A stretch of 64,000 nt of DNA from Olsenella porci (lineage in GTDB: Bacteria; Actinomycetota; Coriobacteriia; Coriobacteriales; Atopobiaceae). The notes under the pieces are model-generated. The model worked only from the letters and a program-made list of their open reading frames with translations. It was not told the origin of the DNA and made no database searches. The translations under genes and the position numbers were made by a program. Every line of letters starts with the position of its first letter. Position 1 is the first letter of the stretch. This document shows positions 1 through 64,000 of the stretch, piece by piece. The DNA lies in assembly GCF_009695875.1 (NCBI RefSeq), contig NZ_VUNC01000002.1:62001-126000 (forward strand). The letters are read 5' to 3'.

Positions 1-86
1 GTCGAGAGCCTTGTGGCCACCTCCTCGGCGAGCGAGCTCTTCCCCGAGGCGGTGGGGCCGACGATGGCCAGCACGAGCGGCCGCAC
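1..86 (-). CDS. miaA: tRNA dimethylallyltransferase MiaA, N-terminal fragment (runs off window)
   Basis: Only the first 28 or so codons are present. Reading from a GTG at 84-86, the protein begins MRPLVLAIVGPTASGKSSLA, which contains the P-loop GPTASGKS characteristic of MiaA. MiaA transfers a dimethylallyl group to the N6 of A37 in tRNAs that read UNN codons, giving i6A. MiaB, encoded directly upstream and ending 2 bp before this start, then thiomethylates i6A to ms2i6A, so both steps of one modification are encoded together. The short gap implies translational coupling. The rest of the gene lies outside the window, so intactness cannot be judged. The exact start is uncertain, because a second GTG lies four codons downstream. 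Confidence 0.85.
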   Translation of the reverse strand, partial: MRPLVLAIVGPTASGKSSLAEEVATRLS

Positions 87-88
87 GC

Positions 89-1456
89 TCAATGCGCCTG
101 CCCCACGAGGGGACCCCTCAGGTACCAGGTCCTGGCCTCGTCGACCCTGACATCGCACATCTTTCCAACCAGCTCATCGGGAGTCAGGCCCTCGGGAAGT
201 TCGAAGAGGACGGTCTGGCCCTTCTCGGAGTGCCCGACCATCACGTTTGCGTCCTTCTTGGACGTACCCTCCACAAGGGAGGTGACGACCGTGTGAAGCT
301 CGGCCTGGTTTGCCTGGTGGGCACAGTCCTCAACGAGCTTGGCAAGGCGATCGAAGCGCTCCTGTATGACCTCCCTGGGCGTGTCGTCCTCGATCTTTGC
401 GGCGGGAGTCCCGGGACGGCGCGAGTAGATGAACGTGTATGCGGACGAGAAGCCCACCTCCCGAACGAGGGACAGCGTCTGCTCAAAGTCCTGCTCCGTC
501 TCGCCCGGAAAGCCCACGATGATGTCCGTGGACAGTGCGATGTCGGGCATGGCGGCGCGAAGGTGATCGACCACCTGCAGGTAGCGCTCTCGCGTGTAGC
601 TGCGATTCATTGCCCTGAGCACACGATTGGAACCGCTCTGGACCGCCAGGTGCAGCTGGGGCATTACGTTGGGGGTCTCTGCCATGGCACGGATGACGTC
701 ATCCCCAAGGTCCTTGGGATTGGAGGACGTGAAGCGGATTCTCTCCACCCCAGTCCCGCCCACGGAACGCAGGAGCTCGGGGAACCGAGGGCTGCCATAG
801 AGGTCCCGCCCGTAGGAGTTGACATTCTGCCCCAGGAGCGTAATTTCTCTCACGCCATCCGAGACGAGCCCCTCGCACTCCTCCACCACGCGCTCGAACA
901 CACGGCTCTTCTCACGCCCGCGCACGTAGGGAACGATGCAGTAGGTGCAGAAATTGTTGCAGCCGGTCATGATGGGGACCCAGGCGTGAAAACGCTGTGC
1001 ACGGTGACTGGGGAGCTCCGTGGAGAAGCCACGTCCCTCCTCCACGGTGTCGACTTCGACCTTGCCCGCGCCGTCGTCCAGGGCCTCCTCAAGAAGGTCG
1101 GGGAGAGACGCGATGGCACTGGTGCCAAACACCACGTCCACGTTGGGAATGCGCTCCTTGAGGGCGGCCCCGTCGCGCTGCCCGATGCAGCCGCCCACGG
1201 CGACAATTCGACGGCCACCCGGTGCCTGGGGAAGCCTGACCAGGTTGGAGGCCTCCCCGTACAGGTGCGTGTCCGCCTTCTCGCGCACACAGCAGGTCAT
1301 GAACACGACGATGTCGGCCTCGGCCGCAGTCTTGACCTCGTTGCAGCCCATGCTGTCGAGGAGACCGCTCACTCGCTCCGAGTCGTGAAGGTTCATCTGG
1401 CACCCAAAGGTGCGGACGCAGTAGGTTCTTCCTACGAGCTTGGGGTGTGTGGGCAC
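89..1456 (-). CDS. miaB: tRNA-2-methylthio-N6-dimethylallyladenosine synthase MiaB
   Basis: Radical-SAM methylthiotransferase that converts i6A37 to ms2i6A37 in tRNA. The 455-residue protein has the three family blocks. The N-terminal UPF0004 domain carries cluster cysteines at C19 (FGCQMN), C55 and C90. The radical SAM core has C166-x3-C170-x2-C173 (TGCNNFCTYCIVPYVRGRE). A C-terminal TRAM domain covers roughly the last 60 residues. The MTGCNNFCTYC wording and the miaA neighbour separate it from the two other methylthiotransferases in the window, rimO and mtaB. It lies 2 bp upstream of spoVS in the minus-strand sense, so it is probably cotranscribed with spoVS and miaA. Length is normal for the family and no defects are visible. 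Confidence 0.95.
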   Translation of the reverse strand: MPTHPKLVGRTYCVRTFGCQMNLHDSERVSGLLDSMGCNEVKTAAEADIVVFMTCCVREKADTHLYGEASNLVRLPQAPGGRRIVAVGGCIGQRDGAALKERIPNVDVVFGTSAIASLPDLLEEALDDGAGKVEVDTVEEGRGFSTELPSHRAQRFHAWVPIMTGCNNFCTYCIVPYVRGREKSRVFERVVEECEGLVSDGVREITLLGQNVNSYGRDLYGSPRFPELLRSVGGTGVERIRFTSSNPKDLGDDVIRAMAETPNVMPQLHLAVQSGSNRVLRAMNRSYTRERYLQVVDHLRAAMPDIALSTDIIVGFPGETEQDFEQTLSLVREVGFSSAYTFIYSRRPGTPAAKIEDDTPREVIQERFDRLAKLVEDCAHQANQAELHTVVTSLVEGTSKKDANVMVGHSEKGQTVLFELPEGLTPDELVGKMCDVRVDEARTWYLRGPLVGQAH

Positions 1457-1458
1457 TC

Positions 1459-1770
1459 CTACATCAACTCCGGACTGTCTGTCTGCCTCGTCCCCGCCTG
1501 CGGGACGAGCCTGTGTACGTATACGGCAATGCGGATGGCGGTACGATTCTCCCCGTTGATCTCTATGTCAGAGAACGTGGGGGCACAGGAGATGTCGACC
1601 CCCGTGGGGATGAGGAAGCCACGGGCGATGGCGATTGCCTTGATCGCCTGGTTCACGGCCCCGGCGCCGACCGCCTGCATGTTGACGGGTACCCCGTCCT
1701 TGACCATCCCGGCGATTGCCCCCGCAACGGATGCGGGGGATGATTTGCTCGAGACCTTAAGAAACTCCAT
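1459..1770 (-). CDS. spoVS: Stage V sporulation protein S (SpoVS/Alba-like)
   Basis: A 103-residue protein beginning MEFLKVSSKSSPASVAGAI, with the conserved KVSSKS...VAGAIA...GAGAVNQAIKAIAIARGFL body of SpoVS. The family adopts an Alba-like fold and is thought to bind nucleic acid. In Bacillus it acts in sporulation, but homologues occur in many non-spore-formers. The ATG at 1768-1770 was chosen over an in-frame ATG 16 codons upstream because GGAG stands 5 bp before it and family similarity starts there. The tail is about 17 residues longer than the 86-residue Bacillus protein. It sits between a GHKL ATPase and miaB, in the Bacillus rny-ymdB-spoVS-miaB order. A promoter with a palindrome overlapping the -35 is predicted just upstream. 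Confidence 0.9.
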   Translation of the reverse strand: MEFLKVSSKSSPASVAGAIAGMVKDGVPVNMQAVGAGAVNQAIKAIAIARGFLIPTGVDISCAPTFSDIEINGENRTAIRIAVYVHRLVPQAGTRQTDSPELM

Positions 1771-1833
1771 GGTGACTCCAAAGCGCAAGCTGCTGTCTTG
1801 GTGGTGTGTTGGTGCCATTTTTAGCCTTGGGCA

Positions 1834-1862
1834 ATTCTACTGCGTTTACCTTGCCTTTTGAA
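1834..1862 (-). promoter_or_regulatory. Predicted spoVS promoter
   Basis: On the minus strand, TTCAAA (1862-1857) and TAGAAT (1839-1834) are separated by exactly 17 bp, matching four and five of the six sigma-A consensus positions. The predicted transcript would have a leader of about 57 nt before the spoVS ATG. This would let spoVS-miaB-miaA be expressed apart from rny and the GHKL ATPase gene. Confidence 0.5.
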
Positions 1863-1878
1863 GGGTGAGTCACCCTTC
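1860..1878. repeat. 9-bp perfect inverted repeat overlapping the spoVS -35 box
   Basis: The sequence reads GAAGGGTGA-G-TCACCCTTC, two perfect 9-bp arms around one base. It overlaps the stop codon of the GHKL gene and the first three bases of the predicted spoVS -35 element. No T-tract follows on either strand, so an operator is as likely as a terminator. Confidence 0.6.
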
Positions 1879-2959
1879 AGTCGCCCTCGCTCACCTCGAA
1901 GGTGACGGTGACGCGCCCACGGGAGACCCGAACCTTTGGATCCTGCGCAAGCGAGAGGTAGTACCGGTCGGCGAGGAACGAGAAGTCCCTCTCCATGATG
2001 CGCGAGAACTCGTCGGCGTCCTCCCGGGAGAGGCGCAACCCCCTCCTGTCTCGCTGGAGGTCCACCTCGCGAGGCGAATCGGAGGAGGCTTTGTGGGTGA
2101 GGTGTGAGAGCGCGCTCCGAACGGGACGGATCTGCCCGGAAAGGATCCTGTGGGCCGTTCGCTCGGAGAGGTCGATCCCGACGCCGCTGCACACCCCCAG
2201 GAGCTCCCGCGCGTCGGCTGCAACCGAGAAGCGCTCGAGCGCCGGCAGCTCCGTGAGGTCGTCAACGAACAGGAGGTTGGACCCGTCCACCGACGGCCGC
2301 ACGCGACGCCGGATGGTCGCGACCATCTCGGAGGGGGAGCCCACGTAGACCTCGCAGACGCCCCGCTCCTCGAGGGCGAACTCGCAGCAAGCCCTGACGA
2401 TGTTGTGGGGCCCGCGCGAGACGACCTGCTCGCCGTCGTCGTCCTTTCCCAGTGAAGGCCAGGTGGATTGGTCGGTCTTCTCGGGAAGCGACGTGGTGTC
2501 GGAGACGACCTGGATGACCGTCCCCTTGCCGGGTGCAGAGTCGACGACGCGGGCGGACTCGCAGTTCTCGCGCACCGAATACAGCGCCATGCCGCGCCCA
2601 TGGACGCCCCAGCGATCCATGTGCATCGACTCGAGCTTGGAGGTGACGCGGGCATCGAAGACGCGCTCCTGCATGTCTGCGGGAATCCCAGAGCCATCGT
2701 CCAGGATGGTGACGATCCTTCGATCGCCCTCCCGCGACGTGGCGACGAAGATGCGCCGGGCGCCGGCGTCGCGGGAGTTGCGCAGCATCTCGACGACGGC
2801 ATCCTCGATGCACTGGATGTCGTGCTTGGCCTGGCGCCGCTCCGCTTCCGCCACGCGGAGGCGGACAAAGCCCTCGCCCAGGTTCTCCTCGACCCTGAGC
2901 GAGCGCTCGCCCCCCATGGCGGCGACGAAGTCGGTGAGGTCTGACGACGGGGAGGCCAT
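1877..2959 (-). CDS. GHKL-superfamily ATPase of unknown function (not a histidine kinase)
   Basis: A 360-residue soluble protein with a Bergerat ATP-binding fold. The N-box is in residues 57-64 (EMLRNSRD, with E57 and N61), the G1 box DDGSGIP is at 87-93, and the G2 glycine loop GVHGRGMALYS is at 118-128. There is no dimerisation/phosphoacceptor helix, sensor domain or membrane segment, so it is not a sensor kinase. It is nearer to the HATPase_c_3 type seen in MutL, Hsp90-like and MORC proteins. Residues from about 190 to 360 form a C-terminal part I do not recognise. The gene starts 4 bp after rny and precedes spoVS, the place held by the phosphodiesterase gene ymdB in Bacillus. That position suggests, but does not show, a link to RNA turnover or developmental regulation. 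Confidence 0.8.
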   Translation of the reverse strand: MASPSSDLTDFVAAMGGERSLRVEENLGEGFVRLRVAEAERRQAKHDIQCIEDAVVEMLRNSRDAGARRIFVATSREGDRRIVTILDDGSGIPADMQERVFDARVTSKLESMHMDRWGVHGRGMALYSVRENCESARVVDSAPGKGTVIQVVSDTTSLPEKTDQSTWPSLGKDDDGEQVVSRGPHNIVRACCEFALEERGVCEVYVGSPSEMVATIRRRVRPSVDGSNLLFVDDLTELPALERFSVAADARELLGVCSGVGIDLSERTAHRILSGQIRPVRSALSHLTHKASSDSPREVDLQRDRRGLRLSREDADEFSRIMERDFSFLADRYYLSLAQDPKVRVSRGRVTVTFEVSEGD

Positions 2960-2963
2960 GTCC

Positions 2964-4514
2964 CTACTTCGCGATGTCGACGGCGCGGGACTCCCTGATA
3001 ACGACGACGCGCACCTGGCCCGGGTACTCCATCTCGTCCTCGATCTGCTTGGCGATGTCGTGGGCGAGCACGGTGGCCTCGGCGTCGGATACCTTCTCGG
3101 GCTCGACCATCACGTGAAGCTCGCGACCCGCCTGCATTGCGTAGGTGCGCTCGACGCCCTCGTGCGCGTTGGAGATCTCCTCGAGCTTCTCGAGCCGCTT
3201 GATGTAGGTCTCCGCCGACTCGCGGCGTGCGCCGGGACGGGCTGCGCTAATAGCGTCCGCCGCCTGAACGAGGACGTCGAGGACCGTGCTGGGCTCGACG
3301 TCTGCGTGGTGCGCCTCGACTGCATGGACAATCTCGGGACGCTCGCCGTAACGGCGGCAGAGGTCGGCACCGATCACGGCGTGCGGACCCTCGATCTCGT
3401 GGTCGATTGCCTTGCCGAGGTCGTGAAGGAGACCAGCGCGCTTTGCGGGCGTGGGATCCAGGCCAAGCTCGGAGGCCATGATGCCACAGAGTTCGGACAC
3501 CTGGATGGAGTGCTGGAGGACGTTCTGGCCAAAGGAGGTGCGGTACCTCAACGCCCCGAGCGTCTTGACAAGCTCGGGATGGAGGTCGTGGATTCCGGCA
3601 TCAAAGGCAGCCTGCTCGCCCGCCTCGCGCACGCGCTCGCCCACGAGGGTCTCGGCCTTCTTGTACATCTCCTCGATGCGGGCGGGGTGGATGCGTCCGT
3701 CCGCGATGAGGTTCTCGAGGGCGACTCGTGCCGTTTCGCGCCGGACGGGGTCAAAGCTCGAGAGGACGACGGTCTCGGGCGTGTCATCGATGACGAGGGA
3801 GACGCCGGACACCTGCTCGAAGGTCCTGATGTTCCTGCCCTCGCGGCCGATAATCCTGCCCTTGAGGTCGTCGGAGGGGATGTGGACGGAGGTGACGGTA
3901 ATCTCGCCCGCCTGGTCGGCGGCGCAGCGCTGGATTGCGGTGGAGACGATCTCACGCGCCGTCTTGTCCGCCTGCGCCCGCACGCGCTGCTCAGACTCGC
4001 GGAGGATCTGTGCCTCCTCCCTCACCGACTCCGAGCGGACGCGGTCGAGAAGCTCCTGATGGGCATCCTCGCGAGAGAGGTCGGCGATGCGTTCGAGCTC
4101 GGCACTCTGCTGGCGCATGAGCTCATCAACCTCACCCTTCCTCTTGTCGATCTGCCCCTGTAGGCTGGAGAGCTGATGCTCCTTGCGGTCGAGGGAGTCG
4201 CTCCTGCGGTCGAGCGACTCCTCGCGTTGCATGATGCGGTTCTCCATCTGCTGGAGCTCGCCCTTGCGCTTCTTCTCCTCGTTCTCGCTGTGCTGCTTGA
4301 GCTGAAGGATCTGCTCCCTGGCCTCGACCATGGCGGCCTTCTTGGTGGTCTCCGCGTCTCGCTTGGCGTCGCTCGTGATACGGTCCGCCTGGCTCTTGGC
4401 GTCCTCGACGGCCATGTTGGCCTCGCGCACCCTGCTGTTGTTCTTGCTGGTGGCATAGGCATAGGCGATGGCTGCGCCAACGACCAGGCAGACGAGCCCG
4501 ATGATGATCTGCAT
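2964..4514 (-). CDS. rny: Ribonuclease Y
   Basis: Membrane-anchored endoribonuclease that starts mRNA decay in Gram-positive bacteria. The 516 residues contain an N-terminal transmembrane helix (about 2-21) and a long charged coiled coil (about 25-200). A KH RNA-binding domain follows, with its GxxG loop in GRIIGREGRN (219-228). The HD metal-dependent phosphohydrolase domain has the HD pair at 364-365 (GLLHDLGKA). Length matches the roughly 520-residue family norm. The ATG at 4512-4514 is preceded by GAGGAG at 5-bp spacing. Upstream is the recA-recX terminator, so rny probably has its own promoter. A TATTAA box lies near the start, but I could not find a convincing -35 for it. Confidence 0.96.
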   Translation of the reverse strand: MQIIIGLVCLVVGAAIAYAYATSKNNSRVREANMAVEDAKSQADRITSDAKRDAETTKKAAMVEAREQILQLKQHSENEEKKRKGELQQMENRIMQREESLDRRSDSLDRKEHQLSSLQGQIDKRKGEVDELMRQQSAELERIADLSREDAHQELLDRVRSESVREEAQILRESEQRVRAQADKTAREIVSTAIQRCAADQAGEITVTSVHIPSDDLKGRIIGREGRNIRTFEQVSGVSLVIDDTPETVVLSSFDPVRRETARVALENLIADGRIHPARIEEMYKKAETLVGERVREAGEQAAFDAGIHDLHPELVKTLGALRYRTSFGQNVLQHSIQVSELCGIMASELGLDPTPAKRAGLLHDLGKAIDHEIEGPHAVIGADLCRRYGERPEIVHAVEAHHADVEPSTVLDVLVQAADAISAARPGARRESAETYIKRLEKLEEISNAHEGVERTYAMQAGRELHVMVEPEKVSDAEATVLAHDIAKQIEDEMEYPGQVRVVVIRESRAVDIAK

Positions 4515-4625
4515 TTCAACTCCTCAGATGAGCGTTTTAATAGAAGTTCAGGAGACCGCCGCGCTAAGCACGACGGAACCCGCCATCCGAGGTATGTCTC
4601 GACTCATGGTGAAGCATGTCTGCAG

Positions 4626-4665
4626 AACAAAAAACAAAAAGACGTCGGCTGGCATGCCAGCAGAC
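4626..4665 (-). terminator. Rho-independent terminator after recA-recX
   Basis: Minus-strand hairpin 4665-4644. Arms GTC-T-GCTGGC and GCCAGC-C-GAC surround a two-base loop, with one internal mismatch. It is followed by GTC, then TTTTTGTTTTTTG. It lies about 100 bp past the recX stop and before rny. The 4515-4766 gap holds this element and no gene. Confidence 0.85.
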
Positions 4666-4766
4666 GAGAAGCAACTCAAACGGCCCTTAAATCGTATGAT
4701 TGATTGAAGGAAGAGTCAATTGCGCCGGGACGAACGGCGGCAGGATTCTTCCGACCCTGCACAACG

Positions 4767-5447
4767 TCAGCAATCCAGTTCCTCGCAGACGACGGCGCGC
4801 GTGGCCGCGCTCGAGACGCCATACGAGAACCCTCTCCCGAGGAGGAACCTCATACACTGGGCATAGGGGTCCCTCCCGCGGAAGGACCTTCTCCCTGCCA
4901 CGTCGGTTGCGCGCTCGAGCTCGGACCCCGCCTCATCAACGAACTCGTCGGGCCACCCGCGCACGGTCTTGGGATCTATGCCGCGACGCTGGAGTTCCAT
5001 CTCTATGCGGCGCTGTCCCCATCCCGAAAGAACCTTTGAACGTGCGAACACGCGACCGTATCTAGCGTCGTCCACGAGGCCAAGCTCCTGGGAACGGCCT
5101 ATCGTTGCCTCCACGACGTCCTTTGGGTATCCGGCCGCCAGGAGCTTGCGCCTTACCTCAAGCGAGGTGTAATCGCGCCTGTTAACGAGGCCCCTGACCC
5201 GATCGAGCGAGCAGCCGGAAAGGAGGGAAGCGATTCTCTCCACAAAGCGGTCATCGACCACCCCGGGGATGCGGCCAGACCTCCTATCCCGCTCGAGCGC
5301 CTTTCCAACCGAAAGCGGGAGCTCGCGCGTGGCAGTCGACCCCCCGTCCTCGATGGAGATGATGGCGCGACGATGACCATATCCGGAGGTACCCCCGGAG
5401 AAGCTAACCTCCCAGGGGCACCCATACATGTCCTTCTCGAATTCCAT
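4767..5447 (-). CDS. recX: Regulatory protein RecX
   Basis: RecX binds RecA filaments and limits their activity. The 226-residue protein has the tandem three-helix RecX modules. Recognisable blocks are a Y-S-x2-EVRRKL motif (YTSLEVRRKLLAAGY), then LVDDARYGRVFARS and GWGQRRIEMELQRRGI. The first 60 or so residues, with IISIEDGGS, form the usual variable N-terminal extension. It starts 12 bp after the recA stop, so it is cotranscribed with and under the same SOS control as recA. Length is within the normal range and no defects are visible. Confidence 0.9.
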   Translation of the reverse strand: MEFEKDMYGCPWEVSFSGGTSGYGHRRAIISIEDGGSTATRELPLSVGKALERDRRSGRIPGVVDDRFVERIASLLSGCSLDRVRGLVNRRDYTSLEVRRKLLAAGYPKDVVEATIGRSQELGLVDDARYGRVFARSKVLSGWGQRRIEMELQRRGIDPKTVRGWPDEFVDEAGSELERATDVAGRRSFRGRDPYAQCMRFLLGRGFSYGVSSAATRAVVCEELDC

Positions 5448-5459
5448 GCTGCGTTGGGC

Positions 5460-6572
5460 CTAAGCGTTGTCGGCGGCATCGCCCTGCGCTTCGCCGCCCG
5501 CAATGCCAACGGGCTCGCCAACGCGCTCGTCACCCAGCTCCAGACCGCAGGCGACGCGGACCTTGTGGTCGATCTCGTCCATAAGGTCGGGGTTTGAGGC
5601 CAGAAACTCCTTGGCGGCCTCCCTTCCCTGCCCGAGCCGCTCGTCGCCATAGGTGAACCAGGATCCTGACTTGTCAACCACGCCGTAGTCCACAGCCATG
5701 TCCAGGATGGAGCCCTCCTTGGAGATGCCCGTTCCGTACATGATGTCGAACTCAGCCTGCTTGAACGGTGGTGCCACCTTGTTCTTGACGATCTTGACCC
5801 TCACACGGTTGCCGATGATCTCGCCGTTGCGCTTGATGGAATCGATGCGACGGATGTCCATCCTCACCGATGCGAAGAACTTGAGCGCACGGCCACCGGG
5901 CGTGGTCTCGGGGTTGCCGAACATGACACCGATCTTCTCGCGCAGCTGGTTGATGAAGATGCAGGTGGTGTTGGACTTAGAGAGGGACCCTGCGAGCTTG
6001 CGGAGCGCCTGGCTCATGAGCCTTGCCTGAAGGCCGACGGTCGTATCCCCAATCTCGCCCTCGATCTCGGCACGGGGAACGAGCGCAGCGACGGAGTCGA
6101 TGACCACAACGTCGATTGCACCGGACCTCACGAGCATGTCGCAGATCTCGAGCGCCTGCTCTCCGGTGTCGGGCTGTGATATAAGGACCTCGTCGATGTC
6201 GACTCCGATCCGCGCCGCATATCCGGGGTCGAGCGCGTGCTCTGCGTCGATGAACGCGACGACGCCGCCCTTTGCTTGGGCCTCCGCAAGTATCTCGAGC
6301 GAGAGGGTCGTCTTTCCGGATGACTCGGGACCATAGATCTCGATGATGCGGCCACGCGGGACGCCCCCGATGCCAAGGGCGGCGTCAAGTGCGATGGAAC
6401 CTGTGGGAATAGCCTCGATCTCGAGGTCCGGCCCGTTGTCCCCAAACCTCATGATCGAGCCCTTGCCAAACTTCTTCTCGATCTCAGAGGTCGTGGCCTC
6501 GATCATCTTGTCTCGTTCCTCGCCGTAGGTCTTCTCGTGGACCTCGCGTACGGGACCCTTGCTCCTAGCCAT
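5460..6572 (-). CDS. recA: Recombinase RecA
   Basis: DNA-dependent ATPase that forms filaments on single-stranded DNA, catalyses strand exchange and triggers LexA self-cleavage. At 370 residues it is a complete RecA. The N-terminal polymerisation segment includes [13 protein letters not shown] (33-45), the Walker A motif GPESSGKT is at 81-88, and [14 protein letters not shown]-type loop sequence is present. The C-terminal tail is acidic. The start is supported by AAGGAG five bases before the ATG. A promoter with a LexA box in its spacer lies immediately upstream, showing SOS regulation. The first 22 residues, before [11 protein letters not shown], are a little longer than in many RecA proteins. 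Confidence 0.98.
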
Positions 6573-6601
6573 CTTCGCTCCTTGCCTCGAATGCCATGCG
6601 A

Positions 6602-6630
6602 ATCCTATACGAACATGCGTTCGTGGTCAA
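6602..6630 (-). promoter_or_regulatory. recA promoter
   Basis: On the minus strand, TTGACC (6630-6625) and TAGGAT (6607-6602) are spaced by 17 bp. The spacer is almost entirely occupied by a LexA-type palindrome, which gives strong mutual support for both calls. The leader to the recA ATG is about 25 nt. Confidence 0.85.
6609..6624. promoter_or_regulatory. LexA/SOS operator in the recA promoter
   Basis: ACGAAC-ATGC-GTTCGT is a perfect 6+6 inverted repeat. It contains GAAC-N4-GTTC, the Gram-positive/actinobacterial SOS box core. It fills the -35/-10 spacer, so bound LexA would block RNA polymerase. Confidence 0.88.
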
Positions 6631-6728
6631 GACCAGGACGAAATGATACACGCACATACACGCTGTCCACTCTCGCCAGCCCCGCAGGAGGCTGGCCCGG
6701 GGGGGAGACGGACAAAGGCAACAGCCCA

Positions 6729-6765
6729 CCCCTCCAGCATTCCCCGAAGAAACCCACTGGAGGGG
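6729..6765. repeat. 9-bp inverted repeat downstream of cinA
   Basis: CCCCTCCAG and CTGGAGGGG are perfect arms 19 bases apart, starting 27 bp past the cinA stop. No T-tract follows on the minus strand, so it is a poor intrinsic terminator. It may be a transcript-end stabilising hairpin separating cinA from the recA promoter. Confidence 0.5.
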
Positions 6766-6791
6766 CGAGCCGTGCAAAAGCCTGGGGAGAC

Positions 6792-7325
6792 CTACGAGTT
6801 CTCCGTTACCTCAAGCACGAGCCCGAGGGCGATGCGGACCGCCTTGGCACGAACCGTGCGACGGTCACCCGAGAGCAGGTGGCACTCGGTGACGACCCGA
6901 TTGCCCGCGCACGCGCCAAACCACACGGTTCCCACGGGCTTCCCTGGCTCGGCGCCGGTGGGACCGGCAATGCCAGTCGTGGAAACCGCAACGTCGCTCC
7001 CCAGGACGCGCCTGGCACCCGTCGCCATCTGCGACGCGCACTCCCCACTCACCGCCCCAAGGGATGGCTCGTCGAGCACCTTGGAGCTAACGCCCAGTAC
7101 CTCGTGCTTCACGGGGATCGCATAGCTCACCACACCCCCGCGGACAACGGCGGAAGACCCCGGGACAGAGGTCAAGGCGGCGCTCACAAGGCCGCCGGTG
7201 CAGGACTCCGCAGTCCCGACGGTGAGGTTCCTCTCCCCCAGCACCCGCACCACGCGGGCCGCAAGCTCCCCCAGCCCCTCCGGGCCAAGGTCTTCCACAT
7301 CACCGGCGTCCTCAAAGGCAAGCAT
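6792..7325 (-). CDS. cinA: Nicotinamide-nucleotide amidase (CinA C-terminal domain protein, PncC-type)
   Basis: A 177-residue stand-alone CinA C-terminal domain. It is expected to deamidate nicotinamide mononucleotide to nicotinate mononucleotide in pyridine-nucleotide salvage. The signature AESCTGGLVSAALTSVPGSS starts at residue 39, and the glycine-rich TGIAGPTG block lies further on. The N-terminal COG1058 domain found in full-length CinA is absent. The ATG at 7323-7325 overlaps the pgsA stop (TAATG), so it was preferred to an in-frame start 57 bp upstream inside pgsA. The pgsA-cinA-recA order is conserved in Firmicutes. Transcripts of the upstream block probably end after this gene. Confidence 0.9.
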   Translation of the reverse strand: MLAFEDAGDVEDLGPEGLGELAARVVRVLGERNLTVGTAESCTGGLVSAALTSVPGSSAVVRGGVVSYAIPVKHEVLGVSSKVLDEPSLGAVSGECASQMATGARRVLGSDVAVSTTGIAGPTGAEPGKPVGTVWFGACAGNRVVTECHLLSGDRRTVRAKAVRIALGLVLEVTENS

Positions 7326-7918
7326 TACTCGTCCTCCACGATGTACTTCCAACCCTTGGCAAAGTAGTCGATGCCCGACCAAGCCGTGAGGATGACCGCA
7401 ACGACGAGGAGGGCATCAAACAGCGTGAACATGCCGGAGCGGAGCGCACCTGCTGGGAACGCCCCCGCAAGGAGGATGCCCGAGATCGAGACCATGGTGG
7501 TGGCGGTCTTCCACTTGCCCAGGTTGCTCGCGGCGACGACGACGCCCTTGGTGGCGATGTTCATCCTGAGGCCGCTCACCAGGAACTCGCGCGCCACCAC
7601 GATAAGGAGCACCCAGGCGGACGCCTCACCCTGCTCCAGGAGGTAGCAGAGAGAGACCACGACCACGAGCTTGTCGGCGATGGGATCGAGGAACTTGCCG
7701 AACGTGGTCACCTCGTTCCTGCTGCGGGCGAGATATCCGTCCAGCTTGTCGGTAAGGGAGAGTGCCATGAAGAAGAGTGCAACGACGAGGGCGGGCATGC
7801 TGAACGAACTGCCGTCCCCCACTCCGCAGACCTCGGCCACAACGAGCCAGATGGGAACGAGGCAGATGCGAATGCACGTGACCACGTTTGCCGGCGTCCA
7901 GATTGACTTCCTTGCCAC
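7325..7918 (-). CDS. pgsA: CDP-diacylglycerol--glycerol-3-phosphate 3-phosphatidyltransferase
   Basis: Integral membrane enzyme that makes phosphatidylglycerol-phosphate, the committed step to phosphatidylglycerol and cardiolipin. The 197 residues have about five hydrophobic segments and the complete CDP-alcohol phosphotransferase motif D60-G-x2-A-R-x8-G-x3-D-x3-D82, lying in LDGYLARSRNEVTTFG. The start is a GTG with GAGGGGG seven bases upstream. It follows rimO by 26 bp and overlaps cinA by one base. The phosphatidylglycerol it supplies is also the substrate for LtaS-type enzymes such as the one encoded at 30420-32435. Confidence 0.94.
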   Translation of the reverse strand: MARKSIWTPANVVTCIRICLVPIWLVVAEVCGVGDGSSFSMPALVVALFFMALSLTDKLDGYLARSRNEVTTFGKFLDPIADKLVVVVSLCYLLEQGEASAWVLLIVVAREFLVSGLRMNIATKGVVVAASNLGKWKTATTMVSISGILLAGAFPAGALRSGMFTLFDALLVVAVILTAWSGIDYFAKGWKYIVEDE

Positions 7919-7944
7919 TTTTCTACCCCCTCGGGCACATGCCC

Positions 7945-9255
7945 CTAGACGAGCTCTCCCTCGAGCTCATAGCAGAACGAGTCGACCAGCCGCACGCGGA
8001 CGACGTCGCCAACGCCCGCCTCGCCAGTCCTGATGTGGACGGCACCGTCGCAGTCGGGCGCCTGGAACCAGGTGTGCCCCACCAGCTCCACGCCGTCGTC
8101 GGACTCCTCCACGCCGTCGATGATCACGTCGGCCTCCTCGCCCACGTGCTTGGCAGTGGCGGCAAAGCCCAGTTGCTCGGCAACGTCGAGAAGGCGCTGG
8201 GCGCGGTCGAGCTTGTCCTCCTCGCTCACCTGGTTGGGAAGCTTGGCAGCCTTGGTGCCATCTTCGCGGGAGTACGAGAACACCGAGGTGTAGTCGAACT
8301 CCTCCTCCTGGACGAAGTCGAGAAGGCGCTGGAACTCCTCCTCGGTCTCGCCCGGAAAGCCGACCAGCCCCGTGGTCCTGAGAACCATGCCGGGGATCTG
8401 CTCTCGAAGCCGCGCGAAGAGCTCCCTCAGCTCGTCTTCCGACCCGCTGCGCCCCATGCTCGCAAGCACGCGCTCACAACAATGTTGGATGGGGATGTCG
8501 ATGTATGGGAGAACCTCGGGGACGTCTCTCAGCACCGAGATGAGCTCGTCGGTCATCCCCTCGGGCTGGAGGTAGAGCACGCGCACCCATCCGCCATAGG
8601 GCCGCACCTCCTGGGCGACGCGGCGCAGCAGCCAAGCGAGCGTCCTGCCCCCGCCTAAGTCGGAACCCCAGATGCCCGTGTCCTGGCCAATGAGGACGAC
8701 CTCCTTGACACCGCCCTCCATGAGGACATGAACCTCCCGGAGAATCTGGTCCTCCGGGCGCGAGAAGTACCTCCCCCGAATGTAGGGAATCGCGCAGAAG
8801 GCGCAGAACCGGTCGCATCCGTCAGAGATCTTGACGTATGCGCTTGCGCCCTCGATGGTGCGCAGCGCGCCCCCCTCGTCGACGCGCCGGGACTCGAGCC
8901 CCAACACCCTGTCAACGACGCTCACGATGTCGTCCTCCTCGTCGGTCCGCACCAGGGCGGAGACCTCGGGAAGCTCATGGACGAGCTGGTCGCCATAGCG
9001 GGATGGCACGCACCCGCACATGACGATGGGCTTCTCCCTGACCCCCGACTTGACCTCGTCAGCAAGGTCAAGCGTGGCGTCGATGGACTCGGACGTGGCG
9101 GAGGCGAGGAACGAGCACGTGTTGACGAGCACCACATCGGCACCCGCAACGTCCTCGCTCTCGCCATAGCCCGCCTCGTTGAGGAGCGCCCTCATACGAT
9201 CCGTGTCGACTTCGTTCTTGGCGCACCCGAGGGTGACGTAAAGGCAATTTGGCAT
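7945..9255 (-). CDS. rimO: Ribosomal protein S12 methylthiotransferase RimO
   Basis: Radical-SAM enzyme that adds a methylthio group to an aspartate of ribosomal protein S12. The 436-residue protein starts MPNCLYVTLGCAKNEVDTDR. The LGCAKNxVD block is diagnostic for RimO rather than MiaB or MtaB. Cluster cysteines are C11, C47 and C82 (N-terminal domain) and C147-x3-C151-x2-C154 (radical SAM domain, DGCDRFCAFCAIPYIRGR). A TRAM domain ends the protein. The ATG at 9253-9255 was chosen because family similarity starts exactly there and it lies 4 bp after the yajQ stop. The reading frame stays open a further 75 codons upstream without similarity. Confidence 0.95.
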   Translation of the reverse strand: MPNCLYVTLGCAKNEVDTDRMRALLNEAGYGESEDVAGADVVLVNTCSFLASATSESIDATLDLADEVKSGVREKPIVMCGCVPSRYGDQLVHELPEVSALVRTDEEDDIVSVVDRVLGLESRRVDEGGALRTIEGASAYVKISDGCDRFCAFCAIPYIRGRYFSRPEDQILREVHVLMEGGVKEVVLIGQDTGIWGSDLGGGRTLAWLLRRVAQEVRPYGGWVRVLYLQPEGMTDELISVLRDVPEVLPYIDIPIQHCCERVLASMGRSGSEDELRELFARLREQIPGMVLRTTGLVGFPGETEEEFQRLLDFVQEEEFDYTSVFSYSREDGTKAAKLPNQVSEEDKLDRAQRLLDVAEQLGFAATAKHVGEEADVIIDGVEESDDGVELVGHTWFQAPDCDGAVHIRTGEAGVGDVVRVRLVDSFCYELEGELV

Positions 9256-9259
9256 GTTC

Positions 9260-9757
9260 CTACCTGTAGTTCTCGAACTGAAGGGGCTGGCCGTAGTCGT
9301 TTGCGCGCAACGCCGCGATGACCTGCTGTAGGGTGTCGCGCGAGGCCGACGAGACCCTGAGCTTGTCTCCCTCGACGGTTGCCTTGCACTTGAGCTTGAG
9401 GTCGCGGACGTCCTTTGAGATGCGCTTGGCGGTCTCCTTGTCGATTCCCTGCACGAGCGTAGCCACCTGCCTGACCCCACCGCCGCTCGAGGGCTGCGGG
9501 TCGGCCCACCTCAGGCTCGCGAGGTCGATGCCGCGCTTTGCGAGCTTGGAAGCCAGGACGTCCCTCACCTGCCCCGCCACAAACTCGGACGGAGCGGTGA
9601 GCGTGAAGGTACCCTCGCCCTTTGAGAACGTGAGGGTCGCGCCGGTCTGCTTGAGATCGTAGCGCTGTGAGAGCTCGCGGCTCGCCTGCTGGTAGGCGTT
9701 GTCCGCCTCCTGGATGTCGACGGTGGAGACCACGTCGAAGCTTGATTCCTTTGCCAT
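9260..9757 (-). CDS. yajQ: YajQ family nucleotide-binding protein (UPF0234)
   Basis: A 165-residue member of the YajQ family. It begins MAKESSFDVVSTVDIQEADNA and carries the conserved SQRYDLK, AKRISKDVRDLKLK and DDLQ-like C-terminal blocks. The fold has two ferredoxin-like domains that bind nucleotides. Cyclic-di-GMP binding has been reported for some members, but the role in Gram-positives is not settled. AAAGGA precedes the ATG. The gene lies between the rodZ-like gene and rimO with gaps of 33 and 4 bp, so it is part of the same long operon. Length is typical. Confidence 0.88.
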   Translation of the reverse strand: MAKESSFDVVSTVDIQEADNAYQQASRELSQRYDLKQTGATLTFSKGEGTFTLTAPSEFVAGQVRDVLASKLAKRGIDLASLRWADPQPSSGGGVRQVATLVQGIDKETAKRISKDVRDLKLKCKATVEGDKLRVSSASRDTLQQVIAALRANDYGQPLQFENYR

Positions 9758-9790
9758 GTGGGTTCCTTTCGCGTTGCGGGGGCCGCGGGT

Positions 9791-11311
9791 CTAGTTGGAG
9801 GAGCTCGCGTCGGTTGAGGACGCGTCGGTGCTGGTGATGGTGTCGGTCGTCGTCTGCGCGGACCCATCGGTCGTGGCGTCCGTCGTTGTGGTGGCGGTGG
9901 CTCCGTTGGCCGAGTCGGTGGACGAGGCGTCCGTCGCTGTTACCTGGGTACCCTGGATGGTGATGGACCCGATTCCCGAGGTCTTTGAGTCGAACTTCTG
10001 CTGCGTCCCGTTCTTGGTGACCGTGACGACAGAGGGATCGCTCACCTGGATGGTGATCGAGTCAGTCACCACGTAGGTCTTCTCCCAGGGGCCAGTCACC
10101 TGCTCGGCGACCTCGCTCGTTCCGTCGCAGACGATCTCGACCCACGACACGCCGCCGTCAGAGACGCTCACCTTGACGTCCGTCTCGGTGTTTGCCGCCT
10201 CGGCGTCCTGCTGTGCCTTGGCGGCGGCTGCAGCGGCGGCCGCCTCCTTTGCGGCTGCGATCTTGGAGTCGTTGGAGTCGCTGCTAGAGGAGTCACTCGA
10301 AGACGCCGACGCCACCGAGACCGTCTTGGTGGAGGTGTCGCCCGAGGACATGCACGACCTGACCGAGCCGATGATGACAAGCGTGATGATGAGAACGGCC
10401 GCGAGCGCGAGCGTGACCATCGCGCGAGCGGGGTCGGAGAAGAACGACTCGATCGCGCCGAGCACCCCGCCATGGCGCGGGCGCCTTCTCCTCCCACGAT
10501 CGCGCAGCTGCTCCCTCCCGGACTGCTGGCCCCTCCTGCGGACGTTGGGCCGCTCGGTGCTCGCTATGTTGCGAGACGAGACACGACCAGACGCCGTAGA
10601 CGCGGCCTCGTATGGACTGGCTTCGCCGTACCTCATGTCATCCTGGTAGTCGCTCGGCCTCACTCGCCGGGTGGTGACGCGGTCGGAGCCCCTGTGCGGG
10701 AGCTCCTCCCCCGACCTCCGAGGTGAGCCCCCGCGAGGCGTCTGGCCGCGATACCGCTGCCGCGCAGCACCTGCGGAGCCCGAGCTGGGTACCTCCCGAC
10801 TGGTGTAACGACGCCCCCCGGGCGGAACTGACCTCTCCGAGTAGCTCCTCCTGTAGTCCACGAGGGGGCTCGCCTGCCCTTTGGGCCGCGGTGACGACGT
10901 GGTCGCAAAGGACGAGACGTCGCCCGCATAGCCCCCAGAGGTCGGGAGCAACCCGCGCGGTCCGCGGTACGGCGTGACGGGGCGAGACCTGCCAGGCACC
11001 TCGTACGAGTCCGCCTCGCGCGGAACCTGGGTTCCCGGCACGCTGCGCCCGCGCCTGCCGCCATGCTCGTAGTCGTACAGGTCGGAGGTGAACTGATTCA
11101 CGACCTGACGAGAGTTGAGGCCAAGGTAGCGGGCATAGGACGAGAGCATTCCCTGGGCGTAGCCGCTCTTGGGCATGTGCTGGAAGTCGCCCTCCTCGAA
11201 GGCGATGAGCACCTGCTCCTTGAGACGCAGCACCTTGGAGGCCTGCGTGACGGAGAGGCCAAGCTGGCGCCGCCTCGACACCAGCATCTCGCTGAACCGC
11301 GGACGCGGCAT
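9791..11311 (-). CDS. RodZ-like membrane protein with helix-turn-helix and DUF4115-type domain
   Basis: A 506-residue single-pass protein of RodZ/YmfM architecture. A cytoplasmic HTH_25 domain covers about 4-75 (RRRQLGLSVTQASKVL...). A long basic, proline- and serine-rich linker covers about 85-285, and the transmembrane helix is about 298-317. An alanine-rich helical stretch (350-375) follows. The extracellular beta domain resembling DUF4115 is about 378-458, and the tail is a low-complexity Ser/Thr/Asp/Ala stretch of about 45 residues. RodZ anchors MreB and sets rod-cell elongation, but no mreB lies in this window, so its partner here is unknown. It sits 3 bp after ftsK, matching the Bacillus ftsK-ymfM-pgsA order. 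The linker is unusually long. Confidence 0.82.
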   Translation of the reverse strand: MPRPRFSEMLVSRRRQLGLSVTQASKVLRLKEQVLIAFEEGDFQHMPKSGYAQGMLSSYARYLGLNSRQVVNQFTSDLYDYEHGGRRGRSVPGTQVPREADSYEVPGRSRPVTPYRGPRGLLPTSGGYAGDVSSFATTSSPRPKGQASPLVDYRRSYSERSVPPGGRRYTSREVPSSGSAGAARQRYRGQTPRGGSPRRSGEELPHRGSDRVTTRRVRPSDYQDDMRYGEASPYEAASTASGRVSSRNIASTERPNVRRRGQQSGREQLRDRGRRRRPRHGGVLGAIESFFSDPARAMVTLALAAVLIITLVIIGSVRSCMSSGDTSTKTVSVASASSSDSSSSDSNDSKIAAAKEAAAAAAAAKAQQDAEAANTETDVKVSVSDGGVSWVEIVCDGTSEVAEQVTGPWEKTYVVTDSITIQVSDPSVVTVTKNGTQQKFDSKTSGIGSITIQGTQVTATDASSTDSANGATATTTTDATTDGSAQTTTDTITSTDASSTDASSSN

Positions 11312-11314
11312 GTG

Positions 11315-13951
11315 CTACACCTCCCGATACTTCTCGTCCTGGACCCTAAGCTCCTCGAGTCCCTCCTTGTCCAGGAGCACCTCGCGCGGCTTGGATCCCT
11401 CGGGCGGACCGACTACACCCTTTGCCTCGAGCATGTCCATGATCCTGCCCGCCCTAGCGTATCCCACCTTGAGCCTGCGCTGCAGTCCGGAGGTCGAACC
11501 AAGTTGAGAGTCCACAACAATCTGGGCAGCCTCCCAAACGAGGGGGTCGTACTCGTCCCCGTCGTCTGAGGATCCAGACCCACCGGTCTGTCCGGGAACC
11601 ACCTGCGAGAGGATCTCCTCGTGGTAGTCCGGCTCCGCCTGGTCGCGAATGAAGTCGACGACCGACTCGATCTCTGGGTCAGAAACGTAGCAGCCGAGGA
11701 TGCGCCGCGTCTTTCTCCCCCTGAACTTGAACAGCATGTCGCCACTGCCCAGGAGGCGCTCCGCACCCGTCTGGTCGATGATCACTCGCGAGTCGGTGCC
11801 CGAGGCGACGGAGAAGGCGATCCTGTTCTCGATGTTGGACTTGATCAGGCCAGTGACAACGTCCGCCGACGGGCGCTGCGTCGCCACGATGAGGTGGATG
11901 CCTGCGGCACGGGCGAGCTGGGCGATGCGAACGATGGACGCCTCGACGTCCTTGCCCGCGACCATCATGAGGTCGGAGAGCTCGTCGATGATGACGACGA
12001 GGTAGGGCATGGGCTCGGGTGGGTTGTCCATCTCGGAGAGCTTGCCCGAGACGCACATCTGGTTGTAGGCCTTGATCTCGCGGGCACCGGCGCGCTCGAA
12101 CACCTTGAGCCTGCGCTCCATCTCTGACACGGCCCATTGGAGGGCGCTCGCCGCCTGGCGGGGCTCTGTGACCACGGGCACGTAGAGGTGGGGCAGCCCG
12201 TTATAGCCGCCCAGCTCGACGCGCTTGGGGTCGATCATGATGAGACGAACCTGCTTTGGTGTGCACCGCATGAGCAACGACATGATGATCGAGTTGATCA
12301 TCACCGACTTGCCGGAGCCCGTGGCACCGGCGATGAGGAGGTGGGGCATCTTGGCGAGGTCGGCGACGACCGGCTCTCCCTCTGAGTCGCGCCCGATGGC
12401 AAGCTCGAGCGGGCCTCCCTTGGCGTAGGGCAGCACGTCCCCAAGGTGCACGTTCTCCCTCTTCTTGTTGGGGATCTCGATACCCACAAGCGAGGTCCCC
12501 GGGATGGGGGCGAAGATGCGCACCGAGGGGGTTGCGAGGGTGAGCGCGATGTCGTCCTCGAGGTTCGTGATCTTGTTGACGCGCTCGCCCTCGCCCATCT
12601 CGATGCGGAAGGTGGTGACGAGCGGCCCCGAGACGTAGTCGACGACACGGCTCTTGAGGCCAAACTCCTGGAGCGTCGCCTGGAGCCTCTGCATGGTCTC
12701 CTGAAGCTCCGCGGCCGAGCTCGCGGCCTTCGCGCTCTTTGGGTTGGAGCTGAGCATGGAGAGGGGCGGGAGCTCGTAGGTCTCGTCACCCTCCCCCGGG
12801 CGACGCGCACCAGGGGCGGCCTTGGCCCTGGTCACTGAGGCTGTTTCCTTTGAGGTGCCAGCTGTCACGGCAGCCGTGACAGACCCGGCACCCCTCGCAG
12901 TCCCCCTGCGGGACCGGCGCGAGCCCGACTTGTCGGGACCCTCGGCGGCGGCGCGCAGGAACTCCGGCACGGCGAGGTCCTCCCCAGCCTGAGAGTCGCC
13001 GGCCGCGACGTCTCCCAAGGGTATGGTCGCCTGCTCGGGGACGGTGCCGTCAGACGCGGGGAGCGCCGTCTCCACGTCGATGTCGGGATGCCGCCTCCTC
13101 CGCAGCAGTCGCGTCTTCTGGGTACCCTCGCCATCACCATCGGTTGCGGGCAACTTGCCATCCGGCTGCGCCTGGGACGCCTCCGCCTTGTGCCTTCCAC
13201 GCTTGAGAACGGAGGTCTTTCTCGCACCTAGAAAGGTAGTCGGTGCCTCGGCAGGGGCTACGACCGTCTCCCCCAAGTCAGGAGAGGCCGAGAGGGACGC
13301 AAGCCCCTCGTCGTACGGCTCGTCCTCGGGCAAGACGGCAGCCTTGGACTCGCGACGCGCCTCGAGGGCGCTTCCCGCGCGCTGGACCGCGTTGGAGACG
13401 GAGAAGCCCGCAACGATCACGCCCACGACCATGAGCCCCACCAGGACGACGTCGCCCACGACCTCGCCGGTGAGGTTGAGCAGCATCCAGGCGATGAACC
13501 CGCCCAGGTAGCCCCCGCGCGTCACGACGTTGGCGGAGGCGAGCACAAGGGACGGATTGGAGCTCGCGAGCGGCGTCCCCATGGAGATGAGCCCCAGGAT
13601 CGAGACGACGATCAGCGCCAGCCCGGCGGCGACCCTGCCCGCGATGAGCTCCCTCTCCCTAATGAAGAAGGTGATGCCAAAGAGCGCGATGGCAACGGGG
13701 ACGAGGAACGCGCCCACGCCAAAGCAGAGCGTGAGGAACTCCCCCATCGCCCTTGTGACCGGAGCCTGCGAGGTGTCGAGCAGTGAGGCGCCCATCGCCA
13801 CCGCAGCCACGACGAGCGTGACGCCCAGGATGTCTCCCCCGGCGCTCCCGCGCTCCGGCGCGATGGCGCGGGCCGAGGAAGCCCTCGACCCGCGCGATTT
13901 GCCGTTGCTACCCTTGTTACGCTGCGACTTCTTGCTGCGATTGGCAGCCAT
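11315..13951 (-). CDS. ftsK: DNA translocase FtsK/SpoIIIE
   Basis: Septal DNA pump that clears chromosomes at division. Of 878 residues, about 40-185 form four transmembrane segments. Residues 190-400 are a low-complexity cytoplasmic linker. The alpha-beta motor follows, with Walker A AGATGSGKS at 541-549, a Walker B block VVIIDELSDLM, and the QRPSADVVTGLIKSN block. The last 60 or so residues are the winged-helix gamma domain that reads DNA polarity sequences (GLQRRLKVGYARAGRIMDML). It starts right after the rnj stop (shared TTTAAAC context) and is followed 3 bp later by the rodZ-like gene. All motor motifs are intact. Confidence 0.96.
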   Translation of the reverse strand: MAANRSKKSQRNKGSNGKSRGSRASSARAIAPERGSAGGDILGVTLVVAAVAMGASLLDTSQAPVTRAMGEFLTLCFGVGAFLVPVAIALFGITFFIRERELIAGRVAAGLALIVVSILGLISMGTPLASSNPSLVLASANVVTRGGYLGGFIAWMLLNLTGEVVGDVVLVGLMVVGVIVAGFSVSNAVQRAGSALEARRESKAAVLPEDEPYDEGLASLSASPDLGETVVAPAEAPTTFLGARKTSVLKRGRHKAEASQAQPDGKLPATDGDGEGTQKTRLLRRRRHPDIDVETALPASDGTVPEQATIPLGDVAAGDSQAGEDLAVPEFLRAAAEGPDKSGSRRSRRGTARGAGSVTAAVTAGTSKETASVTRAKAAPGARRPGEGDETYELPPLSMLSSNPKSAKAASSAAELQETMQRLQATLQEFGLKSRVVDYVSGPLVTTFRIEMGEGERVNKITNLEDDIALTLATPSVRIFAPIPGTSLVGIEIPNKKRENVHLGDVLPYAKGGPLELAIGRDSEGEPVVADLAKMPHLLIAGATGSGKSVMINSIIMSLLMRCTPKQVRLIMIDPKRVELGGYNGLPHLYVPVVTEPRQAASALQWAVSEMERRLKVFERAGAREIKAYNQMCVSGKLSEMDNPPEPMPYLVVIIDELSDLMMVAGKDVEASIVRIAQLARAAGIHLIVATQRPSADVVTGLIKSNIENRIAFSVASGTDSRVIIDQTGAERLLGSGDMLFKFRGRKTRRILGCYVSDPEIESVVDFIRDQAEPDYHEEILSQVVPGQTGGSGSSDDGDEYDPLVWEAAQIVVDSQLGSTSGLQRRLKVGYARAGRIMDMLEAKGVVGPPEGSKPREVLLDKEGLEELRVQDEKYREV

Positions 13952-15616
13952 TTAAACCTCCATCACCACCGGGATGACCATCGGTCTGGTGTGAGTCTTG
14001 TTCCAGAGGAAGTTGGAGAGGCTGTTTCGGGCCGTCTTCCTAAGCTGGTCGAGGTTGGCGCCATCCTGCTTGACGCCCGCGGCAATCTTGTCCTTGACGG
14101 ACGCCTGCGCCTCGGAGAGGAGCTGGTCGTCGTCGGCGAACGAGACGCCTCTGCAGGCGACCTCGACGTCGCCCACCCGCTTGCTCCTGAGCTGCACGGT
14201 AACCACGCAGGTCACGATGCCATCGCTCGCAAGCTTCTGGCGGTCGCGGAAAACGACGGGGTTGGCGTCGGTAACCGAGAGGCCGTCGACGTACACCACG
14301 CCGGAGTCGACTGGCTTGCCCCAGCTTACCTTGCCCCCGCGCATCTCGAGCGTGTCCCCGTTGTCGGCAACGAAGATGTGGCTCGGCTTCATCCCCATGG
14401 ACTCGGCGAGCTTTGCGTGGGCGCGCAGGTGAACCGCCTCGCCGTGGACGGGCATGAAGTAGCGCGGCTTGGTCATGGCCAGCATGAGCTTGAGCTCCTC
14501 CTGGCTGCCGTGCCCGGAGACGTGCACCAGGGTGTTCGACTTGTCGAAGATCTGGCACCCGATCTTGCTGAGCGCGTTGATGATGGACTGCACGCTCTTC
14601 TCGTTTCCCGGAACGGGGGTTGCAGAGATGATCACGGTGTCGTCCGCGGTGATGGTGAGCGACTTGTGGTCGCCGTTCGCCATGCGGGCGAGGGCGCTCA
14701 TGGGCTCTCCCTGGCTGCCCGTGCAGAGGACCACGATCTTGTCGTCGGGGATGTCCCCAATGTCGTAGGCGTCGACGATGTCGTTGTCCGAGATCTTGAG
14801 GTAGCCCAGCTCGCGCGCGATCTTGGTGTTGGTGACCATGGAGCGGCCCGTCACCACGACCTTGCGCCCAACCGCGACGCTGGCGTCGCACACCTGCTGC
14901 AGGCGGTGAATGTGGCTCGAGAACGATGCCACGATGACGCGACCGGGGGCGTTCTTGATGATGTGCCGCAGCTGGGGGCCGACAGCCGACTCCGAGGGGG
15001 TGAACCCGGGCCTGGTGGCATTGGTGGAATCGGAGAGGAGAAGGTCGATACCCTGGGTGGCGAAGCGGTTGATGGCCTGGTAGTTGGGCGTCACTCCGTC
15101 AATGGGCGTCTGGTCGAGCTTGAAGTCCCCCGTGTGCAGGACCGAGCCCGCAGGGGTGCGCATGTAGACGCCCAGTGCCGCGGGGATGGAGTGCGTCATC
15201 GAGAAGAAGTCTATGCTGAACGCGCCGAGGTTGAGGTGGCTCCCGTTCTTGACCTCGCGGAACTTGGGGGAGTTGATCTTGTGCTCGGCAAGCTTGCCCT
15301 CAATGATGCCTAAGGTGAGCTTGCTCGAGTACACGGGGACCTTGCGGCCCAGGTCCATGAGGAGGTACGGCAGGGCACCGGTGTGGTCCTCGTGTCCGTG
15401 CGTGATGATGATGCCGCGGAGCTTCTCCTCGTTCTCCAGCACATAGGTGTAGTCCGGCAGGATGAGGTCGACGCCGGGCTGCTCGTCGTCGGGGAACATG
15501 AGGCCCGCGTCCACGAGGACCATGTCGTCCTGGTACTCGAACGCGGTCATGTTTTTGCCAATTCCGTCCAGGCCACCCAGGGGAATGATCCTCAGGGGGC
15601 TTTGCTTCTTTACCAT
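13952..15616 (-). CDS. rnj: Ribonuclease J
   Basis: Dual endoribonuclease and 5'-to-3' exoribonuclease of the metallo-beta-lactamase/beta-CASP class. It processes rRNA and degrades mRNA. The 554-residue protein has the metal site motif H73-x-H75-x-D77-H78 (THGHEDHTG). It also has the DFKLDQTP strand, the beta-CASP region with VSGHGSQEELKLM, and a C-terminal domain. AAAGGA lies 11 bases before the ATG. The gap to pnp (15617-15857) contains the pnp terminator, so rnj probably has its own promoter; a TAGAAT box near 15735 lacks a good -35. With rny and pnp this window encodes three core mRNA-decay enzymes. Confidence 0.95.
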   Translation of the reverse strand: MVKKQSPLRIIPLGGLDGIGKNMTAFEYQDDMVLVDAGLMFPDDEQPGVDLILPDYTYVLENEEKLRGIIITHGHEDHTGALPYLLMDLGRKVPVYSSKLTLGIIEGKLAEHKINSPKFREVKNGSHLNLGAFSIDFFSMTHSIPAALGVYMRTPAGSVLHTGDFKLDQTPIDGVTPNYQAINRFATQGIDLLLSDSTNATRPGFTPSESAVGPQLRHIIKNAPGRVIVASFSSHIHRLQQVCDASVAVGRKVVVTGRSMVTNTKIARELGYLKISDNDIVDAYDIGDIPDDKIVVLCTGSQGEPMSALARMANGDHKSLTITADDTVIISATPVPGNEKSVQSIINALSKIGCQIFDKSNTLVHVSGHGSQEELKLMLAMTKPRYFMPVHGEAVHLRAHAKLAESMGMKPSHIFVADNGDTLEMRGGKVSWGKPVDSGVVYVDGLSVTDANPVVFRDRQKLASDGIVTCVVTVQLRSKRVGDVEVACRGVSFADDDQLLSEAQASVKDKIAAGVKQDGANLDQLRKTARNSLSNFLWNKTHTRPMVIPVVMEV

Positions 15617-15794
15617 GCTTTCGTGAATCCTTTCGAGTGGTGCCTATGCCCTAGGCAGGACTTGCTATCTCATCGCCCGTCGCTTGCACGTTGCGGGCAA
15701 AAACGTTTCATCCGATACATTCTAACCGCAAAGCCCTGCTCTCATTCGCCTACGGGCATCCACGAAGAAAACCCACGTATGTGCAAGAGACGTC

Positions 15795-15837
15795 GAAAGA
15801 GAGGAGCGGGCCCGATGCCATAGCACCGGACCCGCTC
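15795..15837 (-). terminator. Terminator after pnp
   Basis: A minus-strand hairpin begins 21 bp after the pnp stop. Two 15-base arms, GAGCGGGTCCGGTGC and GCATCGGGCCCGCTC, pair with two G-U wobbles around a four-base loop. CTCTCTTTCG follows. The T-tract is interrupted but the stem is very strong. The rest of 15617-15795 shows no gene. Confidence 0.75.
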
Positions 15838-15857
15838 ATAGTCCCTTGCCTCAGTCG

Positions 15858-18080
15858 TTACGCGTCGTGGTGACGGCGGGGACGGGGCTTGTCACCGCCA
15901 GCGTTGCCATGGTCGCCAGGGTGACGGCCAACGCGCCTCTCGCGAGACTTGCCCTCGTGCTCGCGCCCCTTACCGCTGCCGGCGGGTGCCTCGGGCTTGT
16001 CAATCCTGTCGAGGCTGATCTTGCCCTTCTCATCGACCTCCAGGACCTTGACCTTGACCTCGTCGCCGATGTTGAGCACGTCCTCGACCTTCTCCACGCG
16101 GCCCTTGGCGACGCGGGAGATGTGCAGCAGGCCGTCCTTGCCGGGCAGCAGCTCGACGAAGGCGCCAAAGGGCTGGATGCCCACCACGCGGCCGGTGTAC
16201 TCCTCGCCGACCTCGGGAACCTTGACGATGGCCTTGATGCGCTCGGCGGCCTCCTCGGCGGCACCGTTGGTGCCGGCGATGAAGACGTTGCCGTCCTCCT
16301 GGATGTCGATCGTGGCGCCGGTGTCGTCCTGGATGCCGCGGATGACCTTGCCGCCGCTGCCGATGACGTCGCGGATCTTGTCAGTGGGGATCTGCAGGCT
16401 GACGATCTGGGGCGCGGTGTCCTTGGTGTGCTCGCGCGGAGCGGGGATGGCGTCGAGCATGGCGTCGAGGATGAACATGCGGCCCTCGTGCGCCTGCATG
16501 AGCGCCTTGCGCAGAATCTCGGGCGTGAGGCCGGTCGCCTTGTTGTCCATCTGCATGGCCGTGATGCCCTTGGTGGTGCCCGTCACCTTGAAGTCCATGT
16601 CGCCCAGGAAGTCCTCGAGGCCCTGGATGTCGGTGAGGATGACGGTCTTGCCCTCCTCCTGGATGAGACCCATGGCAACGCCGGAGACCGGGCGCTTGAG
16701 GGGCACGCCGGCATCCATGAGAGCGAGCGTGGAGCCGCAGGTCGATGCCATGGAAGAGGACCCGTTGGACTCCATGACGTCGGAGACCACGCGGATGGTG
16801 TAGGGGAAGTCCTCCTCAGAGGGGATCACGGGGAGCAGGGCGCGCTCGGCGAGGTTGCCGTGGCCGATCTCCCTGCGCTTGGGGGAGCCCATCCTGCCGG
16901 TCTCGCCGGTGCAGTACGGCGGGAAGTTGTAGTGGTGGATGTAGCGCTTGCCGTCGACGGGCTCGATCGTGTCGAGGCGCTGCCACTCGTTGAGCATGCC
17001 CAGGGTGCAGACCGAGAGGACCTGGGTCTGGCCGCGCTGGAACAGGCCGGAGCCGTGGACGAGCGGGAGGTAGTTGGGCTTGATCATGAGGGGACGAACC
17101 TCGGTTGCGGTGCGACCGTCAACGCGCTCGCCGGTCTCGACCACCATGCGCCTCATGGCGTGCTTCTCCAGGCTCTTCAGCTCCACGGGGATGGCGCGGT
17201 CCCACTCGACCTGCTCGTCCTCGCTGAACTCGGCGGTGATGGCCTGCTTCAGGGCCTCGACCTTGGAGATGCGTGACTGCTTGTCCGCATCCTTGAGGGC
17301 CGCGGACATCTCATCGTAGTGTGCCCAGATGCGGTCGTGGACCTCGGGGATGGGCTGGTCGAGCTCGTACTCCCTCTTGACGATGGGGCCGTTGGCCTCC
17401 TCCCACTTGGCGAAGAACTTCTTCTCCTCCTCGCAGAAGGCACCAATGGCCTCCTGGCCAAATGCCATGGCGGCGAGCATGTCCTCCTCAGAGATCTCCT
17501 TGGCGCCGGCCTCGAGCATGCTGATGAAGGTGGACGAGCCCGCGAGCTCGAGGTCGAGGTCGGAGGCGTCGCGCTCCTCGTAGGTAGGGTTGACGAGGAA
17601 CTCGCCGGTCTCGGGGTTGCGGCCAATCCTCACGCAGGCGAGCGGGCCCTCGAAGGGCACGCCTCCCACGGTGAGGGCGACGCTCGCGCCCATGACGCAG
17701 ATGGTGTCGACGGAGTTGACCTGGTCGGCGACGAGCGGCATGGCCACGATCTGGACCTCGTTGCGGAACCCGTCGGGGAACGAGGGACGGATGGGCCTGT
17801 CGATCATGCGTGCCGTGAGGGTCGCCTTCTCGGAGGGACGCGCCTCTCGCTTGAGGTAGCCGCCCGGGATACGGCCGACGGCGTACATGCGCTCGATGAA
17901 GTCGACGGTGAGCGGGAAGAAGTCGTAGTTCTTGCGCTCCTTGGAGACGACCACGGTGACGTTGACCGTGGAGTCACCGCAGGAGACGAGGCACTCCCCC
18001 GTCGCCTGCTTGGCGAGCTCGCCCGACTCCAGCTTGTAGTGCTTGCCATAGAGGTCGAACTCGTGCGAAACCTTTGCCAT
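15858..18080 (-). CDS. pnp: Polyribonucleotide nucleotidyltransferase (PNPase)
   Basis: Phosphorolytic 3'-to-5' exoribonuclease. The 740 residues show the usual order: two RNase PH domains flanking a helical domain, then KH (IGSGGKVIRGIQDDTGA) and S1 (GRVVGIQPFGAFVELLPG). A basic, His/Arg-rich tail of about 40 residues follows (ending PRPRRHHDA). The ATG at 18078-18080 (MAKVSHEFDLYG) was chosen over an in-frame ATG ten codons upstream. It has AGAGGA at good spacing, and the upstream codons lie in a hairpin. It follows rpsO, the order conserved across bacteria. Two stable hairpins in the rpsO-pnp gap may be RNase III-type processing or autoregulation sites. Confidence 0.97.
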   Translation of the reverse strand: MAKVSHEFDLYGKHYKLESGELAKQATGECLVSCGDSTVNVTVVVSKERKNYDFFPLTVDFIERMYAVGRIPGGYLKREARPSEKATLTARMIDRPIRPSFPDGFRNEVQIVAMPLVADQVNSVDTICVMGASVALTVGGVPFEGPLACVRIGRNPETGEFLVNPTYEERDASDLDLELAGSSTFISMLEAGAKEISEEDMLAAMAFGQEAIGAFCEEEKKFFAKWEEANGPIVKREYELDQPIPEVHDRIWAHYDEMSAALKDADKQSRISKVEALKQAITAEFSEDEQVEWDRAIPVELKSLEKHAMRRMVVETGERVDGRTATEVRPLMIKPNYLPLVHGSGLFQRGQTQVLSVCTLGMLNEWQRLDTIEPVDGKRYIHHYNFPPYCTGETGRMGSPKRREIGHGNLAERALLPVIPSEEDFPYTIRVVSDVMESNGSSSMASTCGSTLALMDAGVPLKRPVSGVAMGLIQEEGKTVILTDIQGLEDFLGDMDFKVTGTTKGITAMQMDNKATGLTPEILRKALMQAHEGRMFILDAMLDAIPAPREHTKDTAPQIVSLQIPTDKIRDVIGSGGKVIRGIQDDTGATIDIQEDGNVFIAGTNGAAEEAAERIKAIVKVPEVGEEYTGRVVGIQPFGAFVELLPGKDGLLHISRVAKGRVEKVEDVLNIGDEVKVKVLEVDEKGKISLDRIDKPEAPAGSGKGREHEGKSRERRVGRHPGDHGNAGGDKPRPRRHHDA

Positions 18081-18097
18081 TTCTTTTCCTCTTATCT

Positions 18098-18157
18098 CCG
18101 CCTGCCCCATTGCAGGCGGGCCGCTAATGCAAGGGAGCGCCCGCGCGGGCGCCCCCT
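18098..18157 (-). promoter_or_regulatory. Tandem hairpins in the rpsO-pnp intergenic/pnp leader RNA
   Basis: On the minus strand the first structure centres on GCGCCCGC-GCGGGCGC (18137-18152), extended by AGGG/CCCT across one mismatch. The second is CCGCCTGC-6-GCAGGCGG (18098-18119), ending just before the pnp ribosome-binding site. Neither has a T-tract. In enterobacteria a hairpin here is cut by RNase III for PNPase autoregulation. A similar role here is inference. Confidence 0.6.
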
Positions 18158-18170
18158 CTCTACCACGAAG

Positions 18171-18449
18171 CTACTGGATGTTGTCGCGGATGCCCAGGCT
18201 CTTGATCAGCGCTCGGTAGGCCTCGACGTCCTGCTTCTTGATGTAGGACAGGAGGCGGCGACGCTGGCCGACCAGCATGAGGAGGCCGCGACGGGTGTGG
18301 AAGTCCTTCTTGTGGGACTTCATGTGCTCGGTCAGGCCCTTGATGCGCTCGGTGAGGAGGGCGACCTGGACCGCGGCGGAGCCGGAGTCGTTTGCGTCCT
18401 TGCCGTACTGAGCGATGAGCTCGGCCTTGCGCTCCTTGGAGACTGCCAT
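18171..18449 (-). CDS. rpsO: 30S ribosomal protein S15
   Basis: Primary 16S rRNA-binding protein of the small-subunit platform. The 92 residues begin [18 protein letters not shown] and carry the S15 signature around [20 protein letters not shown]. The protein ends [12 protein letters not shown], close to the 89-residue norm. The ATG at 18447-18449 has AGGTGG six bases upstream. The reading frame stays open for 23 more codons but without similarity. It leads the rpsO-pnp pair. I could not identify a convincing promoter in 18450-18626, which holds only this leader and a GC-rich hairpin after the NlpC/P60 gene. Confidence 0.97.
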
Positions 18450-18570
18450 GTGAAACCACCTTTCGACATAGATGCGCCCCGAACTGGGATGGCCGTCTGG
18501 CATTGGGCGGGCCTCCAAGTACGGGGTACGAACTCAGTTAGGTTACCACGCCACGGGCCGTTGGGTGGCA

Positions 18571-18591
18571 GGCGGGCCCGCAAAGCCCGCC
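18571..18591 (-). other. GC hairpin downstream of the NlpC/P60 gene
   Basis: GGCGGGC and GCCCGCC pair around TTTGCGG, about 35 bp past the stop codon on the minus strand. No T-run follows, so this is at best a weak or Rho-assisted terminator between the hydrolase gene and rpsO. Confidence 0.35.
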
Positions 18592-18626
18592 CTCCACAGG
18601 ATTCGCCCATTTTTGCACGGGTCCGC

Positions 18627-20597
18627 TCACACGAACAGGCGCCCGATGCCTCGCACGGTCCAACGCCACATGCTGTCGTACTCCACCTGGGGCGGGTAGG
18701 CATTGATGATGGTGTCGTTGCCCACGTAAATCCCAACGTGCCCCTTGTAGAACACGATGTCGCCCGGCTGGCGGTCGGAGACTGCGACCTTCTTGATCTT
18801 GGGGTCCGCGAACATGTTGTTGGCGTTGTGGTCCTGCCACGAGTTGTAGCGGTGGTCGTAGGAGTTGTACGGGGTCTGCATCCCCACCGACTCCATGCAC
18901 GACTGGACGAGCCCCGCGCAGTCGGTCCCCACGCCGGGCGCGAGGGCGTAGTCCCACTTGTAGGGCGTCCCCAGGTAGAGCCTCGCCGTCTGGAGGAATG
19001 CCCGCACAACCTGCTCGCGGGTGGCGTCGGGCGAGATGACCGAGTGACGGATGTACGAGAAGGGCCCGCTCCCCACCTTCCTCACGTCGTAGGCCGAGAC
19101 CTGGTAGTACTGTCTGGGATTCTGCCACCCGATCTTGCCGGTCGTGAGCTTGGAGAGGTGCCCGTCGGCGTCGCCGTAGTACCAGGCACCCGCGAGCCTA
19201 ACGCACCCGTTGGTCACTACGTAGCCGGTCGAGGGAACACCATAGTACTGGCTCCCGCCCTGTGAGAAGAGGCCGTTCCTGGCAACGCCGTACCCCTTCC
19301 CGGTGTCCACGACCCAGTAGCGGCGGTAGTCCCCCGTGTACGTGGTGGTCACCATCCATCCCGCCGGGCTGGCGCAAAGCCTGCCGTTAGACTCGGCGAG
19401 CAGGGTCGTCCCGTCGCCGAGATCGGTCACGGTGTGGTAGACGGACCCGTCGGAAGCCGCAAGCGCGTAGTAGCCCGCGCCCTCGTCGGGGGTAATAACG
19501 CGAGAGGTCGCGAGGGAGGCGTCCGCCCCGACCCAGTAGCGCTGAAGCGACCCGTAGGCGCGCGTGACCGTCCAGAACCCCTGGATCGCCTGGTGCGCGG
19601 AGCGGGTCCCGTACCACGAGATGCCCTCACCGCGCCATCCCAGGCCAACGAGGTGGTCGTTCTCGCCCTTGTTCGCGGTGAAGTTATGAGCACCCGCCTT
19701 GGCGTTGGGGTTGTACTGCCGGTAGAGGGGAACCTCGTTGGCGCCAGCCGAGTACCAGCCAATGCCCTCGTACCTCCACCCCGCCTTCACCAGCATGTCG
19801 CGCTCCGCGGCGCTGGTGGTGTAGTGGTGGTCGCCCGCGTTGGGGTTGTACAGGCGGTACACCGGCGCATCGGAGCTGGCGGGGGCCATCCACGCGATGC
19901 CCTCCCAGCGCCAGCCCACGCCAAAGAGCATGCGGGCCTCTCCCAGCTGGGCGGTGTAGAAGTGCTCGCCGCTGTTGGGGTTGTACATGCGGTACATGTT
20001 GGAGTCGGGCGCCTTTGCCTGTGCCGCGCGGGCTGCCTGGTCGGCTGCCGCCGCCTGGGACGGGGAGTCACCCGCCTGCCCCCCATCGGCAGGGGCGTCA
20101 CCCTGCTGGGTTACGACCGACTGGGAGCTCCCCCCGGCAGCCTCGTCGTCAGTCGCGGCGTCGTCAGGCCCTTGGGTGACGCGCTGGTCCGCCTCCCCTT
20201 CCGAGCCGCCCTGCTGGGCCGTCTGCCCCGAGGCGCTGGCGTCGGCGGATGCGACATCACTAGACGAGACAACCTGCTGCTCATTGCCTCCGTCGGCATC
20301 GGCGGTCGAGCCTTCAGCCGAGACGCCCCCCGGCGCGGAATCGCCGACCTCCTCGGCTGGCGTCCCCTGCCGCCCGGTGTCCAAGCCATCCGCAGGGACG
20401 GCAAACTTCTCACCCACCGACTCGCGCACCTCGACAGCGGCGGGAGCCTGGCCCTCCGCCGGGGAGGCAACGACGGCGCCCGCCGTACCCGTGGCGGCAA
20501 TTTCCTCGGCGAGCGCCGCAGTCGGCGCAGCCCCCATCGCCGCGATCACGGAGGCCCCCGTGACCCACGCCGCAACATGCATCCTGTCAAGTCCCAT
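18627..20597 (-). CDS. Secreted NlpC/P60 cell-wall hydrolase with three DUF5648 repeats
   Basis: A 656-residue exported protein. A signal peptide (about 1-31, ending ...GAAPTAALAEE) is followed by a low-complexity Ala/Asp/Gly/Ser/Gln region to about 195. Three DUF5648-type repeats sit at about 200-240, 247-285 and 291-330, with the recurring pattern MYRMYNPNSGEHFYT / GWRWEGIAW. Residues 340-490 are an Tyr/Gly-rich region resembling cell-wall-binding repeats. The C-terminal NlpC/P60 domain has catalytic Cys560 (TDCAGLV) and His620 (GHVGIYVG), and is expected to cut peptidoglycan stem peptides. The ATG at 20595-20597 has AGGGG upstream; an earlier in-frame ATG has no ribosome-binding site. It is apparently monocistronic. 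The 20598-20735 gap has a GCCTCGCGAGGC palindrome followed by TTCCTTT, but no sure promoter. Confidence 0.88.
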   Translation of the reverse strand: MGLDRMHVAAWVTGASVIAAMGAAPTAALAEEIAATGTAGAVVASPAEGQAPAAVEVRESVGEKFAVPADGLDTGRQGTPAEEVGDSAPGGVSAEGSTADADGGNEQQVVSSSDVASADASASGQTAQQGGSEGEADQRVTQGPDDAATDDEAAGGSSQSVVTQQGDAPADGGQAGDSPSQAAAADQAARAAQAKAPDSNMYRMYNPNSGEHFYTAQLGEARMLFGVGWRWEGIAWMAPASSDAPVYRLYNPNAGDHHYTTSAAERDMLVKAGWRYEGIGWYSAGANEVPLYRQYNPNAKAGAHNFTANKGENDHLVGLGWRGEGISWYGTRSAHQAIQGFWTVTRAYGSLQRYWVGADASLATSRVITPDEGAGYYALAASDGSVYHTVTDLGDGTTLLAESNGRLCASPAGWMVTTTYTGDYRRYWVVDTGKGYGVARNGLFSQGGSQYYGVPSTGYVVTNGCVRLAGAWYYGDADGHLSKLTTGKIGWQNPRQYYQVSAYDVRKVGSGPFSYIRHSVISPDATREQVVRAFLQTARLYLGTPYKWDYALAPGVGTDCAGLVQSCMESVGMQTPYNSYDHRYNSWQDHNANNMFADPKIKKVAVSDRQPGDIVFYKGHVGIYVGNDTIINAYPPQVEYDSMWRWTVRGIGRLFV

Positions 20598-20735
20598 GAG
20601 ACACCCCTGCCCTTGCCGGTGATTCAGCATTGTTTAATCTAACCCAAAGGAAGCCTCGCGAGGCCGAGCATGGCAAGGGCATCGCCAATGCACACGACGA
20701 GCCGATGATGGTGTCCAGCCTGCCGATCGGTTCCC

Positions 20736-21482
20736 TCAGAGGGCGAGCATGAACTCGAGGGCCCGCATCCGGGCGTCGAGCTGGGTCGCCGCCCACAGAT
20801 GCGCGAGCGTGAGGAGCCGCGCGCCCTCTTCGGACGCGACGTCCATCAGCAGAATCTGGTCGAAGGTGCCATGAACGAGGGAGTCGAGGTCCCTCAGCTC
20901 GCAAGGGCTCACCCGCACCGCGCCAGCTACGTCCTTGGCGCAGCTTGAGCAGAGGGCTCCGCCGGCGGTGGCGGAGAAGCGCGACACGTCTGGGTCACCG
21001 CAGGCAACGCACGCCTTCAGTTCGGGCATCCATCCTTCGTGCGCGAGGACCTTGAGGACGTACGCCGCCACCACGAGGTCGAGGGACGCCTCCGTGCCAG
21101 CCTGTTCGCAGGCGGTGAGCGCGCGCGAGCAGATGGGGTACAGGAACGGGTCGGGACTGTCCTCGTACGAGGTGAGCCGGGCGGCCTCACAGAGCGCCGA
21201 TGCCGCGGCGACCCGCGACACGTCGCCGCGAAGTCCAACGTGGGCGTTCGCGAGCTCCGCCTCGGTGACGATGTCGAGGCTCCTGCCACGGGCCAGGAGG
21301 AAGTCCGTCTCGCAAAAGAGGTCACTTCTCGGCGCGAGCCTGCCCCCGGGCTTCCTGGCACCCTTCGCGACCGCCCTCAACTGCTCTCCGCCCTGCCCCA
21401 GCAGCGTGAGTATGAGGTCCTGCTCGCCCAGCTTGGTTCGGTCGAGGACGATTGCGCGCTCCCTCAGGGTCCTGCGGGCCAT
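20736..21482 (-). CDS. recO: DNA repair protein RecO
   Basis: RecO loads RecA on SSB-coated DNA within the RecFOR pathway. The 248 residues start MARRTLRERAIVLDRTKLGE, an OB-fold N-terminal domain typical of RecO. A helical domain follows, and a zinc-binding CVAC...CSSC pair lies in the C-terminal half. The ATG at 21480-21482 lies 4 bp after the era stop. The longer open frame upstream runs within era and has no similarity. The era-recO order matches Firmicutes and other actinobacteria. No defects are visible. Confidence 0.92.
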   Translation of the reverse strand: MARRTLRERAIVLDRTKLGEQDLILTLLGQGGEQLRAVAKGARKPGGRLAPRSDLFCETDFLLARGRSLDIVTEAELANAHVGLRGDVSRVAAASALCEAARLTSYEDSPDPFLYPICSRALTACEQAGTEASLDLVVAAYVLKVLAHEGWMPELKACVACGDPDVSRFSATAGGALCSSCAKDVAGAVRVSPCELRDLDSLVHGTFDQILLMDVASEEGARLLTLAHLWAATQLDARMRALEFMLAL

Positions 21483-21486
21483 GGGT

Positions 21487-22410
21487 CTACTCGTCCGCCT
21501 CGTACCCCAGGCGGCGGATCTCGTTGGCGTCGCGCCTCCACTGGGGCTGCACCCGAACCTGCAGGTCCAGGTAGCAGCGCGCGCCCAGGAGCTTCTCGAC
21601 GTCGCGCCGGGCCTCCGAGCCAATGCGCTTGACCATGCGGCCGCCCTTCCCGATGACCATGGCCTTCTGCCCCTCGCGCTCCACCAGGATGGTCGCCGAG
21701 AAGGACGCGTGCCCGTCCTCCATCCACTCTATCTGGTCGCAGGTAACGGCCACGGAGTGCGGGACCTCCTGCCTCATGTTGAGCAGGACCTTCTCGCGGA
21801 TGAACTCGGCCACCAGCTCCTCGTCGGTCATGTCCACGTCCATGTCATCCGGGAACCAGCGAGGTCCCTCGGGAAGGTGGCTCGAGACCAGGGAGATGAA
21901 CGAGTCCACGTTGAACCCCTTGCGGGCCGACACCACGAGCGAGTCGTCAAACCGTGCGAGACGGGAGGCGGCCTCGAGCTGCGCGCTCACCGTCTTGGGG
22001 TCGGCGACGTCGGCCTTCGTGACCACCAGGAGCTTGTAGGGGGCGCGGGAGGCGTCCACGTGCCGCGCGACCCACTCGTCCCCGCGCCCGACCTCCTTGG
22101 TGGCATCGATGAGGAGGGCGACCACGTCCACGTCGGCCAGTTCGCCCAGGGCGACCTTGTTGAGCTCCTTGCCCAGGGCGTCCTTGGGCTTATGCAGCCC
22201 CGGCGTGTCGACGATCACGATCTGCGCGCCCTCGCGGTTGACGACGGCACGCATCCTGCGGCGCGTGGTCTGCGCCACGGGGCTGGTGATGGCGATCTTG
22301 CCGCCGTAACACGCGTTGAGGAGCGTCGACTTGCCGACGCTCGGCCGCCCGACAAGCGCGACGAACCCGCTCCTGAAGGGCCTTTCCTCTCCCCCGGCGA
22401 CCTCTGCCAT
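21487..22410 (-). CDS. era: GTPase Era
   Basis: Ras-like GTPase with a KH domain that binds the 3' end of 16S rRNA and assists 30S maturation. The 307 residues include G1 GRPSVGKS (21-28), G3 DTPGLHKP and G4 TKAD. A C-terminal KH domain carries GKGGRMVKRIGSEARRDVE. The ATG at 22408-22410 was chosen because conserved sequence begins close after it; 73 further open codons upstream overlap dgkA. It lies between dgkA and recO in a compact operon with ybeY, which acts in the same 16S 3'-end processing pathway. Confidence 0.95.
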   Translation of the reverse strand: MAEVAGGEERPFRSGFVALVGRPSVGKSTLLNACYGGKIAITSPVAQTTRRRMRAVVNREGAQIVIVDTPGLHKPKDALGKELNKVALGELADVDVVALLIDATKEVGRGDEWVARHVDASRAPYKLLVVTKADVADPKTVSAQLEAASRLARFDDSLVVSARKGFNVDSFISLVSSHLPEGPRWFPDDMDVDMTDEELVAEFIREKVLLNMRQEVPHSVAVTCDQIEWMEDGHASFSATILVEREGQKAMVIGKGGRMVKRIGSEARRDVEKLLGARCYLDLQVRVQPQWRRDANEIRRLGYEADE

Positions 22411-22439
22411 GACTCCCCCACTCCCCGCTGGCCAAACGG

Positions 22440-22814
22440 TCAGCGCACGATCGCGTTTGCAAAGACGATGATGCCGACCACAGCAACCAGCACGCAGAGG
22501 ACCCACACGGCGGCGGCGGAGATGTCCTTCGCCTTGCCCGCGAGGGGATGGAACTCCGGCGAGACCAGGTCGACGACGGCCTCGATGGAGGTGTTGAGAA
22601 GCTCCGCGGAGATAACGACCCCGCAGCACAGCAGGATGATGGCCCAGCTAACGGCATCGAGGCCGATGGCAAGACCAAGCGTGATGGCGAGGCAGCCGCC
22701 CACGAGCATGACCTTGATGTTACGCTCCTGGCGCACCGCCGTACGAAAGCCCTGGATGGCGAAGAGGAAGCTCCGCTTGAAGGTGGGGTGGCTCGGGTGC
22801 TTTCCGGGGATCAT
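22440..22814 (-). CDS. dgkA: Diacylglycerol/undecaprenol kinase family protein
   Basis: A small 124-residue integral membrane kinase with three hydrophobic helices and the family core ELLNTSIEAVVDLVSPEFHP (metal and lipid binding). In Gram-positives this family mainly phosphorylates undecaprenol, regenerating the lipid carrier for wall polymers. Its ATG overlaps the ybeY stop codon (ATGA), showing coupling. Such an enzyme would support both the peptidoglycan and the teichoic-acid-type export genes in this window. Which lipid it uses cannot be told from sequence. Confidence 0.9.
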   Translation of the reverse strand: MIPGKHPSHPTFKRSFLFAIQGFRTAVRQERNIKVMLVGGCLAITLGLAIGLDAVSWAIILLCCGVVISAELLNTSIEAVVDLVSPEFHPLAGKAKDISAAAVWVLCVLVAVVGIIVFANAIVR

Positions 22815-23320
22815 GACGTTTCATCCCCCCGATGCCGGGTCAGGGTCACGTGGCGGGGAGGGGCATCGGTGCTCAGAAGCGAGACCAGCTCGTCCTCGCG
22901 CGCCTCCATCACCTGTGCCTCGTCCTCCTCCAGGTGGTCGTACCCCAGCAGGTGGAGCATGGCATGGACGAGAAGGAGCCTGAACTCGTCGGCAGCCGTG
23001 GTGCCAAACCCCTCCGCCTGGCGAGCGATGTAGGCTGGCGCAAGCACGATGTCGCCGAGCTCGCAGGGCTCGCCCGGTGCCAGGTCGGGGTCGTCGGGCC
23101 TCTCGCACTCCAGGCTCAGCACGTCCGTGCAGCGGTCCTGGCCCCTCCACTCCTGGTTCAGCTCTCGCATGCGCTCGTCGCCCACAACGGAGATGGAGAC
23201 CATGCAGTCCCTCTGGACACCCTCCTCCCTCAACACGAGGTCGCAGTCATCCCTAAACTCCTGGAGGGTGATGGGCGCCTCCGCCCCCTCGTCGCACGAG
23301 ACGTCGTACTGGTTACTCAT
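22811..23320 (-). CDS. ybeY: Endoribonuclease YbeY
   Basis: Metal-dependent RNase needed for 16S rRNA 3'-end maturation and ribosome quality control. The 169-residue protein carries the H119-x3-H123-x5-H129 zinc motif in HAMLHLLGYDHLEEDE, and the DVLSLE strand before it. The ATG at 23318-23320 has GGGAG five bases upstream. It overlaps the end of phoH by 8 bp, and its stop overlaps the dgkA start. The phoH-ybeY-dgkA-era order is widely conserved. Confidence 0.94.
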   Translation of the reverse strand: MSNQYDVSCDEGAEAPITLQEFRDDCDLVLREEGVQRDCMVSISVVGDERMRELNQEWRGQDRCTDVLSLECERPDDPDLAPGEPCELGDIVLAPAYIARQAEGFGTTAADEFRLLLVHAMLHLLGYDHLEEDEAQVMEAREDELVSLLSTDAPPRHVTLTRHRGDETS

Positions 23321-24299
23321 GTGAGCTCCCACCCTTCCTACCCGCACCTGCGCCGGACTCCGCCCGCGCGTACGCGTCGACGATGCGCGCGACGAGGGAG
23401 TGCCTGACGATGTCGTTCCTGTCTAGCTCCACGAACTGGATGCCCTCGATTCCCTCGAGGACGCGCCTCGCCGAGTCCAGCCCGCTTTGGCCCACCAGGT
23501 CGCGCTGCGTTGTGTCTCCCGTGATCACGAAACGCGACGAGTGGCCAAACCTGGTGAGGAACATCTTCATCTGCTCGGGAGTCGTGTTCTGCGCCTCGTC
23601 GAGGATGACGAAGGCGTCGTTGAGAGTTCTTCCTCGCATGAAGGCGAGGGGCGCCACCTCGATGACCCCCTGCTCGACGAGCGAGGTGCCCCGCTCGGGG
23701 TCGGTGATGTCGAAGAGGGCATCGTAGAGGGGCCGCACGTAGGGGTCGACCTTCTCCTGGAGCGTGCCGGGCAGGTATCCCAGCGACTCCCCCGCCTCGA
23801 CGACGGGGCGCGTGAGAACGATCCTTGCCACCTCGTGCCGACGGAGTGCCGCGACCGCCATGGCCATGGCGAGATAGGTCTTTCCCGTGCCGGCGGGCCC
23901 CAGCCCAAAGGTCATGAGGTTGTCCCTCATCGAGGCGACGTACCTAACCTGTCCCTCGGTCTTGGGCCTCACGGGACGACCGCGATAGGTGAGCAGGATT
24001 TCGCCGGGGTCCGAGCCCGGCCCCGCCGCCCCGTGCTGCGCCTGGCCCACCAGCAGGCTGACGTCGTCGGTGGTGGGGACCTCGCCCGCCTCGACCATCG
24101 AGATCAGGCGAGAGAAGACCGAGGTCACGCGCTCGACCTCCCGCGTTGGGCCGATGATGGTGACCTGGGTGCCCCTAACGGTGACCATGGAGTCCGCGAA
24201 CGAGTCCTCGACCTGCCGCAGCAGCGAGTCCGCAGGCCCCATCAACACGGTGGGGTCCACGGAATCGGGGATGGTCAGGCGAACTCGGGTGGGCTCCAT
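23313..24299 (-). CDS. phoH: PhoH family ATPase (PhoH-like/YbeZ)
   Basis: A 328-residue P-loop ATPase of the PhoH/YbeZ family, often linked to RNA metabolism through its YbeY neighbour. An N-terminal KH-like part (about 1-75) precedes the ATPase domain. Walker A GPAGTGKT is at 134-141, and Walker B and the sensor block lie in FVILDEAQNTTPEQMKMFLTR and GDTTQRDL. GGAGG lies close before the ATG. The 80-bp upstream gap to mtaB shows a TATCCT box but no clear -35. Its precise biochemical role is unsettled. Confidence 0.92.
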   Translation of the reverse strand: MEPTRVRLTIPDSVDPTVLMGPADSLLRQVEDSFADSMVTVRGTQVTIIGPTREVERVTSVFSRLISMVEAGEVPTTDDVSLLVGQAQHGAAGPGSDPGEILLTYRGRPVRPKTEGQVRYVASMRDNLMTFGLGPAGTGKTYLAMAMAVAALRRHEVARIVLTRPVVEAGESLGYLPGTLQEKVDPYVRPLYDALFDITDPERGTSLVEQGVIEVAPLAFMRGRTLNDAFVILDEAQNTTPEQMKMFLTRFGHSSRFVITGDTTQRDLVGQSGLDSARRVLEGIEGIQFVELDRNDIVRHSLVARIVDAYARAESGAGAGRKGGSSHE

Positions 24300-24379
24300 G
24301 TTCCTCCAGTGCGGACGTGTGGTCGTACATGCATGCGAACCTAGGATAGATGAAAGGGAGGGTGCGCGAGAGGGGCGAC

Positions 24380-25645
24380 CTATGCGAGCGACCCCACGAG
24401 CCTCCCCTGGGCGTCCACGGAACCGACCCGCACCCTCACCATGGAGTCGAGGGGAAGCGACGGGTCGACGAGAGCCTCGAACAGGCCGCCGGTCACGGCC
24501 CTCCCCGGATACTGCACTATGGCAGATTGGACCGTCCCCACGAGGGAGCTCGCCGCTTCAAGTCTCATCTCGCGCGCGGCTTCGCGCATGCGCCTGCCTC
24601 GCTCGGCCATCACCTGCGGGGGGACCTGGCCGGGGTAGGTCGCCGCCGGGGTCCCAGGGCGGCGGGAGTACCTGAAGACGTGCATCTTGGCAAACCCCAT
24701 CTGCCGGCAGAAGGCCAGGGACTCCTCAAAGTCGGCATCAGTCTCGCCCGGGAACCCAACGATGAGGTCGGTCCCCAGGGCGAGGTCGGGAATGCCCTCG
24801 CGCGCCACCTCAATCGCGCGGGCGTAGGCTGCGGTGTCGTACACGCGACCCATGCGCGAGAGCGTTCTGTCACAGCCCGACTGAAGGCACACGTGCAGAA
24901 ACGGGGCAACCCGCTCCCCTCCCGCGCGCATCGCCGCGACGAGCCGGGGCGTGACGTCGGGGGGCTCGATGGACGAGAGGCGGATGCGCTCGACGCCAGT
25001 CTGGTCGAGGATCGCCTGGACGAGACCCGCGAGGTCAACGTGCTCGCCGTTCCTTCCATCGTGGGAATATCGTCCCAGGTTGATACCCGTGAGGACAACC
25101 TCGTGCGCCCCCTGGGACACGGACTCGCGCACGAGTCCGATGACCTCCTCTGGGCTCGTGGACCTCCCCGCACCGCGTGCCTTCCACACGATGCAGTAGG
25201 TGCACCGGTTGTCGCAGCCGTCCTGCACCTTGATGCCCGGTCGCATGCGTCCGGTGGGCGTGGGGGTGGAGAACCCCCCAGAGCGCGCGTCGGATGCCGG
25301 GGCAAAGCCAAGAGTGGACAGGACTTCCCCGGCGACCCGCGACTTGTCGGCAACCACGCGCACGTTGGGACCAAGCGCCTCCAACTCGGAAGCGGCGAGG
25401 CTCGCGACGCACCCCGTCGCGATGACGTCGGGAGCCTGCGGGAGGCCAGCCGCATGACGGACCGCCTTGCGTGCCTTCGCCTCCGCCTCGCCCGTCACCG
25501 CGCACGTGTTGACGACGACAGCGGACGCGTCCTCCTGGTCAACGAGCTCGCAACCCGCAGAGATGAGGTCCTGGGCGATGAGGTCCGTCTCGACGCGGTT
25601 GACACGACACCCCAGGTTGACGAGGGCAACGCGGGGCCGGCTCAC
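24380..25645 (-). CDS. mtaB: tRNA (N6-threonylcarbamoyladenosine(37)-C2) methylthiotransferase MtaB
   Basis: Radical-SAM enzyme that converts t6A37 to ms2t6A37 in tRNAs reading ANN codons. The 421 residues have N-terminal cluster cysteines C13 (LGCRVNRVE), C48 and C79, and the radical SAM triad C144-x3-C148-x2-C151 ([17 protein letters not shown]). A TRAM-like end follows. LGCRVNxxE and CTYCIVxxARG are MtaB wording, against LGCAKN for RimO and FGCQMN for MiaB. It starts at a GTG overlapping the dnaJ stop (GTGA), as in the dnaJ-mtaB region of Firmicutes. The intervening prmA and rsmE genes of that region are absent here. Confidence 0.93.
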
Positions 25646-26799
25646 TTGACCCGCCCGCGGCCCCTACGGCCGTGATGGGGGAAGCCCTGCGAGTGCTTCT
25701 CTCCCTCATGGGCGGCGCTGCCGCCAGACCGCCCGTCGACGATGGAGCGGACCTGGTCGAGCTGGGACTCGGTGAGGTCGCCAGGCGTCTTGACCTGCAC
25801 GACCGCGATGAGACTTCCTCGAGCCGAGGAGTTCATGCGGGGCATGCCATAGCCGGCAACGCGGACCTGCTGGCCAAACTGGCAGCCCGCGGGGACGGTG
25901 ACCTTGACCTCCTCGCCCTCCATGATCCCGTCGACCGTGACGTCCTTGCCCACGATGGCCTCGAGGGAGTCGACCTCGACCTTGCAGAAGAGGTCGTCGC
26001 CCTGGCGCTCGAAGCGCTCGTCCTCCTCGACGTCAACGCGAACGACGAGGTCGCCCGTGTGGTCCCCGCGGATTCCCGCCTCGCCCTTTCCGCGAACGGT
26101 GACCGTCTGGCCGGAGTGGACGCCCGCAGGAATCTTGACCTCGACCGTCTCCCTTGAGGGAGTGCGGCCCTGGCCCTCGCAGGTCTCGCACGGCTTGTCC
26201 ACCACCTTGCCGGAGCCGCCGCACTGGGGGCACACGCCCTGAGACTGCATCTGTCCAAAGATGGTCTGCTGCACCTGGACGACGACGCCCTTGCCATGGC
26301 AGCGGGGGCAGGTCTTCTCACTCCCGCCCTCTGCCACGCCCGTGCCGTTGCAGTCGTCGCACGGCGCCAGGCGCTCGTACGAGATCGTCTTGGTGCATCC
26401 CGCGGCGGCCTCTGCGAGCGAGATCTGGAGCCGGGCCGCCATGTCGCGCCCGCGCGTCTGCGCGGCGGTCCTGGAGCCACCGTGCCCGCCGCCGAAGAAC
26501 GAGTCGAAGATGTCGTTGATCCCAAAGCCGCCGCCAAAGATGTCCGACATGTCCACGAAGTCGGAGCCCATTCCGCCGGGGCCGTCAGGGGTCCCGTATC
26601 GGTCGTAGTTGGCGCGCTTGCGCTCGTCCGAGAGGACGGTGTAGGCCTCGTTGACCTCCTTGAAGCGCTCCTCTGCATCCGGCGCCTTGTTGACGTCGGG
26701 GTGAAGGGTGCGTGCCTTCTTGAGGAACGCCCTCTTTATGGTCTTGGCGTCGGCGTCGTGCTCGACGCCGAGAATCTCGTAATAGTCCAACGAAGCCAA
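25642..26799 (-). CDS. dnaJ: Chaperone DnaJ (type I)
   Basis: Hsp40 co-chaperone that stimulates DnaK. The 385 residues have a J domain with HPD at 33-35 and a G/F-rich region (about 72-108). Four CxxCxGxG zinc repeats follow (starting C147, C164, C190 and C204), then the C-terminal substrate-binding domain. The start is TTG at 26797-26799, giving [12 protein letters not shown] as in other DnaJ proteins; GGGAG lies about 10 bases upstream. dnaK and grpE are not beside it, and no CIRCE element is visible, so heat-shock control by HrcA is not evident here. Confidence 0.95.
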
Positions 26800-26844
26800 C
26801 CTAACCAGTCTCCCGCTTTCAGCCTAGATTCCTACACCTTGCAA

Positions 26845-27960
26845 TCAGCCTGAGACATACCCGTACCCTGGGCCCCCAAACGAGGCCCGCCCGGCGGTGC
26901 ACGAGAACATCATCGCCATGAACAGCGCAAGGATGACCCCCTCCACGGCGCCGTTGCCCAGCGAGGCAAGCGCGTTCCTCCACCACCTGCTAGAGTGCCT
27001 TATGCCACCTGCGAAGGCAAAGTAAAGCCCCAGCCCGAGGACGATGACGAGGAAGACCGCCATCGAGGAGAGCGTCCCGGTGAATGCGCCAAGGAGGGCG
27101 AACGGAAGGCCAAACCCAACGAGGCGGAAGCCAGACGTCTGCTGCCTGGTCAGCCTCTCGGACGGGACGCCGACGCGACAGACGAAGTCGCCGGCCTCGC
27201 GCCCGTTTGTCCCCGCGTTCCCCATGCCCTTGACCCTGACCACGTCACCATCGTGCGAGCCCGCGGGGATGTCGACCACGAGCTCCGTCGCGGTGAGCAC
27301 GCGCCCGGAGCCGCCGCACACGTCGCAGGGGTCCGAGACGACCTTGCCCGTGCCCTCGCACTCGGGGCACTCCATCTCCATGACCCCGAGGCCGAAGATC
27401 CCGGAGAGGTCCACGCCAATCCGCCCCGTGCCGTGGCACGTGGGGCAGGTCTCCGCGTGCTCGGCGCGTACGGACCCCCGTCCCTCGCATGCCTCGCAGG
27501 GGGCGTAGCGCTGGTAGGTGACGCCCCTGCGCGTGCCCTTGCGCGCAGTCTCGTCGTCCATGTCCACCTGAAAGCTGACGTCTGCGCCCGCACGCGGGTT
27601 GTAGCTCCTCGACCTGCGCTCCGAGCGCCTGGCATACCCCATGTCCGAGAACGGGAACCCCCAGCCAAAGGGCGACGACGAGAACGGGTCGCCCTGGGTG
27701 GGACCGCCCTGGTACGAGCCGGGCGTGGAGAAGGCCGATCCCGACCTCATGGCGTCGTACCTCCGTCGCTTGTCGGGGTCGGACAGGACGGCGTACGCCT
27801 CCGACACGGCCTTGAACTGCTCCTCGGCGTCCGGCGCCTTGTTGACGTCGGGATGCAGCTTACGAGCCTTCGATTGGAACGCCTTGCGTATCTCGTCCGT
27901 CGAGGCGTCCTTGTCCACGCCGAGGATGGCGTAGTAGTCTTTCTCGTTCATCGAGGCCAT
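26845..27960 (-). CDS. DnaJ-like protein with zinc fingers and C-terminal transmembrane segments
   Basis: A 371-residue J-protein with a canonical J domain (HPD at 36-38), a short G/F/S linker and four CxxC zinc modules (C155-C158, C172-C175, C198-C201, C212-C215). Only part of the first C-terminal beta domain follows (to about 270). In place of the second beta domain and dimerisation helix there are hydrophobic stretches at about 279-318 and 338-356, probably two or three membrane helices. The protein ends with a Gly-rich tail. It would present a J domain and zinc fingers at the cytoplasmic membrane. It lies just upstream of dnaJ with a 45-bp gap, suggesting an old duplication. The start has GGGAG nine bases before the ATG; an ATG three codons later is also possible. 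Confidence 0.85.
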
Positions 27961-28074
27961 AGGTGGGGTCTCCCGTGGTTCGTGGTTTGACGCCCTGGGG
28001 GCATCCGTTCAGGCGGGGGCGCTGGTCCCGGTTGGGAGCGGCGTCCCATGGCGTCGCGGGTGGGCCGGAGTGCC

Positions 28075-29358
28075 CTAGCACGTTCGAGTGTCGATTGTAC
28101 CCTCGGCGAGTCCCCACAATTCACCGTAAAGCTCGTTGCCCATAAGCCATCCGCTGTGCGTGGGGACGAGCCTTCCGCCTTCGAGCGTGGCGAGGCCCTC
28201 GTCGCACGCGCGAGAGACGACGGCGTCCACCTGCGACGCGGGAGCGGCCTCCCTCGCAAGCCCCAGGAGCCCTCCGGGGATCCCGGCGGCCAGGCGTGCG
28301 GAGAGCATGAGGTCCTCGGCGACCGCCTGCCGCAGGTCGAGGAACTCGACGGAGAGGCGCAGCGACCCCAGGGCGGGGTCCGCGACGATCTGGCGTGCCG
28401 TGCTCATGACCGTGACGCGCGCCCTGGCGACGTCGTCCCCGGGCGCGGGGAGCTGCGGGGCAACTCCCCGCAGGGCGAGGTACCCCTCCCGGGTGAGCAT
28501 GCTCGCGGCGCTCGTCCCAAAGCCCAGGTACGGTGTCCCCGTCCAGTACGACACGTTGTGGAGGCACTCCTGGCCAGGCACGGCATAGCTTGCGACCTCG
28601 TACCGTCGGAGCCCGCTGCGGGTGAGAGTCGCCTCGGCCGCCTCCATGCGGTCTGCCTGGACGTCCGACGCGTTGAACTCAGGCTCCTCTTCCCCGTACC
28701 TCCGCCAGAACGCCGTCCCCTCCTCGATGGCGAGGGGATACACGCTCACGTGCGACACCCCGCTGGCGAGGACGTTACGCAGGCTCCGCTCCCACGAGGC
28801 GCCAGTCTGCCGCGGGATCGCGCACATGAGGTCGCACGAGACCCTAAGCCCCGAGGTGACCGCCTCCCGAAGCGCCTCGAGCGCGCGTTCGGGCCCATGG
28901 ATGCGTCCTAGCGCAACGAGCTCGGAAGCTGAGGTGCTCTGCACGCCAATCGAGACGCGAGTCGCCCCCGCCTCTCGGACGCGCTCCAACAGGTCAGGCG
29001 AGAGGGAATCGGGATTTGCCTCGAAGCTGAGCTCCGTCGGCGCATGGGGCGCGACCGCGCGGACGAGCGGAGGGAGCGCGGCGCCCAGGAGCGACGGGGT
29101 GCCGCCACCCAGATAGCCGGTGCGGCACGGCTCGAAAAGGCCCGTCTCCTCGACCTCCCGTAGCTGCCTCGCGATGGCGCGGGCATATGCGGCGGGCAGC
29201 GGATCGTCCGCCCTCGTCGCCCCTGAGGCAAAGTCACAGTAGGCGCACTTGCTCCGGCAGAACGGGACGTGGACGTAGAGCGAGCCCACGCCCTCCAGGT
29301 GGTACCTCGCACGGTCCCAGGCGGGAACGAATGCCCCCGTGGCCTCCTCAGGCACCAT
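28075..29358 (-). CDS. hemW: Radical SAM protein HemW (HemN-like)
   Basis: A 427-residue coproporphyrinogen-dehydrogenase-like protein. It has the radical SAM triad C34-x3-C38-x2-C41 in CRSKCAYCDF, followed by YLGGGTPSLL, IGVQSTSASEL and a HemN C-terminal helical domain. The residue after CAYC is Asp, not the fourth Cys of true HemN. This points to HemW, a heme chaperone/insertase, not the oxidase. The ATG at 29356-29358 overlaps the end of dusB by about 10 bp and has a GA-rich stretch before it. HemW lies next to lepA or the dnaJ cluster in Firmicutes as well. The 27961-28074 gap shows no clear signal. Confidence 0.92.
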   Translation of the reverse strand: MVPEEATGAFVPAWDRARYHLEGVGSLYVHVPFCRSKCAYCDFASGATRADDPLPAAYARAIARQLREVEETGLFEPCRTGYLGGGTPSLLGAALPPLVRAVAPHAPTELSFEANPDSLSPDLLERVREAGATRVSIGVQSTSASELVALGRIHGPERALEALREAVTSGLRVSCDLMCAIPRQTGASWERSLRNVLASGVSHVSVYPLAIEEGTAFWRRYGEEEPEFNASDVQADRMEAAEATLTRSGLRRYEVASYAVPGQECLHNVSYWTGTPYLGFGTSAASMLTREGYLALRGVAPQLPAPGDDVARARVTVMSTARQIVADPALGSLRLSVEFLDLRQAVAEDLMLSARLAAGIPGGLLGLAREAAPASQVDAVVSRACDEGLATLEGGRLVPTHSGWLMGNELYGELWGLAEGTIDTRTC

Positions 29359-30430
29359 CCTCGCCCTCCACCAGGTCGAGCGCCTCACGAGCCAGTTCGA
29401 CGTAGTCGTCGAGCGTCACGCAGTGCATGGCCCTGTCGCGCCAGGCGGAGGCGTGGGGGGCGCCCTTGAGGTACCATCCCGCGAGGCTCCGCGCACGTGC
29501 AAGGTGCGCCCCGGTTGCGGCGAGCAAGCGAACGTGCAGTTCGAAGGCATGGATTCTGGTGGCAATCCCGGGCATGTGCCACTCTCCCCCGGCAAGCAGC
29601 GTCCGAGCCCCACGAAACGCCCATGGGTCCCCGTAGCTCCCTCGTGCGACCATGACGGCGGCGGCACCCGTCTGCTCTAGCATCCGCGCCGCCTCCACGG
29701 GACCACGAATGTCCCCCGACCCAATGACGGGGATGTCGACCGCCTGCGCCACCCGGGAGACGACGCCCCAGTCCGCCTGGCCCCGGTACAGCTGGGCGGC
29801 GGTCCTTCCATGGACGGCGACCGCGCTTACTCCCGCCTGCTCCAGGGCTCGCGCGAACTCGGGGGCGACCTCCTCGCCGGCACGCCTCCCCCTGCGAATC
29901 TTGCAGGTCACGGGCACGTCGGTCTCCGCCAGCACGGCACGGGCGATGTCCCCGGCGAGGGCTGGGTCGTCCAGGAGCGCCGACCCCTCACCCTTTCTCG
30001 TCACCTTGGGCACGGGGCAGGCCATGTTCACGTCGATGAGCGCGAGCCTGTCACCCAGCCGTTCGCTGACCTGCGCGGACGCCTCGCGAAACTGCTCCGG
30101 CTTGGAACCAAACAGCTGCACGGCGATGTCCGGCTCCGCGTCACCGGGAAGAACCAGGTCCCAGGTCTTCTCGCCCGCGTAGTGAATCCCCGCCACCGAG
30201 ACCATCTCGGTGTAGGCCAGAGCGGCGCCCCCTGCCCTGGCCATGGTGCGATACGCGGAATCGGTGACGCCCGCCATGGGGGCCATGAGGAACGGGTTAG
30301 CCTCGAGCCTCTCCCCCAGGCTTCCTTCCCTGGGGAAGGGCTCGGCCCTAGGCGAGAGAAGCGCCCCCTCGGCATAGCGACCAAGCAGCTCCGCCTCGCT
30401 TCCAGGCGACGCCACCTCGTCAGTCGTCAT
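29348..30430 (-). CDS. dusB: tRNA-dihydrouridine synthase (DusB family)
   Basis: FMN- and NADPH-dependent enzyme that reduces uridines in the tRNA D-loop. The 360 residues begin after a 40-residue leader with NPFLMAPMAGVTDSAYR, the FMN-binding strand. The catalytic cysteine C138 lies in NMACPVPKVTRKGEGSALL. The TIM barrel ends with VARGSYGDPW, and a C-terminal helical tRNA-binding domain closes the protein. It overlaps the preceding LtaS-like gene by about 11 bp and hemW by about 11 bp. The exact position in tRNA that it modifies cannot be assigned from sequence alone. Confidence 0.93.
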   Translation of the reverse strand: MTTDEVASPGSEAELLGRYAEGALLSPRAEPFPREGSLGERLEANPFLMAPMAGVTDSAYRTMARAGGAALAYTEMVSVAGIHYAGEKTWDLVLPGDAEPDIAVQLFGSKPEQFREASAQVSERLGDRLALIDVNMACPVPKVTRKGEGSALLDDPALAGDIARAVLAETDVPVTCKIRRGRRAGEEVAPEFARALEQAGVSAVAVHGRTAAQLYRGQADWGVVSRVAQAVDIPVIGSGDIRGPVEAARMLEQTGAAAVMVARGSYGDPWAFRGARTLLAGGEWHMPGIATRIHAFELHVRLLAATGAHLARARSLAGWYLKGAPHASAWRDRAMHCVTLDDYVELAREALDLVEGEDGA

Positions 30431-32435
30431 TGCTCCCGCTCCCTCCGGACGTCGTCCCCTTGGCGGCGAAGTACTCCTGCAGCGTTGCGGTGACCTTGTC
30501 CTGGTCTGCCTGGCTCATGGTCTCGATCTGGCCCGTGGCGGTCGAGCGAATGATGCCCTCTTGCCAGAAGGTTGTCTCGAGGTACTTTGAGGGATCTTTC
30601 TGCAGGAAGAGCGAGCTTCCCAGGAAGTAGTTTGGGGCAGAGACGTCCAGGTAGTCGAGAAGCGTGGGTGCCATGTCGAGCGAGTTGCGCCCCTGGGCAT
30701 CGACCTTCTGTGGCTTGACACCCTTGTAGTAGATGAAGAACGGAACCCTGTCGAGGCTCCCGAACGCCCTCTGATAGTCAGGGAACGCCTGGTTCCACCC
30801 CATGTCGACGTAGCTGGCGTGGTCTGCCGTGAAGACGATGATGGTGTTGTCTGCCAAATCGGAGTTCTGGAACTCGCTCATGAACTGGCCAAACCAGTAG
30901 TCGGCGTTATAGAACTTATTGAGCTCCGGGTCGGAACCGTCGCCAAACCTCTTGTCCGGCGAGTCGAAGGTGGCGTGCGTCCCCACCGTATACATGGCGA
31001 TGAAGAAGGGCTTTCCCGACCCGTTCTGCTCCTCCATCGTCTTGAGGAGGTACTCGTAGGCCTGGCGGTCGGACAGAGACTGGGCGCCCCCCTCCGGGTT
31101 CACGCCCTCCTCCGTGATGACCTGGTCAAACCCAAGGTCGTTGAGATAGCTGGTGAAGTCCGAGTTGTTGGGCTCCACGTTGATGAACGTGGTCTGGTAC
31201 CCGTTGAGCCCGAGGATGCCCTGGAGCGAGACGTAGTTGCTCGAGTCGAGGTTGCCGAGCTGCTCGCCCGAGAAGAGCTGCCCCTGCAGCCCGCGGTAGG
31301 TCGCGAAGGTGTGGTTGTAGTAGTTGGTGAAGTCGAGGGACCTCTGCTCGTATGAGGCGACGTTGGGCATGAGGGAGCGGGGGTCCTCCACCACGCTCTG
31401 AGAGAGCCCCTCGGTGAAGATCAGCACGACGTTGGGGGTCTGCCCCAGCGCCTGGGCCTCGGCGGGCTTGTCGATGCCGCCCTGGACCCCGTCGTGGTAG
31501 AACTTTCCGGCGTCGCCGTGTCCGTTCTTCACGTTCTCCGCGAAGGCGGCGTTGCGCTGGGTCTCCTGAAGCACGAGGGGGTATGACACGAGCGGAGAGT
31601 AGCTCCACCCCATGGACGCACCCGCAATGCCCCAGGCGACCACCGCGCCGGCGAGCACGGCGTAGTCGGCCACGCCCCGCTTTCCGACGCCCCTCGTGCG
31701 GAGGAAGGTCAGGAGCACGAGGGCGGCGATTCCGAGGGCATAGAGGCCAGCACCGCCCTGGATGTCCTCGATGCTGCCGAGGTTTGACAACATGATGGCA
31801 CTCACGTACGTGCCGCCAAAGAGGAGCACGAGCTGCTGGATGTTGAAGAGGGCGAGCAGAATGCCCTTGACCACGCCGGCGACCCGAGGCAGGCGCTTCA
31901 CCAGAAGGTTGGTGAGTGACCATAGCAGGACGAGCTCGACGAGCGACATCCAGGCGTAGCGCGGGTCGTGCGAGACGCGCTGCGCGAGGGCGATCAGGAC
32001 GACGGGGAACCCATAGGTGATGATGGTCGTAAGGTACCCGCCCGCAGCATTGTGGAGTGCCGTGCGAAACCTTGCCAGGGGAGAAGGGCGCCTCTCCGGC
32101 TCGGGGAGCAGGCCAACTGGCAGCTCGGCGACGTCCAGGGGAGGCAGGTCGTTGTCCCAGTCCTCGTCGTCGTTGGCGTCCCGGGGGGAGAGGGTCGTGG
32201 CCTCGTTCCCGGCAGCATCCTCCGCGGCAGCAGCATCGCCCGTCTCGCCACCCTTGTCCTGCGGAGACTCTGCCTGGTCGTCACCCTCGTCCGGCGAGGG
32301 GCCTGACTGTGGGAGGAAGTGCGCCCCTGCCCGGTCCTCGGGGCTGCCCTCCTCGGTTGGGCCGTCCGTCTCCCCCGGTCCCTCCAGGCGCGCCCCCTCC
32401 TGGGGCTGGCTGTGTCTCTCGTCGTCTTGTATCAT
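30420..32435 (-). CDS. LTA synthase family protein (sulfatase-fold membrane phosphoglycerol transferase)
   Basis: A 671-residue membrane protein of the LtaS/sulfatase family. Residues 1-120 are a very acidic, low-complexity cytoplasmic tail. Five transmembrane segments follow at about 134-152, 160-178, 189-210, 229-246 and 257-275. The extracellular catalytic domain starts at 335. Metal and catalytic residues fit the family: Glu342 in LIFTEGLSQS, a Thr within NYYNHTFATYRG as the likely nucleophile, GTHATFDSP, and the late Asp-His pair in FTADHASY. It may polymerise or transfer glycerol-phosphate from phosphatidylglycerol onto a cell-surface polymer, but the acceptor is unknown. The ATG at 32433-32435 has GAGG at good spacing. 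The gene is placed between lepA and dusB. Confidence 0.85.
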   Translation of the reverse strand: MIQDDERHSQPQEGARLEGPGETDGPTEEGSPEDRAGAHFLPQSGPSPDEGDDQAESPQDKGGETGDAAAAEDAAGNEATTLSPRDANDDEDWDNDLPPLDVAELPVGLLPEPERRPSPLARFRTALHNAAGGYLTTIITYGFPVVLIALAQRVSHDPRYAWMSLVELVLLWSLTNLLVKRLPRVAGVVKGILLALFNIQQLVLLFGGTYVSAIMLSNLGSIEDIQGGAGLYALGIAALVLLTFLRTRGVGKRGVADYAVLAGAVVAWGIAGASMGWSYSPLVSYPLVLQETQRNAAFAENVKNGHGDAGKFYHDGVQGGIDKPAEAQALGQTPNVVLIFTEGLSQSVVEDPRSLMPNVASYEQRSLDFTNYYNHTFATYRGLQGQLFSGEQLGNLDSSNYVSLQGILGLNGYQTTFINVEPNNSDFTSYLNDLGFDQVITEEGVNPEGGAQSLSDRQAYEYLLKTMEEQNGSGKPFFIAMYTVGTHATFDSPDKRFGDGSDPELNKFYNADYWFGQFMSEFQNSDLADNTIIVFTADHASYVDMGWNQAFPDYQRAFGSLDRVPFFIYYKGVKPQKVDAQGRNSLDMAPTLLDYLDVSAPNYFLGSSLFLQKDPSKYLETTFWQEGIIRSTATGQIETMSQADQDKVTATLQEYFAAKGTTSGGSGSNDD

Positions 32436-32513
32436 GCTCACCTCAACGTTCGAGGGCGCGCCGCTTTCGCGACGCACCCGTGTTTCAGCTTCCTGCCTGT
32501 GATGTTCCGCACC

Positions 32514-34325
32514 CTAGTCGTCGTCCACCTTGAGGACCGCGAGGAACGCCTCCTGGGGGACCTCGACGCGCCCGATCGACTTCATGCGCTTCTTGCCCTC
32601 CTTCTGCTTCTCGAGGAGTTTCCTCTTTCGGCTGATGTCGCCGCCGTAGCACTTGGCCAGAACGTCCTTGCGGCGGGCGCGCACGGTTGAGCGCGAGATG
32701 ATCTTGTTGCCGATCGCCCCCTGGATGGGCACCTCGAAGAGCTGCTGGGGGATGATCTCCTTCAGCTTGTCGCAGAGGCCGCGGGCCATGTCGTAGGCCT
32801 TGTCCCTGTGGACGATGAACGACAGGGCGTCCACCTCCTCGCCCGCGAGGAGGATGTCCAGGCGCACGAGGTCGGAGGTCCTATAGTCCGAGAACTCGTA
32901 GTCGAGCGAGGCATACCCCTTCGTTCGGCTCTTGAGCTGGTCGAAGAAGTCCAGGATCAGCTCGGCAAGGGGGATGTCAAAGTGCATCTCGACAGATCGC
33001 TCGCTGAGGTAGACCATGTCCTTTGTCTCTCCCCTGTGGTCCACCACCAGCTGCATGACGGCGCCCATGAAGTCGGGCGGCACGATGACCTTTGCCTTGA
33101 GGTAGGGCTCCTCGATGTGGTCGATCCTCGTGACGTCGGGGAGGTCCTGCGGGCTGGTGATCTGCAGCATCGTGCCATCGGTGCAGTACACGTGGTAGTT
33201 GACCGAGGGCGACGTGGCAATGAGGTCGAGCGAGAACTCTCGCTCGAGGCGCTCCTTCACGACCTCCATGTGGAGAAGCCCGAGGAATCCCACTCGGAAG
33301 CCAAACCCCAGGGCAACGGACGTCTCGGGCTCCCACGTGAGCGACGGGTCGTTGACGTGAAGCTTCTCAAGAGCGTCGCGGAGGTTCTCGTACTGTTTGT
33401 TGTCGATGGGGAAGAGGCCCGTGAACACCATCGGCTTGGCCTCGTGGTACCCGGGGCAGGCCTCGGCGCAGGGCCGCTCGTCCTCCGTGATGGTGTCACC
33501 CGTCTTGACGAGGCCGGGCTCCTTGAGCCCCGTGACCACGTAGCCGACCTCGCCCACGCCCAGGACGTCAACGGGGGTCTCGAGCGGTCGCTTGACCCCC
33601 ACGCCGTCGCACAGGAAGGTGTCGCCCAGCGCCATCATGCGAAGCCGGGCGCCCGGACGTATCTGCCCGTCGAACACGCGAACGGTAGCGATGATGCCGC
33701 GGTACTCGTCAAAGTACGAATCGAGTATCAGTGCCTTGAGTGGTGCGTCGGCGTCTCCGCTGGGAGGCGAGACGAGGTAGACGATGGCCTCCAGGAGGTC
33801 GTGGATCCCCTCCCCCGTCTTGCCGGACACGAGCACGCTGTCCTCCGCGGGGATGGCAAGCTCCTCCTCGATCTCGCGCTTGACCTCCTCGGGATGTGCC
33901 GAGGGGAGGTCGATCTTGTTGATCGCCGGGACGATGTCCAGGTCTGCGTTCATGGCGAGATTGGCGTTGCTCACCGTCTGGGCCTCGACCCCCTGGGTTG
34001 CGTCCACCACGAGGACCGCGCCCTCGCACGCCGCGAGCGAGCGCGAGACCTCGTAGGTGAAGTCCACGTGGCCCGGGGTGTCGATGAGGTTGAAGTCGTA
34101 GTCCTGCCCGTCGTCCGCCGTGTAGGTCACGCGGACCGCGTTGGACTTGATGGTGATTCCCCTCTCGCGCTCGATGTCCATGGAGTCCAGCATCTGGCTC
34201 TCGAGGTCACGCTCCTCGACCGTGTGGGTCAGCTCGAGGATGCGGTCAGAGATGGTGGACTTGCCATGGTCTATGTGCGCAATGATGGAGAAGTTGCGTA
34301 TGTGTGAGGTGTCTGTCGTTTTCAT
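32514..34325 (-). CDS. lepA: Elongation factor 4 (LepA)
   Basis: Translational GTPase that helps ribosomes under stress or in 30S biogenesis. About 603 residues with G1 AHIDHGKST near the N terminus, [32 protein letters not shown]-Tu domain 2, domains III and V, and the LepA-specific C-terminal domain ending [17 protein letters not shown]. The ATG at 34323-34325 ([17 protein letters not shown]) has no Shine-Dalgarno sequence. A TATTAT -10-like box ends 7 bp before it, so the mRNA may be leaderless. An ATG three codons upstream would lie inside that box. It is divergent from rpsT, as is common for these two genes. Confidence 0.94.
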
Positions 34326-34332
34326 AGGGGTC

Positions 34333-34338
34333 ATAATA
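34333..34338 (-). promoter_or_regulatory. Possible lepA -10 box (leaderless promoter)
   Basis: Minus-strand TATTAT is followed by seven bases and then the lepA ATG. The predicted +1 therefore falls on the A of the start codon. No good -35 is visible; GACATT at 18-bp spacing is a weak match. Low-confidence assignment resting on the absence of any ribosome-binding site. Confidence 0.35.
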
Positions 34339-34451
34339 CCGCAGCCGCGGCGTTTGAATGTCGCCGCCCCCGTTCGGCCCGCCACGAGGGGCCCAAACCG
34401 TGGGAGAGACCTGTAAAATCACACAAAGGTCATGTGCGTTCTCAACCACTC

Positions 34452-34460
34452 TGTTATACT
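34452..34460 (+). promoter_or_regulatory. rpsT promoter (extended -10)
   Basis: TG-T-TATACT is an extended -10 element with five of six consensus bases in the hexamer. The -35 region is poor, as is usual for extended -10 promoters. The leader to the rpsT GTG would be about 88 nt, long enough for S20 autoregulation. Confidence 0.6.
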
Positions 34461-34555
34461 TCGCAAATGGACCTCGCCGTGTCGGGCTCGGGACCCCACT
34501 CCCCCGCCTAAATTCCTTCAGAGGCCTCATGGATCAGAACCGAAAGGAACCGTAA

Positions 34556-34819
34556 GTGGCTAACATCAAGTCTCAGAAGAAGCGCATCATCACCGCGGAG
34601 AAGGCCCGCGTCCGCAACAGGGCGGTCCGCTCCGAGCTCAAGACTGCCGTCAAGAAGGTCCGCGTTGCCGTGGCCAACGGCGATGCCGAGCTCGCTCAGG
34701 CCGAGGCCAACAAGGCCGGCCGTCTGCTGGACAAGGCTGCCGCCAAGGGCATCATTCACAAGAACCAGGCGGCACAGCGCAAGAGCGGCGTGCAGAAGCT
34801 GGTCAACACCATCAAGTAG
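34556..34819 (+). CDS. rpsT: 30S ribosomal protein S20
   Basis: The only plus-strand gene in the window. The 87 residues begin MANIKSQKKRIITAEKARVRN and end LVNTIK. The protein is the Lys/Ala-rich three-helix 16S rRNA-binding protein typical of S20. Translation starts at GTG, with AAGGA seven bases upstream. The gene has its own promoter and a strong terminator, so it is monocistronic. It is divergent from lepA, a neighbour conserved in many Gram-positives. Confidence 0.97.
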   Translation: MANIKSQKKRIITAEKARVRNRAVRSELKTAVKKVRVAVANGDAELAQAEANKAGRLLDKAAAKGIIHKNQAAQRKSGVQKLVNTIK

Positions 34820-34844
34820 CTTGAACCACAAGTGACTTTGCGGG

Positions 34845-34870
34845 GGCGCCCCTTGGGGCGCCTCTTTTTC
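34845..34870 (+). terminator. Rho-independent terminator of rpsT
   Basis: GGCGCCCC-TT-GGGGCGCC, an 8-bp perfect stem, followed by TCTTTTTC. It starts 25 bp after the rpsT stop codon. This is a textbook intrinsic terminator. Confidence 0.93.
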
Positions 34871-34921
34871 TGTCGCTTGGGGGCTTCCACGTCGAGCAGC
34901 AGGCCGGAGATCTCCCGGCGC

Positions 34922-35908
34922 CTAACGCCGCCCGCGCCCGCAGACGTCCACCACGAGGGACGTGAACGCGATGCGCGGGTCGGAGCCCCCCTTGAGCGCA
35001 CGCTCACACGCCGCGCAGCGCCTGAGCGCGTCCTCGAGCTCCCCCGGAGCGAAGCCGCGAGCCCAGCGCACGTGGTTCTTGACCTGCCACGACTGCTTAT
35101 GGAGCTCGGAGGCAACCCGCGCGCCCTCCCCACGCACGTCGAGGCACCGAGCGCATACGAGCTCCCGGAGCCGTCCCGTGAGGAGCGAGAGGAGCGCGAT
35201 CTCTGAGGCACCGTTCATGAGCTGGTACAGAGAGAGCGCCTTCCCGGCATCCCTCGCGCAGACGCTGTCGAGGAAGTCCCACGGCTTCACCTCTGCGGTT
35301 CGCGCGACGTTTGCCTCCACGTCCACAAGCCCGATCTGCCCTGAACCCCTGCATAGGTCTGCCAGCGACCTCACCTGGCGGTCGAGCATGGTCGTGGACT
35401 CGCCCACCCTCGAGATGAGCTCCGTCGCCGCGGCCTCCGTCATGGTCGCCCCATAGTGCGCCGCCATGCGCACGACGGTCTTGGAGAGCTCCCAGCGCTT
35501 CTTGGGCGCGCAGTCGATGACCGAGTGCGGCCCTACCTTTGCCACCGCCTTGTAGAGCCTGGTCGACTTGGCGAGGGATGCCGCGTCCAAGAGGAGGACG
35601 CAGCCGGGGTTGGGGTTGCCCAGGTAGGCGATGATGGCCTCGGAGACGGGTTTGGGCAGACGCTCCGCGCCATGGACCAGCACAAGGCGAAAGCCGTCCC
35701 CCACCGGTATGGTGTTGAGAGAGGTCACGAGGTCGCCCGGCTGCATGTCCGCGTTTGCCTCGCGCTCGTCCAGGTTGAAGGCGGCAAGCCCCGGCGAGAG
35801 TCTGGCCTTCATGCGCGAAACGGCCGTCTCCCGCTTGAGCTCGTCCCCGCCAACCGCCAGATAGGCAGGCAGAAGCCCGGAGGCCCCCTGTCCTCTCCCC
35901 TGAGTCAT
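34922..35908 (-). CDS. holA: DNA polymerase III subunit delta
   Basis: Clamp-loader delta subunit that opens the beta clamp. The 328 residues match the HolA layout: an AAA+-like N-terminal part with YLAVGGDELKRE (ligand-proximal strand) and FRLVLVHGAERLPKPV, the linker helical domain, and a C-terminal collar domain containing KNHVRWARGFAPGELEDAL. The ATG at 35906-35908 was chosen because GAGGAG stands four bases upstream; an in-frame ATG eight codons earlier has no such site. It directly follows comEC, the comEC-holA order conserved in Firmicutes. The likely comEC stop overlaps its ATG (ATGA). Confidence 0.93.
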   Translation of the reverse strand: MTQGRGQGASGLLPAYLAVGGDELKRETAVSRMKARLSPGLAAFNLDEREANADMQPGDLVTSLNTIPVGDGFRLVLVHGAERLPKPVSEAIIAYLGNPNPGCVLLLDAASLAKSTRLYKAVAKVGPHSVIDCAPKKRWELSKTVVRMAAHYGATMTEAAATELISRVGESTTMLDRQVRSLADLCRGSGQIGLVDVEANVARTAEVKPWDFLDSVCARDAGKALSLYQLMNGASEIALLSLLTGRLRELVCARCLDVRGEGARVASELHKQSWQVKNHVRWARGFAPGELEDALRRCAACERALKGGSDPRIAFTSLVVDVCGRGRR

Positions 35909-36488
35909 GCGTCTCCTCTCCGTGATCCCCACTCATCGTAGCGCAAGCCCACCGCAGCCCAGCATCTCCTGGCAAACCCGCGCGTCGGGAGGCTGACACC
36001 CTGGGGCCAAGCACGCCTGGCTCAACCGTCACCGTACCGACGTCCTTGGTGCACAGGAAGGCGGCTCCCTCCCCCTTGCAAACCAAGACGCACTCGGGGG
36101 ACGGGTGCCCGTACTCGTTGCCCTCTCCAGCGCTGGCAACGCACAAGGCGGGGCTCAGGCGCCTGGCGAGGGGCGTGTCGAGCGACTCCTTGGAGCCATG
36201 GTGCCCCAGCTTGAGGAGGTCGACGGGACCGATTCCCACGGCCTCGGCCGCACGTGCCAGTTCCTCGCGCTCCGCGTCCCCCGTGAGGAGCCCCGAGAGC
36301 CTGTGCCTGCCATCGGAGAACGTGAGGTGCAACACGACGGAGTCCTCGTTCTCGTCTCCCCCTCGGGGACAGTCAGGCCAAATGACCCGAAGCGAGAACC
36401 TCCCGACGCGCATCACGTCTCCCCTGCGGATTTCGCGGCAGTTGCCTCCCGTCAGAAGTCTTGTGGCATCCCCAAGCTCGGGGGGACG
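35905..36488 (-). pseudogene. comEC: comEC 3' part, out of frame (rest of metallo-hydrolase domain)
   Basis: The remainder of the ComEC extracellular metallo-beta-lactamase-like domain, read one base back (-1) relative to the first part. Reading from the C-run at 36480-36485, it gives PPELGDATRLLTGGN, GDVMRVGRFSLRVIWPD, SGLLTGDAEREEL and LKLGHHGSKESLDTPLARRL. It ends near CTKDVGTVTVEPGVLG. This frame then runs on without a stop deep into holA, which is not credible. A second -1 shift near the G4 run at 36003-36006 would give a short end, ...VGLRYDEW..., stopping at 35905-35907 over the holA ATG. GC-rich third positions favour that last frame. Either two under-called homopolymer bases or a genuinely inactivated gene would explain this. 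Confidence 0.7.
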
Positions 36489-38359
36489 TTGCCAGAGGCC
36501 CCCTGTCCCACGAGCACCGAACCCACAGGGATGCACCCCACAAGGGACCGGACACCGCCGTAGTGGTCGTCGTGCAGATGCGTGACCACCACCGCATCGA
36601 GCCTCCTCACATTGAGCCTTGCGAGCTCACGGGCGCAGGAGTCGTCTGCCGGACCGGCGTCGACGAGGACGGCGGACCTGCCGTCCTGCACCAGGACGGC
36701 ATCCCCCTGCCCGACGTCGAGAACGCACACGCGTGGTCCCTGGAGCACCCCGGCGCAGAGGGTGAGTACGACCGGCACGCCGAGCGAGAGTGCCATGAAG
36801 GCACGAAGCGTGCGACGGCTTGGATGCGGCCAGAAGGCAAGAACCAACGCGAGGGGGACCATCGCGGCAAGGAAGCCCCAGGGCCCGCCCATGAGTGTCC
36901 GAGACGTCCAGGGAAGGCCGGCCAGCAAGGTGAGCACGCGCCCAAATGCCCCTGCCAGCGCATCGAGAGCGAGACCGAGGGCACGCATCCCAAGGCCAAC
37001 GTTAGAGAGGAGCGCATGCGCCAGCCCCACCGGAATCATCGCGTAGGCAATCGGAGACAAGAGCACGCTGGCAAACGGACCCAGCAGGGGCAGTCTCCCA
37101 AATGCGACGGTGGAGATGGGAAGCGTCGCCGCCTGCGCCGCAAGTGACGCTGCAAGGGCATCCACGAGCGCCCCTCCGCAGTGCAGTGCCCGCCTGCCCG
37201 CCGCCCTCCGCACGAGCAGACGCTCGAGGTGCGGCAGCCGCAGCGCCGTCCCCAACGCCCAGGAGAGGTACCGGCTCAGGGCGCACAGGCCGAGCACGGA
37301 GCTCACGGAGAGGAGGAATCCAAGGTCACAGGAAAGGTGCGGGTCTGCCATCGCCATGCAGAGCGCCACGACGCCGGCGGAACTGGCCGAGTGGGCGCGT
37401 CTGCCGGCAAGCTGCGACCCCATTGCGACGAGAGACATGAGCCAGGCGCGGACGGCAGAGACGGGCGACCCACACAGCAGCACGAAGATACCGGACAACG
37501 AGGCGAGCAGGGCAATCCGCGACGGGGGCCGAAGCGCGGTACGTCCCAACGCACCAGCGATGATCCCCGTGACGATGGAGAGGTGACTCCCCGACACGGC
37601 AACCAGGTGCGCGACCCCGCACAGCTTGATGAGCTCGTACGAGGGGTCTCCCATCAAGGCGGTTCGATACCCGCAGCACACGCCGGCGACAAGGGCGCGC
37701 TCCGGAGACGAGCCTGGGTCCAGAGCCCCGACGAGGGCCTCCCGAAGCCGGAGGACCGGACCGAGCGCGCCCCCCGGGCGAGAGGAGCCGCGGACGTGCG
37801 AGACGCTCACGGAGGCGACGATTCCCCTGGCCCTGCACGAGATGGCGAAGTCGTCGTCCCCCAGCTCTCGCAGCCGTCCCACGCACGAGACGGTATGCCC
37901 CAAACTCAGCTCCTCCCGCGTGCTGAGGTACACGTCGGCAATTCGCCTGTCATCCAGGCTCGCCTCCGCCCTGGTGAGGAACCCGCGGCGGGTGGGATGG
38001 GAGTCCTCGACGGTCCGGAGCTCAAGCGACGAGACGGGGACGGATGACAGGGCCTCGAGCCCTCTCCTCCCCTCCGCCAGGGAGCCACAGGCAGCGAGTC
38101 CCCCAAGGGAGGCAACCGCGACCAGAACGCAGGGCCAGACGAGAGCCCGCCCCAGCCCCCTCCCCCTCCGCAGCAGCAAGACACCTGCAGACAGCACAAG
38201 GAGCGGGACAAGGAATGTCCTGGTCCCCGGCCCGGATGGCAGCCTGCCCGTGAGGACGGCCCTCTCCGCAAGGATGGCACAGACCAGGGGAGGGATCGTG
38301 ACGGGAAGGTGGGGGCGATCGGGAAAGCGCTCCCCAGACGCACCGCCGCGGCTAGACAC
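36452..38359 (-). CDS. comEC: Competence protein ComEC, N-terminal part (frameshifted gene)
   Basis: ComEC is the membrane channel for single-stranded DNA uptake in transformation. The 635 residues in this frame contain the N-terminal helices, the DUF4131-type domain, and the Competence core (RALVAGVCCGYRTAL, CGVAHLVAVSGSHLSIVTG, many transmembrane helices). They end with the start of the metallo-hydrolase domain, VCVLDVGQGDAVLVQDG and the metal motif THLHDDHYGG. Translation then stops early, 28 bases after a run of six C (36480-36485). Adding one C joins it in frame to the rest of the domain. The start is a GTG overlapping the comEA stop; other starts nearby are possible. The gene lies between comEA and holA. 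Without repair it lacks the second half of the hydrolase domain. Confidence 0.85.
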   Translation of the reverse strand: MSSRGGASGERFPDRPHLPVTIPPLVCAILAERAVLTGRLPSGPGTRTFLVPLLVLSAGVLLLRRGRGLGRALVWPCVLVAVASLGGLAACGSLAEGRRGLEALSSVPVSSLELRTVEDSHPTRRGFLTRAEASLDDRRIADVYLSTREELSLGHTVSCVGRLRELGDDDFAISCRARGIVASVSVSHVRGSSRPGGALGPVLRLREALVGALDPGSSPERALVAGVCCGYRTALMGDPSYELIKLCGVAHLVAVSGSHLSIVTGIIAGALGRTALRPPSRIALLASLSGIFVLLCGSPVSAVRAWLMSLVAMGSQLAGRRAHSASSAGVVALCMAMADPHLSCDLGFLLSVSSVLGLCALSRYLSWALGTALRLPHLERLLVRRAAGRRALHCGGALVDALAASLAAQAATLPISTVAFGRLPLLGPFASVLLSPIAYAMIPVGLAHALLSNVGLGMRALGLALDALAGAFGRVLTLLAGLPWTSRTLMGGPWGFLAAMVPLALVLAFWPHPSRRTLRAFMALSLGVPVVLTLCAGVLQGPRVCVLDVGQGDAVLVQDGRSAVLVDAGPADDSCARELARLNVRRLDAVVVTHLHDDHYGGVRSLVGCIPVGSVLVGQGASGNVPPSLGMPQDF

Positions 38360-39032
38360 AGATGCCGTCACGGATCTTCTCGAACTTCTTCTCGCCAATC
38401 CCAGAGACGCGCATGATGTCCTCGGGAGAGGTGAACGGCCCGTGGTCCTCGCGCTCACGAATGATGGAGGCGGCGGTGGCATCCCCCACGCCAGGGAGAG
38501 TCTTGAGCTCGTCCGCCCCTGCCGTGTTGATGTTGACGGGCCCGGCAGCGGCGCCTCCCCCACCGGTCGAGGACTGTGCCGTCTGCGCGGGCGCCTCCCC
38601 CGTATGGGGGACGTGGACCTTGCTCCCATCGGTGACAGCCTGCGCAAGGTTGAGGCTGGTCGTGTCGGCATCCTCCGTCAACCCACCTGCGGCCTCGATG
38701 GCGTCACGGGCACGCGGAGTGACGCCGCGCAGCTCGTAGACCCCTGGGTTTGCGACGGCACCGTCCACGTGCACCACGACGGGGGCGGGATTTGCCGTCA
38801 CGGACGACCCAGGATCGGAGTCTCCTTGAGCCCCAACGCCCGATGCATCCTCCACAATTCCCGAATCTCCTTCGTCGCGAACGAGCTCCACGCCGCCTCC
38901 CCCCTGAGCGCGGAGCGCGCCGAACGCAAAAGCCGCCACGGCAAGGACAAGGCAGGCTATGCCAAGCCGAACCGGGAGTGCTCCCCCGGGGCACCTCCCT
39001 CTCCCTCGCCTGCCCACCATGCGCTGTGCCAT
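38352..39032 (-). CDS. comEA: Competence protein ComEA (DNA receptor)
   Basis: Membrane-anchored double-stranded DNA-binding protein of the transformation machinery. The 226 residues have a basic N terminus, one transmembrane helix (about 21-42) and an acidic spacer. An SLBB domain follows (VVVHVDGAVANPGVYEL...). A glycine/alanine hinge leads to the C-terminal helix-hairpin-helix pair VNINTAGADELKTLPGVGDATAASI and SPEDIMRVSGIGEKKFEKI. Both HhH motifs are intact. The ATG follows a GAGGGGG stretch. It is the first gene of comEA-comEC-holA. The late-competence pilus genes are not in this window. Confidence 0.93.
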   Translation of the reverse strand: MAQRMVGRRGRGRCPGGALPVRLGIACLVLAVAAFAFGALRAQGGGGVELVRDEGDSGIVEDASGVGAQGDSDPGSSVTANPAPVVVHVDGAVANPGVYELRGVTPRARDAIEAAGGLTEDADTTSLNLAQAVTDGSKVHVPHTGEAPAQTAQSSTGGGGAAAGPVNINTAGADELKTLPGVGDATAASIIREREDHGPFTSPEDIMRVSGIGEKKFEKIRDGICV

Positions 39033-39134
39033 GACACCACCCCCTCACACCATCCTCCCAGTAGGAGAGGTAGCGAGGGGGAGGTCCCCAAATCTCGCCG
39101 CAGAAAGGTGGCACAAAGGTGTCGCCAGACTGCA

Positions 39135-39167
39135 GCGGCGGCGCCCCCATCGTGGGGACGCCGCCGC
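39135..39167 (-). terminator. Strong hairpin after thiI (probable terminator)
   Basis: Minus-strand arms of 14 bases, GCGGCGGCGTCCCC and GGGGGCGCCGCCGC, pair around ACGAT with one G-U. The hairpin begins about 32 bp past the thiI stop and precedes comEA. No T-tract follows, so termination would be Rho-assisted or the element may only stabilise the mRNA end. Confidence 0.6.
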
Positions 39168-39198
39168 ATTCGCAAGCAATGTGAGAGCGAGGGGCCAG

Positions 39199-40461
39199 CT
39201 ACTGCTCCCCCGCCTGCCCCTCCGGGAACTCGTCACGTGGCCCCAGCTCGCGGTGCCTCCGCTTGAGGCTCCTGGGCGCGCGGTACGAGGGGCACTGGTC
39301 AAAGTCCACGTACTCGAGGTGATCCACCAGGTCGTCGATCATCGCATTGTGGTCGAACGAGTCCCACGCCTCGTGCACCTGGTCGAGGCGAGCGTGCGTC
39401 TCGGGCCGACGGGGCATGAAGAGCGTGCAGCAGTCGTCAGCCGTCTGGCAGCTGATGTCGTAGGTGCCAATCTCCTCGGCGCGGCGCATGATCTCCTGCT
39501 TGTCCGACCCGATGAGGGGCCGGAGCACGGGCATCGAGACCATCTCGTTGACCGCGGCGATGTTGTCGAGGGTCTGCGAGGCGACCTGCCCCAGCGACTC
39601 GCCGGTGACGAGCGCCTTGGCGCCCTCGATGCGTGCGATCCTCTCGGCAACGGAGAACATGACGCGCCGGTAGGTGATGATCCTGAGGCTCTGCGGCACG
39701 GCGAGGGAGATCTCTCGCTGGCGCTGGCCAAAGGGGATGACGTAAAGCCTCCCGACCATCCCGGACGGCGCAAGCGCGCGCACGATGTCCTGGCACAGCC
39801 ACTCGCTCGTGTCAGCCGTCATGGGACGGCCCGAGAAGTGGACCGGCACGCAGGTGGCGCCACGTCGGCCCACCATCCAGGTGGCCACGGGCGAGTCGAA
39901 TCCGCTTGAGAGGAGCGTCACGACCTTGCCCGCAGTACCCACGGGGAGCCCGCCGACGCCGGGCATGGAGTCGGCATACACGTAGACGTTGCCCTGCACC
40001 ACGTAGACGCACACGGTCACGTCGGGGTGGTGCATCTCGACCTTCTTGGTGGGGAACTCCTTGCAGAGCACCCCACCCACCAGACGGTTGATGTCGAGCG
40101 TGTGGAGCTCGTATCCCGTGGACGAACGGCGGGCGTGAACCTTGAAGGACTCGAAGTCGCCCGCCTCCCCCAGGGCGCGGACCGCCGCCTGGCAGTACTC
40201 CTCCTGGTCGAGCCCGCACACGTAGGCGAGCGAGACGCGCGCCACACCGGGAACGCGCGAGATGGCATGCGCCATCTCGTCGGTTGCCTCCCCGTCCTCG
40301 GTTGACACGAGAATGTGCCCGCTGATGCGCTTGATCGCGTCAACGGGCCATTCGTGGAGGGCGCGGTGGAGGTTGGTCACGAGCTGGTTCTCGAAGGACG
40401 ACCGGTTCTTTCCCTTGAGGCCGATCTCGTGGTAGTGGACGAAGCAGACCCTCTTTGCCAT
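39199..40461 (-). CDS. thiI: tRNA 4-thiouridine synthase ThiI
   Basis: ATP-dependent sulfurtransferase that forms s4U8 in tRNA and can feed sulfur to thiamine synthesis. The 420 residues comprise a ferredoxin-like N-terminal domain, THUMP (about 60-165) and the PP-loop ATPase with LSSGFDSPVA at 184-193. Both the C-terminal rhodanese domain and its cysteine are absent, as in other Gram-positive short forms, where a dedicated cysteine desulfurase supplies sulfur. The ATG at 40459-40461 lies 4 bp after rpoZ. The open frame continues upstream for 125 codons over rpoZ without similarity. No nifS-like gene is adjacent. Confidence 0.92.
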   Translation of the reverse strand: MAKRVCFVHYHEIGLKGKNRSSFENQLVTNLHRALHEWPVDAIKRISGHILVSTEDGEATDEMAHAISRVPGVARVSLAYVCGLDQEEYCQAAVRALGEAGDFESFKVHARRSSTGYELHTLDINRLVGGVLCKEFPTKKVEMHHPDVTVCVYVVQGNVYVYADSMPGVGGLPVGTAGKVVTLLSSGFDSPVATWMVGRRGATCVPVHFSGRPMTADTSEWLCQDIVRALAPSGMVGRLYVIPFGQRQREISLAVPQSLRIITYRRVMFSVAERIARIEGAKALVTGESLGQVASQTLDNIAAVNEMVSMPVLRPLIGSDKQEIMRRAEEIGTYDISCQTADDCCTLFMPRRPETHARLDQVHEAWDSFDHNAMIDDLVDHLEYVDFDQCPSYRAPRSLKRRHRELGPRDEFPEGQAGEQ

Positions 40462-40465
40462 GGGA

Positions 40466-40759
40466 CTACAGGTTGTGCTCGACGCGGGCGTTGGAGCCCC
40501 TGATCTCGCTGTCGAAGTCGTCCTTGACGTAGCCCAGGGTGCCGTCCTCGATCTCCTGCATGGCGATGGACACGGGGTCCTCGCCCGAGACGACCGTAGT
40601 GATGTCGTCAAACTCCTGGATGGCGGTGACGCGCAGGTGCTGGCCCCTAACCATGTTATTGATGTCGCAGGCGCGCTTGTACGCGACGCTGCAGAGCAGG
40701 AACGGGTTGTGCTCGGTCTTGGCGAGCAGATCGTCGATCTCTGGCTTGGTGACTGCCAT
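40466..40759 (-). CDS. rpoZ: DNA-directed RNA polymerase subunit omega
   Basis: A 97-residue omega subunit, which wraps the C terminus of beta-prime and assists polymerase assembly. The conserved block NPFLLCSVAYKRACDINNM (18-36) corresponds to the family's YxLVxxAAKRARQI region, followed by an acidic C-terminal part. Its place directly after gmk is the widely conserved gmk-rpoZ arrangement. A 12-bp gap separates it from gmk, and 4 bp from thiI. Confidence 0.92.
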   Translation of the reverse strand: MAVTKPEIDDLLAKTEHNPFLLCSVAYKRACDINNMVRGQHLRVTAIQEFDDITTVVSGEDPVSIAMQEIEDGTLGYVKDDFDSEIRGSNARVEHNL

Positions 40760-40771
40760 CTTGGGAGACTC

Positions 40772-41338
40772 CTATTCGCTTTCAAACCGCTCGAAGGTTG
40801 CCTCGAGCTCCCTCGAGGCAACCTCGGCGTCATCATTGACTACGCGTACGTCATAGCGCGGGGCAAACTCCATCTCGCGCCGAGCGTTGGAGAGGCGGAG
40901 CTCGAGAGACGCCTCGTCCTCCGTCCCCCTGCCGCGGAGCCGCTGCTCCAAAACTTCCATCGACGGCGGCTCGATGAACACGAGTACGGCATCGGGGTAG
41001 ACGTGACGCACGTTAAGGGCGCCCTGCACATCGATCTCGAGCACCACGGACTGACCGGACGAAATCCTCTTGTCGACCTCGCTGCGAAGCGTGCCGTAGC
41101 AGTGCCCGTGCACGTGGGCCCACTCGAGAAACTCGCCGTTCGTAACGCGACGCGCAAATTCATCCTCCGAGAGGAAGTGGTACGAGACACCGTCGACCTC
41201 ACCGGGTCGAGGGGGCCTCGTTGTGGCAGAGACCGTCAGGCCCAGGTCGGGGCGGCGCTTCCTCACCATGGAGAGGAGCGTGCCCTTCCCCGCGCCGGAC
41301 GGTCCGGATACCACGAAGAGACGAGGAGTCCTGGCCAC
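40772..41338 (-). CDS. gmk: Guanylate kinase
   Basis: Phosphorylates GMP to GDP using ATP. The 188 residues have Walker A GPSGAGKG at 12-19, SATTRPPRPGEVDGVSYHF (GMP-binding) and EWAHVHGHCYGT. The lid/base region contains DVQGALNVR. Translation starts at a GTG sharing one base with the mihF stop codon (TAGTG), showing coupling. The mihF-gmk-rpoZ order is typical of actinobacteria. Length and motifs are normal. Confidence 0.96.
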   Translation of the reverse strand: MARTPRLFVVSGPSGAGKGTLLSMVRKRRPDLGLTVSATTRPPRPGEVDGVSYHFLSEDEFARRVTNGEFLEWAHVHGHCYGTLRSEVDKRISSGQSVVLEIDVQGALNVRHVYPDAVLVFIEPPSMEVLEQRLRGRGTEDEASLELRLSNARREMEFAPRYDVRVVNDDAEVASRELEATFERFESE

Positions 41339-41646
41339 TACTTGGACAGCACCTCGATGAGCTGCTCGCGCTGGCGTGCGCCGAGGCCCTTAACGCGACG
41401 GGTTGCGGAGATGCCCAGCTCGTCCATGATCTTTGCGGCCTTGGCCTTGCCGTACCCGGGGAGGGACTCGATGAGCGCAGAAACCTTCAGACGGTTGGCG
41501 ATGGGGTCGTCGGAATCGAGGACCTCCTCAAGGCTGATCTCGCCCTTCTTGATCTTCTCGCGAAGCTCGGCGCGCTCGTGGCGAGCCGCGGCGGCCTTCT
41601 CGAGTGCTGCCTTGCGCTGCTCGTCCGAAAGCTGGGGTAGAGCCAT
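41338..41646 (-). CDS. mihF: Integration host factor, actinobacterial type (MihF)
   Basis: A 102-residue basic, helical DNA-binding protein of the actinobacterial mIHF family, unrelated to the IHF/HU fold. Conserved blocks are LSDEQRKAALEKAAAARHER, then AELREKIKKGE, and the helix-two-turn-helix LPGYGKAKAAKIMDELGI (63-80), the DNA-contacting region. The end, RRVKGLGARQREQLIEVL, also matches. The protein bends and compacts DNA, and is needed for phage integration in mycobacteria. Its presence next to gmk is strong evidence for an actinobacterial genome. GGAGG lies before the ATG. The 41647-41832 gap holds its leader and an inverted repeat. Confidence 0.93.
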   Translation of the reverse strand: MALPQLSDEQRKAALEKAAAARHERAELREKIKKGEISLEEVLDSDDPIANRLKVSALIESLPGYGKAKAAKIMDELGISATRRVKGLGARQREQLIEVLSK

Positions 41647-41764
41647 TGTCGTCCTCCAAACATAGGATGCTACTTAGGTCGCACGCCCTCGCGCCGTAGG
41701 CGCTGGTAGCGGGCATGCAAAGCGATAGTTTGCCAATTACGCCCTCATTTTACAAGCATGACCT

Positions 41765-41805
41765 GCGTTTTTGTGCGCCCGATGGTCTCATCTTCACAAA
41801 AGCGC
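41765..41805. repeat. Inverted repeat between pyrF and mihF
   Basis: GCGTTTTTGTG (41765-41775) and CACAAAAGCGC (41795-41805) are 11-base arms with one mismatch, 19 bases apart. A nested perfect pair GTGCGC/GCGCAC is also possible. It lies about 120 bp before mihF and 27 bp past pyrF. It could end the pyr transcript or serve as an operator upstream of mihF. Confidence 0.5.
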
Positions 41806-41832
41806 ACGTATAGGGCACCGTTGCCGCCAACT

Positions 41833-42555
41833 TTAGGCGGTAAGCTCGCCCACCACGCCCTCGAGGGCGGCGAGTGGGTCGGCAGCCCGGGTGATGGGGC
41901 GACCAATGACAAGCTTAGAGGCGCCGGCCTCGATCGCCTCGCGCGGTGTGGCCACGCGGCGCTGGTCGCCGACCTCCGAGCCCGCTGGGCGGACGCCGGG
42001 CGTCACGATGAGGGCCTTGGGCCCAAGCAGCGCCCGCATCTCCCGCGCCTCGCGCGGGGAGCACACGATGCCATCCGACCCGGCTCCCACCGCGAGGGAG
42101 GCGAGACGGGAGACCTCCTCCTCCACCGGGGAGTCAACCCCGATGGACTGGAGGGCAGCCTGGTCCATGCTGGTGAGGACGCTGATGGCGACGAGCCTGG
42201 TCCTGTCTCCGCCCCGGCTCTCCGCCGCCCGCTCGACGCCCTCGCGCGCCTTCGCGACCATCTCCGCTCCACCCATCCCGTGGATGGAGAGGATGTCCGC
42301 ACCCGTGAGCGACGCGGACTCCGCGGCACCACCCACCTGGAAGGGGATGTCGTGCAGCTTGAGGTCGAGGAAGACCTTGAGGCCGCGGTCGCGCAGCTCC
42401 CGGACAATGCGCGGACCCTCCGCGTAGAAGAGCGTCATGCCGACCTTCGCCCAGCGTGCCGCGCCGCCAAGCCTCTCCGCAAGCTCGATGGCCTGCGACC
42501 CGTCGCAGTCAAAGGCAACGATAATGGACTCGCGTGCCTGCTCCTCGGTTAGCAT
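41833..42555 (-). CDS. pyrF: Orotidine 5'-phosphate decarboxylase
   Basis: Last step of de novo UMP synthesis, decarboxylating OMP. The 240-residue TIM-barrel protein has the catalytic DLKLHDIP motif at 64-71 (K66 and D69), an early VAFD strand, and the C-terminal VTPGVRP and VIGRPIT phosphate-binding loops. Its ATG lies inside the end of pyrD, overlapping by 7 bp. It is the last gene of the pyrR-B-C-K-D-F operon. The orotate phosphoribosyltransferase gene pyrE and carAB are not in the window. Confidence 0.96.
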   Translation of the reverse strand: MLTEEQARESIIVAFDCDGSQAIELAERLGGAARWAKVGMTLFYAEGPRIVRELRDRGLKVFLDLKLHDIPFQVGGAAESASLTGADILSIHGMGGAEMVAKAREGVERAAESRGGDRTRLVAISVLTSMDQAALQSIGVDSPVEEEVSRLASLAVGAGSDGIVCSPREAREMRALLGPKALIVTPGVRPAGSEVGDQRRVATPREAIEAGASKLVIGRPITRAADPLAALEGVVGELTA

Positions 42556-43475
42556 TCCACAGCTCCAATCAATTCGTTGACGTCAGTCGCGCCCTGCTCG
42601 CGAACCCAGTCCTCGAGCTCCCCCAGAATCCTTGGCGCGCTCGTGGGGTCCACGAGGTTGGCAGTTCCCACCGAGACGCTCGTCGCGCCCGCAAGGATGA
42701 GCTCCGCCGCATCCTCGCCGCTGGTGACGCCGCCGATCCCACAGATGGGAATCGATACGACCCGATGCGCCTCCCAGACCATCCGCACCGCGATGGGGTG
42801 CACGGCAGGCCCGGAGAGCCCCGCCGTCGGGCGAGAGAGACGGCTCCTCCTGGTGTGCACGTTGATGGCCATGGCCGGGATCGTGTTGATGAGCGAGAGG
42901 GCGTCCGCCCCCTCCGCCTCGAGGGCCCGGGCGATTTCCGGGACGTCGTGCGGTGCCATCTTGACCACCACGGGCAGGTTGGTGCGACCGCGGACGGCGC
43001 GCATCACCTCCGCCGCTGCCTTGGGCGTGGCTCCCATCGCCGCCCCGCCCTGGCTAACGTTGGGGCAGCTGATGTTGAGTTCGAGCCCGGAGGCAAACGG
43101 CGCGAGCTCCCCGTACAGCTCCACGGCGCGAACGTACTCGTCGATGGAGTGCCCCGCCACCTGGCAGATGACCTGGCACCCGCGTTCGCGAAGCCCGGAG
43201 AGGTACTCCCCGTCCTGCTCCACGAAGGCCCTGATCCCCGGGTTCTGGAGTCCCACCGAGTTCATGATGCCCGAGGTGACCTCAGCCATCCTGGGGGCGG
43301 GGTTGCCGTCCCAGGGCTCCGCGGAACACCCCTTGGTGGTGATGGCCCCCAGGCACGAGACGTCGAAGAAGCCCTCGAACTGCCATCCGTACCCAAAGGT
43401 CCCCGACGCCGTGTTGATGGGGTTTCTCATCTTTATGCCGCCGAGGTCGACGGCCATGCTCGGCTCGCTCACCAT
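42549..43475 (-). CDS. pyrD: Dihydroorotate dehydrogenase, class 1B catalytic subunit
   Basis: Oxidises dihydroorotate to orotate with FMN, passing electrons through PyrK to NAD+. The 308 residues have NPINTASGTFGYG (FMN site), NSVGLQNPG and LELNISCPNV with catalytic Cys137. The base is Cys, not Ser, as expected for class 1. IPICGIGGVTSGEDAAELI is the C-terminal phosphate loop. Partnership with pyrK makes it type 1B. The ATG at 43473-43475 overlaps the pyrK stop by 3 bp; the upstream open frame of 29 codons lies inside pyrK. Confidence 0.95.
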   Translation of the reverse strand: MVSEPSMAVDLGGIKMRNPINTASGTFGYGWQFEGFFDVSCLGAITTKGCSAEPWDGNPAPRMAEVTSGIMNSVGLQNPGIRAFVEQDGEYLSGLRERGCQVICQVAGHSIDEYVRAVELYGELAPFASGLELNISCPNVSQGGAAMGATPKAAAEVMRAVRGRTNLPVVVKMAPHDVPEIARALEAEGADALSLINTIPAMAINVHTRRSRLSRPTAGLSGPAVHPIAVRMVWEAHRVVSIPICGIGGVTSGEDAAELILAGATSVSVGTANLVDPTSAPRILGELEDWVREQGATDVNELIGAVEC

Positions 43476-44263
43476 GCCACCTCCCGGGCATCGAACACGG
43501 GGCCGTCGGTGCAGCACGCCTTGTAGCCGCCGGCCGCCATCGCGACGTTGCACGTGTTGCACGCGCCAAAGCCGCAGGTCATCATTCGCTCCATCGAGAC
43601 CTGGCAGGACGAGCCGTCGGCAAGAGCGAGCCTCGCCACACCCGCCATCATGGGCTGGGGTCCGCAGGTCAGGACGTCAGCGTAATCCCGCTCGCCCTGC
43701 ATCTGCTCCACGGCGACCGTGGTGAACCCCTTGATACCCGCGGTCCCATCGTCGGTCGTTACGACGACCCTACCCGCACCGAGCGACTTGGCAAGGCCAA
43801 CGCCCCAGAGCTTGCCCGCCGTCTGGGCGCCGAGCACCACGTCGAAGGGGATGCCACGCGCCAAGAGCCCACGGGCCGCGGCGAGAACGGGCGGCGCGCC
43901 CACTCCGCCAGCGACCAGGAGCGCCGGGCCGCTGACGTCGTCAAGCCTCCATCCCTTCCCGCAGGGGCCGAGGACCGTCGACGCGTCGCCCTCGCCCATG
44001 CGCGAGAGCCTCGCGGTCCCCTCCCCCACCACGGCATAGACAATCTCGATGGTCTGCGCCTTGGGGTCGGTCCCGGCGAACGAGAGCGGGATCCTCGTGA
44101 TGTGGCTGGGGTCACCGGGGACGGCGACGTTGACGAACTGTCCAGGGGAGAGGATCGGCGCGAGTCCTGGCGCGTGCATGACCATCCGGAAGATGCCGTC
44201 CCCAACCCGCTCGTTGGACGCGACGTCGAAGGCGAACTGCCTCACGTCTGAGCTTGGTAGCAC
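43469..44263 (-). CDS. pyrK: Dihydroorotate dehydrogenase electron transfer subunit PyrK
   Basis: FAD- and [2Fe-2S]-containing subunit that links PyrD to NAD+. The 264 residues contain the ferredoxin-reductase FAD motif RIPLSFAGTD and a glycine-rich NAD region GPALLVAGGVGAPPVLAAA. The C-terminal cluster ligands are C230-x4-C235-x2-C238 and C250/C251 (CGFGACNTC). The start is GTG with GGAG five bases upstream. A long, near-perfect hairpin separates it from pyrC (85-bp gap), the only sizeable gap within the operon. Confidence 0.94.
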   Translation of the reverse strand: MLPSSDVRQFAFDVASNERVGDGIFRMVMHAPGLAPILSPGQFVNVAVPGDPSHITRIPLSFAGTDPKAQTIEIVYAVVGEGTARLSRMGEGDASTVLGPCGKGWRLDDVSGPALLVAGGVGAPPVLAAARGLLARGIPFDVVLGAQTAGKLWGVGLAKSLGAGRVVVTTDDGTAGIKGFTTVAVEQMQGERDYADVLTCGPQPMMAGVARLALADGSSCQVSMERMMTCGFGACNTCNVAMAAGGYKACCTDGPVFDAREVAW

Positions 44264-44283
44264 GTCGTCTCCAATCTCTACGT

Positions 44284-44321
44284 GCGATGGCGTGGGGCGG
44301 GATCCGCCCTCACGCCATCGC
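44284..44321. promoter_or_regulatory. 17-bp intercistronic hairpin between pyrC and pyrK
   Basis: Arms GCGATGGCGTG/CACGCCATCGC enclose GGGCGG-3-CCGCCC, so 17 pairs form with a single bulged base. No T-tract follows on the minus strand. It could be an RNA-processing or partial-termination point that sets the pyrRBC to pyrKDF ratio. Confidence 0.6.
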
Positions 44322-44348
44322 CCTTTGCCACTTGTCAGTGTAGCGCCG

Positions 44349-45641
44349 CTAGGCGACGACCCCGTTCTCGAGGGTACGCCTGCCCGCCACGAACACGTCG
44401 GTGGCGGAGCCCACGAGGGTCTGGCCCAGGAACGCGGAGTTCTTGGACCTGCTCTGCAGGTAGTCCTCCGTGACGGTCACCTCGCGGTCGGGGTCGATCA
44501 AGGTAAGGTCGGCGACGGAGCCTCTCTCGACCTTTACCTTGGGAAGGCGAAGGACGGAGCGCGGGTTGACCGCCATGACCTCAACGAGCCTCTGCCAGCT
44601 CATCTTGCCCGTGCGAACGAGGTTGTTGAGCATGAGCGGCAGCGAGGTCTCCAGGCCCACGGTGCCAAAGAACGCAATCTCCCACTCGCAGTCCTTCTCG
44701 TGCGCCGCATGCGGGGCGTGGTCGGTCACGAGGCAGTCGATGGAGCCGTCGAGGATGCCCTCCCGGAGCGCGGCCGCGTCGTCGGGGGTGCGCAGGGGCG
44801 GGTTCATCTTGAGATTGGTGTTGTAGGTGGTGTCGATATCGTCCTCGTTGAGGAAGAGGTGGTGCGGCGTGACCTCGCAGGTAACGGGCAGGCCCTCGGC
44901 CTTGGCGCCCTTGACCAGCTCAAGGCCCTTCACGGTGGAGATGTGGGCGATGTGCAGGGGGCACCCGGTGAGGCGGCACAGCTCGATGTCGCGGTAGATC
45001 TCGAGCTCCTCGGCGAGGGCGGGCCAACCAAACATGCCGAGCCTGGTGGACGCCTTGCCCTCGTTGATGACGCCGTGGCCGCTCAGGGTCTCGATCTCGC
45101 AGTGAGCGATGGCAACGCGGTCGAACTGCGCGATGTACTCCATGCAGGTGCGCATCATGCCCGCGCTCTGGACACCGTGGCCGTCGTCGGAAAACGCGAC
45201 GGCGCCCTCGAGCACCATGTCGCCAATCTCGGAGAGGGCCTCGCCCTTCTCGCCGCGGGTCATCGCGCCGATGGGACGGATGTGGCAGAGCCCCGCGGCA
45301 TGGCCGCGGTCGATCTGGTAGCGGATCCCGGTACCCGTGTCGGTGACGGGATCGGTGTTGGGCATGGTGGCGACGTCGGTGAACCCGCCATGGGTGGCCG
45401 CACGGCTGCCGGTCTCGATGGTCTCCTTGTACTCGAAGCCGGGGTCGCGGAAGTGCACGTGCATGTCGACCAGGCCAGGCACGAGGTACTTGCCGGTCGC
45501 ATCGATGACCTGCACGTCCTGCCCCGCCTCGAGGTCGCTGCCGACCTCAGCAACGCGCTCGCCGTCGATCAGGACGTCGACGACCTCGTCAAGGCCGACC
45601 TGAGGGTCGACGGCGTGGGCGCCCTTAAGCAGAAATGCCAT
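44349..45641 (-). CDS. pyrC: Dihydroorotase
   Basis: Zinc amidohydrolase that cyclises carbamoyl-aspartate to dihydroorotate. The 430-residue type I enzyme has the metal motif DMHVHFRDPGFEYKE (H61, H63) and ATMPNTDPVTD. Further metal histidines lie in HCE and HIAHIST, and DHAPH carries the catalytic Asp. The ATG at 45639-45641 was selected for the strong GGGAGGAGAG upstream. It overlaps the pyrB end by 17 bp. The order pyrR-pyrB-pyrC is standard in Gram-positives. Confidence 0.96.
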   Translation of the reverse strand: MAFLLKGAHAVDPQVGLDEVVDVLIDGERVAEVGSDLEAGQDVQVIDATGKYLVPGLVDMHVHFRDPGFEYKETIETGSRAATHGGFTDVATMPNTDPVTDTGTGIRYQIDRGHAAGLCHIRPIGAMTRGEKGEALSEIGDMVLEGAVAFSDDGHGVQSAGMMRTCMEYIAQFDRVAIAHCEIETLSGHGVINEGKASTRLGMFGWPALAEELEIYRDIELCRLTGCPLHIAHISTVKGLELVKGAKAEGLPVTCEVTPHHLFLNEDDIDTTYNTNLKMNPPLRTPDDAAALREGILDGSIDCLVTDHAPHAAHEKDCEWEIAFFGTVGLETSLPLMLNNLVRTGKMSWQRLVEVMAVNPRSVLRLPKVKVERGSVADLTLIDPDREVTVTEDYLQSRSKNSAFLGQTLVGSATDVFVAGRRTLENGVVA

Positions 45642-46563
45642 TGCTCTCTCCTCCCAGAAGCAGGTACATCTCGGCCATGCGCGTGAGGACACCCGCGTTG
45701 ACCTGGTTGAGAATCCTGGAACGTGCGCAGTCGGCCACGTCGGCGTTGATCTCCATGCCGCGGTTCATGGGGCCGGGGTGGCAGATGATCGCGTTCTCCT
45801 TCATGTGGTTGACGCGACGCATGTCGAGCCCGTAGAGACGGTTGTACTCGCGCTTGGAGGGAATCGCCGCCCCCTCCATGCGCTCGAGCTGCACGCGCAG
45901 CATGTAGACGACGTCCATGTCCTCGATGACCTCGTCGAGGCTGGAGGTCTGGGGGCAGCCAAACCAGTCGGGGTCGTCGACCTGGAAGGTCGGGGGACCA
46001 ACGAGGGTCACCTCCGCGCCCATGGTCTTGAGCGCCGGCGCGAGAGATCCGCAGACGCGGCTGTGCGCGAGGTCGCCCACGATGGCGACCTTGAGGCCGT
46101 CCAGGTGCCCGAAGTGCTTGCGGATGGTGTAGAGGTCGAGCATGGCCTGCGTGGGGTGCTGGTGCTTGCCGTCACCGGCGTTGATGACCACGGCGTCGGT
46201 GTTCTCGGTGATCTTCTGGGGCGTGCCGGCGAGACGGGCGCGGCACACGAACATGTCGACGTTCATCGCGTCGATGGTCTGGATCGTGTCTGCCAGGGAC
46301 TCGCCCTTCACGACCGAGGACGTGGAGCCGCCCATCGAGAGCGAGTCGGCGGAGAGGCGCTTCTCCGCGAGCTCGAAGGAGCTCTTGGTGCGGGTCGAGG
46401 GCTCCAGGAACAGGTTCACGATGGTCCTGCCGCGCAGCGCGGGGACCTTCTTGATGCCCGGGCGGTTGTTTATCGCCTCGAACGAGGCGGCGGTGTCCAG
46501 GATCTGCGTGATGTCATCGGCCGTGAGGCTGTACGTGTCGATGAGGTTCTTGACGGAAAGCAT
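45625..46563 (-). CDS. pyrB: Aspartate carbamoyltransferase catalytic subunit
   Basis: Condenses carbamoyl phosphate and aspartate, the first committed pyrimidine step. The 312 residues have the carbamoyl-phosphate motif EPSTRTKSSFE (STRT at 56-59), HPTQAMLDLYTI (phosphate/carbamoyl binding) and aspartate-loop residues. The regulatory chain PyrI is absent, as in other Gram-positive operons, where control is exerted by PyrR on the mRNA. Its ATG directly abuts the pyrR stop codon. Confidence 0.97.
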   Translation of the reverse strand: MLSVKNLIDTYSLTADDITQILDTAASFEAINNRPGIKKVPALRGRTIVNLFLEPSTRTKSSFELAEKRLSADSLSMGGSTSSVVKGESLADTIQTIDAMNVDMFVCRARLAGTPQKITENTDAVVINAGDGKHQHPTQAMLDLYTIRKHFGHLDGLKVAIVGDLAHSRVCGSLAPALKTMGAEVTLVGPPTFQVDDPDWFGCPQTSSLDEVIEDMDVVYMLRVQLERMEGAAIPSKREYNRLYGLDMRRVNHMKENAIICHPGPMNRGMEINADVADCARSRILNQVNAGVLTRMAEMYLLLGGESNGISA

Positions 46564-47136
46564 CTAGTTCGCACCTCCGGCGTTCTTCTCTGCGTCCAGC
46601 TCCCAGATCTCGACCGAGTTGCGGTCGTCCAGGGGCTTCATGCACACGCGGACGTCCTCCTCGTGGGACGAGGGGACGTTCTTGCCAACGTAGTCGGCCC
46701 TGATCGGGAGCTCGCGGTGGCCACGGTCGACCATGACCGCAAGCTGGACGCTCTTGGGCCTGCCCAGGTCCATGAGGGCGTCGAGGGCGGAGCGCACGGT
46801 GCGCCCGGTGTAGAGGACGTCGTCCACGAGGATGATGTTCTCGTCGTCCACGCTGAAGGGGATGTTGGTGCCGTGGATCACGGGGGCGACGTTGCGCATC
46901 ACGTCGTCGCGATAGAAGCTGATGTCGAGCGAGCCGAGCTGCGGCCTGGTCCCCTCAATCTCCTCTATCGCGTCGGTCAGCTGGCGGGCGAGCGTGACGC
47001 CCCTGCGGACGATGCCCACCACGGCGATGTCGCTGGCGCCCTCGTTGTGCTCGATCACCTCGTGGGCGATGCGGACGACGGCGCGCTTCATGGCCTGCTC
47101 ATCCATGATGACCGCCTTGGGCTTGGCCTGTTCCAT
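46564..47136 (-). CDS. pyrR: Bifunctional pyr operon regulator/uracil phosphoribosyltransferase PyrR
   Basis: UMP-responsive RNA-binding protein that represses pyr genes, often with uracil phosphoribosyltransferase activity. The 190 residues carry the PRPP-binding loop NIILVDDVLYTGRTVRSALD. SFYRDDVMR matches the family's ISLYRDD region, and VVGIVRRGVTLA the flexible-loop region. AAGGAG precedes the ATG, and a T7 run lies 15 bases upstream of the start. The leader contains competing hairpins, consistent with attenuation, though translational control as described in mycobacteria is also possible. Confidence 0.95.
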   Translation of the reverse strand: MEQAKPKAVIMDEQAMKRAVVRIAHEVIEHNEGASDIAVVGIVRRGVTLARQLTDAIEEIEGTRPQLGSLDISFYRDDVMRNVAPVIHGTNIPFSVDDENIILVDDVLYTGRTVRSALDALMDLGRPKSVQLAVMVDRGHRELPIRADYVGKNVPSSHEEDVRVCMKPLDDRNSVEIWELDAEKNAGGAN

Positions 47137-47280
47137 GGGACTCCTTCCTCAAAAAAAGATGCCCTGACCGTCTGTCGACGGCACAAGACACCGGAAGAGA
47201 GTCATATGTAGCCCAGAACGGGCGTAGTGCCTTACCGGTATCTCGTACCGCTTTAAAGGTCGGTAAGACAATACAATATT
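47137..47280 (-). promoter_or_regulatory. pyr operon leader with alternative hairpins (putative PyrR attenuator)
   Basis: In the minus-strand RNA, CTTACCG (47267-47261) can pair perfectly with CGGTAAG (47237-47231). Alternatively CGGTA-CGAGA-TACCG (47250-47236) can form. The two share bases and exclude each other. Further down, CCGTC-GACA-GACGG and a weaker GTGCC/GGCAT stem precede seven T (47157-47151), just before the pyrR ribosome-binding site. This is the layout expected for an anti-antiterminator/antiterminator/terminator set. I could not place the promoter with confidence. Confidence 0.5.
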
Positions 47281-47324
47281 TCGGCTCCGTGGCAGGCGAG
47301 AAATCCCAGCCCCATAAACCAGCA

Positions 47325-47358
47325 CAAAGCCAGGGCCCCGCACGGAGGCGGGGCCCTG
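47325..47358 (-). terminator. Terminator after the glycosyltransferase gene
   Basis: Minus-strand CAGGGCCCCGC and GCGGGGCCCTG form a perfect 11-bp stem around CTCCGT, 7 bp after the stop codon. GCTTTGTG follows. The stem is very strong though the T-tract is short. It separates the export operon from the pyr leader. Confidence 0.75.
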
Positions 47359-47364
47359 CAGACA

Positions 47365-48492
47365 TCATATGGAGGCGGAGTGGGTGCTGGTCGGCTTTGC
47401 CAGCCCCTTCTCGGCGGCGCGACGTCGCGCGAAGAGCCCGAGTCGCGAGAGGGCAAACGAGGGGCCGTTGATGTCCCAGCTGTAGAAGAACTCGTTCACC
47501 AGGCTCCCGACATACGGGAGGTCGCTGAACTTCACCGGGTCGTAGCCGGTCAGCTCGAAGTAGGTCTTCTTGAAGGAGCCCGAGAGCGTGACGATGCCTG
47601 CGACGATGGTGGGGTCCATGCGCCTGAAGATCTGGGTGACCCACTCGCGCACCTGAGGCTCGTCCAGCCCGAAGTCGGCGATGGCGCCCCCCGCGTACCT
47701 GAAGCCGATGACGTAGAACGACTCCAGGATGCCCCGGTCGGTCACGCCATAGCGCTCGATGAGGTCTGCCATGTTGTTCCAACGCTCAAACGAGAGCCCG
47801 GCCTTGCGCAGGACCGAGGAGGAGCCCGGAAGGTCCTCTCGATAGCAGTAGAACGGCTCGTCGATGTAGACGATGGACTTGGCGAGGACGCACGTCTGGA
47901 TGAGGAACGGGTTGTCCACCCATCCGGCTCCCGGCACCTCCATGAAGGTGATGCCGCTCTCCTCCAGGAAGCCCTTGCGATAGATGGCGGACCAGATGGA
48001 TGGATGGTGCTGTATCAGGCGCGGGCAGTCCTTGAGCGTGAAGGGCTGGTCCACAGGCTTTATGCGGTGGTAGTAGGAGCAGTTGTACAGGTGCTCCTGC
48101 GGCGTGGTGGGCATCCACACGCGGATGTAGGGAGACTTCACCATGTCCGGCAGGTTGTGTCTGCGGGCGGCAGCAAAGAGCGTGTCGAACATGTGGGGGC
48201 GCAGGTAGTCATCGGGCTCGAGGATGCCGATGTAGGTTCCCCTCGCTTCGCGGATGCCACGGTTCATGTTGGCGCCGTACCCGGAGTTCTCCTTGTCGAT
48301 CACCCTCACGCGCGGGTCCCTCGCGGCATGCTCGCGCATGATTGCCAGCGAACCGTCGGTGGAGCCGTCGTTCACGGCGATGATCTCGAGCCTGCAGCTG
48401 TCGTTCATCTCCGCCGTGCTCAACGCCTGGTCGAGGAACCTCTCGGTGTTGTAGCAGGGAACGATGACGCTGACGTCGATGTCCTGACCCAT
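47365..48492 (-). CDS. Family 2 glycosyltransferase
   Basis: A 375-residue GT-A fold transferase. It begins with IDVSVIVPCYNTERFLDQAL and shows VNDGSTDGSLAIM (nucleotide-sugar binding, 41-53). KENSGYGANMNRG and the DxD-type metal motif EPDDYL (92-97) follow. There is no signal peptide or obvious membrane helix, so it should act at the cytoplasmic face. It is the last gene of the permease-ATPase-GT operon, its ATG overlapping the ATPase stop by one base. It probably extends or decorates the lipid-linked polymer exported by the transporter. The sugar and acceptor are unknown. Confidence 0.88.
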   Translation of the reverse strand: MGQDIDVSVIVPCYNTERFLDQALSTAEMNDSCRLEIIAVNDGSTDGSLAIMREHAARDPRVRVIDKENSGYGANMNRGIREARGTYIGILEPDDYLRPHMFDTLFAAARRHNLPDMVKSPYIRVWMPTTPQEHLYNCSYYHRIKPVDQPFTLKDCPRLIQHHPSIWSAIYRKGFLEESGITFMEVPGAGWVDNPFLIQTCVLAKSIVYIDEPFYCYREDLPGSSSVLRKAGLSFERWNNMADLIERYGVTDRGILESFYVIGFRYAGGAIADFGLDEPQVREWVTQIFRRMDPTIVAGIVTLSGSFKKTYFELTGYDPVKFSDLPYVGSLVNEFFYSWDINGPSFALSRLGLFARRRAAEKGLAKPTSTHSASI

Positions 48493-49577
48493 TACTTCCC
48501 CAGATTCTTGTAGGCCTCGCACACCTCGTCGGTGGGCCCGAGCATGCGCTGCTTGCCCTTCTCGATCCAGCACACCCTGTCGCAGATGCGCTCGACGAGG
48601 TCGATGGAGTGGCTGACGAGGAGGACGGTCACGTTATCAGCCGAGACAAGCTCCTTAATGCGGCGCTCGCACTTCTTCTGGAAGAGGAAGTCGCCCACGG
48701 AGAGGGTCTCGTCGACGATCAGTATGTCGGGCTCGGTGATGGTGGCGATGGCGAACGCGATGCGAGCGACCATACCGCTGGAGTAGTTCTTGAGGGGCAT
48801 CTCCATGAAGTTCTGGAGCTCGGCGAACTCCACGATGTCCTGGAAGTGCTCGTCGATGAACTCCTTGCGGTAGCCCAGGAGCGCCCCGTTGAGGTAGATG
48901 TTCTCCTTGGCGGTGAGTTCCATGTCGAAGCCGGCGCCGAGCTCGATGAGGGGCGCGATGGTCCCCGCGACGCGACACGAGCCGCTACTGGCGTCCAGGA
49001 CGCCGGCGATGATCTTGAGCATCGTGGACTTGCCCGAGCCATTGGTGCCGACCAGGCCGAAGGCCTCGCCGCGCTTGACCTCGAAGCTGATGTGATCGAG
49101 TGCGCGGAACTCCTTGAACTTAAGCTCGTGGCGCATCAGGGCGATGAAGTACTCCTTGAGGGAGTTGAACTGCTCGGAGGCAATGTTGAAGACCATGGAC
49201 ACGTCGTCCACCGAGACGACCGTCTCGGCGTCAGGGGACGGGAGCGGCGGACGGGTGAACTCATCCGTGTCGCCACAGGTCATCCACCGGCTGGCGGTGA
49301 CCGTCTGCCCATCAGGACCGGTGATGTCGCAGGTGATGAGAAACTTGCCCTCGTGGGGAGGGGCAAAGCCGTACTGGAACTCGCCGTTGGGCTCACCGGA
49401 GGTCCCACCCTCGCCGCCTCCCTCGAGCATCCAGGTGAAGCGATAGGTGCATGCGTGCGGGTTTGCGCCCTTCACGATGGCAGTTGCGGCCACGAAGTCG
49501 CCGTACTCGACGAGGGTCTTGTTGAGGTCAAGGGACGCGGACCAGTTGTCCGTGCTCATCTCGATGTTGTCTGACAC
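48492..49577 (-). CDS. Teichoic-acid/polysaccharide ABC exporter ATP-binding protein with extra N-terminal domain
   Basis: A 361-residue TagH/Wzt-type ATPase. Walker A GTNGSGKS is at 177-184, the ABC signature YSSGM at 265-269, Walker B ILIVDE at 285-290 with VDETLSVGD, and the switch His in VSHSID. Residues 121-165 contain the coupling region MVFNIASEQFNSLKEYF typical of polymer exporters. Unusually, residues 1-118 form a separate, probably beta-sandwich domain (ASLDLNKTLVEYGDFV ... GKFLITCDITGPDGQTV) in front of the ATPase. Wzt-type proteins carry extra domains at the C terminus. The start is GTG after AGGAGG. It lies 9 bp downstream of the permease gene. Confidence 0.88.
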   Translation of the reverse strand: MSDNIEMSTDNWSASLDLNKTLVEYGDFVAATAIVKGANPHACTYRFTWMLEGGGEGGTSGEPNGEFQYGFAPPHEGKFLITCDITGPDGQTVTASRWMTCGDTDEFTRPPLPSPDAETVVSVDDVSMVFNIASEQFNSLKEYFIALMRHELKFKEFRALDHISFEVKRGEAFGLVGTNGSGKSTMLKIIAGVLDASSGSCRVAGTIAPLIELGAGFDMELTAKENIYLNGALLGYRKEFIDEHFQDIVEFAELQNFMEMPLKNYSSGMVARIAFAIATITEPDILIVDETLSVGDFLFQKKCERRIKELVSADNVTVLLVSHSIDLVERICDRVCWIEKGKQRMLGPTDEVCEAYKNLGK

Positions 49578-49586
49578 GCGATCCTC

Positions 49587-50438
49587 CTAGATGAACAGGA
49601 TGAACTTGTGCTCGTGCCTGTGGAACACGACGTACCCGATGCCAAGGGAGACGAGGGCGAAGAGGATGAGGCGAATCCAGAGGCTGAGCGTGGGAACCCG
49701 CTGGAACAGGAGGACATCCCTGAAGAAGGTGATGAAGAGGTAGAGCGGGTTGAAGTTCTCGAACGTCTTCATCCATCCGGGGAGGATGTCGATGACGTAG
49801 AAGATGGGGGTGGCGTAGGTCCATGCCGTGAGGATGACGCCCCACAGGTGCATGACGTCGCGGAAGAAGACCGACGCGGCAGCGAGGAAGAACGAGAGCC
49901 CGATGCAGAAGACGGTCATGAGCAGAAGCCCCACGGGGAGCAACAGCGCCAGCGGCGTGAGCGGGATGCGGAAGAACAGCATTACGAGCGCCACGGCGAT
50001 GAGCGAGAACGCGTAGTTGACGAGCGCTGAGAGCACCTTCTGAACTGGGAAGACCCAACGATTGATCTTGACCTTCTTGAGGAGCGAGGCGGCACCCAGG
50101 ATGGACCCCATGCCACCGTTGGTGGAGTCGGCGAGGAGCGTGAAGGTGGTGTTGCCGATGATCAGGTAGAGCGGGAAGTTTACGACGGAGTCGCTGCCAA
50201 ACTTCATGAACGACGAAAACACCGCCGCCATGACGATCATCATGAGAAGCGGGTTGAGGACGCTCCACGCCACACCGAGCGCGCTCCTGCGGTATTTGAG
50301 CTTGAAGTCCTTGGACACGAGCTGCCTGATGACGGCCAGGTCACGCTGCTTTGGCGGATACCATGCATCCTCGCGCGGCTTGCTCTTGGCCCCCTCCTCG
50401 CCCTCAGGGGTCTCGACGGTTGCGGTCTTGTCGTCCAC
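49587..50438 (-). CDS. Teichoic-acid/polysaccharide ABC exporter permease (TagG-like)
   Basis: A 283-residue ABC2-type permease with an approximately 45-residue cytoplasmic N terminus and six transmembrane segments. It carries the family motif DFKLKYRRSALGVAWSVLNP just before the first helix, a coupling segment RDVMHLWG in the middle, and FNPLYLFITFFRDVL near the end. Together with the next gene it should flip or export an undecaprenyl-linked glycopolymer. The start is GTG preceded by GGAGG. A predicted promoter with phased direct repeats lies 60-120 bp upstream. Which polymer is carried cannot be told. Confidence 0.9.
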   Translation of the reverse strand: MDDKTATVETPEGEEGAKSKPREDAWYPPKQRDLAVIRQLVSKDFKLKYRRSALGVAWSVLNPLLMMIVMAAVFSSFMKFGSDSVVNFPLYLIIGNTTFTLLADSTNGGMGSILGAASLLKKVKINRWVFPVQKVLSALVNYAFSLIAVALVMLFFRIPLTPLALLLPVGLLLMTVFCIGLSFFLAAASVFFRDVMHLWGVILTAWTYATPIFYVIDILPGWMKTFENFNPLYLFITFFRDVLLFQRVPTLSLWIRLILFALVSLGIGYVVFHRHEHKFILFI

Positions 50439-50498
50439 GACGCCTCCATGTCAGGGATTGCCGGGGACTTGTGTGACCCCAGCTTGTCGGCAGAAAAC

Positions 50499-50560
50499 TC
50501 TATCACAGCACGCAGCGCCCCATACAATTGGCAGAACGGCAAGGACCACGGGCAGAACGG
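50499..50560 (-). promoter_or_regulatory. Predicted promoter of the export operon with two phased direct repeats
   Basis: On the minus strand a -35-like TTGTAT (50527-50522) and -10-like GATAGA (50504-50499) are 17 bp apart. Two identical copies of CCGTTCTGCC (50560-50551 and 50539-50530) lie directly upstream, 21 bp apart, with the proximal one 2 bp from the -35. Two helical turns between direct repeats at this place is the pattern of a response-regulator activator site. Confidence 0.5.
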
Positions 50561-50669
50561 AACCCGAGGTGCCGATTGCATGTGTCCGGGATCCGCGGGG
50601 CCCTGTTAGTCTTAAGTGGGATGTTGCGCCTGGCGGTGGCCCAGGCTGGAACGGCGCCCTCGGTCCTCC

Positions 50670-50712
50670 AAATAAGAAAGCAGGTCGGACAGCTGTAAGC
50701 CATCCGACCTGC
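50670..50712 (-). terminator. Terminator of tRNA-Asn
   Basis: Minus-strand GCAGGTCGGA and TCCGACCTGC form a perfect 10-bp stem with a 13-base loop, followed by TTTCTTATTT. It lies 9 bp past the tRNA 3' end. The remainder of 50439-50670 holds the export-operon promoter region. Confidence 0.9.
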
Positions 50713-50720
50713 GAACTCTC

Positions 50721-50795
50721 TGGCTCCCCGGGCAGGGTTCGAACCTGCGACACGCTGATTAACAGTCAGCTGCGCTACCACTGCGCCACCGGGGA
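50721..50795 (-). tRNA. tRNA-Asn (GTT anticodon)
   Basis: A 75-nt cloverleaf on the minus strand, including an encoded 3' CCA. The acceptor stem is TCCCCGG/CCGGGGA with discriminator G. The D arm is GCGC/GCGC. The anticodon stem GCTGA/TCAGC encloses CTGTTAA, giving anticodon GTT. The T arm is GCAGG-TTCGAAC-CCTGC. All stems pair fully. It has its own promoter and terminator, so it is transcribed alone. Confidence 0.98.
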
Positions 50796-50821
50796 ATCTG
50801 GTGTGCTGCGCACGAGCAATT

Positions 50822-50849
50822 ACTATAGCAGACGCAAATCTGGGTGCAA
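50822..50849 (-). promoter_or_regulatory. tRNA-Asn promoter
   Basis: Minus-strand TTGCAC (50849-50844) and TATAGT (50827-50822) are 16 bp apart. The -10 is preceded by TGC, giving an extended -10. The start site would be about 24 bp before the mature tRNA. Confidence 0.75.
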
Positions 50850-50916
50850 GCGACTTTCCATTATTTTTTCTACCGCACCCAATTTGATTTGCAAGCCCAT
50901 GCCAACTGCTACGCAA

Positions 50917-50955
50917 GGAGCCCATGCACACCTCCATATAGTGTGCATGGGCTCC
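50917..50955 (-). terminator. 15-bp perfect hairpin after rpoD
   Basis: GGAGCCCATGCACAC and GTGTGCATGGGCTCC pair perfectly around TATATGGAG, 22 bp after the rpoD stop. TTGCGTAG follows, not a U-run. It is probably the rpoD transcript end, perhaps with Rho. The rest of 50796-50977 holds the tRNA promoter and an A/T-rich stretch. Confidence 0.65.
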
Positions 50956-50977
50956 CAGTCTGAGCAGGATAAACCCG

Positions 50978-52369
<1,392 letters not shown>

Positions 52370-52399
52370 GGATTTCCTTTCCACGTATAAACCTTCGTG

Positions 52400-52427
52400 A
52401 TGATACCCATTTTCCTGGGCTATGCAA
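52400..52427 (-). promoter_or_regulatory. Possible rpoD promoter inside the end of dnaG
   Basis: Minus-strand TTGCAT (52427-52422, overlapping the dnaG stop) and TATCAT (52405-52400) are 16 bp apart. The -10 matches five of six bases. It would give a 24-nt leader before the rpoD GTG, so sigma could be made independently of dnaG. Confidence 0.4.
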
Positions 52428-54288
52428 CAGTCGAGACCCTTTGTGACAGTTCGTTGATGCGCTTCTGCACCTCGGTCGCGCTCCTGAAGAGCTCCGCGGC
52501 CTCCTCGTCGCCCGGCGAGGCGGACGTGGCCCTGAGCCTTGCCTTTATCTCCCGGACCTCCCTCCTCCTCGACCACAGCTCGATCACGTCGAGGAGGAAC
52601 GCAACTTCCTCGTCCACCCCCATCCCCGAGGTGACCTCGAGCCGGGCGCCCGCGAGCAGCTGCGGGGCTTCCGGGACCACCGACTCGGCCGCAGCCACAA
52701 CGTCCGCCGGGGTCGCATCCTCGGGCGTTGCGAGCATGGCCCACGCCATCGCCTCGTTGCGCGAGTCCGCCCAGGTGAACGAGGCAATCCTGTCACCCTG
52801 CGCCCGCACCGCGTTGACGTTGGAGGCCATCACGGCCAGAAGCTCGCGCTCCGCGATCACCTGCATGCGCTCGTCCTTTGAGAGGGCGGAGAGGCTCATT
52901 CCGGCGCGCGAGGGGTCCCGGGGCGAGAGGGGAGTCCCTCTCCCCTGCGTCGGGGCTGCCTTGGCCCTCGTTGGTGCTCTCTCCCCCTCCGCCTCAGGCG
53001 CGGGCTCGGGCTTCTGGCGTATGACGCGCTTGACCTCCTCGACGCTGGTGCCAAGGAGGTCGGCGAGCGTGGTTGCGTAGCCATCCAGAAGGATGGAGTC
53101 CCGTAGTGGGACGAGGAGCGTGGCCATCTGGTCGAGAGCGGCGACCCTGCGGCCGGGTACCGAAAGGTCGATGCCGGAGAGGCGCTTTGAGAACACGAAG
53201 TCCATGAGGGGGACAGCCTTTGCGAGCTGCTCGCGCAGTGAGTCCGCGCCGTTGGCGGCGAGGAACTCGGCGGGGTCCTGCCCCCCGGGGAGCACGACGC
53301 AAAGCAACTGGACGCTGGTCTTGCCCACGTACTGCACCGCTCGCTCCGCCGCACGCTGACCGGCGGCGTCGCCATCGAACATGCAGACGATGCGGTCCTT
53401 GGCAAAGCGCTCGATGAGCCTGACGTGGTCGAGCGTGAGCGCCGTTCCCAGCGCGGCGACGGCGTTGGTGAAGCCCGCCTCGTGCATTGAGATGACGTCC
53501 GTGTACCCCTCGCACACGATCGCCGTGCCCGTGGCGACCATGGAGTCCTTGGCACGGTCAAACGCGAAGAGGTGCTTGCCCTTGTGGAACACGGGCGTGT
53601 CCTTGGTGTTGAGGTACTTGGGCTTGGAGTCGCCCATCACGCGGCCGCCAAACGCGATGCAGCGGCCCTGCTCGTCGTGGATGGGGAACATAACTCGGTC
53701 GAAGAAGCGGTCCCTGAGCCCGGCCCGCCCCTCCAGGGCGAGGTCGGCCGAGACGATCTCGTCGCGCGAGAAGCCCGCCTCGCGCAGATGGGAGACCAGG
53801 AGGCCATGGCCGGGGGCGTACCCCAGCCTCCAGCGACGGCACACGTCTGAGCCGAAGCCACGACCCGAGAGGTACCTGCGCCCCTCTTCCGCGCCCTCGC
53901 CACGCCCCCTGAGGAGGAGCGTGGAGTAGAACGACTCAGCCTCGGTGAGGCACTCGACGAGGCGGGACCTCTTGGGGCCGCGACGGGCCGCTCCGCGCTC
54001 CTCGGAGAGCTCGATGCCCTCCTTGTCAGCGAGGTACCTGATGGCATCCGGAAAGTCGAGGTTCTCCCTCTTCATGATGTAATTGAAGACGTCGCCGCCC
54101 TGGTGGCAGCCAAAGCAATACCAGAATCCGGTGGATGGGATTACGTGGAACGAGGGGGACTTCTCGTGATGGAAGGGGCAGCACCCCCAGAAGTCGCGGC
54201 CGCGCTGCCTGAGCTCGACCGTCTCGCCCACGATCTGGACGATGTCGCTTGCCTGCCGGACGCGCTCCTTGTCCTCGTCCGTGATCAC
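52420..54288 (-). CDS. dnaG: DNA primase DnaG
   Basis: Synthesises RNA primers at the replication fork. The 623 residues have the CHC2 zinc domain (C37-x2-H40 ... C58-x2-C61), the catalytic core with [21 protein letters not shown], the TOPRIM acidic triad starting at [15 protein letters not shown] and [11 protein letters not shown], and a C-terminal helicase-interaction domain. A GTG at 54286-54288 overlapping the ribF stop (GTGA) was chosen because [18 protein letters not shown] is the family start. Direct coupling to ribF, in place of the usual rpsU neighbour, is unusual. Confidence 0.95.
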
Positions 54289-55352
54289 TCGCCCACCTCC
54301 ACGCCATGCTGACCTACCTGCGTACGTACCCAGTCGACGTTCGACAGAACCGCACGCTCGAGCTCCTCGGTGGAGGGGAAGGGCCTCGACGCCCTGAGCC
54401 AGCGGGCGAAGACCACGGACACCTCCCTCCCGTAGAGGTCGCCCGAGAACCCGAGGAGGTTGGCCTCGAGGAACGACTGTCGGGGGCCCGAGAACGTCGG
54501 TGGCGCCCCCACGTTGATCGCTGAGGGGTATGCCGTCCTGTCCGCCACGACGTACCCCGCGTAGACGCCGTCCGACGGCAGGCACGTGACGGAGGGAACC
54601 TGGACGTTAGCGGTGGGGAAGCCAAAGGACGTCCCCTCTCCCCTGCCGTGCGCCACGGTGCCACGGACGAAGTGCGGGCGGGCGAGAAGCGCGTTGGCAC
54701 GCTCCAGCTGCCCGTCTCGAAGGAGTGCGCGGATTTGCGTCGCCGAGACCGTCTTGCCGTCCTCCTGCAGCAACTCCTCGCCGTGGACGGCGATTCCCTC
54801 CCGCTTCCCCAGCTCGCGCAGCGAGTCGAGGTCGCCACGGCCGCCGTCACCAAAGCGGAAGTTGGTGCCCACCCGCACGGAGCGGGGGCGGACCAGCCGT
54901 GGGAGCATCCGCCGCAGGAACGCCTCCTGGCTGGTGTGCTCCAGCTCCTCGCCAAAGTCCAGCACCAGGACGGCGTCTGCACCAAGGAGGAGGAGCCCCC
55001 GCGCCCTGTCGCGAACCTCGAGCAGGCGGGAGAGGGGCGTCTCCCCCTCAAGGAGGTCAGACGGGTCGGGCGAGAAGGTCACGGCCACGCAGGGGAGCGA
55101 GAGCTCGCGGGCGTCCGCAACCGCATGCGCAAGGAGCCGGCGATGTCCCCTGTGGAGGCCGTCGAAGGCCCCGATGCAGACGCATGCATCCGAGCCCGGC
55201 GCAAGGTGGACAGCCGCCCGAGTGACAAGCGTCGCGCCGTCAAGCCGGACGGCGCTCACCTCAAGGCCACCGAGGAGAAGCGAGTCCCTGCACAGCGCGC
55301 GGGAGTCCTCCTCGGTGAGCGGCAGGGTCCTTCCCAAGATCGCCTCGCTCAC
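54285..55352 (-). CDS. ribF: Bifunctional riboflavin kinase/FAD synthetase RibF
   Basis: Makes FMN and then FAD from riboflavin. The 355 residues begin with an approximately 45-residue extension before the FAD-synthetase nucleotidyltransferase domain, which carries CIGAFDGLHRGHRRLL in place of the usual GxFDGxHxGH start. VTFSPDP and ISATQIR-like TVSATQIRALL follow. The C-terminal riboflavin kinase domain has GRGEGTSFGFPTANV and FEANLLGFSGDLYG. The start is GTG overlapping the truB stop. The truB-ribF order is conserved. Its product FMN is the cofactor of PyrD and DusB encoded nearby. Confidence 0.93.
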   Translation of the reverse strand: MSEAILGRTLPLTEEDSRALCRDSLLLGGLEVSAVRLDGATLVTRAAVHLAPGSDACVCIGAFDGLHRGHRRLLAHAVADARELSLPCVAVTFSPDPSDLLEGETPLSRLLEVRDRARGLLLLGADAVLVLDFGEELEHTSQEAFLRRMLPRLVRPRSVRVGTNFRFGDGGRGDLDSLRELGKREGIAVHGEELLQEDGKTVSATQIRALLRDGQLERANALLARPHFVRGTVAHGRGEGTSFGFPTANVQVPSVTCLPSDGVYAGYVVADRTAYPSAINVGAPPTFSGPRQSFLEANLLGFSGDLYGREVSVVFARWLRASRPFPSTEELERAVLSNVDWVRTQVGQHGVEVGE

Positions 55353-56278
55353 GACCTCACCCCATCGATGCCGCTGGGGAAGTTCGCGACGCAGGCGAGC
55401 CAAGGCCCACGACGCTCCCACACCCCGAGGAGCCGCCCGTCGCGGACGAGACAGCACCTCTCCCCCTCCTCAAGCTGGAGTGGCCGAGGGGAGATGCGAC
55501 GGCCGCACCTGGCGTCATCGGCCTCCCGCGCGGAGAGCGTCCGTGCCGGCAGGCCGAGCGCATGCACGGGGTCGAGGCGGCGGGATGCAAGGACGTCGGT
55601 GCCGCGCTCCTCCAGTTCGTCGAGCGGGATGCAGTCTGCAAGCGTGACCGCACCGGACGAGGTCCTGCGGAGTCCCCTCAGGTGCGCGGCGCTTGAGGCC
55701 TCACGCCCGAGGTCACGGGCGAGGCTCCTGATGTAGGTGCCCTTTGAGACGCGGAAGGCGCAGTCCCAGGCAACGGGCTCCCCAGGTTCAATCGAGAGCA
55801 GCGTGGACTCGATGATCCTGACGTGGCGCGGCTTGAGCTCGACCTCCTCGCCCGAGCGAGCGAGGTCGTAGGCCCTCCTGCCGTTGACGCTGATGGCGGA
55901 GTAGGCAGGCGGGAGCTGGTCGCACTCCCCCGCGGCGGACGAGACGAACGCGGAGACCCGATCGCCGTCCCCCGCCCATGCCGGAACGGGGGCGGTCCTG
56001 GTGACCGTTCCCTCGGCATCGTCCGTGTCCGTCTCGGAGCCAAGCTCGATGGAGGCGACATAGGACTTCTCGTCCATGGTGAGAAGCCCGAGGGTGCGCG
56101 TGCCCTGGCCAACGCCAACGACCAGGACTCCGGTCGCTGCGGGGTCGAGCGTGCCGGCGTGCCCAACGCGACGTTCCCCCAAGGCGCGCCGCACCCGTGA
56201 CACCACGTCGTGGCTGCTCATCCCAGCGGGCTTGTCGATGGCGAGGAGGCAGTTGATGCCACTCTCTCCCCGCCTCAC
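55349..56278 (-). CDS. truB: tRNA pseudouridine(55) synthase TruB
   Basis: Forms pseudouridine 55 in the T-loop of tRNAs. The 309 residues contain LLAIDKPAGMSSHDVVSRVR and the catalytic GHAGTLDPAATGVLVV (Asp45). RAYDLARSGEEVELKPRHVRI and GTYIRSLARDLG follow, with a C-terminal PUA-like tail. Translation starts at a GTG overlapping the nrnA stop. The nrnA-truB-ribF order is the common Gram-positive arrangement after rbfA. No abnormality is visible. Confidence 0.95.
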   Translation of the reverse strand: MRRGESGINCLLAIDKPAGMSSHDVVSRVRRALGERRVGHAGTLDPAATGVLVVGVGQGTRTLGLLTMDEKSYVASIELGSETDTDDAEGTVTRTAPVPAWAGDGDRVSAFVSSAAGECDQLPPAYSAISVNGRRAYDLARSGEEVELKPRHVRIIESTLLSIEPGEPVAWDCAFRVSKGTYIRSLARDLGREASSAAHLRGLRRTSSGAVTLADCIPLDELEERGTDVLASRRLDPVHALGLPARTLSAREADDARCGRRISPRPLQLEEGERCCLVRDGRLLGVWERRGPWLACVANFPSGIDGVRS

Positions 56279-57303
56279 CTGGCGTCGCTCCCCTCTCCGT
56301 CGCCCTCGACGAGGGCGACGAGCGGCGGGAGCGCCTTGCTCAGGACCTGGTCGATGTCACCCTCCATCGTGAAGCCGGCAGCAGCCTTGTGGCCACCCCC
56401 GCCGAGGGACCGCGCGATGCCCGAGATGTCCAGGCTCGTCTTGGAGCGGAGGTTGCCGCGAACCATGCCGTCGCCGACCTCCTTGAGGAAGAGCGCGACC
56501 TCGGAGCCGGCGACGCTTCGAACGACGTCGATGAGCCCGTCGCACTCGTCAAGGCTCGCACCAGTCCTCACCAGGTCGGCGGACGTCGCATAGCTGTAGG
56601 CGATCCTCCCCTTTGAGAAGGTCGTGATGCGCCCCATGACGGCGGACTCCAGGTGCAGGTACGAGAGGCTGAAGTTCTGGTACACGTTGAGCGCGGTCCG
56701 GCTTGGGACGGCCCCTGCGTCCACGAGCAGCCCCGCGACCGCAAAGGCCTCGGAGTCTGCGTTCTGGTACTGGAAGCGCCCGGTGTCCGTGCACACGGCG
56801 CAATAGAGGCACTCCGCAATGTCGGGCGTGATGGTGACGCCCAGGTGCAGGGCGAACTCCGTGACGATGACGCCGGCCGCCGCCGCGGAGGGCCTCACGA
56901 GGTTGACCTGACCGTAGGGGCTCTCGCACGGGTGGTGGTCGATGATGACCGTGGCACCCGCCCTCCTCATGACGTCCTCCGCGAGATTGAGCCTCGACGC
57001 GACGGAGAGGTCGACGCTCACAAAGAGGTCGGGGCTCTGCTCATAGTCGCCGGCGCACACGAAGTCGGACGCGCCGGGGAGGAAGGAGTAGATCCGGGGA
57101 ACCGGCTCGCGGTCAGCAAGGAGGTTGGTGACCTCAATCTCTGGCCACCTAGCCCTGATGATCATCGCCAGGGCGAGCCCCGACCCGAGGGCGTCGCCAT
57201 CGGGGCTCGTGTGAGCGCAGATGGCGACGCTCCGGCATCCGTCGATCGCCTGGGCGATCCTGTCGAACGCCGCCTCCTGCGAGGGGTTGCAAGCAAGGCC
57301 CAT
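56275..57303 (-). CDS. nrnA: Bifunctional oligoribonuclease/pAp phosphatase NrnA (DHH family)
   Basis: DHH/DHHA1 phosphoesterase that degrades nanoRNA and 3'-phosphoadenosine 5'-phosphate. The 342 residues have the metal motifs HTSPDGDALGSGLAL (31-45), VSVDLS and IIDHHPCE (120-127). The DHHA1 substrate-binding block GGGGHKAAAGF lies near the end. The ATG at 57301-57303 follows the rbfA stop by 4 bp; the open frame upstream lies in rbfA. It finishes the RNA decay begun by RNase Y, RNase J and PNPase, all encoded in this window. Confidence 0.93.
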   Translation of the reverse strand: MGLACNPSQEAAFDRIAQAIDGCRSVAICAHTSPDGDALGSGLALAMIIRARWPEIEVTNLLADREPVPRIYSFLPGASDFVCAGDYEQSPDLFVSVDLSVASRLNLAEDVMRRAGATVIIDHHPCESPYGQVNLVRPSAAAAGVIVTEFALHLGVTITPDIAECLYCAVCTDTGRFQYQNADSEAFAVAGLLVDAGAVPSRTALNVYQNFSLSYLHLESAVMGRITTFSKGRIAYSYATSADLVRTGASLDECDGLIDVVRSVAGSEVALFLKEVGDGMVRGNLRSKTSLDISGIARSLGGGGHKAAAGFTMEGDIDQVLSKALPPLVALVEGDGEGSDAR

Positions 57304-57307
57304 GTCG

Positions 57308-57730
57308 CTACTTCTCCCCCTCGCCCTGCTCGTCCTGGCCCTCCTCCCCGTCGATGACGGGGTAGCCAAACTCGTCCTTCTCCACGGAGAGGGTCGAGGG
57401 CACGTTCTGGAGGGCCTTTGCGATGCGCTCCGCCTCGTCGGCGGTCGTGTCGATCTGGAAGATGAGCTCGGGGGTCACGCGCCACCCCAGCGCATGGCCG
57501 AGGAGGCTGCGTATGCGCCCCTTTGCGCGCTCGAGGGCCTGCGAGACCTCGTCGTACCTGTCGCGGTCGCAGCTGACATAGGCACGCATGACCGACTTGT
57601 CGATCGATACCTCGACGCCGGTGAGGGTCACCAGGGAGAGCTCGGGGTCGCTGACCTCGAACAGGAGGATGCTCGCGAGCTTCTCCCTGGCAATCTCGTT
57701 CACGCGGCGAGAGTTGTGATTCTGCTTCAT
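57308..57730 (-). CDS. rbfA: Ribosome-binding factor A
   Basis: Cold-shock-associated 30S maturation factor. The 140 residues begin with the RRVNEIAREKLASILLFEVSDPEL block, followed by the KH-like core (VTLTGVEVSIDKSVMRAYVSC) and HALGWRVTPELIFQIDTT. The protein ends with a short acidic tail. It starts 6 bp after the infB stop, as in most bacteria (infB-rbfA). Confidence 0.95.
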   Translation of the reverse strand: MKQNHNSRRVNEIAREKLASILLFEVSDPELSLVTLTGVEVSIDKSVMRAYVSCDRDRYDEVSQALERAKGRIRSLLGHALGWRVTPELIFQIDTTADEAERIAKALQNVPSTLSVEKDEFGYPVIDGEEGQDEQGEGEK

Positions 57731-57736
57731 CTCGTC

Positions 57737-60418
57737 CTATTCGGTACGGGCGACCTGCTCGATGCGGTACGTCTCGATGATGTCGCCAACGTGGATGTCC
57801 TGGAAGTTGTCGAGGCCAATGCCGCACTCGAAGCCGGCCTTGACGCTCTTGACGTCGTCCTTGTAGCGGCGCAGCGAGGCGAGCTTGCCCTCGTACACCA
57901 CGATGCCGTCGCGGACGAGACGGCAGAGGTCGTCGCGCGAGACCTCTCCCTCCTGCACCATGCAGCCCGCGGCGATGCCGACCTTGGGGACCTTGAAGGT
58001 GTTGCGCACCTCCACGGAAGCCGTCTGAACCTCCTGCTCGGTCGGCTTGAGCATGCCGATGCGGGCGGCGTCGATCTCCTCGATGGCCTTGTAGATGACG
58101 CTGTAGCAGCGGATCTCGACGCCCTGCTGCTCGGCCTGGGTGCGCGCCTTGGCGTCCGGGCGGACCCCAAAGCCGATGATGATGGCGTTGGAGGCGTCGG
58201 CGAGCGTGACGTCGGTCTCGTTGATGGCACCGACGGCGGAGTGGATCACGTTGATGCGCACCTCGCTCTGGTCCATCTTGTTGAGGGAGTCGACCAGCGC
58301 CTCGATGGAGCCCTGGACGTCTGCCTTGATGATGAGGTTGAGCTCCTTGACGTCGGCGTCTGCCATGGTGTCGAAGAGGTTCTCGAGGGTGACGTGCTTG
58401 ACCTTGTTCTGCTCCTCAATGCGGGCCTTGAGGGCGCGCTCGTCGGCGAGGGCGCGCGCGTCGCGCTCGTCCTGGAACACGCGGAACTCGTCACCGGCCA
58501 TGGGGACGCTCTGGAGTCCGAGGACCTCGACGGGGTCGGAGGGGCGGGCCTCCTTCACGTTTCTGCCACGCGGGTCCATCATGGCGCGGATCTTGCCGAA
58601 CGCCATGCCCGCGACGATGGCGTCACCCACGTGGAGCGTGCCACGGCTCACCAGCAGCGTGGCAACGGAGCCGCGGCCGCGATCGAGCTTGGCCTCGAGC
58701 ACGTGGCCCGACGCGAACGTGTCGGGGTTGGCCTTGAGCTCGAGGACGTCGGCCTCGAGCAGGACGGCCTCGAGCAGGTCCTCGATGCCCATGTGCTTCT
58801 TGGCCGAGATGTCGACGAACATGTTCTGCCCGCCCCACTCCTCGGGGATGATGCCGTGCTCGGTGAGCTCCTGACGGACCCTCGTAGGATCTGCGCCGGG
58901 CTTGTCGATCTTGTTGACCGCCACGATGATGGGCACGTTTGCCGCCTTGGCGTGGTTGATCGACTCGATGGTCTGGGGCATCACGCCGTCGTCGGCCGCG
59001 ACGATCAGGATGACGATGTCAGTCACCTTGGCACCACGGGCACGCATGGCCGTGAAGGTCTCGTGGCCGGGGGTGTCGATGAAGGTGATGGTCCTCCCGT
59101 TGATCTGCACCTGCGAGGCGCCGATGGCCTGCGTGATGCCGCCGGCCTCGCCCTCCGCGACGCCGGTGTGGCGGATCGCGTCGAGCAGGGACGTCTTGCC
59201 GTGGTCGACGTGGCCCATGACCGTGACCACGGGCGGGCGGGGCTTGAGGTCCTTGGGGTCGTCGTAGAACGAGAAGGAGTTCTCCTCCTCTTTGGTCATG
59301 ACCTTGACGTCACGCCCCAGGTCGTCCGCGACGAGCTCGATGAGGTCGTCGGACATGGACTCGGTGAGGGTGAGCGGGTTCCCCAGCAGGAAGAGCCTCT
59401 TGATGATGTCGTTGGCGGGAACGTTGAGGAGCTTGGCGAGGTCCGCGACCGTGGAGCCCTGCGGCACCTTGACGGTGTCGAGCTGCGAGAGGTCCTGGTC
59501 GTTCTCGATCGCCTCCTGGATGCGCTGCTCCTCGGCGGCCTCGGCCTGCTGCTTCTTGCGGCGCTCCTTGCGCTTGCGGCGCCTGCCGGTGTCCTGGTGC
59601 GCCTCCTCAACGGCCTCGCGGGCCTCCTCGAAGACGTGGGAGCGGTTGTACTCCTCCGCCTCGCGGGCCATGCGGCTGTAGCGGTCCTCGTCCTCATGGC
59701 CGTGACGGCCACCCTTCCGGCCCTTGCCGCGGCCCCTGCCCTCGGACTCGCCCTCGGGGACGGGGCCGGGAACAGCAGCGCCGACGCGCGGGGCGCTCGA
59801 ACGCCTGCCGCCGCGGTGCGTCTCCTCGGACTCCCCGCCGCGCGACGGGCGGTCGGACCTGCGGCCGCGACCCTTTCCGTGGTCGCGGGCAGCGCGGTCC
59901 TCCTCCTTCTTCTTGGCGGCCTCGGCGGCCTGCTCCTCCAGCACCTTCTCCTGCTGGGCGATCTGGTCGAGCAGACTCGTGAACGAGGGGATGGACTTGG
60001 GGGCGGTATCCCTCACGCGGTTGCGCTCCTCCTCTTCCTTGCGCTTGCGCTCGGCCTCCTTGCGCTCCTCCTCGGCCTTTTTGCGGGCGGCCTCGGCGGC
60101 GGCGCGCTTGCGCTCCTCCTCGGCGCGCTCCTTCTCGCGGCGCTTCTCGGCCTCGATGCGCTCCCTCTCGGCCTTCTCGGCCTCCTTGCGCTCCTCCTCG
60201 GCCTTCGCCTCCGCTTCGGCCTTCTTCTGAGCCTCGATCTCGGCGGCACGAGCCTCGAGGATGGGCTTGAGCTTCTTGCGCACGATGGAGACGTACGCGT
60301 CCTCGAGGGTGGACGAGGGCGACTTGGCAGGGATCTTCATGTCCTGGAGGTGCCCGAGCATTTCCTTGCTGCTCATGCCATATTCCTTGGCTAGATCATG
60401 TACGCGGGTCTTTGCCAT
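57737..60418 (-). CDS. infB: Translation initiation factor IF-2
   Basis: GTPase that brings initiator tRNA to the ribosome. The 893 residues start with an IF2_N domain ([16 protein letters not shown]). A long charged Lys/Glu/Arg-rich segment follows, then a second IF2_N domain ([20 protein letters not shown]). The G domain has [16 protein letters not shown] and NKIDKPGA. Domains II, III and IV end with [13 protein letters not shown] and KYKD-type C2 residues. It is complete and lies 54 bp after nusA. The usual ylxR gene between them is missing. Confidence 0.97.
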
Positions 60419-60472
60419 GTAACCAACCTTCCAAACTGTCTGACGGGGTGTGACGTGTTAGCTGACCTGCGA

Positions 60473-61732
60473 CTAGATCAGGGAGTCGGGATCGTCTGAG
60501 ACGGGCGTCTCGCCAAGCTCCTGGAGCTTCTCGTGGATGCCGCAGAAGCGGGAGCCGGGGCGCGCCATGTTGCGGCACTGGATCCCGGTGGGACCCACGT
60601 ACTCGCAGCGATGGGAGCCCTCCTCCGCCTCCTCGAGGTCGGGGGCCTCATGATCCTCGGGGATGCCGCGCATGATCTCGCGCGCCAGGGACTCGTTCTT
60701 GATGTCGATGTGCATGCCGGTGAGACGCGCGGCGAGGCGGGCGTTCTGGCCCTCCTTCCCGATGGCGAGGGAAAGCTGGTCGTCGGGCACGATGACCGTG
60801 GCGTAGTTGTTCTCCTGGTCGACGAGGACCTTGGAGACGCGGGCGGGCGACAGCGCGTTGGCGACGCACCGGGCGGGGTCGTCGCTCCACAGCACCACGT
60901 CCACGCGCTCGCCGCGGAGCTCGGACACCACGGTGCGCACGCGGCTGCCCTTGGGGCCAACGCAGGCGCCCACGGGGTCGAGCCTGTCGTCCAGGCTCGA
61001 GACGGCGACCTTGGACCTCACGCCGGGCTCGCGCGCGATGGAGCGGACCTCGACCACGCCGTCGTAGACCTCGGGGACCTCAAGCTCGAAGAGTCTGCGG
61101 ATGAGGTCGGGATGCGTGCGGGAGACCACGATCGACGGGCGCTGGCGCTCGCTCCTGATGGGGGGCTGGGTGCTGTTGGGGTCGCGGACGTCGATGATGA
61201 TCGCGCGGATGCGCTGGTTGTGCGAGTAGCGCTCGCCCTGCGGGCGCTCGTTGCGCTCGTCGGGGTAGCGGCGCAAGTCGAAGTAGGGAAGCTCCGCCTC
61301 CACGCCCTCACGAATCTTGATGATCGCGAAGTCTGGAGTGGTCTGCAGGACGGTGCCCGTGATGATGTCGCCGATGCGCTGCGAGAACTCCTCGTAGATC
61401 TGCTGGCGCTCGGCGTTGCGCACGATGTCCATGATCTCGCTCTTGGCGTGCTGGGCGGCGATGCGCGACGCGTCCTTGGGGGTCACGTCCTCCTCGTCGA
61501 ACTCGGTGTACTCGCCGGTCTCCTCGTCGAAGGAGTCGTCGCGCGGGATGAGCTTGTACACGTACACCTTGCCGGTGGCGCGGTCGATGGTGACGCGAGC
61601 GCCAAAGTCCAGGTGCAGGACCTCGCTGTAGCTCTTTGCGAGGGACTGCTCCAGGCGGTCGATGAGGTACAGCTCGTCGATGTGCTTCTCCTGGCAGAGG
61701 GCCATGAGTGCTTCCATCATTTCGGATGCCAT
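60473..61732 (-). CDS. nusA: Transcription termination/antitermination protein NusA with C-terminal Cys/His tail
   Basis: Modulates RNA polymerase pausing, termination and antitermination. The 419 residues carry the NusA N-terminal domain (about 1-130), S1 ([17 protein letters not shown]), and KH1 and KH2 ([24 protein letters not shown] and [16 protein letters not shown]). Beyond KH2 is a tail with C376-x9-C386-x10-C397-x2-H400, which looks like a small zinc-binding module. This is not part of the common short NusA. The acidic alpha-subunit-binding repeats of proteobacterial NusA are absent. It follows rimP by 30 bp and leads into infB. Confidence 0.93.
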
Positions 61733-61762
61733 GTCGTGTTTCCTTTCAGGGGCGCGATGCGC

Positions 61763-62239
61763 CTAGTCGAAGGTTGGCTTGATCTTGCAGGAGCGGACCT
61801 CGCCCAGGGGGACGGCGACACGCTCACCGTCCACCGTGAGGGTAACCACGTTGTCCTCGTCGATCCCTTCGAGGGTGCCGGTGTAGCGACGGCGCCCCTC
61901 GGTTGCGGTGGTCGAGAGGGTCACCGTGCTGCCAGCGAAGCGCCGGAAGTCACGCGGCCTCCGAAGTGGCCGCGAGAGCCCGGGCGACGACACCTCCAGG
62001 GTGTAAGAGCCCGAAATGGGGTCGAGGGAGTCGAGCGCCTCGCTCACCCACTGGGTCTGCTCGGACACCTCGTCGAGGGAAATGGGCGCAAGCCCCTCCT
62101 CCGCATGGTCGATCCGGACCCTCACCGTGGGCGCCTTCCTCGATCCCACAACCTCAACGTCGACGATGTCGATGCCATGGGTCGCGGCGACGCCCTCGAG
62201 GGTCTCGAGAATCTGTTTCTCTAGCTCGCTTGAGGCCAC
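61763..62239 (-). CDS. rimP: Ribosome maturation factor RimP
   Basis: Assists early 30S assembly. The 158 residues contain the N-terminal ferredoxin-like domain ending LEVSSPGLSRPLRRPRDFRRF, the RimP signature, and a C-terminal SH3-like domain (YTGTLEGIDEDNVVTL). The start is GTG with AAGGAG six bases upstream. It is the first gene of the rimP-nusA-infB operon. A strong promoter and a terminator-like hairpin lie in its leader. Confidence 0.94.
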   Translation of the reverse strand: MASSELEKQILETLEGVAATHGIDIVDVEVVGSRKAPTVRVRIDHAEEGLAPISLDEVSEQTQWVSEALDSLDPISGSYTLEVSSPGLSRPLRRPRDFRRFAGSTVTLSTTATEGRRRYTGTLEGIDEDNVVTLTVDGERVAVPLGEVRSCKIKPTFD

Positions 62240-62270
62240 GCGCTGCTCCTTCCCTGACGTTCGCTCCTAC

Positions 62271-62312
62271 ATACAGAAAGGAAGCGGGGTGAGAAGTTCC
62301 ACCCCACTTCCT
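62271..62312 (-). terminator. Hairpin with T-rich tail in the leuS-rimP gap
   Basis: Minus-strand arms AGGAAGTGGGGTG and CACCCCGCTTCCT form 13 pairs with one G-U around an 8-base loop, followed by TTCTGT. It would end leuS transcripts. It also lies just downstream of the rimP promoter, so it may act as an attenuator in the rimP leader. Confidence 0.75.
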
Positions 62313-62335
62313 ACGAGTACGAATCTGCTTGCTTC

Positions 62336-62365
62336 ACTATATTGCCTGCCGCACACGGGTGTCAA
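62336..62365 (-). promoter_or_regulatory. Promoter of the rimP-nusA-infB operon
   Basis: Minus-strand TTGACA (62365-62360, perfect -35) and TATAGT (62341-62336) are separated by 18 bp. The predicted leader of about 90 nt contains the hairpin at 62279-62312. This is the best sigma-A match in the window. Confidence 0.8.
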
Positions 62366-62413
62366 GCTTCCACAATTCCAACAGGACGCGGCGGCGTCAG
62401 CGCCCAGCAGGCC

Positions 62414-64000
62414 CTAGACAGCCACGATGTTGACGAGCCTTCCGGGCACCACGATGACCTTCTTGACCTCCTTGCCCTCGAGCTGCGGGGCCACGGCGGC
62501 GCGCGCGGCCGCCTCGAGCTCCTCGCGGCTGGACGAGGCGGGCACCGCGATGTGGGCGCGGACCTTGCCCTTCACCTGCACCGCGATCTCGACCACGTCG
62601 CTCTTGGCCTGCTCAGGGTCAAACTCGGGCCAGGGCTCGTTGTAGACCGAGGTCTCGCGTCCCAGGGCGGCGTGGAAGAGCTCCTCGGACCAGTGCGGGA
62701 TGATGGGAGAGAGCATGCACACCAGGTCGTGGGCGACGCGCTGGCACAACGCCGGGTCGCGCCTCTCGGCGGGAACCTCGATGACGTACTTGGAGGCCGC
62801 GTTCACGATCTCCATGCACGCGGAGATGGCGGTGTTGAACTGGCCGCGGTCGAAGTCGTCCGTGCACTTGATGCCCATCTCGTTGAGGACTCGGTTGAGC
62901 TCCTTCGAGACCGGGTCGAGACCAGCGGGGTTCAGCGTCGCCTCGGGGTCAGCGGACTGGCAGAGCTGCCACACCACGCGCCAGGCGCGCTTGATGAAGC
63001 GGTTTGCGCCCGCGACGGCCTCCTCGTCCCAGTCGAAGTCCTTCTCGGGTGGCGCGATGAACAGGATGGAGAGCCTCATGGTGTCGGCGCCGTAGGGCTC
63101 GATGACGCTGGAGGGGGGCACCACGTTGCCCTTGGACTTGCTCATGGTGTCGCCGTTCTGGTCCTTGACCATGCCCTGGCAGAGCAGGTTGGTGAAGGGC
63201 TCCGAGGCATCTATCATGCCCAGGTCGCGGGCAACGCGCGTCCAGAAGCGTGAGTACAGAAGGTGCAGGATCGCGTGCTCGATGCCACCGATGTAGTTGT
63301 CGACGGGCATCCAGCGGTCCACCGCGGCCTTGGAGAAGGGCTCGGAGTCGTTGTGGGGGTCACAGTAGCGCAGGTAGTACCAGCTGGAGCACGTGAAGGT
63401 GTCCATGGTGTCGGTGATGCGCCTGGCGGGCCTGCCGCACTTGGGGCAGGTCGTCTCATAGAACTCCTTGCACTCTGCAAGCGTGTCGCCCGCGCCAAGG
63501 TCCAGGTTGTCGGGAAGCACCACGGGGAGCTGGTCCTCGGGCACGGGAACGTCACCGCAGTGGTCGCAGTGAATCATGGGGATTGGGTTGCCCCAGTACC
63601 TCTGGCGGCTGATGAGCCAGTCGCGCAGGCGGTACTGGACCTTCCTGCGACCCACGCCGTGGTCCTCGAGCCACGCGACGATAGCGTCAACGCCCTCGGA
63701 GTGCTTGCCTCCCCTGAGCCCGGTGAACTGGCCGGACTGCACGAGGTAGCCCTCGGCCTCCATGGCTCCGTCCCAGTCCACGCTGGTAACCCTGAGCTCA
63801 CGCTCGTCCTTCAGGTCCTCATAGAGCGGGTCGTCCTTCTGGCAGATGATCGGGGCGATCTCGAGGCCGTACTTGCGGGCGAAGTCAAAGTCGCGCTGGT
63901 CTCCGCAGGGGACGCCCATGACGGCGCCCGTGCCGTAGTCCATCAGGACGTAGTCGGCGACCCAAAGCGGCGCGGGGCGGCCGTTGATGGGGTTGATCAC
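62414..64000 (-). CDS. leuS: Leucyl-tRNA synthetase, C-terminal two-thirds (runs off window)
   Basis: Charges tRNA-Leu. The 528 residues visible start inside the CP1 editing domain ([18 protein letters not shown]) and continue through the catalytic domain. [12 protein letters not shown], a zinc-like CDHCGD...CPKCG pair, [11 protein letters not shown] and the KMSKS loop DTMSKSKGN follow. The anticodon-binding domain and the C-terminal domain ([14 protein letters not shown]...[14 protein letters not shown]) complete the protein. The 5' third lies beyond position 64000, so the GTG at the edge is not the start. The usual HD of the editing motif reads GD here (VPCGDQRDF). It is followed by the hairpin at 62279-62312. 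Confidence 0.96.

Follow-up and report, generated by a model that had tools for sequence, protein, structure and literature searches.

The window examined here is a 64,000-nucleotide stretch of the Olsenella porci genome, a gut-type actinobacterial genome, and one of the loci on its minus strand, running from about 38360 to 36005, encodes the DNA uptake protein ComEC. It holds the only gene with a Competence domain that a search of the genome recovered. Its coding sequence, however, is distributed over two reading frames, which meet at a short run of C. The features of the locus, in the direction of transcription, are as follows:

38352..39032, minus strand: comEA, intact, directly upstream of comEC and overlapping its start (TIGR01259, E 5e-31; SLBB and HHH_3 domains)
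36452..38360, minus strand: upstream part of comEC, which a premature TGA closes after the channel (Competence) domain and the first half of the nuclease domain (metallo-beta-lactamase-like); 38360 is an approximate 5' end
36452..36536, minus strand: overlap of the two frames, bounded by the first frame's premature stop and the second frame's earliest in-frame GTG, containing the true frame change
36480..36485, minus strand: six consecutive C (plus strand: G6), the site of the frame change, with one base fewer than in relatives
36005..36485, minus strand: downstream part of comEC in the -1 frame, with the second half of the nuclease domain and the motifs LLTGDAE and GHHGSKES
34922..35932, minus strand: holA (DNA polymerase III delta), the next gene downstream (PF21694, E 8e-11)

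The upstream part matches the Pfam families PF03772 (Competence channel; E 8.9e-35, above the cut-off) and PF00753 (E 2e-12). On the ComEC/Rec2 profile TIGR00361 the two parts occupy consecutive segments, positions 108-519 and 533-647, with scores of 85.9 and 60.6 bits, neither of which reaches the curated cut-off of 190 for the whole protein. The second part also matches the solved ComEC structures 9vc6, 9ic4 and 30bt, with which its TGD aspartate and GHHGS segment align. The locus resembles that of a DCL-type ComEC/Rec2, the type of Bacillus subtilis and related Coriobacteriia, in which an OB fold, a channel and a metallo-beta-lactamase-like nuclease are combined: comEA and holA adjoin it, the channel domain is present and every nuclease motif is encoded. 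It differs in that the reading frame is broken within the nuclease domain, so that this domain is split across two frames rather than being complete on one polypeptide.

Position of the frame break and identity of the missing base

Where exactly does the frame change? An earlier note on this DNA had described a first frame that carries ComEC through the metal motif THLHDDHYGG and stops at 36452, and a continuation that is open in the -1 frame. Both were recovered: the minus strand reads THLHDDHYGGVRSLVGCIPVGSVLVGQGASGNVPPSLGMPQDF followed by a stop codon at 36454-36452, and the -1 frame carries PPELGDATRLLTGGN, GDVMRVGRFSLRVIWPD, GHHGSKESLD and VEPGVLGPR in this order, the remainder of the protein extending from PPELGD to VEPGVLGPR and ending near 36005. 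The run of six C that had been placed at 36480-36485 is also there, as GGGGGG on the plus strand, and its description as C-CCC-CCG is correct, the in-frame codons being GTC CCC CCG. Two independent lines of evidence place the break at this run. A coding-frame Markov model trained on the genome, with no homology input, puts the switch at 36484/36485, assigning 36485-38360 to the first frame and 36009-36484 to the second, and in the protein alignment with relatives the switch falls on the column where they read V-P-P-E-L-G. The frame break is therefore real in the sequence as given, and the gene is otherwise in good order. A general filter for frame switches was less sensitive at this locus: under two settings the break in comEC was masked, by a looser rule for start codons or by a non-coding gap, and escaped flagging, and another setting flagged it among many ordinary gene boundaries in a list that was sorted by eye.

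The proposal that a single added C joins the two frames holds for the place, and C is a likely rather than a proven identity for the base: the missing base is the third position of a proline codon, so that any of the four bases restores the same protein. Since CCC is used in 13 of the 23 CCC-CCN-G contexts of the genome, the event is likely to have been the shortening of a run of seven C by one, with loss of another base being possible. In the closest textual match among the relatives, L005/L040 (VPPELGDA), the corresponding codons are gtc ccc cca gag, which also make a run of six C, and the gene is intact.

Conservation of both parts and age of the lesion

The alignment with related comEC genes that had been suggested earlier covered 56 loci, with 47 distinct sequences among the closest. 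The frame break occurs in none of them: both parts are read in one frame, with no stop in between, at 56/56 loci. Stops listed inside many relatives were disregarded, as the query starts in the overlap with comEA; from the comEC start on, none was counted. The two halves have been kept about as well as in these intact genes. Where at least 90% of the relatives agree on a residue, the window retains 74 of 79 columns upstream of the break and 44 of 46 downstream, the relatives themselves retaining a mean of 95.9% (minimum 85%) and 97.5% (minimum 87%), respectively. Upstream of the break the window is 37.6% identical to the relatives, which are 40.1% identical among themselves; downstream the two values are 48.7% and 51.8%, and the G+C content by codon position is normal on both sides of the break, as in a working gene. 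Retention of conserved residues on both sides of the break, at the level seen in intact relatives, marks the lesion as recent. The locus has the features of a recent pseudogene, namely intact relatives, a single lesion and no further decay. It likewise resembles the isolated frameshifted genes (singleton fs-genes) that have been attributed to indel mutation or sequencing error (PMC3711429), with a single break, strong flanking homology and absence from relatives, and no difference from that class was found.

How reliable is the surrounding assembly at such sites? Of the 121 coding G/C runs of at least six bases counted in 624 kb of the genome, only the one in comEC breaks its frame (1/121); runs of seven occur three times in coding sequence, each time in frame. 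A list of within-gene frame breaks in the genome sample, sorted by eye, contains five, at comEC, C8:50348, C8:695, C8:3248 and C8:4465, and 400 kb of a single-contig relative used as a control contain three or four. The assembly is thus not unusually error-prone, and since a single coding run of at least six among 121 breaks the frame and the runs of seven do not, systematic under-calling of homopolymers is not evident.

Of the other four sites, C8:50348 (L085, base 10348) lies in a gene for a Crp/Fnr-type regulator, as named by eye, and not at a homopolymer. C8:695 (L083) is near a contig end, in a repeat-rich protein that looks by eye like an InlB-type surface protein. C8:3248 and C8:4465 (both L083) are frame changes within IS3-like transposase genes, also named by eye; in IS3 elements, frame changes inside transposase genes can be programmed. 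The 5.3-kb contig C2 (L091) holds 19 G/C runs of at least six, far denser than the remaining genome.

Competing explanations of the break

We consider it most likely that a recent one-base deletion lies behind the break, with a base-calling error ranked second; we take this to be an ordinary disrupted gene and not a new way of reading genes. The first of these, to which we give a probability of about 57%, is that a single base was lost from a recently functional comEC, in the strain or in the cell line that was sequenced. Replication slippage in the short C run would probably have dropped the base, and the slip would have been left uncorrected. All analysed Coriobacteriia have been reported to lack MutS and NucS (PMC5290159), and the genome search agrees: neither has a match in the Olsenella porci genome, and no MutS above the cut-off was found in 81 genomes of the family (Olsenella porci and 80 others). 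As mismatch repair is absent in the class, uncorrected one-base slips in short runs are to be expected. The product would be a truncated ComEC that has its membrane channel complete and stops inside the nuclease domain, after the first metal-binding motif; the remainder of that domain, to which the TGD aspartate and GHHGS segment belong, would be gone. Counted against a lasting loss is the apparently intact state of comEA, dprA and the Tad pilus locus, there being no wider decay of competence genes.

Of the explanations offered earlier, a one-base deletion and a base-calling error both fit, and programmed slippage and phase variation found no support. That comEC is intact in the cell and lost one base of the short C run only in base calling or assembly is a real, if clearly less probable, possibility. 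The site is a homopolymer, neither part of the gene has decayed, and the adjoining competence genes are intact; moreover, a survey of isolated frame breaks with good homology expects sequencing errors among them more often than mutations (PMC3711429). Against this, run lengths in the window resemble those of relatives, with G/C runs of at least seven equally rare in both, the 120 other coding G/C runs of at least six are in frame, and the few other frame breaks include none at a long run. A lone base-calling error would leave the same picture as a deletion. Phase variation, in which frequent changes in the length of the C run would switch full-length ComEC on and off within the population, is improbable even though the run lies exactly where the frame breaks and the class lacks mismatch repair: phase-variable tracts are usually longer than six C, a run of C stands at the equivalent place only in L005/L040, where it is in frame, and coding runs of seven exist that are in frame as well. 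If ribosomes were programmed to shift by -1 on C-CCC-CCG, or if transcripts slipped there, a short ComEC would be made alongside the full-length one, and the heptamer does follow the general scheme X-XXY-YYZ in the correct frame. But the break is seen in 0/56 relatives, which do not conserve the site either; folding of the 100 bases downstream is no better than that of shuffled sequences (z = 0.45) and gives no sign of a stimulatory RNA structure there; C/G slip sites are poor in bacteria; and a literature search returned no paper joining comEC with the phrase programmed frameshift. For want of conservation among the 56 loci and of downstream structure we rejected this mechanism, which we regard as highly improbable. 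It is similarly hard to credit, if marginally less so, that the C run acts as a switch of either sort, whether by changing its length or by slipping while it is read, between a channel-only and a channel-plus-nuclease ComEC and so tunes DNA uptake within the population.

Could the gene instead have split naturally, either into two proteins that jointly form ComEC or into a channel-only ComEC, the remaining sequence being a relic? The nuclease domain is missing from about half of ComEC proteins (PMC6299819, PMC8579336), and channel-only comEC genes, all without a nuclease domain, occur in three genomes of the family:

L142:2556-4145, minus strand: channel-only comEC
L143:2023-3663, minus strand: channel-only comEC
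L144:1556-3649, minus strand: channel-only comEC

These genes are of the known channel-only type (PMC6299819). The first-frame product of the window resembles this type (C/DC types, PMC6299819) in that it would keep the whole channel. However, the natural genes end at the domain boundary and not within the nuclease fold, whereas the window retains one half of the nuclease domain on the first-frame product and the other half, still fully conserved, in the DNA. A separate hydrolase gene was not found near the comEC genes of L142, L143 or L144; in L143 and L144 the gene that follows is a holA-like frame. According to the earlier note, a natural split would show in homologues that terminate at this very stop and are followed by an independent hydrolase gene; such an arrangement was looked for and is present at none of the 56 related loci. 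In none of the relatives do the two parts form separate frames, and with 56/56 loci reading both in one frame we rejected a natural split, the least probable of all the explanations considered.

Expected consequences for DNA uptake

If the deletion is genuine, natural transformation would be expected to be lost or strongly reduced. Loss of comEC abolishes transformation in B. subtilis (PMC8579336) and in Micrococcus luteus (PMC4322843). Damage to the nuclease domain alone is also costly: mutation of most of its metal ligands lowers transformation of B. subtilis 10- to 100-fold (PMC8579336) and all but abolishes the activity of the isolated domain in vitro (PMC12455585). The other candidate uptake genes of the genome, comEA, dprA and a Tad/Flp pilus locus, look intact. 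It is on this combination, including the Tad pilus, that transformation of M. luteus depends (PMC4322843). Besides the Tad one, no secretion-type pilus ATPase was found. A literature search found no paper on comEC in Olsenella.

What the break means accordingly differs between the two leading explanations. A sequencing error would call for a correction to the record only, and either way the locus tells nothing new on how genes are read. With a real mutation, the strain has probably lost transformation, or most of it, while keeping comEA, dprA and the Tad pilus, and it would provide a naturally broken strain for comparison with its intact relatives.
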